39,188 nucleotides of DNA, taken from a virus. The translations under genes and the position numbers were made by a program. Of the stretch, positions 1 through 39,188 are shown in pieces. The DNA is taken from the IMG/VR virus record IMGVR_UViG_3300032893_000156, positions 1 to 39,188 of that record; one strand, written 5' to 3'. How positions within the stretch are numbered: position 1 is the first letter of the stretch; every line of letters starts with the position of its first letter. The notes below the pieces were generated by a model. It did not search any database. It had not been told where the DNA came from and saw nothing but the letters and a program-made list of their open reading frames with translations.

Positions 1-203
1 CCGGACCCGTCCCCGGACCCGGACCCGGACCCGTCCCCGGACCCGTACCCGTACCCGTACCCGTACCCGTACCCGTACCCGTACCCGGACCCGTACCCGG
101 ACCCGTACCCGTACCCGTACCCGTCCCCGTACCCGGACCCGTACCCGGACCCGTACCCGTACCCGGACCCGTACCCGGACCCGGACCCGGACCCGTACCC
201 GGA
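1..203. repeat. Hexanucleotide tandem array, CCG(GA/TA/TC)C
   Basis: About 33 consecutive units of the pattern CCGNNC fill the left edge, where NN is GA, TA or TC. The array stops in a partial unit at about 203 and the sequence then becomes AT-rich. It starts at base 1, so its true length is unknown, and this kind of repeat commonly ends an assembly. All variation falls on bases 4 and 5 of the unit. Read on the + strand in frame 1 it encodes alternating Pro and Asp/Tyr/Ser. The leftward gene at 227 stops 24 bases away, so the array lies just past the end of that operon. Confidence 0.95.
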
Positions 204-225
204 TATATTTTCGACAGAACCGTAA
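1..225 (+). CDS. Possible C-terminal end of a Pro-Asp/Tyr repeat protein (partial)
   Basis: Frame 1 of the + strand is open from the left edge to a TAA at 223-225. It reads as a Pro-X dipeptide repeat, with X being Asp, Tyr or Ser, followed by a short tail PDIFSTEP. If real, this is the disordered or fibrous C-terminus of a protein whose body lies left of the window, and it would converge on the leftward gene ending at 227. The case is weak, because a hexamer repeat stays open in most frames simply for lack of stop codons. The only positive points are the single clean stop just after the array and the residue choice (Pro, Asp, Tyr, Ser), which is typical of real linkers. It could equally be non-coding satellite DNA. 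Confidence 0.25.
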   Translation, partial: PDPSPDPDPDPSPDPYPYPYPYPYPYPYPDPYPDPYPYPYPSPYPDPYPDPYPYPDPYPDPDPDPYPDIFSTEP

Positions 226-226
226 A

Positions 227-562
227 TTAGTTCCATGGCGCTTTCATCCATTTCTCGGCAGCCTCGGGAGTGACTTCAATCACCGCGGTGACCTTGTTGA
301 GAGTGATACTCGGCACAGCAGGGCCAATCTTGCAAGACTTAGTTGGTCCAGTCGATGCGAGACCCATGAAACCCTTAACATCTGCGGACCAATAAACGCA
401 GTTCTGCGCTCGCTTGATCGTTATGGAACCATCCACGGGCGGCTCCGTCATGTACCCGAAAAATACGCCACGAAATTCCGTGGTCACTACGACTGCCTGT
501 TCTTTGCTTTTCACTTTTCCTCCTTGAATATTCCGTTCTGTCTTGGACGGTTTACTCGGCAT
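227..562 (-). CDS. Small phage protein, DUF6948-like
   Basis: A 111-residue protein that is the last gene of the leftward early operon. The body carries the run VVVTTEFRGVFFGYM, then ARNC-like AQNCVYW, KGFMGLASTGPT, CKIGP and TPEAAEKW. This is the pattern I recall for the small phage family DUF6948, which has no known function; the family name is from memory. The first 20 residues are basic and polar. The start is ATG at 562, preceded by a strong GGAGGA 7 bases upstream. It overlaps the end of the upstream gene by 11 bases, so the two are probably translationally coupled. No catalytic motif is visible. Confidence 0.85.
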   Translation of the reverse strand: MPSKPSKTERNIQGGKVKSKEQAVVVTTEFRGVFFGYMTEPPVDGSITIKRAQNCVYWSADVKGFMGLASTGPTKSCKIGPAVPSITLNKVTAVIEVTPEAAEKWMKAPWN

Positions 563-1106
563 GGGATTCCTCCGCGATTTTCTCGAGCTCCTTCATGCGC
601 TTGTACATTTTCCCGCCGTCACCCTTTGGTTTCTTGCTTTGATCGTGCCAGCCAGCCGATTCAAATAGGGCCGTCAGTTCGTCCCACGCATCGACAAACG
701 GCCTCCACTCGGGACATAGTTCGATGGCTTTGTACAGTTGAGCGCGCCATGCCGGGAAGAGTTGCAATAGCCGATAACACCGTCCAAAATCGTCAGGATC
801 GTGAGGAATGTCGTAACGGCCATGTAAGCTAGATTTTCCCGTAATCGCCGAATAAATCGTCAGCGAACTAGTTCCTGTGTCGCGACCGTGCGCCCACTCA
901 CTAGGAGACATTGGCGGATTCTCTACGTAATTTCCGGGAGGACACTTGGAATGCATCTCCACAAAAGCATTCATGCACGCCAACGCAATCGGAACCGGCT
1001 GCGGAAGATTTACCGACAAACCTTGTCCGCATCGGGTGCAATAACCCATTTCGCCGGGCTTGCCTCCCGGTAAAACCCAATCAACTTTTCGGTCACTGCT
1101 GGGCAT
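552..1106 (-). CDS. Two-module phage protein: CxxC/HxxC zinc-binding head plus GDTG-type domain
   Basis: 184 residues in two parts. Residues 20-57 hold C23, C26, H52 and C55 spaced like a small zinc-binding phage domain (CTRCG then MHSKC). Residues 66-150 hold W-A-H-GRDTGTSS-TIY, then HDPDDFGRCYRLLQLFPAWR and AWDELTALFE, a pattern I have seen as stand-alone hypothetical phage proteins. This therefore looks like a fusion of two proteins that are usually separate. A charged, basic tail follows. Start ATG 1106 has AGGGGAG about 7 bases upstream, inside a 32-base segment copied from the end of the Fis-like gene (see repeats). It is followed by the gene at 562 with an 11-base overlap. The function is unknown; it is an early gene by position. 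Confidence 0.85.
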   Translation of the reverse strand: MPSSDRKVDWVLPGGKPGEMGYCTRCGQGLSVNLPQPVPIALACMNAFVEMHSKCPPGNYVENPPMSPSEWAHGRDTGTSSLTIYSAITGKSSLHGRYDIPHDPDDFGRCYRLLQLFPAWRAQLYKAIELCPEWRPFVDAWDELTALFESAGWHDQSKKPKGDGGKMYKRMKELEKIAEESHAE

Positions 1107-1134
1107 TGGCGATCTCCCCTGGCTTCCCGCTCAT
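1093..1134 (-). CDS. Possible 13-residue leader peptide overlapping the 184-residue gene start
   Basis: A 14-codon reading frame starts at ATG 1134 and ends in TGA at 1093-1095. It overlaps the first codons of the gene at 1106 in another frame. Its start has AAAGGAG with 7 bases spacing, better than most genes here, and this ribosome site overlaps the stop codon of the upstream zinc-ribbon gene. The peptide reads MSGKPGEIANAQQ and shares GKPGEIANAQ with the C-terminus of the Fis-like protein because of the 32-base duplication. It may be a coupling or leader peptide, or an accident of the duplication. Confidence 0.35.
   Translation of the reverse strand: MSGKPGEIANAQQ
1099..1130. repeat. 32-base exact direct repeat, copy A
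   Basis: This segment is identical over 32 bases to 1531-1562. Here it supplies the ribosome-binding site (AGGGGAG on the minus strand) and the ATG of the 184-residue gene. At the other copy the same bases encode the last residues of the Fis-like protein. The bases beside this copy (1131-1145) also match 1359-1373 next to another gene start. Confidence 0.97.
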
Positions 1135-1146
1135 CTCATCTCTCCT

Positions 1147-1362
1147 TTACGTCCGCGCCCCCGCCTTGATTTTGCAACTCGGGCATTCCTGCGGTTCCTC
1201 GGTCGAAAACCACTTGAATCCGCAAGCACAGGCCCACAGAGTTTCGACATGCTCAATGGGCGATGGCTTACAGTCTCTTGGCCGGAAATGGTGCGGACCT
1301 CGCTTCGTTCTGGCGTATGGCTGACCCTTGGAAATTTCCCGTTTGCAATGTGTGCAGGTCAT
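1147..1362 (-). CDS. Small zinc-ribbon protein
   Basis: 71 residues with a CTHC pair at residues 3-6, a single Cys-Lys near 31, a CAC pair around 45-47 and a CPSC pair near 61-64. This suggests one or two zinc knuckles. FRPRDC and WACACGFKWFS are typical of small phage zinc-ribbon proteins. The start is ATG 1362. Upstream lies TAAGGAGAGAGATGAG, in which the stop codon of the previous small gene merges into the ribosome site, a sign of tight coupling. No enzymatic motif is visible, so binding of nucleic acid or protein is a family-level guess. Confidence 0.8.
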   Translation of the reverse strand: MTCTHCKREISKGQPYARTKRGPHHFRPRDCKPSPIEHVETLWACACGFKWFSTEEPQECPSCKIKAGART

Positions 1363-1375
1363 CTCATCTCTCTCC

Positions 1376-1501
1376 TTAGCCGCGAGCTACCTTGAGTTCT
1401 GCGCACTCGCGGCATAGCGGCTTGCCAAACAACCAAAATTTTGTGGAGTGCATTTCCTTAAAGCAATACCAACAAACGAGTTGTTTCAACAATCTAGCCA
1501 T
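1376..1501 (-). CDS. 41-residue CxxC protein
   Basis: A short gene between the Fis-like regulator and the zinc-ribbon gene. The protein starts MARLLKQLVCWYCFKEMHS and ends LCRECAELKVARG, giving CWYC and CREC pairs that could hold one zinc ion. Start ATG 1501 has GGAGGATTT directly upstream (GGAGG, 4 bases spacing). Its TAA stop at 1376-1378 is part of the ribosome-binding site of the next gene. The good ribosome site, paired cysteines and operon fit make it a real gene although it is very short. It could be a treble-clef-like mini protein; the function is unknown. Confidence 0.75.
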   Translation of the reverse strand: MARLLKQLVCWYCFKEMHSTKFWLFGKPLCRECAELKVARG

Positions 1502-1527
1502 AAATCCTCCTAATCCTCCGTTTACTC

Positions 1528-1791
1528 TTACTGGGCATTGGCGATCTCCCCTGGCTTCCCGCGTTTTCGATAAAGCGTATTTCTTCCAATTCCCAAACGT
1601 ATCGCCGCTTCTACGATGTTTCCGTCACACAGATCCAACGCAAATTCGATGTACTCGCGCTCAACCTCAAGCACTACCGCAGTGAGCGGCCGTAGCGATT
1701 CCAGTTGCTCGCGGCGCCAGTTTGCATATTCAGCCCGCGTCATGTTCTCCAGAACCTCAGACTCCGGCACGATTTTTAATATGTTCCCCAT
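1528..1791 (-). CDS. Fis-type helix-turn-helix DNA-binding protein
   Basis: 87 residues. The C-terminal half has the pattern EYIEFALDLCDGNIVEAA-RLGIGRNTLYRKRG, the classic Fis/NtrC C-terminal HTH (GN--EAA--LGI-R-TLYRK). It lacks any AAA+ or receiver part, so it is a stand-alone DNA-binding module, probably an early regulator or nucleoid-like protein. The start could be ATG 1791 or the GTG one codon before (1794). Both sit within 8 bases of the stop of the upstream frame, and neither has a strong ribosome site. The last ten codons are duplicated upstream of the 184-residue gene. Confidence 0.85.
   Translation of the reverse strand: MGNILKIVPESEVLENMTRAEYANWRREQLESLRPLTAVVLEVEREYIEFALDLCDGNIVEAAIRLGIGRNTLYRKRGKPGEIANAQ
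1531..1562. repeat. 32-base exact direct repeat, copy B
   Basis: The same 32 bases as 1099-1130. In this copy they code for the last ten residues (GKPGEIANAQ) of the Fis-like protein, so this is likely the source copy. Confidence 0.97.
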
Positions 1792-1797
1792 CACACA

Positions 1798-2049
1798 TTA
1801 CTGTACCACGCGGGATTGTTCCACGGGAAGCATTATTTCCACTTGACCCAGAACTGTTCCAAATGGGATACTTTTCTCATGATCCGCTGCGACCATCCCG
1901 TACTGGTTCCACTCCCGGTCGTACTCTGCGATCCGACCCAGCCGGCCAACCTGCGCGATGATGAGGTAGAAGTGGTCATGCTGTGCGGCGTTTGCCGCGC
2001 GAGGGTTGAGCGAAACGGATGTTTTGATTCTCGAGCACCTGGCGAGCAT
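1798..2049 (-). CDS. Uncertain small protein; may be the shifted C-terminal part of the preceding gene
   Basis: The minus frame ending in TAA at 1798 has protein-like composition in its last 60 codons (DHFYLIIAQVGRLGRIAEYD ... IPFGTVLGQVEIMLPVE). The first usable start is ATG 2049, but the residues from there to about 1978 look unlike a protein because the 80-residue gene uses another frame there. The only ribosome-like site (AGGAA) is about 13 bases away. Two readings are possible. It may be a separate gene with a poor start, or the 80-residue gene may continue into this frame by a +1 shift at its UGA-C stop (1978-1976). The second reading gives a joined protein of about 138 residues. I cannot decide between them. 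Confidence 0.45.
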   Translation of the reverse strand: MLARCSRIKTSVSLNPRAANAAQHDHFYLIIAQVGRLGRIAEYDREWNQYGMVAADHEKSIPFGTVLGQVEIMLPVEQSRVVQ

Positions 2050-2218
2050 CTTCCGAAATCGGTTTCCTCGGGCCTTCCCATGCCGGCGAGAGTAATCGCT
2101 CACGCAAGTTCGTGTACACCAGTCCACCTTCACGCCTGAGTTGCTGCACTGTGCTTAGCGGCATAACATCCCCAGCAAGATCCCCACTGTGTGAGTCCGG
2201 AGTTAGGATGAATTTCAC
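1976..2218 (-). CDS. 80-residue early protein, unknown function
   Basis: The frame starts at GTG 2218 with GGAGAT 7 bases upstream, or at ATG 2164 with GGGGA 5 bases upstream. Either start lies inside the end of the upstream HTH gene (89 or 35 bases overlap). The protein contains LSTVQQLRREGGLVYTNLRERLLSP and SEDARQVLENQNIRFAQPSRGKRR, rich in charged helix-forming residues with a basic tail. No known motif is seen. It ends in TGA followed by C, a weak stop context, and the next frame over is open from that very point (see the entry at 1798). Confidence 0.6.
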   Translation of the reverse strand: MKFILTPDSHSGDLAGDVMPLSTVQQLRREGGLVYTNLRERLLSPAWEGPRKPISEDARQVLENQNIRFAQPSRGKRRTA

Positions 2219-2669
2219 AATTCTGATCTCCGCTCTTAATGATGTTTCTTGATGTTTCTTCCTTATTGCGCGCGCTCCTAGTGGGCAGGGTCACCGCTCT
2301 GGGTGGGCGGGGTGGTGAAGACCCTGCCAACGTAGTAGGCAGGGTATATTCGCGTCCTGACTGTCCAGATACTCGCCCTTTAATAGTTCTCCATGGAGTC
2401 TTTTCAGGAAGATTTATAACCATAATTCGATACCGGGTCGATGCGTCACCAGTCTCAACCGGGGTTCCGTTTAGGTATCCAGCCTCACGAAAGAACGCAA
2501 GTATCTTTTGCACTCCACTCCGCGATAAACCAGTTTTCCACACAAGATGCCGCACCGATGGGTACGCAAAGCCGTCATCATCGGCACAGTCCGCAATTGC
2601 TTGCATCAGGAGCATTTGCGCGCCTGAAAGAGCTGATCTCCAGACGCACGCCTGAATCTCAACGCTCAA
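2130..2669 (-). CDS. Helix-turn-helix replication-type protein
   Basis: 179 residues. The first 65 match the winged-helix head of many phage replication-initiation or primosome-loader proteins: W-S-LSGAQ-LLMQAIADCADDDGFAYPS, then LVWKTGLSRSGVQKILAFFREAGYL. The middle is a Pro/Thr-rich basic linker. The tail has C-x6-H...SGLTQWGSCWGCY, a cysteine-containing end also common in such proteins. The start is TTG 2669, overlapping the TGA of the HNH gene (TTGA), with AGGAAGGG 6 bases upstream. It probably binds phage DNA during replication or regulation. No partner such as a DnaC-like loader is encoded beside it. Confidence 0.8.
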   Translation of the reverse strand: MSVEIQACVWRSALSGAQMLLMQAIADCADDDGFAYPSVRHLVWKTGLSRSGVQKILAFFREAGYLNGTPVETGDASTRYRIMVINLPEKTPWRTIKGRVSGQSGREYTLPTTLAGSSPPRPPRAVTLPTRSARNKEETSRNIIKSGDQNCEIHPNSGLTQWGSCWGCYAAKHSAATQA

Positions 2670-3055
2670 TTCGTACCCTTCCTTGAATTACAAGATCGAC
2701 AAAGCGGTCGGAGGTTTTCAGGATCATCCGTTCCCCCTCTTACAACCGCAATCACGTGGTCAATTGTTATATCTTTCTCAGTTCCGCAGTTATGACAAAT
2801 TTTGCCGTCGCGAGCAAATACCGCATCACGGAGCGATCGGGGTAAGTTATTTCTCTTTTCCCACGGGGCCGGGTGAACAACGCGCCTCGGGCCGATTCGC
2901 AACGCCCATCCTTCCCAATCGCTTGTTCGCGTACCAGGCGGGCGATTGGCGTCCCATAGAAGGAAATCAATTTTCTCCTCTAACGTAAGTTTCTCGAAAC
3001 AGGACGCCATAAGGTCGTACCACCGTAGAAAACCGTAAGTATTCCGCACAGACAT
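2666..3055 (-). CDS. HNH endonuclease
   Basis: 129 residues. The C-terminal domain is a textbook HNH fold: AVFARDGKICHNCG, then ITIDHVIAVVRGGTDDPENLRPLCRSCNSRKG. The HNH residues are the His of DHV, the Asn of ENLRPLC and the paired cysteines CxxC/CxxC that bind structural zinc. The N-terminal 60 residues are helical and unassigned. It is the first gene of the leftward operon, 80 bases downstream of a promoter-like element at 3137-3167. Phage HNH proteins act in DNA nicking, packaging or homing. This one is far from the terminase, so homing or replication/recombination is more likely; that is an inference. Confidence 0.92.
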   Translation of the reverse strand: MSVRNTYGFLRWYDLMASCFEKLTLEEKIDFLLWDANRPPGTRTSDWEGWALRIGPRRVVHPAPWEKRNNLPRSLRDAVFARDGKICHNCGTEKDITIDHVIAVVRGGTDDPENLRPLCRSCNSRKGTN

Positions 3056-3136
3056 GTTTCCCGACCTTTATGGGGCACCAAGCACGGGTCGAGTCGCAAC
3101 TCAGTGCCCCGGACCTTCTGGGAGAAGGCGGTAGCA

Positions 3137-3167
3137 AATATACGGCAAACACCCGATTGACTGTCAA
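3137..3167 (-). promoter_or_regulatory. Predicted promoter for the leftward early operon
   Basis: On the minus strand a perfect TTGACA (3167-3162) is followed 19 bases later by TATATT (3142-3137). The spacing is slightly long for a sigma70-type promoter. The expected start is near 3130, giving a leader of about 75 bases before the HNH gene. The leader holds a small hairpin, CCTTCT/AGAAGG with a 3-base loop. Confidence 0.6.
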
Positions 3168-3200
3168 CACTGATTTTTTGCGTCGTCGTGGAAAACTCGG

Positions 3201-3398
3201 CTACTGCGTCTTGAGATGCGGCGTGGAGCGCTCACTTCCACACAAATCGGCAGCTTGGAAAACCAGCACTTCGGCCTGATCCAGTTTCTGAATCATGAAC
3301 GCCTGGACCTCGCGCATGTTGCCGATCATGTAACTCTGCAACAAGATCAGCGCGACCGCACAGGAATGCAGCACCGAATGAAAAATTGATTTGTTCAC
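3201..3398 (-). CDS. Small single-span membrane protein
   Basis: 65 residues starting at GTG 3398 (MNKSIFHSVLHSC...), with GGAG 8 bases upstream. Residues 9-25 (LHSCAVALILLQSYMIG) form one hydrophobic stretch. An amphipathic helical region follows (MREVQAFMIQKLDQAEVLVFQ), then a short polar tail. It is transcribed leftward from the divergent control region shared with the ribbon-helix-helix gene, so it is probably an early or lysogeny-state gene. It could be a superinfection-exclusion or host-membrane modifier, or a holin-like protein; the sequence does not discriminate. The frame is open further upstream, but that extension would run across the promoter. Confidence 0.65.
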   Translation of the reverse strand: MNKSIFHSVLHSCAVALILLQSYMIGNMREVQAFMIQKLDQAEVLVFQAADLCGSERSTPHLKTQ

Positions 3399-3424
3399 GT
3401 TAGTTTCTCCGGAGGTGACTTCTC

Positions 3425-3453
3425 GGTGTAGCACGCACGCTCCCCGATTGCAA
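3425..3453 (-). promoter_or_regulatory. Leftward promoter of the membrane protein gene
   Basis: On the minus strand TTGCAA (3453-3448) is followed by 17 bases, then TACACC (3430-3425) with an upstream TGC (3433-3431), an extended -10 arrangement. The -35 box lies in the left arm of the palindrome 3449-3466. The -10 match is modest (3 of 6) and rests partly on symmetry with the rightward promoter. Confidence 0.5.
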
Positions 3454-3466
3454 GATAATTCTTGCA
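3449..3466. promoter_or_regulatory. Operator-like palindrome covering two -35 boxes
   Basis: A perfect inverted repeat, TGCAAGA-TAAT-TCTTGCA. Each arm contains the TTGCA core of a -35 box, one for the leftward and one for the rightward promoter. A dimer or tetramer bound here would silence both. The ribbon-helix-helix protein encoded immediately to the right is the obvious candidate. Confidence 0.7.
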
Positions 3467-3490
3467 CTGGTGTCACTGTTGTGCTACTGT
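3462..3490 (+). promoter_or_regulatory. Rightward extended -10 promoter of the regulator gene
   Basis: TTGCAC (3462-3467), 17 bases, then TACTGT (3485-3490) preceded by TGC, a good extended -10. The expected transcription start is about 3497, only about 3 bases before the ATG at 3500. The mRNA would then be practically leaderless, and indeed no ribosome-binding sequence precedes that ATG. Confidence 0.65.
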
Positions 3491-3499
3491 GCTCCCGCG

Positions 3500-3673
3500 A
3501 TGACTAAACAAATTCCCTCTTTCTCTGTTCGACTCAACCGCAAAGAAATGGCCGCATTGCGCCGGCTCATGAAGAATTGGAAGCTAACGCGCAATGCAGC
3601 GCTACGCAGGGCTGTCAAGCAGTGCGACGATTACGTGTTCATGCAGCAAGTCGTAAGGCCGAAAGCGGCATGA
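3500..3673 (+). CDS. Ribbon-helix-helix transcriptional regulator
   Basis: 57 residues. A short strand, SFSVRLN (residues 7-13), is followed by helix KEMAALRRLMKNW and helix LTRNAALRRAVKQC, the order and spacing of Arc/CopG/MetJ-type ribbon-helix-helix DNA-binding proteins. ATG 3500 is preferred over an upstream in-frame start at 3470 because the latter would lie inside the promoter. There is no Shine-Dalgarno sequence, and the predicted transcript starts about 3 bases upstream, as for lambda cI from PRM. It probably represses itself and the divergent membrane protein through the palindrome at 3449-3466. It is coupled to the next gene by an ATGA overlap. Confidence 0.82.
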   Translation: MTKQIPSFSVRLNRKEMAALRRLMKNWKLTRNAALRRAVKQCDDYVFMQQVVRPKAA

Positions 3674-4119
3674 TCCAACGATTCGCTCGGCTCAAGCGCT
3701 CTCGCGTTCGGCGCAGTGATAAGGCCCAATCGCGGCACGATATGACCGTCGAACTTGATGGTCTGGTGCGGTCGCTCGTGCTCGCCCGGGACAAACATGC
3801 CTGCGTCAAATGCGGAGCCGGTGGGCCGAATGTTGTTCTTCAAGCATCCCACATTCTCTCCAAAGGGCCGGCATCTCGCATCCGGTTCGATACCCACAAC
3901 GTTTTAACCATGTGCCTTCGGTGTCACATCTACTGGTGGCACAAGGAACCGACCGCGGCTTATGAGTGGCTCGAACAAAAGTATCCGGGCCGACTCGCCG
4001 AGTTGCGCATCATGGCAGCTACGGCGCCGCGCGTCGATATGCCTATGCTTCTACTCTGTTTGCGCCAGGAGGTTCTTCGTCTTGAAAGTTCCAGCCCATC
4101 TCCAACAACGCATCCCTGA
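3670..4119 (+). CDS. HNH endonuclease, NinG-like arrangement
   Basis: 149 residues starting at ATG 3670, which overlaps the TGA of the regulator gene (ATGA). Visible are C45 and C48 (CVKCG), H61 in QASHILSKG, N77 in DTHNVLTMC, C82 and C85 (CLRCH), and H91. This is the zinc-supported HNH layout seen in phage nucleases of the NinG and restriction-type HNH groups. The N-terminal 35 residues are basic. The C-terminus ends inside the next, overlapping frame. NinG-like proteins take part in phage recombination; here it sits at the head of a block that also has a Sak4-like ATPase, which suits that role. The assignment to NinG specifically is tentative. Confidence 0.85.
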   Translation: MIQRFARLKRSRVRRSDKAQSRHDMTVELDGLVRSLVLARDKHACVKCGAGGPNVVLQASHILSKGPASRIRFDTHNVLTMCLRCHIYWWHKEPTAAYEWLEQKYPGRLAELRIMAATAPRVDMPMLLLCLRQEVLRLESSSPSPTTHP

Positions 4120-4522
4120 CGAGAAGTTGCAGAATCTTCTCGCCGCGCGCGGCTATGATGTCCCGCTCATTGTTATCCGCCTGTGGTCAAGACACATGGG
4201 CTACAACAACAAATTCTCCCGCTACGCCGTAGAACGCTGGCTCCTGTGGGCGCCAGGTGCCCAAGGGCGTGCGCCTCATTTCCCCGAACATCTTGCTATG
4301 TTTGAGCGCCGGATCTGCGATTGGCGCCGCCTGCAGAATTCTCTTGACAGGTCATACGCAGTTATGCATACTAGCGTACATGAAGACGATCAAGGCATTT
4401 CAGATACCGGAACTGCTTCGGAAGCGGCAGGGCGATCGTACCCAGCGCGAGCTAGCGGAGGAGTTGGGAATCAGTCCTCAACATCTCGGCGACTTGCTGT
4501 TGGGACGGCGAATGCCCGGTAA
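4082..4522 (+). CDS. Unknown basic protein, out-of-frame overlap with the downstream repressor gene
   Basis: The start is TTG 4082, with a perfect AGGAGG at 4067-4072 and 9 bases spacing. The first 90 residues look like a folded protein (LQNLLAARGYDVPLIVIRLW, YAVERWLLWAPG, FERRICDWRRLQN). The last 50 or so (HEDDQGISDTGTASEAAG...) look like out-of-frame reading, because the XRE-type gene at 4380-4580 occupies the other frame. The gene may once have ended near 4350 and been extended when the repressor and its promoter were placed here. It overlaps the end of the HNH gene by 38 bases. No known family was recognised. Confidence 0.5.
   Translation: MKVPAHLQQRIPDEKLQNLLAARGYDVPLIVIRLWSRHMGYNNKFSRYAVERWLLWAPGAQGRAPHFPEHLAMFERRICDWRRLQNSLDRSYAVMHTSVHEDDQGISDTGTASEAAGRSYPARASGGVGNQSSTSRRLAVGTANAR
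4344..4378 (+). promoter_or_regulatory. Promoter plus dyad operator of the XRE-type repressor
   Basis: A perfect -35 TTGACA (4344-4349), 17 bases, then -10 CATACT (4367-4372). An imperfect 24-base dyad from 4355 to 4378 (TACGC...GCGTA arms, TATGCATA at the centre; 9 of 12 positions symmetric) covers the spacer, the -10 and the transcription start. This is the expected layout for autorepression by the gene that begins at 4380. The predicted start site coincides with the ATG, so the transcript is leaderless. Confidence 0.7.
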
Positions 4523-4580
4523 AACGCTTCGGAAGCGTATGGGCATTGAGAAGCGGATTACGTTCGTAATCCAAGAGTGA
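4380..4580 (+). CDS. XRE/Cro-type helix-turn-helix repressor
   Basis: 66 residues. The run RTQRELAEELGISPQHLGDLL followed by GRRMPG-TLRKRMGI is a typical lambda-repressor-like HTH, as long as Cro and without an oligomerisation or protease-sensing domain. ATG 4380 lies 7 bases after the -10 box, and there is no ribosome site, so translation is probably leaderless. A 24-base dyad overlaps its promoter, which points to autoregulation. A hairpin terminator follows at 4597. With the ribbon-helix-helix protein at 3500 it gives this phage two small regulators in the same block; which one decides lysis versus lysogeny cannot be read from sequence. Confidence 0.85.
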   Translation: MKTIKAFQIPELLRKRQGDRTQRELAEELGISPQHLGDLLLGRRMPGKTLRKRMGIEKRITFVIQE

Positions 4581-4596
4581 CGTTCCCCTTGGAAGC

Positions 4597-4632
4597 ACGC
4601 GGCCCACGCGCTGAATTCGGGCCGCGTCTTTT
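4597..4632 (+). terminator. Rho-independent terminator after the repressor gene
   Basis: A perfect 9-base-pair stem, ACGCGGCCC (4597-4605) with GGGCCGCGT (4619-4627), a 13-base loop, then CTTTT. The U run is short, so termination may be partial, which would allow read-through to the replication genes that start at 4651. Confidence 0.65.
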
Positions 4633-4650
4633 CCTCGATTGGAGGATGCG

Positions 4651-4908
4651 ATGGCTTCAAAATCACCGTTCGACAACGTTGACTTTATCCGGCGAATGCT
4701 TGGCTACGATGTTCCACCGCTCGGCGTTCTCGTGATGGAGGAAATGGTCAACCCAACCCAGTTCATCAGTGAACTGGACTACATCAACTATCGGCACAAT
4801 CGGAATATCTCACCAGAGGTAAGCGTCGAACGCTGGCGCCGAGTCTATGGTCCGACCGCCGATGAAATGGAAGCACGGTACCAACGCGAACAGAACACCA
4901 ACGCGTAG
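4651..4908 (+). CDS. Hypothetical early protein (85 residues)
   Basis: The start is ATG 4651, with GGAGG at 4641-4645 (5 bases spacing). An in-frame TTG at 4639 is less likely. The protein contains NVDFIRRMLGYDVPPLGVLVMEEMVN and a soluble, acidic-to-mixed helical C-terminus (ERWRRVYGPTADEMEARYQRE). No motif or family was recognised. It is the first gene after the terminator at 4597 and is followed 33 bases later by the ATPase gene, so it is likely part of the DNA-metabolism operon. Confidence 0.75.
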   Translation: MASKSPFDNVDFIRRMLGYDVPPLGVLVMEEMVNPTQFISELDYINYRHNRNISPEVSVERWRRVYGPTADEMEARYQREQNTNA

Positions 4909-4941
4909 TTAGCAGAAACTTCAAATAGCTCAGGAGGCTAT

Positions 4942-6084
4942 ATGGCAACAGCAACGCATCTCCAAAATCCATCTCAATTCAAAGCAATCCCAGCAGCTCG
5001 TAAGGCTGAGAAGCGGCAAGTAAAACTCAAGCTCGGCATTCAAGGACCATCCGGCTCCGGCAAGACATGGGGCGCATTGGCACTCGCAAAGAATCTCTGG
5101 CCCGAGGCAAAGGTAATGGTGATTGACACCGAGAACGAATCGGCCAGCCTCTACGCCGACAACTTCACGTTCGACACCATCCCGCTTGATCCTCCGTTTG
5201 AATCGCAGCGCTATGCCGCGTGCATCGACTATGCAGTTGAGAACGGCTATGACGTTCTCATCATGGATAGCGTCACGCATCAGTGGGACGGTGAAGGCGG
5301 AATCTTGCGGCGCAAAGAGGAAATGGACCGGCGACCGAATGCAAACTCGTGGGCAAATTGGGCTCTCTTCACGCCCGAGCACACGTCCTTCGTGGAAAAG
5401 ATCAAGCAGGCTCCCATCCACATCATTGCCACCATGCGCACCAAGCAGGAGTGGACGCTCGAGAAAAGCGATAAAGGAAAATCGAAACCCGTCAAGAGCG
5501 GCACTCAGCCAATTCAGCGCGACGGCTTCGACTACGAATTTACTCTCGTCTTCGATGTCCAGATGGATCACAAGGCTGAGATCGACAAAAACCGAACTGG
5601 CTTGTTCGAAGGCAAGATCATTGACTTAGCCGATCCGAAAGTTGCCAAAGCCATAAAGAATTGGCTGGAGTCAGGAACACCAATTAACACAGCACCGCAG
5701 CCGGCGGCCGTCACACCCAAGCCTGCACCAGTTCCTGCCGCTCCCGCGCAGAAAGTTGACGAGTGGAAGCTCGAGGGCGATCACCTTCACTGCCACGTCT
5801 ACGACATTCTCAAGAAGAATTCCAAGAAGAATGAGCCATTTCTGGCAGTGAAGTACAACGCAACAATCAACGGCAAGGATATTGCCTTCTGCTTCAACGA
5901 GCGTCTGTTTGATGCGGTCATGGCGACCAAGGGCAAAGCGTGTGTGCTCTTCGTGAGTCCAGCCGAGTACACAACCATCGACGATGTAATCAAGGTCGGC
6001 GAGATCACCTACGCGGACGGAAAGCCAGTAGCGACCGAAAACATTCACGGCGTTTCCGTCACCGATGAGGACATCCCCTTTTAG
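4942..6084 (+). CDS. RecA/Sak4-like AAA ATPase fused to an SSB-like C-terminal module
   Basis: 380 residues. Residues 28-245 are a phage P-loop ATPase of the Sak4/AAA_24 kind: Walker A GPSGSGKT (35-42), MVIDTEN (59-65), and Walker B VLIMDSVTH (105-113) followed by a polar sensor-like stretch HIIATMRTKQE. A Pro/Ala-rich linker (247-270) leads to about 105 residues with beta-strand pattern (LHCHVYDIL, FLAVKYNATINGKDIAF, ACVLFVSP) and the extreme C-terminus TDEDIPF. That end is almost identical to the acidic tip of bacterial SSB (DDDIPF), which docks replication and repair proteins. Sak4-type annealing proteins depend on SSB, so a built-in SSB-like tail makes sense. AGGAGG lies 4 bases before ATG 4942. 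Confidence 0.88.
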   Translation: MATATHLQNPSQFKAIPAARKAEKRQVKLKLGIQGPSGSGKTWGALALAKNLWPEAKVMVIDTENESASLYADNFTFDTIPLDPPFESQRYAACIDYAVENGYDVLIMDSVTHQWDGEGGILRRKEEMDRRPNANSWANWALFTPEHTSFVEKIKQAPIHIIATMRTKQEWTLEKSDKGKSKPVKSGTQPIQRDGFDYEFTLVFDVQMDHKAEIDKNRTGLFEGKIIDLADPKVAKAIKNWLESGTPINTAPQPAAVTPKPAPVPAAPAQKVDEWKLEGDHLHCHVYDILKKNSKKNEPFLAVKYNATINGKDIAFCFNERLFDAVMATKGKACVLFVSPAEYTTIDDVIKVGEITYADGKPVATENIHGVSVTDEDIPF

Positions 6085-6099
6085 TGCCAGGAGGCCACA

Positions 6100-6612
6100 A
6101 TGAAGCTATACGAGATTCCTACCGAGTTTGCGATTCTTGAATCCGCGCTCATCGAGAACGCGGGCGAACTAACCCCGGAACTTGAAAAGCAGTTAGACGA
6201 GTTCCTTAGAGCAGGCAAAGACAAAATCGAAGGCGGCGCAATGGTCATGCGTGGGCTGGAGATGGAAGCGAAAGCCTGCAAGGAGGAAGCCAAGCGGTTG
6301 AGCGAACGCGCTGCATCGCTCGAGAACAATGTGGAACGACTCAAGAAGCTAATCCTCTACGCTCTCGATGGCGCGTTTGGCGGCAAGGTGAAAACTGCGC
6401 TGTTCACAATATGGGCTCAAACATCGGCTCCGGTTGCGAATCTCGATGTCGCTCCCGGAGTTGATCTAAAAGAACTGCCAGCCTCTTTCGTCCGTGTGAG
6501 CTATGCACTGGCGAAGGATGCCGTGAAAGAAGCGATCAAGCGCGGGGAGAAGATTCCCGACGAGATCATCGTTAGCGAAGTACCTGGGACACGGTTTCTC
6601 AGGGTTCGCTAG
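6100..6612 (+). CDS. Gp157-family phage protein
   Basis: 170 residues. MKLYEIPTEFAILESAL and the long charged helix EMEAKACKEEAKRLSERAASLENNVERLKKLI, then a beta-rich end with ALFTIWAQTSAPVANL, LPASFVRVSYALAKDAVKEAIKRGE and SEVPGTRFLRVR, match the Siphovirus Gp157 family. The family was first seen in streptococcal phages, where it is linked to replication or phage-resistance studies; its molecular role is not settled. AGGAGG precedes ATG 6100 with good spacing. It follows the Sak4-like gene by 15 bases, a pairing common in phage recombination/replication modules. Confidence 0.9.
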   Translation: MKLYEIPTEFAILESALIENAGELTPELEKQLDEFLRAGKDKIEGGAMVMRGLEMEAKACKEEAKRLSERAASLENNVERLKKLILYALDGAFGGKVKTALFTIWAQTSAPVANLDVAPGVDLKELPASFVRVSYALAKDAVKEAIKRGEKIPDEIIVSEVPGTRFLRVR

Positions 6613-6616
6613 TCAC

Positions 6617-6645
6617 AATGCAGAGGCTACGTGACGCTCTGCATT
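6617..6645 (+). other. Intergenic hairpin
   Basis: A perfect 9-base-pair stem, AATGCAGAG (6617-6625) with CTCTGCATT (6637-6645), and an 11-base loop, 4 bases after the Gp157 gene. No T run follows, so it is more likely an RNA-processing or stabilising hairpin, or a protein-binding dyad, than a terminator. The rest of 6646-6725 shows nothing else. Confidence 0.6.
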
Positions 6646-6725
6646 CAGCGGATCGAGCAGTGACTTTCATTCGGGACAAAAATGAAGTCGTCTTGCAGGG
6701 TTCGATACGCTGAATGGAGGGCATC

Positions 6726-6983
6726 ATGGAAACTCAGGAAGTAGTAAAGAAACCAAGCACCATGTTCGCCGAAGATCCGGCATACGATCCGGCCACGCGA
6801 ACGCTGACACTCACCTTCATCAAGGGTGGCACGTACACCTACGCAGATTTTTCGCAAGAGCACTTCGACGAATTCATTGCGGCGCCATCGTGGGGCAAGT
6901 GGTACCACAGTCACCGCGCAGCTTTCAGCAACGGAGTTAAGCAAGTTCCCAAGGACGGTGCCGACGTCGAAGCGGCCTCCTGA
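6726..6983 (+). CDS. KTSC-domain protein
   Basis: 85 residues from ATG 6726 (GGAGGG 4 bases upstream; an in-frame ATG at 6714 overlaps that site and is rejected). The core YDPATRTLTLTFIKGGTYTYADFSQEHFDEFIAAPSWGKWYHSHRA matches the KTSC domain, a small beta-rich module common in phages and sometimes fused to lysyl-tRNA synthetase or nucleases. Its function is unproven. The tail (KQVPKDGADVEAAS) is disordered. It is followed by a hairpin at 7001-7033. Confidence 0.85.
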   Translation: METQEVVKKPSTMFAEDPAYDPATRTLTLTFIKGGTYTYADFSQEHFDEFIAAPSWGKWYHSHRAAFSNGVKQVPKDGADVEAAS

Positions 6984-7000
6984 GTACGTTCTTGGGCCTG

Positions 7001-7033
7001 GTGAGGGTCTGTGTGGGATACATGGACCCTCGC
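7001..7033 (+). other. Hairpin in the leader of the 79-residue gene
   Basis: A perfect 7-base-pair stem, GAGGGTC (7003-7009) with GACCCTC (7025-7031), extendable through a G-U and a G-C pair to about 9 pairs, with a 15-base loop. There is no T run. It lies between the KTSC gene and ATG 7057 and may tune translation or processing. Confidence 0.5.
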
Positions 7034-7056
7034 CGGATTTAGAATTGGGGAAAGCA

Positions 7057-7296
7057 ATGCGGGCAACTATTCACGTTTTGGACATTTCGGAGCCGGCAGT
7101 TACCGAAGGCGTCGATTTAATCGCGAACTGCGGTGCTGTTGTACGCAAGGCGACCTTTGCCATGCGGTTTGAATGCGAGCCTGGGGATCTGCGAAAGTCT
7201 CTGAGGGTATGCTCGGGCTGCGTCGATCGTCCGGTATCGCATCGCTATGTATACCTGCTGGTTTCGGCGGAGGAGATGATATGCGGGATAACCTAA
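7057..7296 (+). CDS. Small zinc-knuckle phage protein
   Basis: 79 residues. ATG 7057 is preceded by GGGGAAAGCA. It contains NCGAVVRKATFAMRFEC and, 15 residues on, RVCSGCVDR; these cysteine groups resemble the many small phage proteins with a CG...CxxC zinc site. The beginning (ATIHVLDISEPAVTEGVDLIANC) fits a short beta hairpin before the metal site. It overlaps the next gene by 16 bases. The function is unknown; by family resemblance these are early proteins. Confidence 0.72.
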   Translation: MRATIHVLDISEPAVTEGVDLIANCGAVVRKATFAMRFECEPGDLRKSLRVCSGCVDRPVSHRYVYLLVSAEEMICGIT

Positions 7297-7457
7297 GCAG
7301 GATTCAGCAACGGCAGCGCGCAACCCTGATGGAGTTCTATCGGCATCACAGTTATCTGCGCTGGCGCTGGACCTGGTTCGGATGGCTGTGCGGTAAGCTC
7401 GGCATTCCCCTGCGATACTTTCCTGTGCGTTGGATTGGCGCGTGGAGAGCGGAATAA
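7281..7457 (+). CDS. Trp/Arg-rich small protein
   Basis: 58 residues from ATG 7281, with GGAGGAG 5-7 bases upstream. It is strongly basic and aromatic in the middle (HHSYLRWRWTWFGWLCGKLGIPLRYFPVRW). The hydrophobic-aromatic centre could sit at a membrane interface, but it is short and contains arginines, so it is not a clear membrane span. No family was recognised. It overlaps the previous gene by 16 bases and ends 2 bases before the next start. Confidence 0.6.
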   Translation: MRDNLSRIQQRQRATLMEFYRHHSYLRWRWTWFGWLCGKLGIPLRYFPVRWIGAWRAE

Positions 7458-7459
7458 TC

Positions 7460-7726
7460 GTGGCTTACGGCACAGGCACTCAAAGCTGGTTAAAGTCGAC
7501 GGAGTATCGCCAGCTTAAGAAAGAGCGCGAGCGGGTTACGGCCGCGTTTGTTCCGAGCCCGGAATCGGTTGAGATGCCGCTTACCTGTCGTTGTCCCCAA
7601 CGAAGTTATCCCCACGAGGTTAGCGTCCACGCCACACTGCGCACCGATTGGGCGGCATGGGGCGCCGGACAAGACAAGAACCGATGGCCTTGGAGTCTAC
7701 GGCTACTGGAGGCTTATGGCGAGTAA
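7460..7726 (+). CDS. Small phage protein with CxCPQRxYPHEVSVH motif
   Basis: 88 residues if started at GTG 7460; GTG 7442 and ATG 7430 in the same frame are alternatives that overlap the preceding gene. The C-terminal half, CRCPQRSYPHEVSVHATLR, then RWPWSLRLL, is a pattern I recall from many short hypothetical phage proteins. The Cys-x-Cys and two His could hold a metal. The N-terminal half is charged and helical (YRQLKKERERV). It overlaps the next gene by 11 bases. Function unknown. Confidence 0.65.
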   Translation: MAYGTGTQSWLKSTEYRQLKKERERVTAAFVPSPESVEMPLTCRCPQRSYPHEVSVHATLRTDWAAWGAGQDKNRWPWSLRLLEAYGE

Positions 7727-7931
7727 ACTGGCGTTCCACTGTGATGCCTGTAAGCGAGAAAAGGGAGAGACGAATCATTGGTTTTTGATCTTCCGCACCC
7801 CGCGGCCCGTGCCAGAGTTCGTGCTTATTCCGTGGGACGACACACGCGCGCGCGATCCTGATTACTCTCACATTTGCAGCCACGAATGCGCACACACGAG
7901 GTTAGAGGAGTTCTTAGGCTCACTCCAATGA
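7716..7931 (+). CDS. Zinc-finger protein (CDAC ... CSHECAH)
   Basis: 71 residues from ATG 7716, with GGAGG just upstream. Residues 9-12 (CDAC) and a C-terminal HICSHECAHTRLEEFL form a likely zinc site. Between them lie ETNHWFLIFRTPRPVPEFVLIPWDD, a beta-rich piece. The same layout is frequent in small phage zinc-ribbon proteins near replication genes. It overlaps both neighbours (11 bases before, an ATGA after), so the three genes are translated as a chain. Confidence 0.78.
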   Translation: MASKLAFHCDACKREKGETNHWFLIFRTPRPVPEFVLIPWDDTRARDPDYSHICSHECAHTRLEEFLGSLQ

Positions 7932-8299
7932 CACTCCTCGAAACCAAAGCCGAGCAGGTATCTCGCATGATAGGGCGAAAGTTTCTCAACCTAACCGTAC
8001 CTGCCCGCACCGAGTTAGCCGCGCTCCTAGTTCGCGAGTTTGAGCCGATGGTGATTGAGCAAGGACGGCTCCCGCTTTCCGATGGCGACCGCACCCAAAA
8101 TGCCGAGCAAGCGAAGAAGATTCTGGCAATCCTGAAAGAGCGCCGATCCGCCGGCGTGACGAATGTGGAACTGGTGAAGATCGCGCAGCGGTTCGGAGGG
8201 AGAATCCACGAACTACGGCACGAGCAGGGTTACAAAATCACATGGAAGCGAGAAGAAGGCAGGATCTATCGCTACTTTCTCGATCCGACCGACTGGTGA
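7928..8299 (+). CDS. Winged helix-turn-helix phage protein
   Basis: 123 residues from ATG 7928 (ATGA overlap with the previous stop). The N-terminal half is helical. The C-terminal half, KKILAILKERRSAGVTNVELVKIAQRFGGRIHELRHEQGYKI, with a wing GRIYRYFLDP, is the small phage HTH type in which RIHELR is the recognition helix. It is probably a DNA-binding regulator or accessory replication factor of the early block. There is no sensor domain. Confidence 0.82.
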   Translation: MTLLETKAEQVSRMIGRKFLNLTVPARTELAALLVREFEPMVIEQGRLPLSDGDRTQNAEQAKKILAILKERRSAGVTNVELVKIAQRFGGRIHELRHEQGYKITWKREEGRIYRYFLDPTDW

Positions 8300-8303
8300 T
8301 AAC

Positions 8304-8486
8304 ATGGCGTCGTATTCAGTACGAAGACCACACAACCCGGACGAGAATCGCGAGACGTATGCAATGAAAACAAGGCGGGAGAAAGCGATGTACTGCCCCG
8401 CCTGTCACCAAGGATTTCACGGCCAGGGAGCCGATGAACGTTACAAAGCTCACTGGCGTGAGAAACACAGCAAACTAAAGGAGTAA
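8304..8486 (+). CDS. C2H2-like small zinc-finger protein
   Basis: 60 residues. The C-terminal half has CPACHQGFHGQ then HWREKH, a C2H2-type spacing, in a basic context. The start ATG 8304 is 4 bases after the stop of the HTH gene and has only a weak ribosome site, so translation may depend on coupling. An in-frame ATG at 8364 would give a 40-residue form that still contains the finger. Probably nucleic-acid binding. Confidence 0.65.
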   Translation: MASYSVRRPHNPDENRETYAMKTRREKAMYCPACHQGFHGQGADERYKAHWREKHSKLKE

Positions 8487-8488
8487 CA

Positions 8489-8782
8489 ATGTACCTATCA
8501 AGCTCCGAACGAACCGGAGTTCTTTTGGAACTCATGCGGAATCTAGAAGCGCTTGTTGACGCCGGCAATATCTCTGCCGCCCACGCATTCAGGGTAGCAG
8601 TTAAGGCCGCGCACGACCACACGGATTGGCCCGACGAACCTAACAAGTCAGAACCGTCCGCTGGTCAATCAGTAACGTTCAATTCATCGGGACAGACAAT
8701 ATCCGCCGAAAATATCCCGCCTTCCAACGTGGTCGACGAAGAACAACCGGCTAACGTAGTGGAACAGGAACAACCGATTTAG
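8489..8782 (+). CDS. Hypothetical protein, helical head and disordered acidic tail
   Basis: 97 residues with a strong AAAGGAG site 5 bases before ATG 8489. Residues 1-50 look helical (RTGVLLELMRNLEALVDAGNISAAHAFRVAVKAAHDH). The rest is polar and acidic (SEPSAGQ..., DEEQPANVVEQEQPI) and probably disordered. No family was recognised. It is the last gene before the structured RNA element at 8789. Confidence 0.75.
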   Translation: MYLSSSERTGVLLELMRNLEALVDAGNISAAHAFRVAVKAAHDHTDWPDEPNKSEPSAGQSVTFNSSGQTISAENIPPSNVVDEEQPANVVEQEQPI

Positions 8783-8788
8783 CGAGTT

Positions 8789-8870
8789 GGGCCGCTCGAC
8801 GAGCCGACTCTGAGAGTTCTGAGAGGAAACTCTCATGTTCTCAGGTAACTATCACGGTGCGAAGCGGCCC
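8789..8870 (+). ncRNA. Folded RNA element upstream of the methyltransferase
   Basis: 82 bases fold into nested helices with no forced pairs. The closing stem GGGCCGCT (8789-8796) pairs with AGCGGCCC (8863-8870). Inside, GCCG (8803-8806) pairs with CGGT (8855-8858). Then CTGAGA (8810-8815) pairs with TCTCAG (8839-8844). Above a 4x3 internal loop, TGAGAG (8820-8825) pairs with CTCTCA (8830-8835), capped by a GAAA tetraloop. No U run follows, so it is not a terminator. It ends 11 bases before the ATG of the DNA methyltransferase, which has no Shine-Dalgarno sequence. It is a candidate riboswitch, translational operator or small RNA. I could not match it to a known riboswitch core. Confidence 0.6.
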
Positions 8871-8881
8871 TATAAATCCCC

Positions 8882-9991
8882 ATGACCCCTGCCTACGAAC
8901 ATAACGGCGTAACGATCTACCACGGTGACGTGCGCCAACTTCTCAAAGAACTGCCGGATGAATCCGTGAACTGTGTGGTAACAAGCCCGCCTTATTGGAG
9001 ACAGCGAGACTACAAGATTACTGGGCAAATCGGATTGGAAATCACTCCCGAGGAATACTGCGATAGTTTGGTTGAGGCCTTCCGCGAGTGTCGGAGGATT
9101 CTACGCAGCGATGGAACCTTCTGGCTAAACATCGGCGAGAAATGGGCATCCGGCGGAAATGGTGGCGGTGGCTCGTTTATGGATCAGCGTAAGGATGCAT
9201 GGTCTCACGCTGAGAATGCAAAGGGATGGAGATCACCGCCCGCTGGCTACAAAGATAAGGACATGGTGGGCATTCCCTGGATGGTTGCCTTTGCACTTCG
9301 CGCCGATGGATGGTATTTACGTCAGTGCAATATTTGGGCGAAGCCGAACTGTATGCCGGAGTCAGTCACCGACCGCTCTACAGTTGCCCACGAATACGTA
9401 TTCCAGTTAGCCAAAAACAACGATTACTGGTATGACGCGGAGAGGGCGCGGACACCTGCAGCGCCCTCATCCGAGACTCGCCTCGCACAAGATGTGGAAT
9501 CGCAGGCAGGATCATCGCGAGGAAACGGGGGTGGCAAGAAAAACGGGACAATGAAGGCTGTTACCAAGCTGACCGGATCACCGCACGGACGCCACGCGCT
9601 AGGAGATAATTTGCCCGCGACGGAACGCCGAAGTGATAAGCAGCGCGGTCATAGTCGAAAGCACAGCGGATTCAATGACCGATGGGACGCAATGACTGTC
9701 GCAGATCAGAGGGCAAACGGCGCGAATCTTCGGTCGGTATGGTGGATTAGTCCAGCCCAAACGGTCGACGAGCACTATGCGGTGATGCCTGATACCTTGG
9801 CGAAAATCTGTATCATTGCGGGCTGTCCTGCTGGTGGAATCGTTTTAGATCCGTTCTTTGGCTCTGGCACAACTGGGTTAGTAGCCCGTGCTAATGGCTG
9901 CAAGTGCATCGGTATAGAGTTGAACGCCGATTACATTGAGATCGCCAAGAAACGGTTGGCTCAATCCGTCCTAGATTTCTCCGTTTCCTAA
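8882..9991 (+). CDS. DNA methyltransferase (N4/N6 type, TSPPYW)
   Basis: 369 residues. The catalytic motif TSPPYW (residues 34-39) comes first and the SAM-binding motif VLDPFFGSGTTG near the C-terminus (around 320-332), so this is the beta-class order of the N4-cytosine/N6-adenine family. SPPY favours N4-cytosine, but many such phage enzymes methylate adenine, so the base is open. The glycine- and charge-rich middle is the likely target-recognition region. No restriction partner is encoded nearby, so it is an orphan enzyme, probably protecting phage DNA. There is no ribosome site; TATAAA lies 5 bases before the ATG, next to the folded RNA. Its stop overlaps the terminase stop on the other strand. 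Confidence 0.93.
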   Translation: MTPAYEHNGVTIYHGDVRQLLKELPDESVNCVVTSPPYWRQRDYKITGQIGLEITPEEYCDSLVEAFRECRRILRSDGTFWLNIGEKWASGGNGGGGSFMDQRKDAWSHAENAKGWRSPPAGYKDKDMVGIPWMVAFALRADGWYLRQCNIWAKPNCMPESVTDRSTVAHEYVFQLAKNNDYWYDAERARTPAAPSSETRLAQDVESQAGSSRGNGGGKKNGTMKAVTKLTGSPHGRHALGDNLPATERRSDKQRGHSRKHSGFNDRWDAMTVADQRANGANLRSVWWISPAQTVDEHYAVMPDTLAKICIIAGCPAGGIVLDPFFGSGTTGLVARANGCKCIGIELNADYIEIAKKRLAQSVLDFSVS

Positions 9992-11616
9992 TCCTTCCCC
10001 GGGGCGTCCAGACTGCGGCCAAGTCGGACGCCTTTTGCTTGCTTCTTCTCTTTTGCCTGAATCTCTTTTTCCCGTTGGAAGGCTAGGCGTGCGATGGTGG
10101 TTTCGTCGACGCCTTCTTTGCGCATTCGTGCGAGGTCTTCCTGGAGAGCCGTGCGCGCTGGCTTCTCGGAGTTCTGGCGCCAGGTGTTGAATCCGTAGGA
10201 TAAACTGTCGTAGCAATCGTCGTTCCAATCTCCGTGGATTTTTTTTACAGCCTTTCTTTCGTCAACAGTCCGGCTACTGATTGCTCCATAAGTAAGAGAT
10301 AGATCAGCGGAATCCCGCGTGAGAACGCAGAGTCCATTTGCGAGTCCGTTGTAGAGAACCTGGGCATTGCCGGCGGGGTCGTGTGCAGCTTTGATTGATC
10401 CAACGCCGTACTCCCCGAACACTTCTGCCATCACACCGTAAATACTCTTGCCGGTTCCGCGGTGTTGGTCCATCGCCTCATCCATCACGCAGAAGGACAT
10501 ACGCGGCGACTCTGGATCTCGCTGGCTGAACTTGCGCAACCAATTATCCTGAGCACCCTGCCGCGGGAAATCCGTGCTTCCGAATCCGTTCTTACACAAG
10601 CGTAAAGCGAATTCCTTCGCTCCCATCTTTCGCTCAATGCGTTCCCGCGTTACAAACACGATGCCATTTGGATTGATTGCATATAGGTGCGCTGCAGCGG
10701 CTGAGTTTCCAAAACCATAGTCAATTGACCAAAAATGATTCCAATACCAGGTATCGCCGATCGTGGCATAGGGGACCACCATCTCCGGGCGCATAAAGTC
10801 GAAGTACAACCCTTCAGCGTTGCACCAGCACCCATAGAGCATCTGCATCTGCAACTTTTTAGGCTGAGATAAAAGGCTGGTGAGCTTCTCAGGACCATAG
10901 AGCGGGTTATCCACGAGCCGAGCAGGAATGAATGATGTCGTCTTTTCTACGGGAGAATCATCCGTCCACGTGGCGCCTCGATATACTTTTGCTGGAACTA
11001 CGCAGGTTTCAAAGGGCCGATCGTCAGCTAGTGGGGCTTCGTGATGGACCGGACATCGCTTCCGAAGGAAAACTTTTTGCTGCCATCCATGTCCTACTCC
11101 GCCTGGGTTGCTGGTAAAGCGCGCACGGACTCTCAGGCCAGCCGCTTTGGGAGCTGCCAGCCAACCGATTAGGTATCGAATCCTGTGCTCTGGATGCTGC
11201 CCACTTTCATCAATCCCGAGCCAGCTATATGCGTTGCCCTGATAGCGATCAAGATCCTTGTCATGGGAAAGATACCCGGGACGAATGGTTGCGCCCGAGG
11301 GAAAGAGCCAGTGTCCTTCTTGCGCTACCCACTTTCCGCCGTAGGGTTCATAGATCGTCTTCTGAATATCTTTGAGCGCTTGCATTTCCTTGTACGATTT
11401 CCGAATGATGAGCGCGCGCAGTTTCGGGTTTTGATATTCCTGCATTGCATCTGCTACTAAATAATATGACTTACCTCCTCCACTCTGCCCTCCCATCAGG
11501 AGAAATTCTGCGCGCGAATTTATGGCAGCCTGCTGCGCCGAGTTGATCGGCCACCAGATCGGATCAACGCCGGGAGGCGGATACTCTAGGGGAGGATAGT
11601 AAGCAGCCGTGCTCAC
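9988..11616 (-). CDS. terL: Terminase large subunit
   Basis: 542 residues; it packages DNA into the prohead with ATPase and nuclease activities. Walker A GGQSGGGKS (42-50), Walker B SWLGIDES (131-138, with D136 and E137) and the coupling motif FTSNPGG (167-173) form the ATPase. The RNase-H-like nuclease part has D299 in SIDYGFG, the acidic group MDEAMD near 378-383, and the DWNDDCYDSLSYG end motif near 460-475. The start is GTG 11616, overlapping the TGA of the small-subunit gene (GTGA). It is the last gene of the late operon. Its TAG stop shares bases with the TAA of the methyltransferase gene. Confidence 0.95.
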   Translation of the reverse strand: MSTAAYYPPLEYPPPGVDPIWWPINSAQQAAINSRAEFLLMGGQSGGGKSYYLVADAMQEYQNPKLRALIIRKSYKEMQALKDIQKTIYEPYGGKWVAQEGHWLFPSGATIRPGYLSHDKDLDRYQGNAYSWLGIDESGQHPEHRIRYLIGWLAAPKAAGLRVRARFTSNPGGVGHGWQQKVFLRKRCPVHHEAPLADDRPFETCVVPAKVYRGATWTDDSPVEKTTSFIPARLVDNPLYGPEKLTSLLSQPKKLQMQMLYGCWCNAEGLYFDFMRPEMVVPYATIGDTWYWNHFWSIDYGFGNSAAAAHLYAINPNGIVFVTRERIERKMGAKEFALRLCKNGFGSTDFPRQGAQDNWLRKFSQRDPESPRMSFCVMDEAMDQHRGTGKSIYGVMAEVFGEYGVGSIKAAHDPAGNAQVLYNGLANGLCVLTRDSADLSLTYGAISSRTVDERKAVKKIHGDWNDDCYDSLSYGFNTWRQNSEKPARTALQEDLARMRKEGVDETTIARLAFQREKEIQAKEKKQAKGVRLGRSLDAPGKD

Positions 11617-12368
11617 GAGATTTCGACCGTAATGACGTTGGATTTCTGCTTCGCGGCAGGCACTTCTTGTCCTGTGAGGCTCTCAATAGATGGCAAAGTC
11701 ATTCCATCGGTCACTGGGCGCTCAGGAGGAGTTCTGCCGGGGAAAAGCTCGGCTGCGGTCGTCGCAGGGGCAGGCGTGGCATCCGGAGCGGCTGGCAATG
11801 CTTCCTGTGGGCGATTGAAGATTGAATGGTAGATGCTCGCGGTCGTGCGAACGGAGGGATCGTCGCTTGCAGCAATGCGGCGCTTGTAACGCCCGGAGTC
11901 CATCAGTCCCTTGATAACGTAGGCTGATTCGATAGCCTTGCGTTTTTCTTCGGGATGACGGTCAGGATCGAGACCAACGGCGAGCCGCATGATCTCGTGT
12001 TCCAGCAATTCCTCTTTGATGGTCATCAGCGGTATACCGATGACCGCTTTAAGTTCCTGCTCGGCTGCCTCTTTCTTGGCTATCGCTTCTTCGGCCTTCT
12101 GTGACAACGTGGCCGTGACTTGCGCGACTGCCGGGCCAACCAACTGCTGCCGCTCCTGCTCTAACCGGATGATGTCTTTCCATTCGGCAATGTCTTTCTG
12201 GACGGCTTTTTGCTTGAGCAGTTTGTGGGCTGCCGCTATGGTGATCTCAGAACGTTTCGCGCACTCCTCTATCCTTGACTCGTCGGCTCCGAGTTTCAGA
12301 AAGAGATTGACAAAGTAACGCTCCTTCTTCGTTAGCTTTGGCTTGCGTTTCTGGGCGGCGCGGGGCAT
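11613..12368 (-). CDS. terS: Probable terminase small subunit
   Basis: 251 residues from ATG 12368. The N-terminal part, KLTKKERYFVNLFLKLGADESRIEECAKRSEITIAAAHKLLKQKAVQ, has the layout of terminase small-subunit DNA-binding heads (helix-turn-helix). A long helical centre follows (EQERQQL..., EEAIAKKEAAEQELKAVI), which fits ring oligomerisation, then a Pro/Ala-rich tail that may contact the large subunit. Position directly before the large subunit supports the call. A TTG start at 12389 is also open. The gene overlaps the upstream LuxR-type gene by 37 bases. Confidence 0.8.
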   Translation of the reverse strand: MPRAAQKRKPKLTKKERYFVNLFLKLGADESRIEECAKRSEITIAAAHKLLKQKAVQKDIAEWKDIIRLEQERQQLVGPAVAQVTATLSQKAEEAIAKKEAAEQELKAVIGIPLMTIKEELLEHEIMRLAVGLDPDRHPEEKRKAIESAYVIKGLMDSGRYKRRIAASDDPSVRTTASIYHSIFNRPQEALPAAPDATPAPATTAAELFPGRTPPERPVTDGMTLPSIESLTGQEVPAAKQKSNVITVEIS

Positions 12369-12634
12369 TGCTCGGCACTCCGGGCACAACTGTTTTCTTT
12401 CTCCAGCAAATCACGATACCAGTTCGTCAGTTCAACGCGGTTGCTCATTCCAGTTTTATCGTAGATCATCGACATCTGGTGCTTCACCGTATCCTCGGTT
12501 GTTCCGAGCGTCGATGCGATCTCACGATTCCCTAAACCACGAACGGCGAGCAGTAAGATACGCTCTTCGCGCTCGGTTAACTGCCGGAACAGGTGCGCAA
12601 ACAGCGGATTCAGTTTCCTGATTTCTCTTGCCAA
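12332..12634 (-). CDS. Stand-alone LuxR-type HTH protein
   Basis: 100 residues. LTEREERILLLAVRGLGNREIASTLGTTEDTVKHQMSMIYDKTGMSNRVELTNWY is a complete LuxR/GerE HTH (T-RE--IL-L---G--N-EIA--L---E-TVK-----I--K-G--NR-EL). There is no receiver, autoinducer or other sensor part. It starts at TTG 12634 with AGGTGA 6 bases upstream and overlaps the polyvalent gene by 25 bases and the small-terminase gene by 37. A transcription regulator at this point of a packaging module is unusual. It may instead serve as a second DNA-recognition component of packaging, which is only an idea. Confidence 0.85.
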   Translation of the reverse strand: MAREIRKLNPLFAHLFRQLTEREERILLLAVRGLGNREIASTLGTTEDTVKHQMSMIYDKTGMSNRVELTNWYRDLLEKENSCARSAEQCPAPPRNASQS

Positions 12635-15600
12635 AACTTCACCTGGTTCCTGCGGGCCTGGTTGCGCGCTTCCTGTAAGGCATCATTCAATCCATCAGCC
12701 GCTTTCAAGAGCACATTGCGGTTGTCTTTCAGATCTTCAATCGCCTTCGCGCGCTCACCATGCGGCAAGTCGGAGCCACGCACCCGCTCGAGTTCGGTGT
12801 CAATCTCTTTCAGGTCACGCGCCATTTCGTTGAGATCATCATGGAACATCAGGTAGGTAGCAATGTTTGGGTCTTTCACAAACTCCGCAGCGGCTCGCGG
12901 ATCTTTCTCGGCTAACTGGTTCAGCGTTTGCCCGAAGGTGGCCGCTTTCGCCACATTCGATTTGAACCGCTCCTCAGCGCCGTACTTGTAGTTCGTCACG
13001 CCGAGGACGCCACCGCCGATGCCTTGCGCCCAATCCCATTCTCCCTTGTTGTTGATGAAGCGATTGAGAGCTGGTGAGCCTTTAAGGGCTGCGAACGCGA
13101 TGCGCTTCTCGAGTTCGACATTCGGCGCCCATGTCCCAGGAGTGTATTTATCTTCCGGCTTTACGAGTTCCGTCGCGGCGCCGGCGTACTTCCGGTTGTA
13201 GATTTGGTCGGCAATCATTTCAACAACAGGCCCGGACAGTGTTCCTGCCAGCGCGCTTGCTCCACGCTTCCCTTCTTCTGTCGCTCCCGCTATGACATTC
13301 TCGCCTTGCAGCTTCGCCTGAATCGCTCCGAGGACCGGGGACATCAGGTGTGTTCCCATATTGTCGGAGATTAGCCCGGAAGAGAGTTTTCGGTCTCCGA
13401 TGTGGATGTAGCGCAAGTCTGTGGCGTCTTCGTCTTTGTTTTTCCCAAGGGCTTTCAGTGCCTGGTTGATTGCCAGTGTTACTAACGCGCCGGCTACGCC
13501 AACTTTGAACGGGTGCCGCAGGAACCACTTCACCGAGGCAGTGTCCCACCCAGGAAACAGTACGAACTTGGCGAGCGTGCGCTGGCGCTCAGTCCAGTTA
13601 GCGCGGTTGTAGTTGCCGAATCCGTCTTCGACAGCACGCGCAACTTCCGCGTCAGTCATCTTTGGGAAGTGCTCTTTGAAGTAGTCTGCTACGACCACGC
13701 GTGCTTTCGGGTCTAAGCCTCCCCATCCGCCGGCAAACTTCGGATCGAACAGCACGCCTTTGCCAAATGCGCGTACCCAGTTTGCAGGGTTAAGGTTGTT
13801 GCCGATGTATTGGTTGGCGCGTCCGATATCGTTCCAATCGGTGTAGGCTCCGTACTTTGTGAGCATGTCGATAGTTGCATCGTCCACGCCTTTCATCACC
13901 CGCTCGCGGAGTTCCGGGCTGGCAATGACTTTCGCGATGCTCGGCCAGGAACGCGGGTCGAAGGCTCCGAGTCCCGAGGCTTGCCCGATTCTGCGCACAA
14001 TGTTGTTGATGTGAACCATTGGGCCGAATAGACCGACAATCTGCTCCTGGAAGAACTTACGGATTTTGCTGGCTTCCCCACCTCGAGTCGCGTCGTAGTT
14101 CTCCATCGTGTCCACTACGGCTTTTGGTCCGAGGAATCGATCGCTAGCCTTGATGCCCGGTTTGCCTGTGGCTTGGACTGCCCATCCTTCATCTGGGTTC
14201 ATTACCATGAACCGCTCACCGCGGGTTGGATCGTAGACGGCGTATGGCTTGAGTTCCGTTCCGCCTTCTTTCGCTTTCTGCACGATGTCTGGACGGTAGT
14301 AGGTCTCGCCGTTGTATTCGATCTTCGAAGGCTGCGCGGTTCCCGCGGTCCACTTCTCGGCTTTCTCGGTGAAGTCGTCAAAGAGTTGTTGCTTGAGCAC
14401 GGCGGTTTTTGCCTGCTTGAAACTCTCAATGTAGCCCGAGAAGTCTTTGCGGCCGTGTTCGTAGTGATAGGCCGCGGACATCTCGCGCGCCTTCTTGTCC
14501 ATCTTCGGCGGGCGCAAGCCTTTCTCATGGACGAATGAACCAGTGAATTCGCCGGCACCGGTCTCGGCTGGTAGCGGGTTTTTCGAGTGCTCTGGATAGG
14601 TGCGCTTGAGGTGAGGCTCTGGCGTGCCGTTTGCTTCGACGAACTTTGCTGCAGCGCGCTCCGTCTTGAATACCTGGGGTTCGCCGTCTTTCTCTACGGC
14701 CGTGCCATCGCGGTCGATGACGTGGAATCCGCCATCGGGCAGTTCTTCTGAGATGCTGAGGCTACGGCGAATCGGCCAGCCAAGCGCTAGGCGGTCGGCG
14801 GTGAGTTCTTTCCATAACGGATCAAACTTCTTGACTGCGGCCATCACCTTCGGATCTTCCGTGGCCGATTTGTACTCGTCGGGGTGCTGTGCCTGGAGGA
14901 AGTCTCGTGAGTCAGAATCGACCATCAGGGACGCTAGGCGTATCTGATCGTCATTCAATCCTTCGATGACTTTGGCAACATTCGCGTCGGCCTTCGCTTT
15001 GAAGTATCGCGGGGCATTGTCGATCAGGTGCAGGTTTTCGGCTACGTCTTCATCGACCTTGGCGAGTGAGTGATACTTGTCACCGATTTTTAGTTTCTCG
15101 CCGATGAATTCCTTTACGGCGGAGTCGTAGATTTTCTTTATGTTCTGCGCTACTTCGATGGGATTGATCGCGCCAATAGCGGCTGCACCGCGCTCGCCTA
15201 CTCTGGCTTTTTCTTGGGATCGGGCGGCTGTAGAAGTTTCTTCACCGCTTGTGCGCGCTTGTCCGGCGGCTGGCTGTTGTAAAGTTCCAGCACCGCCTTC
15301 AGCTTGCGGTCGCGGCGCCTCTCCGGGCTTTCGGCCCTGCAACTTCACAACTTCTTGCGTGCCGTCTTTCTTTGAGATCGTGACAGAATCAATCGTGAAC
15401 TTCTTCCCGTTCGTTACTTCCATCCCAACATATCGTGCTGCCTTGGCCGGATCTACATAGGCGACAGTCGCGTGCGGTTTGTATTCAGGGAATGAGGACT
15501 CCGCGAAGTCACCGTGCTTCTGAATCTCAGCATTGATGCGGTACAGCTCTGGCGATTGCACTGGCGCGATGATGACGGCGGCTCCATCGGAGTGCTCGCT

Positions 15601-18600
15601 CGGCGGGAACTTCTGTGTCTTCCCTAGACTCGCCTCGAACGGCGCTTGCTGTGAGAGGAATTTCTTGATGCCTTCGTAGTCCTCGCCTTTGATGCCGTAG
15701 CGTACCGTGACGTGATTACCTTCAACCTCTTTCCCTTGGCCTGCTAGATCGTTGGGAGAGATACGCGCACGGGCCGCGTCGAGTGCTTTGCCTGCTTCGG
15801 ATGATTCCGGGATATCATGTTGCGTGTTGCCGTATTTGTGGACGATGGGTTGCTCGGTTTGCGGTGCCCGCATTCCCCGCTCAATTTCGTCAGCGGTCTT
15901 AACTAAATCCTTGTGATATTCACCCGGCTTGAGTCCGAGTTTCTCGCGGGCTTGCCGCGTAGCTTCCTGATGGCGTGCTGCACCTTCGGCGGTGTTTGTG
16001 CCTGGCAACGGTGTGTTGGCGTTCGTTTCTACTCTCTCCACTTTCACGCCCGGCTGCGCCTTTTCTTTGTCGCCAATCAGTTCCGGGCTCACGTCTTTCT
16101 TCGCTGTGACTGGCAGACGTGTCAGTCCCACCGATTCGAGCGCTCTGTGAATGTTCTCGATTTCTCCTGGACGCGAGGCACGGCGCGATTCGATGATGAC
16201 GTTTTTGCCGTCTGCGAGATCCTGCTTTAGCGAAGCAATGCGCTCGGGGATAGGTGCGCCGATTGAGCCGTCAGCATTTTCTTTGAAGAGTGTGCCGTCG
16301 AAGTCTATGCCGAGCCTTGGCTGGACCGCGCCCTTGGATGGCGCGGAGGTAGTGTCACTCGCTAGAGATACCTTGGACGGATCAAAGATTACAACTTCAT
16401 TGCCGATGTCGAGGCCGTCGTATCCGTCGCGTTTCAGCGCGGCAGTAAGTTTGGCACTGGCATTCTCATCGAGCGACTGGATGCTATATTCTTTTTGAAG
16501 GTCGAGCACACCTTGCGGACCGTCAACCTTTTTAAGATTGGTTGCCGAAACTGTGGTAGGCAGAACATCTGAGATGCCCTCTAGTTGGCCGCCCTCTTCG
16601 TATGGTTCACGTGACTTGCTGAGATAGATTCCTTCCGCGTAATTATCGCCAAGATACGGACTATCTTCGCCGGCTGCAGAAAATCCCTTTTGCCGGATCG
16701 CCTCGGCATTGTTTGTGCCGTGATAATAAATCGCACCCGCTGGCGTCTGTTGCGGAGTTTGGGTGCTCTTTTCGCCAGCCCCTTTTTCGGGGATCACTGG
16801 TGCTATTGTACCTGTCTTTCTTGGCTGGCCTTCACCCGCTCCAGCCGCTTCTTCAACCCCACGAGCAGGAGTTTCGGCCCGAGCTTCCGGCCTTTCACCA
16901 CTTGTTCGAGTGACGGTTTCTCCGGGAACTGGAGCAGGTTGCTTGGCAGGTTCTGGCTGTTTTCCACCGGCGGCCTCCCTTCGTACATCTTGCAGTTTTA
17001 CGTTGTTGAATTTCCCTGCTTCGGAACCGTCTGGATTGAGGAATACTCCGCGCAGGCGCCGCAGTTTTTCTCCATTGCCACCGTTCGTTGTGGCATCGAC
17101 TAAGACTTTGCCGCGCTTCCATTGACCATCCTCGCCACGTACTTCGAGGATGCGACCACGCAAGTTTTCTGCTTGAGAGATTGGGGGGATGGGAGCCTTT
17201 TCTTCTCCGCGAACTTTAGCACCGTAGTCGATCGGCTCGGGCGGGTGTCCCATGTTCTCGCGGGGCACGCCACCTTCGGCAAGATAGTCACGCTTCGGTG
17301 GACCGTACTCGGATGGCGTTACTCGGCCGGGGGCGGCGACGGCTTTTTCTTCTTTGGCGGTTTCGGGGCGCGCGGTGGCAAGTCCTTCCCCTTGCTGGCT
17401 CGGTTCCACTCGTCCACGTCCACGCCCTGCTTCTCCAGTTTCTTCCGGTGGATGTTGAAGAATGCCTGCTGTGCTTGGCTTTTGAACGGCATTGTCTGCC
17501 TCCTGTCTCTCACGCGCAGCCTGTTCTGCTGCCTCGTGAGTCTGAGCGATTCGATTTTCGATTGCCGCGGCCTCGGCTTCTTTACCCGCAGCACGTAGTT
17601 CCTGGGCCTTGCGATAATCATCGTGGCTTTGCTCCGTCACTTTCGCCATCTCTGGCGTCTGAATCAGTACCTCGGCCTTCTTTACGGGTTCGCCTGCCGG
17701 CGCTTTCGTATCGACAATCGCTTGCACCTGCCGGACAGCATTCTTTCCGGGCTCTCCTGTGACGGAGCCCTCGGCCTTTTGGACGGGCAATTCGCCATGC
17801 AGGTTTTCGAGAACCTTGCCCGCTGCCTCTTGATCTGGAACCGTGACCTTTGCTGCTGAGATGTCTGCTACTTGTGACGGCTGTACGCCCTGGCGCTCCG
17901 CTTTGTCGCCAATTCGGTCAGCATCTTTCGATTTCCGAACTGCTTCCACTTCGGCGCCGGGTACACCCTTGGTTGCTTCTTCGACGGCCTTTCCGACCGC
18001 GGGAGCCTGCCGCTCGGCACTTGCGCGTAGTTCCTCAACATCGTTCGAAGCATGGACAACGGGTTTCTCTTCACCGGCTGGCGGGAGCAGTTTATAACCG
18101 CGAGGGATATCGCTATAGGTAGGTTCTGCGACTCCCATGTTTTGACGGGCTGGGACATTCTCTGCCGCTGCTTCGGCTCCGCGCTTCGTAAGATAGGAGG
18201 AAATAATACCTTGTGGATTCTGTTTTATGAGTTCTGCAGCCACGGCACGGGCTTCAGTCTGCGACGTGATGTAGATGGGGTGGCCGTTATTGTCTTGGAT
18301 GTAACCGCGTTTCCATAGGAGATCAGTTAGTGCGTTCTCTGGATTTGCCAAGCCCTTCAAACCAGAGAATGCTGCACCGCCAGCAAACGCGCCCGCAATC
18401 TGTCCAGCTTGCTCTACCAAATCCTGCACCTCTGGCGATGCACCAAAGGCTTCGGAGAGTTTCTTCGCGCCCTTGCCGCCGGCATAGCCCCCAGCCACTG
18501 ACATTGCAGTCAATTCTGGCTGAAGTATTGAACCTACAACCATCAGTGGAGTAGCGGCTGTGGTCGTGCCATGCAGAACATGAGCAAGTTTAGCCGCAGT

Positions 18601-19260
18601 GATTTCATTTTCTGGCGTGAGAGGCTCGGTGCCTTCTAATTGCCCTTTCGTGAGGGGACGAGGAAAGTTGCGAGCAATCTCCCCATAGCCACGGTAGCCG
18701 GTTATCGTTTTCAGATTTTCAATATCGGCAGCGGCTTCCTGCGGAGTGGCACGTCCAGGTTCCGTAAATTTTGGGCCTACGGGTACTGGAACGGCAGCGG
18801 GTTCCTCCGGCGAAACCGATGGCTGCGCAGTTCCACCAAGCCTTATAGCAGTAGGTTCTAACCGCTTTACTTCTTCTGGAGTTGCACCGCGGTAAGGAAT
18901 TGGGAGTGGCGGCTGCACTGGATATTGCGCAGCGCGCTGTTCGCGTTGTTCGCTTACTAACTGAGATGCGCGATCAGGAGATTGTTGTGGAGGAATCCCT
19001 AGATTCAGGTGCCCGGATACCGTTGGCAGTTCGGCACCATGAATACCGGGACTGAGATTCAACGCAGTTGGTGCGTGGTCAGCAAGAAGTGGTTGTTGAG
19101 ATATAGCAGGAGGAACTTGACTAGGCGGTGCAGGGGCGCTAGGCGGGAGGATTTTGTAGCCATCGGGAACATCGGAATACTCAGGCGCAGTCGGCGCGCT
19201 CGGAGGTGGGAGCACCTTGTAGCCAGCGGGAACGTCACTGAATTGCTGGAGAGCACCCAC
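12610..19260 (-). CDS. Giant polyvalent virion protein (ART-like, HAD, 2H phosphoesterase, LPD38-like C-terminus)
   Basis: 2216 residues. The N-terminus has three copies of a (F/Y)SD(V/I)PxGYKxLPP motif (about 7-19, 28-40, 382-394) in disordered Pro/Ala/Glu-rich sequence. Around 843-960 an ADP-ribosyltransferase-like part (YYHGTNN, GDNYAEGIYLSK, DGYDGLD, VVIFDPSKV). Near 983-1070 a HAD-phosphatase-like part (GIDFDGTLF with D986/D988, IIESRR, TAKKD). Near 1180-1300 a 2H phosphoesterase with HVTVRYG (H1183) and HATVAYV (H1263). The last 850 residues resemble large polyvalent protein C-termini (GPMVHINNI near 1750, KFVLFPGWD, a hydrophobic helix near 1912-1936). Such proteins are packed in the virion and injected with the DNA. 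Start GTG 19260 is 1 base after the previous stop. Confidence 0.85.
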   Translation of the reverse strand: MGALQQFSDVPAGYKVLPPPSAPTAPEYSDVPDGYKILPPSAPAPPSQVPPAISQQPLLADHAPTALNLSPGIHGAELPTVSGHLNLGIPPQQSPDRASQLVSEQREQRAAQYPVQPPLPIPYRGATPEEVKRLEPTAIRLGGTAQPSVSPEEPAAVPVPVGPKFTEPGRATPQEAAADIENLKTITGYRGYGEIARNFPRPLTKGQLEGTEPLTPENEITAAKLAHVLHGTTTAATPLMVVGSILQPELTAMSVAGGYAGGKGAKKLSEAFGASPEVQDLVEQAGQIAGAFAGGAAFSGLKGLANPENALTDLLWKRGYIQDNNGHPIYITSQTEARAVAAELIKQNPQGIISSYLTKRGAEAAAENVPARQNMGVAEPTYSDIPRGYKLLPPAGEEKPVVHASNDVEELRASAERQAPAVGKAVEEATKGVPGAEVEAVRKSKDADRIGDKAERQGVQPSQVADISAAKVTVPDQEAAGKVLENLHGELPVQKAEGSVTGEPGKNAVRQVQAIVDTKAPAGEPVKKAEVLIQTPEMAKVTEQSHDDYRKAQELRAAGKEAEAAAIENRIAQTHEAAEQAARERQEADNAVQKPSTAGILQHPPEETGEAGRGRGRVEPSQQGEGLATARPETAKEEKAVAAPGRVTPSEYGPPKRDYLAEGGVPRENMGHPPEPIDYGAKVRGEEKAPIPPISQAENLRGRILEVRGEDGQWKRGKVLVDATTNGGNGEKLRRLRGVFLNPDGSEAGKFNNVKLQDVRREAAGGKQPEPAKQPAPVPGETVTRTSGERPEARAETPARGVEEAAGAGEGQPRKTGTIAPVIPEKGAGEKSTQTPQQTPAGAIYYHGTNNAEAIRQKGFSAAGEDSPYLGDNYAEGIYLSKSREPYEEGGQLEGISDVLPTTVSATNLKKVDGPQGVLDLQKEYSIQSLDENASAKLTAALKRDGYDGLDIGNEVVIFDPSKVSLASDTTSAPSKGAVQPRLGIDFDGTLFKENADGSIGAPIPERIASLKQDLADGKNVIIESRRASRPGEIENIHRALESVGLTRLPVTAKKDVSPELIGDKEKAQPGVKVERVETNANTPLPGTNTAEGAARHQEATRQAREKLGLKPGEYHKDLVKTADEIERGMRAPQTEQPIVHKYGNTQHDIPESSEAGKALDAARARISPNDLAGQGKEVEGNHVTVRYGIKGEDYEGIKKFLSQQAPFEASLGKTQKFPPSEHSDGAAVIIAPVQSPELYRINAEIQKHGDFAESSFPEYKPHATVAYVDPAKAARYVGMEVTNGKKFTIDSVTISKKDGTQEVVKLQGRKPGEAPRPQAEGGAGTLQQPAAGQARTSGEETSTAARSQEKARVGERGAAAIGAINPIEVAQNIKKIYDSAVKEFIGEKLKIGDKYHSLAKVDEDVAENLHLIDNAPRYFKAKADANVAKVIEGLNDDQIRLASLMVDSDSRDFLQAQHPDEYKSATEDPKVMAAVKKFDPLWKELTADRLALGWPIRRSLSISEELPDGGFHVIDRDGTAVEKDGEPQVFKTERAAAKFVEANGTPEPHLKRTYPEHSKNPLPAETGAGEFTGSFVHEKGLRPPKMDKKAREMSAAYHYEHGRKDFSGYIESFKQAKTAVLKQQLFDDFTEKAEKWTAGTAQPSKIEYNGETYYRPDIVQKAKEGGTELKPYAVYDPTRGERFMVMNPDEGWAVQATGKPGIKASDRFLGPKAVVDTMENYDATRGGEASKIRKFFQEQIVGLFGPMVHINNIVRRIGQASGLGAFDPRSWPSIAKVIASPELRERVMKGVDDATIDMLTKYGAYTDWNDIGRANQYIGNNLNPANWVRAFGKGVLFDPKFAGGWGGLDPKARVVVADYFKEHFPKMTDAEVARAVEDGFGNYNRANWTERQRTLAKFVLFPGWDTASVKWFLRHPFKVGVAGALVTLAINQALKALGKNKDEDATDLRYIHIGDRKLSSGLISDNMGTHLMSPVLGAIQAKLQGENVIAGATEEGKRGASALAGTLSGPVVEMIADQIYNRKYAGAATELVKPEDKYTPGTWAPNVELEKRIAFAALKGSPALNRFINNKGEWDWAQGIGGGVLGVTNYKYGAEERFKSNVAKAATFGQTLNQLAEKDPRAAAEFVKDPNIATYLMFHDDLNEMARDLKEIDTELERVRGSDLPHGERAKAIEDLKDNRNVLLKAADGLNDALQEARNQARRNQVKFWQEKSGN
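17319..17492 (-). CDS. 57-residue gene nested in another frame of the polyvalent gene
   Basis: Inside the polyvalent gene (opposite its residues about 590-648) a second minus-strand frame starts at ATG 17492 with a perfect AGGAGG 6 bases upstream and ends in TAA at 17319. The product begins MPFKSQAQQAFFNIHRKK, then LEKQGVDVDEWNRASKGKDLPPR, and ends in a Pro/Lys-rich tail. MPFKS-AQ-----H...(D/E)W--A-KG--LP is a pattern I know from small free-standing phage proteins, so this is probably a real protein. The polyvalent protein is a low-complexity linker here, and so can tolerate the constraint. Its function is unknown; it may be a virion or DNA-associated basic protein. Confidence 0.75.
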   Translation of the reverse strand: MPFKSQAQQAFFNIHRKKLEKQGVDVDEWNRASKGKDLPPRAPKPPKKKKPSPPPAE

Positions 19261-19261
19261 G

Positions 19262-20779
19262 TTACTCTTTCACCCACTTTCCGCCCTTCTTGACTTCGAT
19301 GGTTCCATCGGGAGCCTGACGTCGTGTGCCATCGGGAGCGGGTTGCGGTTTCGTTTGTGGCGGTGCTGCGGCCGGAGCGGGAGCGGGTTGCGCTGCAGGT
19401 GCTGCGGGTTGTTCGGGAGCCCAGTTTGCATTTCCCTTCGCGTCTACCGTCACAACTTGGTGCGGGCCAGCCTGCCCAATATTCGCCATGTCCTCTTCGT
19501 AGGCGTTCTGAATCTCCTGCAACTGCCGCTGGTATTCCTTACCGCCGTTCGGTTGATACAAACGCCTTGCATGATCAGCGTTCGCCTTTTCGATTGCCGC
19601 ATTCTTTCGGTCGGAGATTGCGCGTAGTGCCTGTGGAGTGACTTCGCCTCTGCCGCCCTTCCCGAGATCACCTTTGGCTGTTGAGATGATCTTGTTCATG
19701 TCCTCAAGCGTTTGTGGGGGATGACCGTACTGCTGCGTAAATAGGCGCGTGGCGTTGGCAATCTGCTGCGCGGTGTATTCGCCTTCCGTGGGTTGCCGGG
19801 GATCAGGAATCTTGCCGTTTGCCATGAAGAGAATGCGGTTCAACCCTTTGAGTCCTAGTCGATCAGCCTGCGAGCCGCGCTGATCGAATTCCTTTTGATT
19901 GAGTTCGAGTTTCGCGGCCGATTTCCGCTCTTCGCTTTCGGGCTTGTTCTCGGCGTTGATGAGTCCTGTGGCACCCGTTGTGAGATCCTTCCCTAATGCG
20001 GCGTTCGCACGGAATTCGCCAGCCTTCGTTTTGCGCGCTTCATTGATATCCTTCCAGGTCTTGAACGCGGTATCGATGTCGGCATTGGTTGCGCTGAGTG
20101 CTTGTGCTCTACGTTCCTCGGCCCGGCGATACTGGTCACTCGGTGCGTTGTATGGCGTGGCTCCGACTAGCTTTGGATCAACCGCACCCTCAACCGCTCC
20201 GAGCACTCCACCGCGCGTGAGCCCTGTTAAGCCTCCACGAACACCGCGCCACACCTTTGAAGCCGTGGATGCCTTTGGGTTGACGTCGACCATCTGCCCG
20301 GTATCGGGGTCATACTCTTTGGTCGTAGTAAGACGCTGCCCGGTTTTCGGATCGAACAACGGTGCGGGAAGTGCGAGTTTATCTCTGCGCTCCGTGAGTT
20401 TCTGCAGTTCTGGCGGCGTTGTTGTCGACATCTCATCTGCCGACCGCGTTGCATTCTGCGCGTTCTTGTAAAGCATCGAAAGTCCAGCACGCCCGAATCC
20501 TTCTTCGTCAGTCGGTTCCGTCTCGCCTGCTCCGCCAAGAGCACCTGCAGCGGTCGCGCTCGGAGATGGTTTCGGCGTGGACGATTGCGGCATATCAACG
20601 GGCGGCGCTCCAACCGAAGGCGCCTTTTGAAATGGTGAGCCGCGCAGAGATTCGAGCATAGCGGGGTTCGCCCGAACTTTGTCCGGGTCGATCCCTGCCG
20701 CAGTGAGCGGAGACGATGCGCTTGGAAACTGCTCTAACTCGTCTTCGTCGTCCAGTCCAGACTTCCAGTTATTTGCCAT
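19262..20779 (-). CDS. Internal virion protein candidate (505 residues)
   Basis: No enzyme motif is seen. The N-terminal 130 residues are disordered (Ser/Pro/Ala/Glu-rich). The central part has Gly-rich segments (KVWRGVRGGLTGLTRGGVLGAVEGAVDPK) that could insert into a membrane, and helical charged regions (NADIDTAFKTWKDINEARKTKAGEF). The end is a Pro/Ala linker followed by DGTRRQAPDGTIEVKKGGKWVKE, a tail type often seen on phage structural proteins. Its place between the GNAT-like/small internal genes and the giant protein matches the internal-core genes of podoviruses. It starts at ATG 20779, 6 bases after the previous stop codon. Confidence 0.7.
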   Translation of the reverse strand: MANNWKSGLDDEDELEQFPSASSPLTAAGIDPDKVRANPAMLESLRGSPFQKAPSVGAPPVDMPQSSTPKPSPSATAAGALGGAGETEPTDEEGFGRAGLSMLYKNAQNATRSADEMSTTTPPELQKLTERRDKLALPAPLFDPKTGQRLTTTKEYDPDTGQMVDVNPKASTASKVWRGVRGGLTGLTRGGVLGAVEGAVDPKLVGATPYNAPSDQYRRAEERRAQALSATNADIDTAFKTWKDINEARKTKAGEFRANAALGKDLTTGATGLINAENKPESEERKSAAKLELNQKEFDQRGSQADRLGLKGLNRILFMANGKIPDPRQPTEGEYTAQQIANATRLFTQQYGHPPQTLEDMNKIISTAKGDLGKGGRGEVTPQALRAISDRKNAAIEKANADHARRLYQPNGGKEYQRQLQEIQNAYEEDMANIGQAGPHQVVTVDAKGNANWAPEQPAAPAAQPAPAPAAAPPQTKPQPAPDGTRRQAPDGTIEVKKGGKWVKE

Positions 20780-20785
20780 TTGTCA

Positions 20786-21376
20786 TCACCCTGGGATGTT
20801 GATATTCGCCTGCCCACCAGCGGCGGTTTTTCCAAGCTGTTGCGCGAAGGATTCGCCGAGGACATCCATGAAACTCGGCTGTTCTGCAGCCTTGGCCGCG
20901 ATACTCAAATCGCCCTGAGCGAGTTGCCCTTGTTCTTCGGCCAACTGATTCTCCATGCCTTCCTTTGCTTGCCGTCCGCCAAGCACCGCTTCGTTGTAGC
21001 CAACACCGGAAGCGAGACGGCGTTCAGTTGCTGCCGCTTCTTCGGCTCCAAGTGCGCGCTGATTCTCATGCTGCATCCGTTCTGTTGCCGCGATCGCGCC
21101 ACCCGCGTTCTGCCCGGAGCGTACTGCCTGTCCCTGTAGCATCTGGCCGGCGTTCTCAGCGAAACCAGCGGCAGTGTCCGCGAGTTCCTGATTCTGCGCG
21201 GTTTGAACTTGCCCACCTTGGACATAGGGATTGTTGGCCTTGAATGCGTTCAGTTCATCGCCATAGCCGGTAATATCGTTTTGCGCTGTATTGAACGAGG
21301 TGTTCGCGTTGGCGTTATAGACTTTGTTTTGTTTGCTGGCAGTCGAAAGGACGTCAGTCTCTTGGTTTCGGCTCAC
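20786..21376 (-). CDS. Internal virion protein candidate (196 residues)
   Basis: Starts at GTG 21376, overlapping the preceding TGA (GTGA). It is rich in Ala, Gln, Asn and Gly with long helices (QTAQNQELADTAAGFAENAGQMLQGQAVRSGQNAGGAIAATERMQ, and EEAAATERRLASG). There is no hydrophobic span. Such Ala/Gln-rich helical proteins placed just before the large internal protein resemble T7 gp14-type ejection proteins in position and composition, but I see no clear sequence match. It is a virion or ejection protein by context. Confidence 0.65.
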   Translation of the reverse strand: MSRNQETDVLSTASKQNKVYNANANTSFNTAQNDITGYGDELNAFKANNPYVQGGQVQTAQNQELADTAAGFAENAGQMLQGQAVRSGQNAGGAIAATERMQHENQRALGAEEAAATERRLASGVGYNEAVLGGRQAKEGMENQLAEEQGQLAQGDLSIAAKAAEQPSFMDVLGESFAQQLGKTAAGGQANINIPG

Positions 21377-21879
21377 GCTTCTACCTCCATAGGTTGCTCT
21401 TTGCTTTCCCGCTCGCGTCGTTTCGCGTAGAACCGTTGCAACGCTGCATTTTCCTCGGCATCAAGGCGGCGGTAAAAATCAATGTTGCGACTCTTTATCA
21501 TCCCAAGAATACGTTGTAACCCGTGCTCCATGTCAGAAACTCGCTCGGGTGGAACAAGGATGTGAAAGTCCTCATAGCCGCGCTGTCGCAGCATCCAGAA
21601 CACCGCATCCTGTTCGTGCATTGAGCACACCGTTGCCTCGGCGTCGATGCCATAGCAGGTATGCTCCACCGTCCGCTCGTAGATGTGACCTTGCACTACT
21701 TCGCCCGTTTCCAGACTGACTGCCGCCAGAGCGAGAACGATGTTCGGCATTCTCTGACCGTGCGCATCAAATACCACAGGCAATCCATAGCTCGTTTTGT
21801 CACGCTCATTCTGCTCACGTAGCTTCTCTTCGAGTACGGGAATATCCTCGGGCCGCATCTCCCGCAGTTTCGTCTTCAT
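21373..21879 (-). CDS. GNAT-like protein in the internal-core gene cluster
   Basis: 168 residues from ATG 21879, overlapping the previous TGA (ATGA). REMRPEDIPVLEEKLREQNE, PNIVLALAAVSLETGEVVQGHIYE and the helix-rich middle (EQDAVFWMLRQRGYEDFHILVP) resemble the GNAT acetyltransferase fold. The acetyl-CoA P-loop (R/Q-x-x-G-x-G/A) is not evident, so it may be catalytically dead. In T7-like phages a GNAT-fold protein (gp13) sits at the same place, before the internal core proteins, and is needed for virion assembly. The fold call is tentative. Confidence 0.6.
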   Translation of the reverse strand: MKTKLREMRPEDIPVLEEKLREQNERDKTSYGLPVVFDAHGQRMPNIVLALAAVSLETGEVVQGHIYERTVEHTCYGIDAEATVCSMHEQDAVFWMLRQRGYEDFHILVPPERVSDMEHGLQRILGMIKSRNIDFYRRLDAEENAALQRFYAKRRERESKEQPMEVEA

Positions 21880-22151
21880 TGTTTCGGGCCGTCTCCACGT
21901 CGCACGTTCACGTGTTTTTCAAGATACGCTGCTACCTTGCGGTGATGGTCATTCAGTTTCTTGAGTTCATCGGCTTTGATCTGCGCGAAGTCCGCAATGT
22001 CGGTTGACTTGATATGTCCGCAGTGAGGACACGAAAGCACTCCAAACTCGTGAACGAGATGATGCTCGCCTTTCGTGTCCGGGTTATGGAACACAACTAC
22101 GTGACGGGACTTATCCGTCTCTACCCACTCGTCTTTGATTCGCCAGGTCAT
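21876..22151 (-). CDS. Small zinc-binding protein (CPHCGH)
   Basis: 91 residues. MTWRIKDEWVETDKSRHVVVFHNP then HHLVHEFGVLSCPHCGHIKSTD holds CPHCGH and several histidines, probably one zinc site, followed by a charged helix (IKADELKKLNDHHRKVAAYLEKHV). Start ATG 22151 shares a base with the previous stop (TAATG). It lies among tail and internal-core genes, so it is probably a minor virion or assembly protein. No family name can be given. Confidence 0.7.
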   Translation of the reverse strand: MTWRIKDEWVETDKSRHVVVFHNPDTKGEHHLVHEFGVLSCPHCGHIKSTDIADFAQIKADELKKLNDHHRKVAAYLEKHVNVRRGDGPKQ

Positions 22152-22591
22152 TATCTATAAACGTGCCAAACCGCCGACATCGCAGTTGGGGTTCTCGATG
22201 ATGCAGACGGATTGCATACGTAAAAGTTGACGTTGCCAGAAGTCGGCACTGAATAGACCTGCAACCATGAGTAGAGGTTTGAACTGCTCGGCGCTGCGCT
22301 TAGAGAAAACCCAATCGTATCTGACGTTGCAACTCCGCTGGCTGCTGTCATTACTACAGTCGCACAAGAGCCTGATGAAATCGCGGACGTTCCTAAAGCA
22401 GTCGTGCCCGAAGCGACCGTGATTGTCACCGTTCCTGATGATGGAAACGTTGCTGTCGAACTGATGCCTGTGCCGCCGTTCGTCTTTGCGAGCAATCCTG
22501 TAACCTGCGTTGGCAGGTTGATGACGGTGACGGCTCCGAGACAAAAGATGGTGCATGCGAGAAGTCCTAGAAAAATCGCCCTGCGCGCCAT
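22151..22591 (-). CDS. Fibre-like secreted/anchored protein (146 residues)
   Basis: Residues 1-22 (MARRAIFLGLLACTIFCLGA...) form a signal peptide or membrane anchor. Then comes LPTQVTGLLAKTNGGTGISSTATFPSSGTVTITVASG, where the L--TNGGTG piece is a hallmark of phage tail-fibre/receptor-binding proteins. The rest is Ser/Thr/Gly-rich beta sequence. Start ATG 22591 follows the previous TAA directly. A hydrophobic start on a fibre-like protein is unusual and is shared by the preceding gene, which suggests the pair arose by duplication. Confidence 0.7.
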   Translation of the reverse strand: MARRAIFLGLLACTIFCLGAVTVINLPTQVTGLLAKTNGGTGISSTATFPSSGTVTITVASGTTALGTSAISSGSCATVVMTAASGVATSDTIGFSLSAAPSSSNLYSWLQVYSVPTSGNVNFYVCNPSASSRTPTAMSAVWHVYR

Positions 22592-23221
22592 TTAGTACCT
22601 GTAATTGCATATAAGTGTGGTTCCTGTCGGCGGTGCGGTTCCGTAAGTCATCGTCGCAGTAGCCAAGGTGAAATCTGCTCCACCAGCACGTTGCTGCACT
22701 CCATTTTCAAAGCAGTTCAGGCTTGCCGCAGGACTGGGAGTATGCGCCAACGTGAAGGTAACGTTTGAGCCGTTGATCGTCCCACTCGGCGTTTCGTTGT
22801 CAGCAAAGGTGCCCGTGAGAACCGTGCCACAACTGTACGTGTGAGTCGCTGTCGCATATTGCAGCGCTCCGCTCGGGCAGTTCGGAACGGAGATCCATGA
22901 ACCTGTTGCTGCGGCCGTTGTACCTAAGAATTGATCGGCTGCCGAATTTGTTGGGACGGTTGTGCCGTTATCTTTCTGGCAAGTGATGACGTTCGAGCCA
23001 GAGGTTGTGCAGTCTCCGCTCAATTCCGAAGCGCTTAGCGCGCCGGATGCCGCTCGGGTAACTCCGGTTCCAAGGTTATTTGATCCAGTGCCGCCGTTTC
23101 CGGTTGGGAGAATCCCAAGCACCTGATAAGTGAGATCGATGCGGGTAGCCGCTCCCATTAGGAAGCCAACCGAGAACAGAACGAAGATGATTGCCCATGC
23201 CTTTTGTTTAGAATATTCCAC
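22592..23221 (-). CDS. Fibre-like protein with N-terminal membrane segment (209 residues)
   Basis: Residues 8-26 (AWAIIFVLFSVGFLMGAAT) are hydrophobic. YQVLGILPTGNGGTGSNNLG is the fibre-type signature. Several Gly/Ser/Thr-rich beta segments follow, and the last 70 residues (GTINGSNVTFTLAHTP then NCFENGVQQ, TGTTLICNYRY) form a domain I know from C-termini of phage tail proteins. The start is ATG 23221. It is likely a receptor-binding or tail-decoration protein. The N-terminal segment could be a signal for export, or a hydrophobic attachment helix. Confidence 0.72.
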   Translation of the reverse strand: MEYSKQKAWAIIFVLFSVGFLMGAATRIDLTYQVLGILPTGNGGTGSNNLGTGVTRAASGALSASELSGDCTTSGSNVITCQKDNGTTVPTNSAADQFLGTTAAATGSWISVPNCPSGALQYATATHTYSCGTVLTGTFADNETPSGTINGSNVTFTLAHTPSPAASLNCFENGVQQRAGGADFTLATATMTYGTAPPTGTTLICNYRY

Positions 23222-23231
23222 GAGTCCCCTC

Positions 23232-24086
23232 CTACGAATTCACGCCAAACATGACGTTCAAATCCTGAGTTAAGCGGCCACCGTTATTGCCGAGTGTCCC
23301 ACCGCCGCCGGTTGAACCGCTCCCAGCATAGACAGCTCCAACGGGCTCAAGATCATCTTGCAAAATATCTGCCAGTGTTCCCGCAAGGCGAAACTGCGAA
23401 CCATCCCACCCAACAAATTGGTCGTTTGCTAGGGGTGTTCCAACAATCGTTGCCGATGGCCGAAGCGATTGCGCGACGCCTTTCTGTGCAACGTAAGGTG
23501 TGAACGGTCCACCGGTGCCACTGATTGACACTGAGGGGCTTGTCCCTGCAAGTCCCCACTGCACCATCGCAAAATTGGTTTGATTAAAAGCCGCTGCAGG
23601 CGATAAGGCACTTGAACCGACGTAGCCCGCATCAATGGGAGCCACTTTGTTGATCTGGTAATCCGACCAAGATTTCTTGTCAAAGCTCGATCGCAGCCGA
23701 AAGTAGTAGTTCCCACCCGGCGACTGGATCGACACTGAGGTATTCGTTGTTGCCGGAAGCGTGGTTACGTTCTTCGTGAAGCTGGCTAGCCGTGAGTAAC
23801 TGATCTCGTGGTAGATCGGCGTCCGCGCTCCTGCGGGGTTGGCGATCTCTACGCTGTAGACGGCGTTTGCGCCTGAGACCGCGTGCGTCACGCCCTTGGG
23901 AGGTGCGCTGGCATTCGCCTTGGTTCCGCCTGCTTGAATCAGGTTTCCGCCTGGGGAGAGTGCTGTCAGGTTTGCCAGCACAATCTCGTTCATCAGATTG
24001 CGGAAGTCGTCACGCGAGGACGGCGGGAGCATCCGAGCAACACTCTCCACCAAGGCCTGCGGATTCGCTTGAATCGTTTGGCTCAT
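23232..24086 (-). CDS. Tail fibre/appendage protein (284 residues)
   Basis: Starts MSQTIQANPQALVESVARML. The N-terminal 50 residues are helical and may anchor to the tail. Residues about 60-150 have a fibronectin-III-like strand pattern (THAVSGANAVYSVEIANPAGARTPIYHEISYS, SVSIQSPGGNYYFRLRSSFDKKSWSDYQ). A Gly/Ser-rich C-terminal part with DQFVGWDGSQFRLAG and GSGSTGGGGTLGNNGG follows. It is probably a distal tail component next to the two fibre-like genes. The rightward Tat-signal gene begins 18 bases beyond its start, and that gene's promoter overlaps this gene's first codons. Confidence 0.75.
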   Translation of the reverse strand: MSQTIQANPQALVESVARMLPPSSRDDFRNLMNEIVLANLTALSPGGNLIQAGGTKANASAPPKGVTHAVSGANAVYSVEIANPAGARTPIYHEISYSRLASFTKNVTTLPATTNTSVSIQSPGGNYYFRLRSSFDKKSWSDYQINKVAPIDAGYVGSSALSPAAAFNQTNFAMVQWGLAGTSPSVSISGTGGPFTPYVAQKGVAQSLRPSATIVGTPLANDQFVGWDGSQFRLAGTLADILQDDLEPVGAVYAGSGSTGGGGTLGNNGGRLTQDLNVMFGVNS

Positions 24087-24097
24087 CGGACTATACT
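24069..24097 (+). promoter_or_regulatory. Promoter of the Tat-signal gene
   Basis: TTGAAT (24069-24074), 17 bases, then TATACT (24092-24097). It is close to the sigma70 consensus (4/6 and 5/6). The expected start is at 24104-24105, the A of the ATG itself, so the mRNA is leaderless. The -35 lies inside the first codons of the oppositely oriented fibre gene. Confidence 0.7.
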
Positions 24098-24104
24098 CTC
24101 GCGC

Positions 24105-24419
24105 ATGAATCGTCGAAACTTCTTAGGCATGATGGTTGGCGGTATTGCCGCTTCTGCTGCGGTGCGCACATGGCCGTTTCGGGTTTACAGTTTTCCGAAA
24201 GAAGTTCTGTGGCCACCTTCCGAGAAACAAGCTCTCTTTATCAATAACGATGGCGTGTACCGTATTTTTGGTGGATCTCGCAATGGCTGGAAAACCATTA
24301 GCCAAGAGATCGACATTGCAGAAGCGAAGCGCATATTTCCGGGCCCGTTCCACTGGCAGGATCGTGGCGGAGTTCGCTATTCGGTCCTGCAACCTGACGG
24401 CTCCGTTGTGGATGCTTAG
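24105..24419 (+). CDS. Small Tat-signal protein, rightward moron-like gene in the late block
   Basis: 104 residues. MNRRNFLGMMVGGIAASAAV is a twin-arginine signal (RRxFL plus hydrophobic core), followed by RTWPFRVYSFP, a combination I associate with phages or prophages of Acidobacteriota. The mature part is short, hydrophilic and mixed (LFINNDGVYRIFGGSRNGW, FHWQDRGGVRYSVLQPDG). It is the only rightward gene in 29 kb of leftward late genes, has its own promoter, and lacks a ribosome site (leaderless). It ends 2 bases before the stop of the 1163-residue tail gene. It may be made in a lysogen or early in infection and exported folded. Role unknown. Confidence 0.85.
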   Translation: MNRRNFLGMMVGGIAASAAVRTWPFRVYSFPKEVLWPPSEKQALFINNDGVYRIFGGSRNGWKTISQEIDIAEAKRIFPGPFHWQDRGGVRYSVLQPDGSVVDA

Positions 24420-24421
24420 CC

Positions 24422-27400
24422 TCATCGGTCGCCCACATCCCTTCCGGGTGTGACTGGAATCATATAGGTGGTCATAGCCTTGAGACTCGCCCAGTTATCC
24501 GCCTGCTTACCGTTCGTGAACCGAACGCGCCAGAATTCGTTGATTGCCGGAGGAACGCGCCGAGTAATCCCAATGTTCTGTTTCGGAGTAAGTGCAATCG
24601 GCTCCGCCTGAACTTCGTCCAGCATCTCAACCAGCTTCGTCACTCCGCCTTCGTCCGTCTCCATCGAACGGCTAGCGATGAACGAGGCAAACAGCGTACC
24701 TTGTCCGCAGGCGTTGAGGTTAAATCCTTCCGGCTTGCACACTGCTTGCATCAATCCCGAACTCATCGTTTCGTACTGGAAGTCGATACCACCGCCGTTG
24801 TCGTTGAAGACGCCCGGGGTCCGAGCATTTACCAGCCCATCGGGAGCACTCGAAGCGTGGAGTAGTTGTGTAACTTGGAAACTCGATTCCGGCATGGAGT
24901 TGAAGCTCGGACCATCAAGATAGGCATTCCCGCCGGGCGGGAGCGTGCGCCGCATCCGAACACACAGGAAAGCCGCACAGTCATGCGGAGACCACCGGCG
25001 GCAGGCATCCATTGAAATCTCGCGTCCTGAGAACGTGGAGAAGTGGATAGGATTGTTCCAACCTTCGATGTAACTCAGAACGTATTTTTTATTTGGGACG
25101 GTGCTTGCGCCTGTTGGAACCAGCACGATGACGGTATGCGTATCTTCGTCGATGCTGACTGAAATCGTGCTGCCAGCGGCCCAATTGATTTGTCCCCAGA
25201 GCCGCGGCACTTCCTTGGACATCATGTCCGGGTCACTCATGTCGTACTTGAATAACCCTTTTTCACAAGCAAAGATGATGAACTTGCCACATGCTGCCCA
25301 CGCCCTGAATCCGCATGGCCCAAGCGCTACTGCCGGATCGGAGCCACCCCACCGCCGTTGCGCCGACCAACTTGCGGGATCTCCCGTATTCGGCGAGAGC
25401 GTAAACCCGCCACTCTGCATCATGGCAAAGGGAATGCCTTTGTATTTGTCCGTCACGCCAAAGCATATGTCGCCAGCGCTTGAGATAGGAACTGGACTGA
25501 GGTCGGCATAGAAACTTTCGTAATCGCCTTCGAGACTGATCCAAGGTGCAGCCTGGTATCCTGGCACCCCGGTGACAACCAGCCGGTTGAGAGTTTCGAG
25601 GTAATCGACGCGCACGCCCGTAGGAGGAATCGTGATTTCTAGTCGGTCATCGACGTTGTTTTCTGTGGTTAGATACGTGTCAGTAAAGTTGAACCACGCT
25701 TGCGTCGTCTCGTTGTCGAGAATCACTGTCGCACTCTGTTCTACTTGGTCGACGAGTGTTTGATCAGGGTAAACGTCATTCTGTGATGGCACTTGGAGGT
25801 CAACGTTGCCAATCCAGTTAAACGGTCCAGCCTGCGTGCCGTCCGCGATTCCGAACGCGATGTATCGGCCAACCACATTCGGCATTCCTGTGAGGATGTT
25901 GAATGCTCCAATTTCGTAGCCATCGAGGTCAATGATCGTGCTGACGACGCTACCCGCGGTGAAGCCGGAGAACGTTTCTTCCTGGTTGATCCATCCCATC
26001 GCAGCGTAGCGATAGCCTTGCGTGCCGTTCGCTCCACCTGTGGCTGTGTCAGCAACGATGGCTCCGCCCGGGCCAGTGGTATTCGTGATCGGCGGATTTG
26101 GCCCTGTAGCGGCCGAGAGGATGATCGGCTGATCCTGGGCCTGATAGTAGCCTACGAGCGCGAAGGCGGAGGATGGAGGCGCGGGATCGCCTGTCGGAAC
26201 ATCCGCTTCGTAGATGCCGACACTTGAGATTGTGTAGAGTTGCTGATTATCCGGGCCAAGCGGGACTGCCACGTTCACGAGGACAGCATCATTGCCGTTT
26301 GTGTTGATAACGCTGTTTGGCGGTCCTAGCGGCGTTTCTCCTTGCGCGTTGGTGTAGGTCTGCGCAACGTACACATCACGCCCTGCCGCAAAGGTTCCTG
26401 CCGGCAGAGTGGCTGTGTTGGCTGCGGGAATATTCGTGTTGGCGCCCGCTGTGAGAAGTACGGGGCTTGTTCCGAGCGCGTGCGGGTTTCCACCATCAAA
26501 CCAGCCGCCCGGGGAGAAATTCGTCTGTGAAACCCAGATGTTGACTCCGGTGACAGTCGGGCCATAGCTTGCCGCTAAACTGACTTGGAAGCCTTGCCCT
26601 CCTGCGGTGACTTCGATGCTCGTAATTTCGCCAAGCGTGGTTTCGCCGGCACCGTTCACGAGGGTCAACGCAATCTGGTAAACCTGTCCCGAAGTCCACG
26701 TTCCGCCGACTCCTCCAACCAAAGTAACGGCGGGCGGCCCAGGCGGAGGAACTACGCTGCCTGCGGGAAGCCGCTGAATGTTTGGCTCGGTTGTTGGTGT
26801 GGGAAGCTGCCCAGCAGTAACGCGCGCAGAGCATGTCGTTGGCGGCGCTGCTCCTGTCCCTGCGCCAGTGACGTTTAGGGTTGCGCCGAGCGCCGTTGTT
26901 GTTCCGAACAGTTGATAGGTAGAAAGCGCCGGCGCGTCTGCGGAATGCGTGACGATCGCAACGTAGACTTTCGCGGCGCTTGGCCGATAGAGTGCCGGCG
27001 GAAGCCCTTGAATCCATCCAGCCATCGATGCAAGCGTTGGAATCGTAACCTGAACCTCGGTCGATCCAGCAATCGTTGTGATGAAAAGCGGCACTGACGG
27101 CAAGGTTTCGCCCTGCGGATTCACCAGCGTGATGACGATGTAGACATCTTTTCCGCTGGCAATTGTGCCACCGCTGTGCAGAGCGAGCGCCGGCTGCGCG
27201 GGAGCTGGAAGACGGTTGGCAATAACCATCGTCTTCTCTTTCCACGTGATGCCGTTGTCGTCGATCGTTCCACCTTCTGTGAGCGGAAAGATTGGAGCGT
27301 TCGCGCCAGTCGTGCCTGAGTTCTGCGCCTGGTAGGTGTGACCGTTGCCGTTTGCTGGCGTTGGAGGCGTGCAGACTTCGCCCTTGAGCACAGGCGTGTT

Positions 27401-27913
27401 CGGAAGCCAGCGGAACCCGAATGGCTTCATGCCAAAGGGATTCATGGTCTTCGCTTTGGGGTCCATGTTAGAGATCGCGCTCAGTGCTTTCAAAAGGTCG
27501 CTGTACGCGGTAAAGACTTTGTTACCAGCACTCGCCTGGATAGCGTGCGCATTCTGCGGTTCGGTGAAGTTCGTTTGTGGGAATCTCACCATATGGCCAG
27601 AGCCAACTGGATCTTCGAATTGAGATCCTTGGGTTGGCTGGAAGGCGAGTGGAAGCTGGAAAACCGGGTCCGAAGCACTTACCGGAGAGTAAAGGAAGCC
27701 GAGCAGTCCTGTGACGGGTGCCTCGTCGTCGAGGCATTGCATAGCAGCGTTGTTCCCCGCGCGAGTGACGGCCTGGGTGGGGCCGCCCGAGTCTCTAGTG
27801 AAGTCCACATTGTCACAGAGAGATGCCAGTCCGAGCGGCAGATTGGTACTGTCGTCCTGATCCACCAATCCGAGGAATCGATTTTGAACTAACGGCTTAC
27901 CAGCCCATTGCAC
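24422..27913 (-). CDS. Large tail nozzle/tubular-type protein (1163 residues)
   Basis: The N-terminus has the pattern NRFLGLVDQDDSTNLPLGLASLCDNVDFTRDSGG-TQAVTRAG, seen in large podovirus tail proteins that describe a path NxP-G-A--C-N--F. The centre holds several fibronectin-like repeats with the motif (S/A)G-(D/V)VY---T-VN-(Q/A)GET-(L/P) (for example GKDVYIVITLVNPQGETLPS, GQVYQIALTLVNGAGETTLG, GRDVYVAQTYTNAQGETPLG). The last 450 residues look like a propeller/beta-rich body. By size and place after the connector it is the best candidate for the tail nozzle (T7 gp12-like), but sequence similarity was not tested. The start is GTG 27913, with a weak ribosome site. Confidence 0.75.
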   Translation of the reverse strand: MQWAGKPLVQNRFLGLVDQDDSTNLPLGLASLCDNVDFTRDSGGPTQAVTRAGNNAAMQCLDDEAPVTGLLGFLYSPVSASDPVFQLPLAFQPTQGSQFEDPVGSGHMVRFPQTNFTEPQNAHAIQASAGNKVFTAYSDLLKALSAISNMDPKAKTMNPFGMKPFGFRWLPNTPVLKGEVCTPPTPANGNGHTYQAQNSGTTGANAPIFPLTEGGTIDDNGITWKEKTMVIANRLPAPAQPALALHSGGTIASGKDVYIVITLVNPQGETLPSVPLFITTIAGSTEVQVTIPTLASMAGWIQGLPPALYRPSAAKVYVAIVTHSADAPALSTYQLFGTTTALGATLNVTGAGTGAAPPTTCSARVTAGQLPTPTTEPNIQRLPAGSVVPPPGPPAVTLVGGVGGTWTSGQVYQIALTLVNGAGETTLGEITSIEVTAGGQGFQVSLAASYGPTVTGVNIWVSQTNFSPGGWFDGGNPHALGTSPVLLTAGANTNIPAANTATLPAGTFAAGRDVYVAQTYTNAQGETPLGPPNSVINTNGNDAVLVNVAVPLGPDNQQLYTISSVGIYEADVPTGDPAPPSSAFALVGYYQAQDQPIILSAATGPNPPITNTTGPGGAIVADTATGGANGTQGYRYAAMGWINQEETFSGFTAGSVVSTIIDLDGYEIGAFNILTGMPNVVGRYIAFGIADGTQAGPFNWIGNVDLQVPSQNDVYPDQTLVDQVEQSATVILDNETTQAWFNFTDTYLTTENNVDDRLEITIPPTGVRVDYLETLNRLVVTGVPGYQAAPWISLEGDYESFYADLSPVPISSAGDICFGVTDKYKGIPFAMMQSGGFTLSPNTGDPASWSAQRRWGGSDPAVALGPCGFRAWAACGKFIIFACEKGLFKYDMSDPDMMSKEVPRLWGQINWAAGSTISVSIDEDTHTVIVLVPTGASTVPNKKYVLSYIEGWNNPIHFSTFSGREISMDACRRWSPHDCAAFLCVRMRRTLPPGGNAYLDGPSFNSMPESSFQVTQLLHASSAPDGLVNARTPGVFNDNGGGIDFQYETMSSGLMQAVCKPEGFNLNACGQGTLFASFIASRSMETDEGGVTKLVEMLDEVQAEPIALTPKQNIGITRRVPPAINEFWRVRFTNGKQADNWASLKAMTTYMIPVTPGRDVGDR

Positions 27914-28082
27914 GCTTTGTCTCTCTGGTGTACGCTGATTGCGCTATCTGTTGGCCGTTGGCAATTGTCGGCAAATTTTGCAAGCGATTAGAAGTCTGCA
28001 AAACAATCAACTGCTGAACTTCCAATGGCAGCCTAATCCGAGGCCCGGGCCGGACTGCGAAACCGGCCCAACTCGGCCAATC
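27914..28082 (-). other. 169-base gap with a GC-rich hairpin
   Basis: This gap between the 132-residue gene and the nozzle-type gene has no convincing gene. It contains a 7-base-pair hairpin, GGGCCGG (28047-28053) with CCGGCCC (28063-28069), and a 9-base loop, just after the stop of the upstream gene. There is no T run on either strand, so it is more likely a transcript-stabilising or weak attenuating structure. No clear promoter for the tail genes is visible in the remainder. Confidence 0.6.
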
Positions 28083-28481
28083 CTATTGCTGTGCCGGGAT
28101 AGCGAAGAACAGTTGCACCGAGCCAGCAAGCTCCGCCGCAGTGTAAGCCGCGTTCGTTGCCTTCTCCGCGCCACCGGGCTCATACATGATGAGTCCGAAG
28201 TTCTTCAGCGTCGGGACGGCATTCGGGTGAATGCAGACGTAGGAGCCACCGATGTCAGCGTTGAGCACTCCGTAGAGCGTTGGCGGCTGCTGCAGGAAAT
28301 GGTTGTAGGCGTCCTTCGGGTCGGTGATTCCGCCGTCCGTGCCCTGGTTCTGGCTCGGAGTGAGGTTCAAAAGGTCGCCCACGCCGTTCACACCATAGTT
28401 GCCCGTGAATGTGGCCTGCAGCACAAAGCCTTTGTTGTTGTTGAATTCTGTCTCGCCTAGATACTGAAGTTTTACCGACAT
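28083..28481 (-). CDS. Virion protein of unknown role (132 residues)
   Basis: MSVKLQYLGETEFNNNKGFVLQATFTGNYGVNGVGDLLNLTPSQNQG is beta-rich. Further on are PTLYGVLNADIGGSYVCIHPNAVPTLKNFGLIMYEPGGAEK and a C-terminal VQLFFAIPA. The composition (Asn/Gly-rich, few charges) fits a decoration or head/tail-junction protein. The strong GAGGAGG site before ATG 28481 suggests high expression, as expected for an abundant virion protein. A hairpin follows its stop. No family was recognised. Confidence 0.72.
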   Translation of the reverse strand: MSVKLQYLGETEFNNNKGFVLQATFTGNYGVNGVGDLLNLTPSQNQGTDGGITDPKDAYNHFLQQPPTLYGVLNADIGGSYVCIHPNAVPTLKNFGLIMYEPGGAEKATNAAYTAAELAGSVQLFFAIPAQQ

Positions 28482-28508
28482 GTTGATTTCCTCCTCAGAA
28501 AATTTGTT

Positions 28509-29270
28509 CTAGTACCACAATCCCTGGCCCCACCCATACCAGCCACTTCCCGTACTATTTCCCATCTTCGCCAACCGCCGCGGGTTCTTCTGACACTGCC
28601 GAATGATGTCCGCAACGATGTTGTCGACTCCTGCTACGGCTTGCTGCTCGGCTCCGGCAAAGATCGTTGTATTGCTGCGTTCAATGCCAGTCCACGCAAG
28701 CGTTGCCGACGCCAGCACCATCGTCATGCGCGGATAGAGCATCAACTGATCTTCGTCCTTCTGCAGTGGAGGCGGATCGAAGCGTCCATAGACCTGAATA
28801 TCGGTTGGTCCCGCAACCGGAGTGATGGAGAGTTTGTAGCCAATCCACGCATAGGTGACGATGACCGCGTAGTTTCCCGGCGTGATTCCTGGCGGTTGAA
28901 CGTGGGGAAGGGTATCGCGCGGCCCGTAGGCTTCGGTGTAGAACTGCGGCAACGCACCGGCAGTCTTCACCCACATGCGAATCGGATCAAAGAGCCCGAA
29001 GAGTTGCCCGCGTGTCTGGTTGGGACCGTCCCACTTCTGATAGTCAGAGAGGTCGGAAGTTCCCTGCGGCACGGCGAGCAATTCAACGAGCGCTTCGAAG
29101 TTCTTCCCACTGGCGTTTTTGATCTGCAACGCCATTTCCTCATACGCCTGGTTGATGAGTGGAACAAGGTAGTTCCGCGAGTAGAGGTATCCAGTTTTGT
29201 CACCGGCGAGTCCCTGGATTCTCTGAATCACATCACCAAGCGTATTTGGAATGACGTTAGCCTGTGGCAT
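28509..29270 (-). CDS. Head-tail connector/adaptor-like protein (253 residues)
   Basis: ANVIPNTLGDVIQRIQGLAGDKTGYLYSRNYLVPLINQAYEEMALQI is the helical start typical of podovirus adaptor or tail tubular A-type proteins (an alpha-helical bundle that docks under the portal). The middle is beta-rich (NYAVIVTYAWIGYKLSITPVAGPTDIQVYGRFDPPP). The second helical part (YPRMTMVLASATLAWTGIERSN, NIVADIIRQCQKNPRRLAKMG) and a GWYGWGQGLWY tail follow. It lies between the head genes and the large tail protein, as expected for an adaptor. ATG 29270 has only a weak GAGAG site. Confidence 0.7.
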   Translation of the reverse strand: MPQANVIPNTLGDVIQRIQGLAGDKTGYLYSRNYLVPLINQAYEEMALQIKNASGKNFEALVELLAVPQGTSDLSDYQKWDGPNQTRGQLFGLFDPIRMWVKTAGALPQFYTEAYGPRDTLPHVQPPGITPGNYAVIVTYAWIGYKLSITPVAGPTDIQVYGRFDPPPLQKDEDQLMLYPRMTMVLASATLAWTGIERSNTTIFAGAEQQAVAGVDNIVADIIRQCQKNPRRLAKMGNSTGSGWYGWGQGLWY

Positions 29271-29273
29271 GGG

Positions 29274-30518
29274 TTAGCTCTCTTTGGCTGTCTGCTTCCC
29301 TTTGCGCCGCGGTTCTTCCTCGGCGTCGTTGGTGTTGAGCAGCGCGCGCTTGTCCGCTCGCCGTTTCGATTCCTTCACGATGGCATCCCACTCATCGCCT
29401 TCGTAGCGCTCGAGCCACACGGCCGGAACCGGCAAGCCAGCCATGAACGTCTTGAACGCATCGAATGGCGCATTGCAGTTCTTGCAGAAGTGCTCGCCCT
29501 TTTCGCTTTGGCGCGTGCCGCAGCCGGGGCAACTGACTGCTTGAACGGTCGGGCTATCGCTGAGTTTCTTCGTCGCCCAATCCTCTTTCTCGGTTTTGTA
29601 GCCCTTGTCGACTGCCCAGTTGTGCCAGAGCACGTGATACGGACTGAGTTGGTTGCGAATATCATCGGCGCGACTGTTCGCGAAGCGGTGTCCTTCGGAA
29701 ATCTGGAATTCGGCGTATTGGCGCTGCTTCGTGAGCGCTTCCTCGAGACAGGTATCGAAGTCCATGTTCTGAATCTTGTAGACGTTGTGAGCCGGATCAC
29801 TGAGTTCAGGATCGATGATCGGCACGCGGATCAGGTTGTTGTTGCGCTCGCGCCGCTTCACATCCAGTGTATGCACGTCGCCTTCGAAGATGACGATTCC
29901 GCCCATGTTCTCCGCATCGATCGAGCCGGTAACGTAGTGCGAGTAGAACTGGTGCGCGATGCCCACGGGCGAGATGTGGTCTGCCTTGATTGAGGGAGCG
30001 TCAAAGCCTTCGAGGTTTTCTGTGCCGATGATGACTTCCCAAACCTTCGCATTCCAGAACGTCACATAGCTCGCGGTGAAGGTGCGGCCCTTGAACTGGA
30101 GCGAGACTTTTTTCCCGACTCCCGCCGGCGGCACAGACTGATCCTGGAGCACGCCCTGTAAGGTGAGCTTCACAGGATTGAAGTTCAGCACGGTCGCCGG
30201 AGCGCATGGGCCGTCCCACACGTCACCGTGCTTTTTCGTAGCCGCTGCCAGCCGCTGTACTTCCGCGGCAATCACTTTCTGGCGCGCTCGGGCAGAAAGA
30301 GAATTCGAGAATTTCCGCATGGCTGGCTGTACACCAGCGCTCGCTTCCATCTGCTCGAGCCGTTTGCGCAGTTCAGAAATTTCGGATTCGCGGCGCCGAT
30401 TGTGTTCCAGGTTCACTCCGGCCGCAAATTGTTCTTCACCTTCGCGCATGGGTACTCCCTGCACTACGGGCACTGGTTCTTCGATTACTACTTGGGTATT
30501 ACTGGGTGATTCGGGCAT
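29274..30518 (-). CDS. Coiled-coil protein with C-terminal zinc ribbon (414 residues)
   Basis: The N-terminus is acidic and disordered, then a coiled coil (RRRESEISELRKRLEQMEAS). The centre is beta-rich and well folded (VSLQFKGRTFTASYVTFWNAKVWEVIIGTENLEGFDAP; ENMGGIVIFEGDVHTLD). A zinc ribbon with C330, C333, C345 and C348 (CPGCG...CKNCN) follows, then a basic tail. A good AAAGGAGA site precedes ATG 30518. It sits in the head-completion/tail part, so it is a virion or assembly protein; I do not recognise the family. A similar ribbon is inserted in the portal. Confidence 0.72.
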   Translation of the reverse strand: MPESPSNTQVVIEEPVPVVQGVPMREGEEQFAAGVNLEHNRRRESEISELRKRLEQMEASAGVQPAMRKFSNSLSARARQKVIAAEVQRLAAATKKHGDVWDGPCAPATVLNFNPVKLTLQGVLQDQSVPPAGVGKKVSLQFKGRTFTASYVTFWNAKVWEVIIGTENLEGFDAPSIKADHISPVGIAHQFYSHYVTGSIDAENMGGIVIFEGDVHTLDVKRRERNNNLIRVPIIDPELSDPAHNVYKIQNMDFDTCLEEALTKQRQYAEFQISEGHRFANSRADDIRNQLSPYHVLWHNWAVDKGYKTEKEDWATKKLSDSPTVQAVSCPGCGTRQSEKGEHFCKNCNAPFDAFKTFMAGLPVPAVWLERYEGDEWDAIVKESKRRADKRALLNTNDAEEEPRRKGKQTAKES

Positions 30519-30543
30519 TGCAGTTCTCCTTTGAAAGTCTCAC

Positions 30544-31239
30544 TTAGTTACCCCACTTCTCAGCCGCACCAAAGTTGATTCCACCAGCCTGGGCCGCAAG
30601 CAAGTTCCTGAATTCCTGTGCTGCGGGGCTCACCGTGCGCAGCACTCCACTGACGCCTATGCGGTATTGCGATTCGAGTTCGTCCGCGAAGTCATCGGCT
30701 TTGCGTTGCCGATCTTCGGCGTCCAGCGCCATCCACGCAAGCATGTGGTTCTGCCAGTTCACCGGATTCGCCGCTTGCTGCGCGTTGTAACACCGGATCG
30801 CGCCATGCAAGTCGCCAATCTCCGCGATCGTGCGCCAGGGTCCACACGGCATCATCATGTAGTCACCGCGTTGTGGGTAGGCTGCGAGGAGCCGTGTGCG
30901 TTCGTCCTGCGCTTTCTCGCTCTCCCACTTCTCGCGTGTTCCCCAACAGGCTGCCGGATACCAGCGCTGCAAGATCCAGCCTTTGACTTGGTACCGCGGC
31001 ACCCAAAATTCACCTTCCTCAATGCGTTCAGGAACAATGTCGGTCGGGCGAGTCGTGTCTGTGATCGCATCCACCGCGCCGGGATTTAAGCGGTTCATTC
31101 GTCCAAAGCAATGAATGCGGCAGTTTTGCGCGAGCACAACACGCCAGATCGGTTGCCCATCTGGGCTGAGGCCGCCATACTCCGCGAGGTCGCGGTTGAT
31201 CTGCGGTGGCGTGTCGCGCTCTGGGCGGTCTTCGTACAT
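30544..31239 (-). CDS. Late protein of unknown function (231 residues)
   Basis: RDLAEYGGLSPDGQPIWRVVLAQN and CFGRMNRLNP start the protein. Then come EEGEFWVPRYQVKGWILQRWYPAACWGTREKWE, PQRGDYMMMPCGPW and a charged helical C-terminal region (WMALDAEDRQRKADDFADELESQYR). It is aromatic-rich and soluble. It shares a base with the upstream stop (TAATG). It is likely a virion assembly or head-tail protein by place; I see no diagnostic motif. Confidence 0.7.
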   Translation of the reverse strand: MYEDRPERDTPPQINRDLAEYGGLSPDGQPIWRVVLAQNCRIHCFGRMNRLNPGAVDAITDTTRPTDIVPERIEEGEFWVPRYQVKGWILQRWYPAACWGTREKWESEKAQDERTRLLAAYPQRGDYMMMPCGPWRTIAEIGDLHGAIRCYNAQQAANPVNWQNHMLAWMALDAEDRQRKADDFADELESQYRIGVSGVLRTVSPAAQEFRNLLAAQAGGINFGAAEKWGN

Positions 31240-31598
31240 TACTCGCTCGTGGGAGGCGCTGGAACGTTGTAGTTTTTGTTGCTATCTGGTTTGGTGATGA
31301 CGAGTTCCATTTCACCTTCTTCGGGTTGCGTGAAACCAGCGGGACCGCGCCGGCGTGCTTCCACCTTCCACGCAATCTGCTCCATTTCATGAAGATATGG
31401 AATGTTCGAAGGATGATAAGACCCGCACTGAGCAACGCGAAAAGTAACTACATTTCGTGAACTCTGAAACATGTCCGCCCGGCAAATGATTCGTTCTTCG
31501 CAGTTCTGCCCAACTACGATATTGCCTGCTTTGCACGTATGGCAGAGCCCCTTACCAGCTTTCGGAGTGCCGCCTTGAATTTTGATTTGCAGTGCCAT
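31239..31598 (-). CDS. Zinc-binding late protein (119 residues)
   Basis: GLCHTCKAGNIVVGQNCEERIIC (C19, C22, then two later Cys) forms a likely zinc site, and VAQCGSYHPSNIPYLHEMEQIAW adds Cys and His that may complete a second one. The C-terminus is disordered and Pro-rich. Both ends overlap neighbours (TAATG before and after), so it is translated in a chain with the 60- and 231-residue proteins. Its role is unknown. Confidence 0.72.
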   Translation of the reverse strand: MALQIKIQGGTPKAGKGLCHTCKAGNIVVGQNCEERIICRADMFQSSRNVVTFRVAQCGSYHPSNIPYLHEMEQIAWKVEARRRGPAGFTQPEEGEMELVITKPDSNKNYNVPAPPTSE

Positions 31599-31780
31599 TA
31601 CGCTCCTTCGGTCTGCATCACTTTCCCAATCTCGCGTGCGAGCAGCCGCGCATCAGCCAGCGTGAACACTCGCGCGCCAGGGTCGGGAGTATGCAGAATG
31701 TGAATCTGCTTGATCTCTCCGCCTTTGCCTTTGTAGTACAGGTCAAAGGCTTCTTTCGGGATTACGATTTCTTCGGCCAT
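31598..31780 (-). CDS. 60-residue late protein directly behind the capsid terminator
   Basis: MAEEIVIPKEAFDLYYKG then ARVFTLADARLLAREIGKVMQTEGA: a short beta strand and an amphipathic helix, with no motif. The ATG at 31780 follows the five-T run of the terminator directly, so no ribosome site exists except the GC-rich stem itself. Translation must therefore work on read-through mRNA with an unfolded hairpin, or on RNA cleaved there. The TAATG link to the next gene shows it is the first gene of a coupled chain. Confidence 0.65.
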   Translation of the reverse strand: MAEEIVIPKEAFDLYYKGKGGEIKQIHILHTPDPGARVFTLADARLLAREIGKVMQTEGA

Positions 31781-31811
31781 AAAAACGCGCCGGGTTTATA
31801 AGCCCGGCGCG
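31781..31811 (-). terminator. Strong rho-independent terminator after the capsid gene
   Basis: On the minus strand a perfect 9-base-pair GC stem (CGCGCCGGG, 31811-31803, with CCCGGCGCG, 31794-31786), an 8-base AT-rich loop, then TTTTT (31785-31781). It lies 25 bases after the capsid stop. It probably limits expression of the genes downstream relative to capsid and scaffold. Confidence 0.88.
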
Positions 31812-31836
31812 GCTCTCTCTTTCTCAGGTTCCCCGT

Positions 31837-33129
31837 TTAGACGGGCGCGCTCATTGAGGGCGTCACGCCGAGGCTATGGATGATTCCATGTGCCCAGGGG
31901 AAGTTGGTGTAGTAATTGTATGAATCTTGATAATATAAATCACGTTCAGACGTCGCTTGTCCGGCGCTGTAACGCGGCCACCAAAGCCCGTTGAGCGTGC
32001 CAGGGATAAACTTCTGGCTGCCCGGATAGCGGACTCGCTTGAGATACATCCCGCTGGCCCAGTACATGCGGTCGCTGGCGGCTGTCGTGTCGATCTCCAC
32101 CATGTCGGTGCCGATCTTCCACTCGTCGCTCAATTTCGGCGACATGTTGAAGTTCGCGAGTTCACCGTTGGTGGACATCAGCGTGGTCTTGGCAAAGCCA
32201 AGCTGCCGAGCTGTCGACTGCTGCGAGATGTAGGTGTAGTAGAAACGGTTCCCGATTTCGATGTCCGGGCCAGAGTTTTGTTTCTGGCGAACGTCGAGCG
32301 CGAGAATCATTCCAAGCGTCAGTGGCGAACTGTTGGCATTGACGCCTGCGGCCTGCATCTGAGCCAGGTTGCGCGAGATGCCGTCCATATCGCCCACGTT
32401 CGACGTGGAGATGATGTACTGCAATCCCTGCGGGCCTAGCGGAGCGCCGGAGGTCGAGCCCATGAGCAGGAAGGACGAGCCAGCCACGAGGCCAGCCGGA
32501 GCCGCGTCCAACTGCACGGTGTCAATGGTTGCGCCAGTCGAGTTCGACTTAGCGAGGACTGCCGGCGTGCCGACAATGTTGTACTGGCCGCTCGCGTCGG
32601 TCACGGCATACTGGTTGTTGAGATCCAGCAAGCGGTTGCCGAAGGGAGACGAAGCCAGCGGCACGGTCGCGCCACCAGCGTAGGTGGCGTCGACGGTTGC
32701 CACGATGCCCTGGTTGTAGCCCTGGGTCAGCGTGTTGCGGACGTGGGCCATTTTGTCTTTCGCATTCGAGACCATGCGGGAAATCGGTTTCACGATCTCC
32801 AGCCCGGCCGACTTCTCAATCCGTTCCATCAATTCAGTTGCGGCGAACGCGATCAAAATCGGGATCGGTGCCACGATGAACTGTTGGTATTCCGGCCCAG
32901 TGCCTTCAGGATATCCGCCGCCATCGGGATTGTAGAAAGCTCCCTGGCCGCCCTGATCGAACTGAATCGGGTGACGATATTTCTCTTTGCCCATATCCTT
33001 CGCACCGAACTGCTGGAAGCGTTTGTCAATACCGCGGTCCAGGTTCTGCGAGGAAGCCACCATGTCATCAACAACCTGCAACATGATTGGCAATTGCGAT
33101 TGTGCTGTCGTGTAATTCGGAACAGGCAT
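31837..33129 (-). CDS. Major capsid protein
   Basis: 430 residues. It is placed right after a scaffold-type gene, has a strong GAGGGG ribosome site, and is followed by a strong terminator. MPVPNYTTAQSQLPIMLQVVDDMVASSQNLDRGIDKRFQQFG is a helical N-arm. AGLEIVKPISRMVSNAKDKMAHVRNTLTQGYNQG looks like the long spine helix of HK97-fold coat proteins. An insertion-rich middle and a C-terminal beta part (VEIDTTAASDRMYWASGMYLKRVRYPGSQKFIPGTLNGLWWPRYS) complete it. The fold is inferred from context and secondary-structure look. The 162-base gap upstream (33130-33291) holds the ribosome site and an imperfect GC-rich dyad but no certain promoter. Confidence 0.85.
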   Translation of the reverse strand: MPVPNYTTAQSQLPIMLQVVDDMVASSQNLDRGIDKRFQQFGAKDMGKEKYRHPIQFDQGGQGAFYNPDGGGYPEGTGPEYQQFIVAPIPILIAFAATELMERIEKSAGLEIVKPISRMVSNAKDKMAHVRNTLTQGYNQGIVATVDATYAGGATVPLASSPFGNRLLDLNNQYAVTDASGQYNIVGTPAVLAKSNSTGATIDTVQLDAAPAGLVAGSSFLLMGSTSGAPLGPQGLQYIISTSNVGDMDGISRNLAQMQAAGVNANSSPLTLGMILALDVRQKQNSGPDIEIGNRFYYTYISQQSTARQLGFAKTTLMSTNGELANFNMSPKLSDEWKIGTDMVEIDTTAASDRMYWASGMYLKRVRYPGSQKFIPGTLNGLWWPRYSAGQATSERDLYYQDSYNYYTNFPWAHGIIHSLGVTPSMSAPV

Positions 33130-33291
33130 AGATTGGTCCCCTCTCTTCTAATTCCGCAGTTCTAACCGTCCAGCAATCGAAAGGGTGTCGGAGGTTATTG
33201 GTTGGGAGTCAGCTTTCTCGCGGTGACAAAGCTGCTGTTGGCACTGCTTGCGGGTCTCGCGGCGCACTCGCGCGGCGGGATAAAGAGGGTA

Positions 33292-34995
33292 CTAACCACC
33301 ATACTTCTTTTTGGCCCTCAATTCCATTACAAATTCCTCACGTTCCTTCGGAGTCATCCCAGCGTAATCTTTATCTTTCTTCGCTTCCGTTTCTGCCCAG
33401 GTGCGGAGTTGGTTGTCATCCATTGCTGCCGGAGTGACGGTGGCTTGGCTATGCGGTTCGACACGGGCAACGCCAGCGGCCGGAGCCGCGGGCTTTTTGC
33501 CTGCTGCCGCCCGAATGCCATCCTGAATCTCTTTTACCCGGGCATTCACGATCTTTGGAAGGTACTTCGCCGTGAGGGTTGTCAATTCAGCGACTCGCGC
33601 GTCTTTGCCGGCTGGCCCAAGAGCTTCCAGACTGGCTAGTTTCGCGCGATGTACGGGATTGCCCATGATCGCCTCATTGAGTTTTAAATAGCAACGCATT
33701 CCGAAGTCAGTCACGTTTGATGGCTTCTGGGTTTGCGGGTTAATCCACTTGTCGCTAAGAACGTAGTCCGGGAGGTATTCGCCACGCTCTTTCATGGCGT
33801 TTACCATCGTGTCGATCTGCGTGGTGATGGTCTGCGTCCAGGCACGGTCGACGTCGCGGTTCAGCGCAACCCGCGCTGCCTTGCGCGATTCGGTTGTCTG
33901 TTTGCCTTCCTTTGCGTCGAGGGCGCGCTGGCGCTCTTCCAATTGCTGCTGCAATGCCTTCTGCTGTGGCGTGGCATCTGGCGGCAGAGCCGGAAGTCCT
34001 GCGGGCGTTTCTTTGGCTGTCAGCCGGTTAAGGACGAAATCGAATGCCGCTTTCTCATACTCGGCGTTTTCGAGAGCATCGGCATCGGCTGCGCGCAGTT
34101 CTTCGCTGGCATAGCTTCCCGCAAGACGGGCTTTCAGCGTTGCGATTGTGCCAGTGACCGAGTTATTTAAGTCCTCGATCGCTGTCGCGCCAGCCCTGCG
34201 CACAAACGGTTGGAAATCAGCACCGAGCTTCGGCTTGCCGTTCTCGAGGATTTCCTTGCCTTCCCCGTCGCGCTCTTTGAACATCTCAACGGTTTGATCC
34301 CACGCGGTTCCAATCATCTCGGGATCTTCCGCGCTGAGCATCCAGTTGGTTTGCAGGCTTACCAGGCGATTCGCATGGTCAACGGCAAAGCGCGCTTCCT
34401 CGGGAGTGCTCACGATCTCCAGCACTGGCTTGGCCGCTTCGTTCTCGCGTGCCATGCTCATGATCTGCTCTTTGAGTTCGGGAGCCTTGTCAAGCACCGC
34501 CTTAAATTCGGGGCTCTTGGTTGTCCACTCCTCAATCGCTGCCGGCGTTGGCGCGGCAACTGCTTCTGCGGGCTTTGTCTCGGGCGGTTTCTCCTCGCCT
34601 TCGACTTTCTTGGCTGCTTCCGCGATTGCGTCGGGCGGCTCTTCTGCCTTGGGCTCAATCATCCCATGACGTTCGGAGCGGAGTCGTTGCGCTTCTTCGG
34701 GATGCGCGGTGGCCCATGCAGCCTGATCGACACCGAATTGCTCAATGCCGTCTTCGTTGTCGGGATACTTCGTCGAGTCCGGCGGAGTCGCGGAGTTGAT
34801 TGGATCAAACTTCGCGGGCGCTGCCGGAGCTGCGGGTTGCGCTGCTACCGGTGCCGCCGCAGCCGGTGGAGCAGGAGTTGCGGGCGCTGCTGGTGCAGGC
34901 GGTGCGGGTGCCGCTACGGGCGCAGGAGCGCTAGGCGCTGCCGGGGCCGCTGGTGCGGGTGCTGCTGGCGCTGCGGGAGTTGCGAGATCTGGCAT
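33292..34995 (-). CDS. Scaffolding-type head assembly protein
   Basis: 567 residues. The first 60 are nearly pure Ala/Pro (a long flexible arm). Residues from about 65 on are highly charged and helical, with coiled-coil stretches (LQQQLEERQRALDAKEGKQTTESRKAARV). The C-terminus is basic and short-helical (MTPKEREEFVMELRAKKKYGG), like the coat-binding end of P22-type scaffolds. There is no cysteine-rich or enzymatic motif. Its position between portal and coat genes is the standard one for a scaffold. GGAGGAAAA lies 9 bases before ATG 34995. Confidence 0.8.
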   Translation of the reverse strand: MPDLATPAAPAAPAPAAPAAPSAPAPVAAPAPPAPAAPATPAPPAAAAPVAAQPAAPAAPAKFDPINSATPPDSTKYPDNEDGIEQFGVDQAAWATAHPEEAQRLRSERHGMIEPKAEEPPDAIAEAAKKVEGEEKPPETKPAEAVAAPTPAAIEEWTTKSPEFKAVLDKAPELKEQIMSMARENEAAKPVLEIVSTPEEARFAVDHANRLVSLQTNWMLSAEDPEMIGTAWDQTVEMFKERDGEGKEILENGKPKLGADFQPFVRRAGATAIEDLNNSVTGTIATLKARLAGSYASEELRAADADALENAEYEKAAFDFVLNRLTAKETPAGLPALPPDATPQQKALQQQLEERQRALDAKEGKQTTESRKAARVALNRDVDRAWTQTITTQIDTMVNAMKERGEYLPDYVLSDKWINPQTQKPSNVTDFGMRCYLKLNEAIMGNPVHRAKLASLEALGPAGKDARVAELTTLTAKYLPKIVNARVKEIQDGIRAAAGKKPAAPAAGVARVEPHSQATVTPAAMDDNQLRTWAETEAKKDKDYAGMTPKEREEFVMELRAKKKYGG

Positions 34996-34997
34996 AA

Positions 34998-35162
34998 CTA
35001 TTTTCCTCCAGGTGTTGCGTTAGGTTTTACGGTGAAATCGGCGATGCTCTTCATGTAGAGCCGCCCATATTTATCCAGCCAAAGAACCTGCCAGCCATCC
35101 AGCAAGAGCGTTCCTGCGGGATAGTGCATCAGGTTCCGAGAAACTTCGAGTTCGCGGCCCAC
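34998..35162 (-). CDS. 54-residue late protein
   Basis: A short gene between the zinc-ribbon and scaffold genes. GTG 35162 shares a base with the previous TAG, and GAGGAG lies 5 bases upstream. The stop TAG (35000-34998) is 2 bases before the scaffold ATG and overlaps its ribosome-site spacer. The product (MGRELEVSRNLMHYPAGTLLL, then DGWQVLWLDKYGRLYMKSIADF) has a compact beta-rich look. Fit, ribosome site and composition support a real gene. Its role is unknown; a small head protein is possible. Confidence 0.75.
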   Translation of the reverse strand: MGRELEVSRNLMHYPAGTLLLDGWQVLWLDKYGRLYMKSIADFTVKPNATPGGK

Positions 35163-35347
35163 TATTTCTCCTCAGACGTTTTGTGCGCAGTGACACACAA
35201 CTCTATGCGATCAACACAGGTAAAGTGAGAACCGTCCCGGTTGCGACACATACGACCAATCTCTGCGCCACATTTGGGACACTTTACCGATAGAAAAACT
35301 TGCTTGTTCTTCCGTTTTTCAGGGGGGATCAATTTTCGTTGTTTCAC
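35162..35347 (-). CDS. Small zinc-ribbon protein (61 residues)
   Basis: KQVFLSVKCPKCGAEIGRMCRNRDGSHFTCVDRIELCV is a zinc-ribbon-like domain: CPKCGA-IG--C at residues 24-35, a His/Cys pair later (HFTCVDR). The same form occurs in many actinobacterial and phage zinc-ribbon proteins. GTG 35347 overlaps the portal TGA (GTGA), so it is coupled to the portal gene. It may assist head assembly or be a passenger gene. Confidence 0.78.
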   Translation of the reverse strand: MKQRKLIPPEKRKNKQVFLSVKCPKCGAEIGRMCRNRDGSHFTCVDRIELCVTAHKTSEEK

Positions 35348-37923
35348 TTGCCTCCCATAACGGCCTTTGTCGCATCGATCGCCGCGTCGACTACCTTGCC
35401 AGCCGCATCTTTCTGTCCGGTGATTGTGCCCTTGGTGAGCATCGGATCGATAGTTGCGAGCCGCGCGAGTTGGTCGCTCATTGCTACGGCGAGCTTTTGC
35501 AGTTCTTGGACTGCCGCCATCATGCCAGGGTCGGGCGCCGGAGGCTTCGGCTGTCCAGCCTGTGTGACAGCCAACTGCCGTGCCGAGGCTTGCTGTGCAA
35601 CCTTCATATCCATGTCATCCAGTTCGTCGTAATACTGGTTAAGCATGATCCACGCTTGCGGGTTCTCAACGCGCAACGTAAAGTGCTCCAACATGTAACG
35701 CTGTGTGACGGCCTTTGCAACGGGGAAATTCTCAGCCTTGGTCGGATGTACAGGCAATTGCGTGCCTTGGCTTCCATCGGGATTCATGGTCACTTCCGGC
35801 CCTTGCTCGATGATGGTCTGGATGTCGCACTCGGTTTTGAGCCGCTGCGCTTCATCCGGAAGTACCGAGCCAGGCAACATCGTGCTGAGTGCAAGATCCT
35901 GATTCGCTGGCACCGAGAACCACTCCACCGCTAGCGGGTTGCCTTTCTCGATTGAGGCGTACATGGTTTCAATGGCCGTGCGGATTTCGTCAGGCGATAC
36001 GGGCAAGTTCTGATCTTCGTCAATTGAGAATTCGACTTCGCCTTGCATCGACTCCCAGTCCACTTCTTTGTTCTGGAAAGCGCCGCCGCGCTCTTCGATC
36101 ACATCCCAAATCTTTGTGACTGCGCCAGTCTTCATCAGCAATTGCAAGCATTCGATAGCGTTCTGGCTGGCTGCAGCGTGTTCGTCCTGAACGTTCTCCC
36201 AATAGGGCTTGAGCGTCGTGGCTGCGCGCGCGAGCTGTAACTGCTGGCCGCCGAGGGTTTCTACATCGTCCTGGGTACCTTGCCCACTCAACTGCCGCGG
36301 AATGCCGATGATGATTTCGCAGAACGTCATCAGCATCATGGGATAGCCCCACAATGCCGGGTTAATCGGGAGATCAAAATGGGCAAGCAGTTCTGTCATT
36401 GGTCGCGGTTCGCCATTGATCCGCATCGGCACAGGTGTCAGCGTGCCCGCCGGCACTGCCTTGCCACTCATTTTCTCGGTATCGATTCGCGCTGCATCTG
36501 CAAAGTTCAAACCGAGCGCCGCACGCGATGCCCAATCGTCCAGAATCCACATCACGCGGTTGAACCGCGCATTGAAACTTACTGCTGTGTTCGCGAGCGC
36601 GCTGCAGTAAATGCCTTGATTTGCGTAGAGCGCACAGTGGCTCCATTCCTTCACTAGAACCGCTTCCCGGATGTCAACAACCAGTTCCCCAACCATCGCC
36701 ACTTTTAGCCCATCAGGGAACTTCGCTTTCATGCGCTGCGCAAAGGCCGGATCGCCTTTCTTGTTGTAGGCCATCGGCGTAACCCAAACTTCTGAGTACG
36801 TTGGGTTTGACAGCGCATTGTCTGCTGCCATTCCGCCGATAGCACTGATTGCGTCTGTGCGTGCTAATTTTTCGGCGCTGGCGTTTGGAGTTGTGCTGGT
36901 TTCTGCGCCTGCCTGGATCTGCGTATAGAGTTGTGGGAACATCTGACGCGCTTCACCAAGATCAATCTCGCAATCTTTTGCGAGAATCGGCGTCTTCGTC
37001 AGTGCATCATCGCCCTTGGCTTTCGGGTCCGCATCGATCTCGATCGGAGAGTGTAGCGTCCACTTCACGCCCGCCCGCGGCACTCGTTTCACGCCAAGCG
37101 ATTTCAGAGAAGTGCGGTTTCCTTCGCCGGCGCCGTAGTAGCTTTCCTGCCCCATGAACGCGCCGCAGTTCGGGCACTCCATACCATCAGGCGACGTTGC
37201 AGGAGTTTCCATGCCGCACTTTGGGCAAGTGTAGTGAGGCTCGGACTCAATCTCCATGTCCGTAAACTCTACCTGCTCGTCGTAGCCGAACATGTTGCCG
37301 TCGATCGAGGCGCGCGTGTAGCGGAAGTAGGAGCCGAACAAGTAGAGCATTTCGAACATCGAACGCACCATCTTGCGCATCCGGTTCTTCTGCTCAATGA
37401 TGCGGATTGCTTCGACGGCCGCTTTCGCGGTCACAGTGTCTTTGAGGCTTGGATCTGAGTTTCGAGGCTTGATGATTGTCTTTGGAACCGCACGGCTCAT
37501 CGTGCCGGTAAAGACGTTGCAGAACATCAGAGTGAGCGGGTTGATCCAGCGCTCGAGGTCGGTGTCCTCGCCGTTGTCGTTGTCCTGGGAGCGAGCCCAA
37601 GCCAGCGCGTCATACCAGCAATTTGTGGCCGTATCCCACCGAATAACTTGGACGCCTTTCCAGTAGAAAACGTTCTGCATCCACTGGCGGAAACGCTCTA
37701 GGCGGTCCTGCGCCCAACCACTCCGATACTCAGTGATGGTTTCAACGAGCATCTTCTGATCTTCGGGAGTGACGTCGTTGAGTGTGAAGTAAAGGCTTTG
37801 CGGATCGACCGGAGAAGGATTGTCCTTGCTCGTCTCGGCAAAATCCTGCGCCGGACCTCCACTGTTGTTCTGTGGAGGTGGCAACATATCCGGTGATGCG
37901 CTAAAGCCTACTGAGAGGCCCAT
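35344..37923 (-). CDS. Portal protein with inserted zinc ribbon
   Basis: 859 residues, the size of large P22-type podovirus portals. WAQDRLERFRQWMQNVFYWKGVQVI and WINPLTLMFCNVFTGTMSR form the start of the clip/wing. FNRVMWILDDWASRAALGLNFADAARID, NPALWGYPMMLMTFCEIIIGIPRQLSGQG and QQLQLARAATTLKPYWENVQDEHAAASQNAIECLQLLM fit the portal stem/crown helices. A zinc ribbon with C233, C236, C250 and C253 (CPKCG...CPNCG) is inserted in the wing. A C-terminal helical barrel-like tail (MMAAVQELQKLAVAMSDQLARL) ends it. The portal is the DNA gate and terminase docking site. ATG 37923 follows the previous TAG directly, with AGGG upstream. Confidence 0.88.
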   Translation of the reverse strand: MGLSVGFSASPDMLPPPQNNSGGPAQDFAETSKDNPSPVDPQSLYFTLNDVTPEDQKMLVETITEYRSGWAQDRLERFRQWMQNVFYWKGVQVIRWDTATNCWYDALAWARSQDNDNGEDTDLERWINPLTLMFCNVFTGTMSRAVPKTIIKPRNSDPSLKDTVTAKAAVEAIRIIEQKNRMRKMVRSMFEMLYLFGSYFRYTRASIDGNMFGYDEQVEFTDMEIESEPHYTCPKCGMETPATSPDGMECPNCGAFMGQESYYGAGEGNRTSLKSLGVKRVPRAGVKWTLHSPIEIDADPKAKGDDALTKTPILAKDCEIDLGEARQMFPQLYTQIQAGAETSTTPNASAEKLARTDAISAIGGMAADNALSNPTYSEVWVTPMAYNKKGDPAFAQRMKAKFPDGLKVAMVGELVVDIREAVLVKEWSHCALYANQGIYCSALANTAVSFNARFNRVMWILDDWASRAALGLNFADAARIDTEKMSGKAVPAGTLTPVPMRINGEPRPMTELLAHFDLPINPALWGYPMMLMTFCEIIIGIPRQLSGQGTQDDVETLGGQQLQLARAATTLKPYWENVQDEHAAASQNAIECLQLLMKTGAVTKIWDVIEERGGAFQNKEVDWESMQGEVEFSIDEDQNLPVSPDEIRTAIETMYASIEKGNPLAVEWFSVPANQDLALSTMLPGSVLPDEAQRLKTECDIQTIIEQGPEVTMNPDGSQGTQLPVHPTKAENFPVAKAVTQRYMLEHFTLRVENPQAWIMLNQYYDELDDMDMKVAQQASARQLAVTQAGQPKPPAPDPGMMAAVQELQKLAVAMSDQLARLATIDPMLTKGTITGQKDAAGKVVDAAIDATKAVMGGK

Positions 37924-38202
37924 CTACATGACCCTCGCTTTGAACTTCTGATTTGGCAGCTTTCCGCCGCCGATGTTGGCGTGATCGAAGCGGGTTAGAA
38001 CGCGGTCAAATGGCGTAGTGAAATTGATTGGCGCTTCCTCTGACGCCTTCTCTGGCGCCGCAACCAACACTGGCTTCGGCGGTTCTACCACCTTCGGCTT
38101 TTCCAGCAACAATTCGAGCAGGTGCTTGCGCTCCGCTTCGGATGCCGCGAGTTGCTTCCGAAGTTCGTCGACGAGTTCTCTGCTTACCCAGGGCCAGCCC
38201 AT
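37924..38202 (-). CDS. Small coiled-coil protein before the portal
   Basis: 92 residues from ATG 38202 (GGGA 8 bases upstream); a GTG at 38217 in the same frame is also possible. VSRELVDELRKQLAASEAERKHLLELLLEKPKVV is one long amphipathic helix, then a Pro-rich linker and a conserved-looking tail (FDRVLTRFDHANIGGGKLPNQKFKARVM). Short coiled-coil proteins just before portals are common in podoviruses. Its role is unknown. Confidence 0.72.
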   Translation of the reverse strand: MGWPWVSRELVDELRKQLAASEAERKHLLELLLEKPKVVEPPKPVLVAAPEKASEEAPINFTTPFDRVLTRFDHANIGGGKLPNQKFKARVM

Positions 38203-38207
38203 CGCTT

Positions 38208-38630
38208 TTAATCCCACTCAGTAACGATCACGCCGCCAGCATTCGCGGAGTTCGTTGTCAGTTGGAGAATCACCGTTCCATTCGCGCCAACATAGTTGCC
38301 TTGACCGCCGTGGACACGGCCATCGGTTCCACCGAAGACAATCGGCTCATAGGCTTGTCCTTGGACTCCGGCAACCGGCGGGAGCCAAGTTTGGAGCGCT
38401 TGCGGATCTGCCTGTGCGGGAATCACCCCAGGGGCCAGAATCGGGATTGGCGGTTGTGGCGGCTGCGTGTCGATGTAGTAGCCCTGCAACCCCTGGAAGA
38501 CGCCGTTGTTGTAGCTCGGGTCTTCGATCACTTCCACCTTGGAGCTCATCATGGTGAGCGGGATGTTTGTCATCGCTCCGCCCTGAGCGTTGATCGCGTA
38601 GTTTCTTACTCGTGGATTCGTCTGTGACAT
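38208..38630 (-). CDS. Late virion-type protein (140 residues)
   Basis: Pro/Gly/Gln-rich, with little charge: VRNYAINAQGGAMTNIPLTMMSSKVEVIEDPSYNNGVFQGLQGYYIDTQPPQPP, then beta-type NGTVILQLTTNSANAGGVIVTEWD. GGAGGG precedes ATG 38630. It is possibly a minor head or appendage protein. Its mRNA leader carries the hairpin at 38651-38702. No family was recognised. Confidence 0.7.
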   Translation of the reverse strand: MSQTNPRVRNYAINAQGGAMTNIPLTMMSSKVEVIEDPSYNNGVFQGLQGYYIDTQPPQPPIPILAPGVIPAQADPQALQTWLPPVAGVQGQAYEPIVFGGTDGRVHGGQGNYVGANGTVILQLTTNSANAGGVIVTEWD

Positions 38631-38650
38631 GATGCCCTCCAGAATTTAAC

Positions 38651-38702
38651 GGGGCTTATATTTTTCGGTCGTATTCCGAGTCCCGAGAAAGTTCTAAGCC
38701 CC
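38651..38702 (-). other. Folded leader before the 140-residue gene
   Basis: An 8-base-pair closing stem, GGGGCTTA with TAAGCCCC (38651-38658 and 38695-38702), encloses 36 bases that include a smaller TCGG/CCGA hairpin (38665-38668 and 38676-38679). On the minus strand it lies 20 bases before the start codon of the gene at 38630 and has no T run behind it. It may be a regulatory or processing structure at the head of the late mRNA. The rest of the gap 38631-38733 shows nothing else. Confidence 0.55.
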
Positions 38703-38733
38703 TTCGACCGCAGTGATGCCGCGGCGCGAACCT

Positions 38734-39188
38734 TTATTTCCCCCAACCAAACAACACAGAAACCACTGGCTGATAGCCGGTTCCGCCAGCCACCGAGGAC
38801 TTGATAACGCGCACGGTCGGCATGGCATACCAGCTACTCCCGGCTTTCAGTTTGATTGGCACGCCCACTCCTGTACTCCATGCCCATCCGGTATTCGAGC
38901 CGGTGAACGAGATCCCTGCCGAAGTCGGCACGAAGACTGGAGTATTACCAATCTTGAATAACTGTTGTGCGACGCCCATGCCCACATTCGACGTGACCGT
39001 GAACGGGTGAACGTTCTGCGGGAGCGCATCGTAGACGCCAAAGGCGTAGGTACCGGAGCCATCATTCACCAGATGCGCAAAGAGCGCCGTTCCAGCAACC
39101 GCCGGCGAGCCAGCCTGGTTCCATGAGACGCCAGCCGCATAGAGGTTCTGTAGCGGTTGAGTCTGCTGCGCAAAGACGGCAACACACA
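38734..39188 (-). CDS. Secreted-type protein, 5-prime end beyond the window (partial)
   Basis: The frame is open to the right edge, so the N-terminus is missing; 151 residues are visible. The visible start, CVAVFAQQTQPLQNLYAAGVSWNQAG, looks like the end of a signal peptide (V-F-A cleavage before QQ). The mature part is beta-rich (SGTYAFGVYDALPQ, VFVPTSAGISFTGSNTGWAW, PVVSVLFGWGK), with a final GWG-type ending as in small outer-membrane-like barrels. I recall similar proteins in phages of Acidobacteriota, but this is from memory. An exported protein at the head of a phage late operon could alter the host surface. Confidence 0.65.
   Translation of the reverse strand, partial: CVAVFAQQTQPLQNLYAAGVSWNQAGSPAVAGTALFAHLVNDGSGTYAFGVYDALPQNVHPFTVTSNVGMGVAQQLFKIGNTPVFVPTSAGISFTGSNTGWAWSTGVGVPIKLKAGSSWYAMPTVRVIKSSVAGGTGYQPVVSVLFGWGK

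Follow-up and report, generated by a model that had tools for sequence, protein, structure and literature searches.

The window analysed is the complete 39,188-base record of an uncultured virus, whose terminase is distantly related to that of the HMO-2011-like phages and finds its closest relatives on other uncultured contigs, mostly at 66–74% identity. A plus-strand operon encodes AAA_24, Gp157-like and winged-helix proteins, with a 97-codon ORF and a DNA methyltransferase gene at its end. The genes between 7173 and 8782 abut or overlap, being separated by gaps of a few bases at most. The 99-nt gap before the methyltransferase gene is the exception in this packed operon, and a hairpin fills it. 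The features around the gap are as follows.

8489–8782, plus strand: 97-codon ORF with a strong Shine-Dalgarno (SD) sequence, AAAGGAG; its TAG stop codon (8780–8782) lies seven bases before the hairpin
8789–8870, plus strand: 82-nt hairpin
8871–8876, plus strand: TATAAA, possibly a −10 element, lying 5 nt ahead of the ATG at 8882, with no −35 match
8882–9991, plus strand: N4/N6 DNA methyltransferase gene (PF01555), without an SD of its own
9988–11616, minus strand: terminase large subunit gene, convergent with the methyltransferase gene

The 97-codon ORF has no detectable relatives, and its product ends in a low-complexity tail that coincides with an imperfect 27-nt repeat (8726/8753). Read-through of the TAG at 8780 into the methyltransferase gene is blocked by in-frame TAA codons at 8846 and 8873. 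Elsewhere in the record, a 2216-codon ORF (12610–19260, minus strand) gives short and weak PHROG matches only, to RNA ligase and phosphoheptose isomerase.

The minimum free energy (MFE) of the segment 8789–8870 is −40.0 kcal/mol, and none of 200 shuffled versions is as stable (mean −25.1 kcal/mol, standard deviation 3.2, z −4.63). The predicted fold contains 29 pairs and forms a long, near-continuous duplex with small internal loops:

((((((((...((.((((((.(((((((...((((((....))))))..)))))))))........)))).)).))))))))

8789–8796/8863–8870, plus strand: basal helix, 8 bp
8800–8801/8860–8861, plus strand: 2-bp helix
8803–8806/8855–8858, plus strand: 4-bp helix
8807–8808/8845–8846, plus strand: 2-bp helix
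8810–8816/8838–8844, plus strand: middle helix, 7 bp including one G-U pair
8820–8825/8830–8835, plus strand: apical helix, 6 bp, which pairs most of an SD-like sequence described below
8826–8829, plus strand: GAAA tetraloop of the apical helix
8847–8854, plus strand: unpaired 8-nt bulge, AACUAUCA
8776–8781/8873–8878, plus strand: possible outermost A+U-rich helix, GAUUUA/UAAAUC, weak, contributing only about 1 kcal/mol

The helices of 8, 6, 6 and 4 pairs named in the original prediction are present, including the 6-bp apical stem and its GAAA loop, but small extensions had been missed. To place this fold in the context of the record, 82-nt segments were scanned at a step of 4 on both strands (19,554 segments), and their energies were adjusted for composition by regression. 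The hairpin ranks first on either strand, with an adjusted energy of −4.89 standard deviations on the plus strand, and the minus strand of the same site ranks second at −4.51. Since the fold has two G-U pairs that work only as plus-strand RNA, the plus strand is favoured. The next adjusted fold (−4.21, segment at 31781) belongs to a canonical terminator-like hairpin between two late genes (31786–31812, minus strand), in which CGCGCCGGGCTTATAAACCCGGCGCG is followed by TTTTTA on the minus strand.

No known RNA class accounts for the hairpin. The original prediction had found no riboswitch match. An Rfam scan of the window returned no hits at the gathering score, and a local search at E values up to 10 yielded no plausible family. 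The suggestion of SAM or SAH sensing in that prediction is not supported, as no SAM or SAH riboswitch family matches even at that relaxed cutoff. The only weak hits were two to group II intron domain 5 (RF00029 and RF04356, at sub-threshold E values of 0.18 and 0.037), which are attributable to the shared GAAA hairpin. The candidate lacks the catalytic AGC (or CGC) triad that marks the base of the lower helix in domain 5, with GAGA at the aligned position; it carries a 3 × 2 internal loop in place of the 2-nt bulge of domain 5, its two-stem layout differs, and no intron or reverse transcriptase gene is seen. No tRNA or tmRNA was found at the site. An intrinsic terminator is likewise rejected because the stem is followed by UAUAAAUCCCC and not by a U run, as had been noted originally. 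By eye, an integron attC site is excluded by a wrong partner site and order despite the presence of GTTGGGC, and a K-turn in the basal internal loop is incompatible with the MFE pairing. The 3′ half of the hairpin does not appear to have been copied in part from the 5′ end of the methyltransferase gene, since their alignment is no better than that of shuffled sequences.

The earlier reading of the site correctly placed the next ATG 11 nt past the hairpin (8882) and saw no SD before it, but overlooked an SD and an ATG within the hairpin, which open an ORF overlapping the methyltransferase start.

8822–8827, plus strand: SD-like AGAGGA of the candidate leader ORF, with an anti-SD duplex energy of −6.0 kcal/mol
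8835–8885, plus strand: candidate 16-codon leader ORF, MFSGNYHGAKRPYKSP followed by a stop codon, with its ATG (8835) 7 nt after the SD

The corresponding anti-SD energy upstream of the methyltransferase ATG is −1.7 kcal/mol. The leader SD is itself moderate, as 5–10% of random positions score equally well. The SD and start codon of this upstream ORF thus both lie within the structure, and its TGA overlaps the methyltransferase ATG as ATGA (8882–8885). SD bases 8822–8825 are predicted to be paired in the apical stem with a probability of about 1; the predicted cost of opening is approximately 10–11 kcal/mol for the leader SD and 18 kcal/mol for the whole initiation footprint. When the gap is shuffled with its dinucleotide content preserved, 1.75% of the sequences acquire an ORF with an SD and an ATG that ends on the ATGA (4.8% when GTG and TTG starts are counted); in the record, such an ORF is present at 3 of the 263 ATGA sites. 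Because the arrangement was noticed only after looking, these frequencies (p of about 0.01–0.02, or 0.05 with any start codon) are suggestive evidence for the leader ORF and not proof. No homologue of the putative leader peptide was found.

The hairpin also contains elements that could support other folds. Tandem copies of TCTGAGAG occur at 8809–8816 and 8818–8825 on the plus strand, and either copy is able to pair with AACUCUCA at 8828–8835. The alternative folds that exist as a result lie 4.5–8 kcal/mol above the MFE, and by these energies the finished hairpin should beat them by a wide margin. For transcripts ending at 8835–8838, however, a different 5′ hairpin (8784–8790/8804–8810) is predicted together with pairing of the first TCTGAGAG copy. 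This early-transcript fold makes a transient SD-exposed state possible.

The surroundings of the methyltransferase gene were compared across 63 viral and 20 genomic loci carrying relatives of the enzyme. In 36 of the 63 viral relatives, the gene starts as an NTGA shared with the end of a preceding ORF of 30 codons or more, and four more show TGATG-like overlaps. By comparison, an ORF of that minimum length ends at 23% of the NTGA sites on the opposite strand, taken as background. This difference indicates that the methyltransferase gene is usually coupled to an ORF upstream of it, and the candidate leader ORF, judged by its ATGA, fits this pattern. The hairpin itself was not recovered elsewhere. 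A covariance model built from the single sequence, which finds close relatives only, detected no similar hairpin at the 63 viral loci or in 14 whole viral records. A screen for strong upstream folds at most of the 63 viral and 20 genomic loci also revealed none, although its sliding grid missed the exact frame of the present hairpin (−2.66 there) and thereby understates other loci too. The same model found nothing in approximately 290 bacterial genomes around two distant carriers of the methyltransferase, a result of little weight, as the host may lie elsewhere. BLAST searches of the hairpin against phages and plasmids returned nothing meaningful. Among exact cores searched in IMG/VR, GGTAACTATCACGGTG gave 12 matches in other contexts lacking the surrounding hairpin, no more than expected by chance; GAGAGGAAACTCTCATG occurred in three unrelated places and GAGGAAACTCTCATGTTCTCAG had no match. 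The record contains no second copy. The hairpin RNA is, by these searches, an orphan among the phages, plasmids, viral contigs and roughly 290 bacterial genomes covered, so that covariation of its helices cannot be counted, and the lack of a homologue of either hairpin or peptide leaves both without comparative support.

Some relatives, including the three described here, carry other structures at this position. At one locus (L038, 1899–1994), two strong hairpins (z of about −8) stand side by side in a non-coding gap right before the methyltransferase gene; another (L018) has three CCGCTAGTGG-type repeats approximately 100 nt before the gene, probably a DNA operator, and a third (L107) has a terminator-like hairpin. 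These structures are unrelated in sequence to the present hairpin, and their dissimilarity suggests that the methyltransferase gene acquires different controls in different phages. In a further relative (L093, 5001–6968), the terminase match spans 1968 nt, compared with about 1626 nt elsewhere, and an intron, intein or extra gene may be inserted.

Considering the masked SD, the ATGA overlap and the overlapping starts of the relatives, we favour, at a probability of roughly 40%, an RBS-sequestering leader that controls the methyltransferase in cis through translational coupling. While the hairpin is folded, the leader SD would be paired and the leader ORF would remain untranslated; the uncoupled methyltransferase start, lacking an SD, would then be nearly silent. 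Opening of the hairpin, by a ribosome finishing the upstream ORF, by co-transcriptional folding or by a bound factor, would allow ribosomes to translate the leader ORF, terminate on the ATGA and reinitiate on the methyltransferase. Control of methyltransferase translation in cis, as originally proposed, thus stands as the best reading through the masked leader RBS and the ATGA overlap, but without its SAM- or SAH-sensing component. The stability of the hairpin counts against a masked leader, since so stable a structure would be expected to keep the gene switched off nearly all the time unless an activator intervened.

Translational coupling involving an RBS-masking structure is well documented (PMC12548453). 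In MS2 coat/lysis and rpmI-rplT, a structure hides the RBS and translation of the upstream ORF drives the downstream start (PMC12548453), as would be expected here; unlike in those systems, the upstream ORF is a candidate 16-codon leader starting inside the hairpin. The erm methyltransferase genes are preceded by leader-peptide hairpins, and ermBL-ermB resembles the present locus in having a short leader ORF and alternative hairpins before a methyltransferase gene (PMC11264731). Erm, however, methylates rRNA and is induced by macrolide stalling, whereas the gene here encodes a DNA methyltransferase, is overlapped by its putative leader ORF and has no known stalling signal. In the autogenous operators of T4 genes 43 and 32, a structured leader overlaps or precedes the RBS (PMC3014915), and by analogy such an arrangement would fit binding of the hairpin by the enzyme itself.

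The near-continuous 29-pair duplex with small internal loops, its intercistronic position and the match between gap and hairpin length would also suit a processing or stability hairpin, at which RNase III or another nuclease cuts the methyltransferase mRNA from the upstream early-operon genes. RNase III processing hairpins lie between the early genes of T7. We regard this explanation as unlikely, though deserving consideration; the 8-nt bulge interrupts the duplex, and the SD, ATG and ATGA inside the hairpin are left unaccounted for.

A DNA-level element, namely a palindromic operator or inserted palindrome combined with a leaderless promoter (TATAAA at 8871–8876, with transcription starting around the ATG), has a slim chance of being correct. 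The fold is strong on the minus strand too, the TATAAA lies 5 nt before an SD-less ATG, and relatives have other DNA-type elements here, such as the repeats in L018 and the terminator in L107. Conversely, there is no −35 match, the palindrome is present in a single copy, and the two G-U pairs work only as plus-strand RNA.

Phage hairpins are known to hide or bridge start sites, and in the split RBSs of T4 genes 25 and 38 a hairpin likewise lies between an upstream site and the start codon (PMC3014915). With these precedents, the looped-out hairpin might bring an upstream site, or a ribosome terminating at the TAG at 8780, beside the methyltransferase ATG, cutting the TAG-to-ATG distance from 99 to 17 nt. 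The T4 hairpins, however, connect a good SD with the start codon, whereas the best SD here is inside the hairpin; the sole SD-like match before it, GCGAG at 8782–8786, is poor (−3.0 kcal/mol) and would be spaced about 13 nt from the ATG after looping. A split RBS is accordingly improbable. The same low likelihood applies to a stand-alone phage small RNA, offered earlier as an alternative, or a transcript end: the fold is indeed self-contained and closed by the 8-bp basal helix, but no promoter-like site precedes it, no terminator-like U run follows it, and the single copy in the record has no detected relatives. Equally doubtful is the idea that the leader hairpin represents a novel type of RNA switch in phages, whose two tandem, interchangeable repeats, one bearing the SD, would sense a ligand or the methyltransferase; having no known relatives, the hairpin cannot yet be called an RNA class. 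A chance or non-functional hairpin is very unlikely: conservation cannot be shown, but this is the most extreme of all scanned segments and occupies the 99-nt gap between otherwise tightly packed genes.

We conclude that the hairpin is real and unusual, and most probably a further instance of an established form of translational control. Should the RNA-switch explanation be true, the overlapping 16-codon leader ORF would be the means of setting how strongly DNA is methylated during infection. If the RBS-sequestering leader is correct, the locus, with its masked leader start and overlapping stop and start codons, would represent a compact case of a phage timing its own DNA methyltransferase after transcription.
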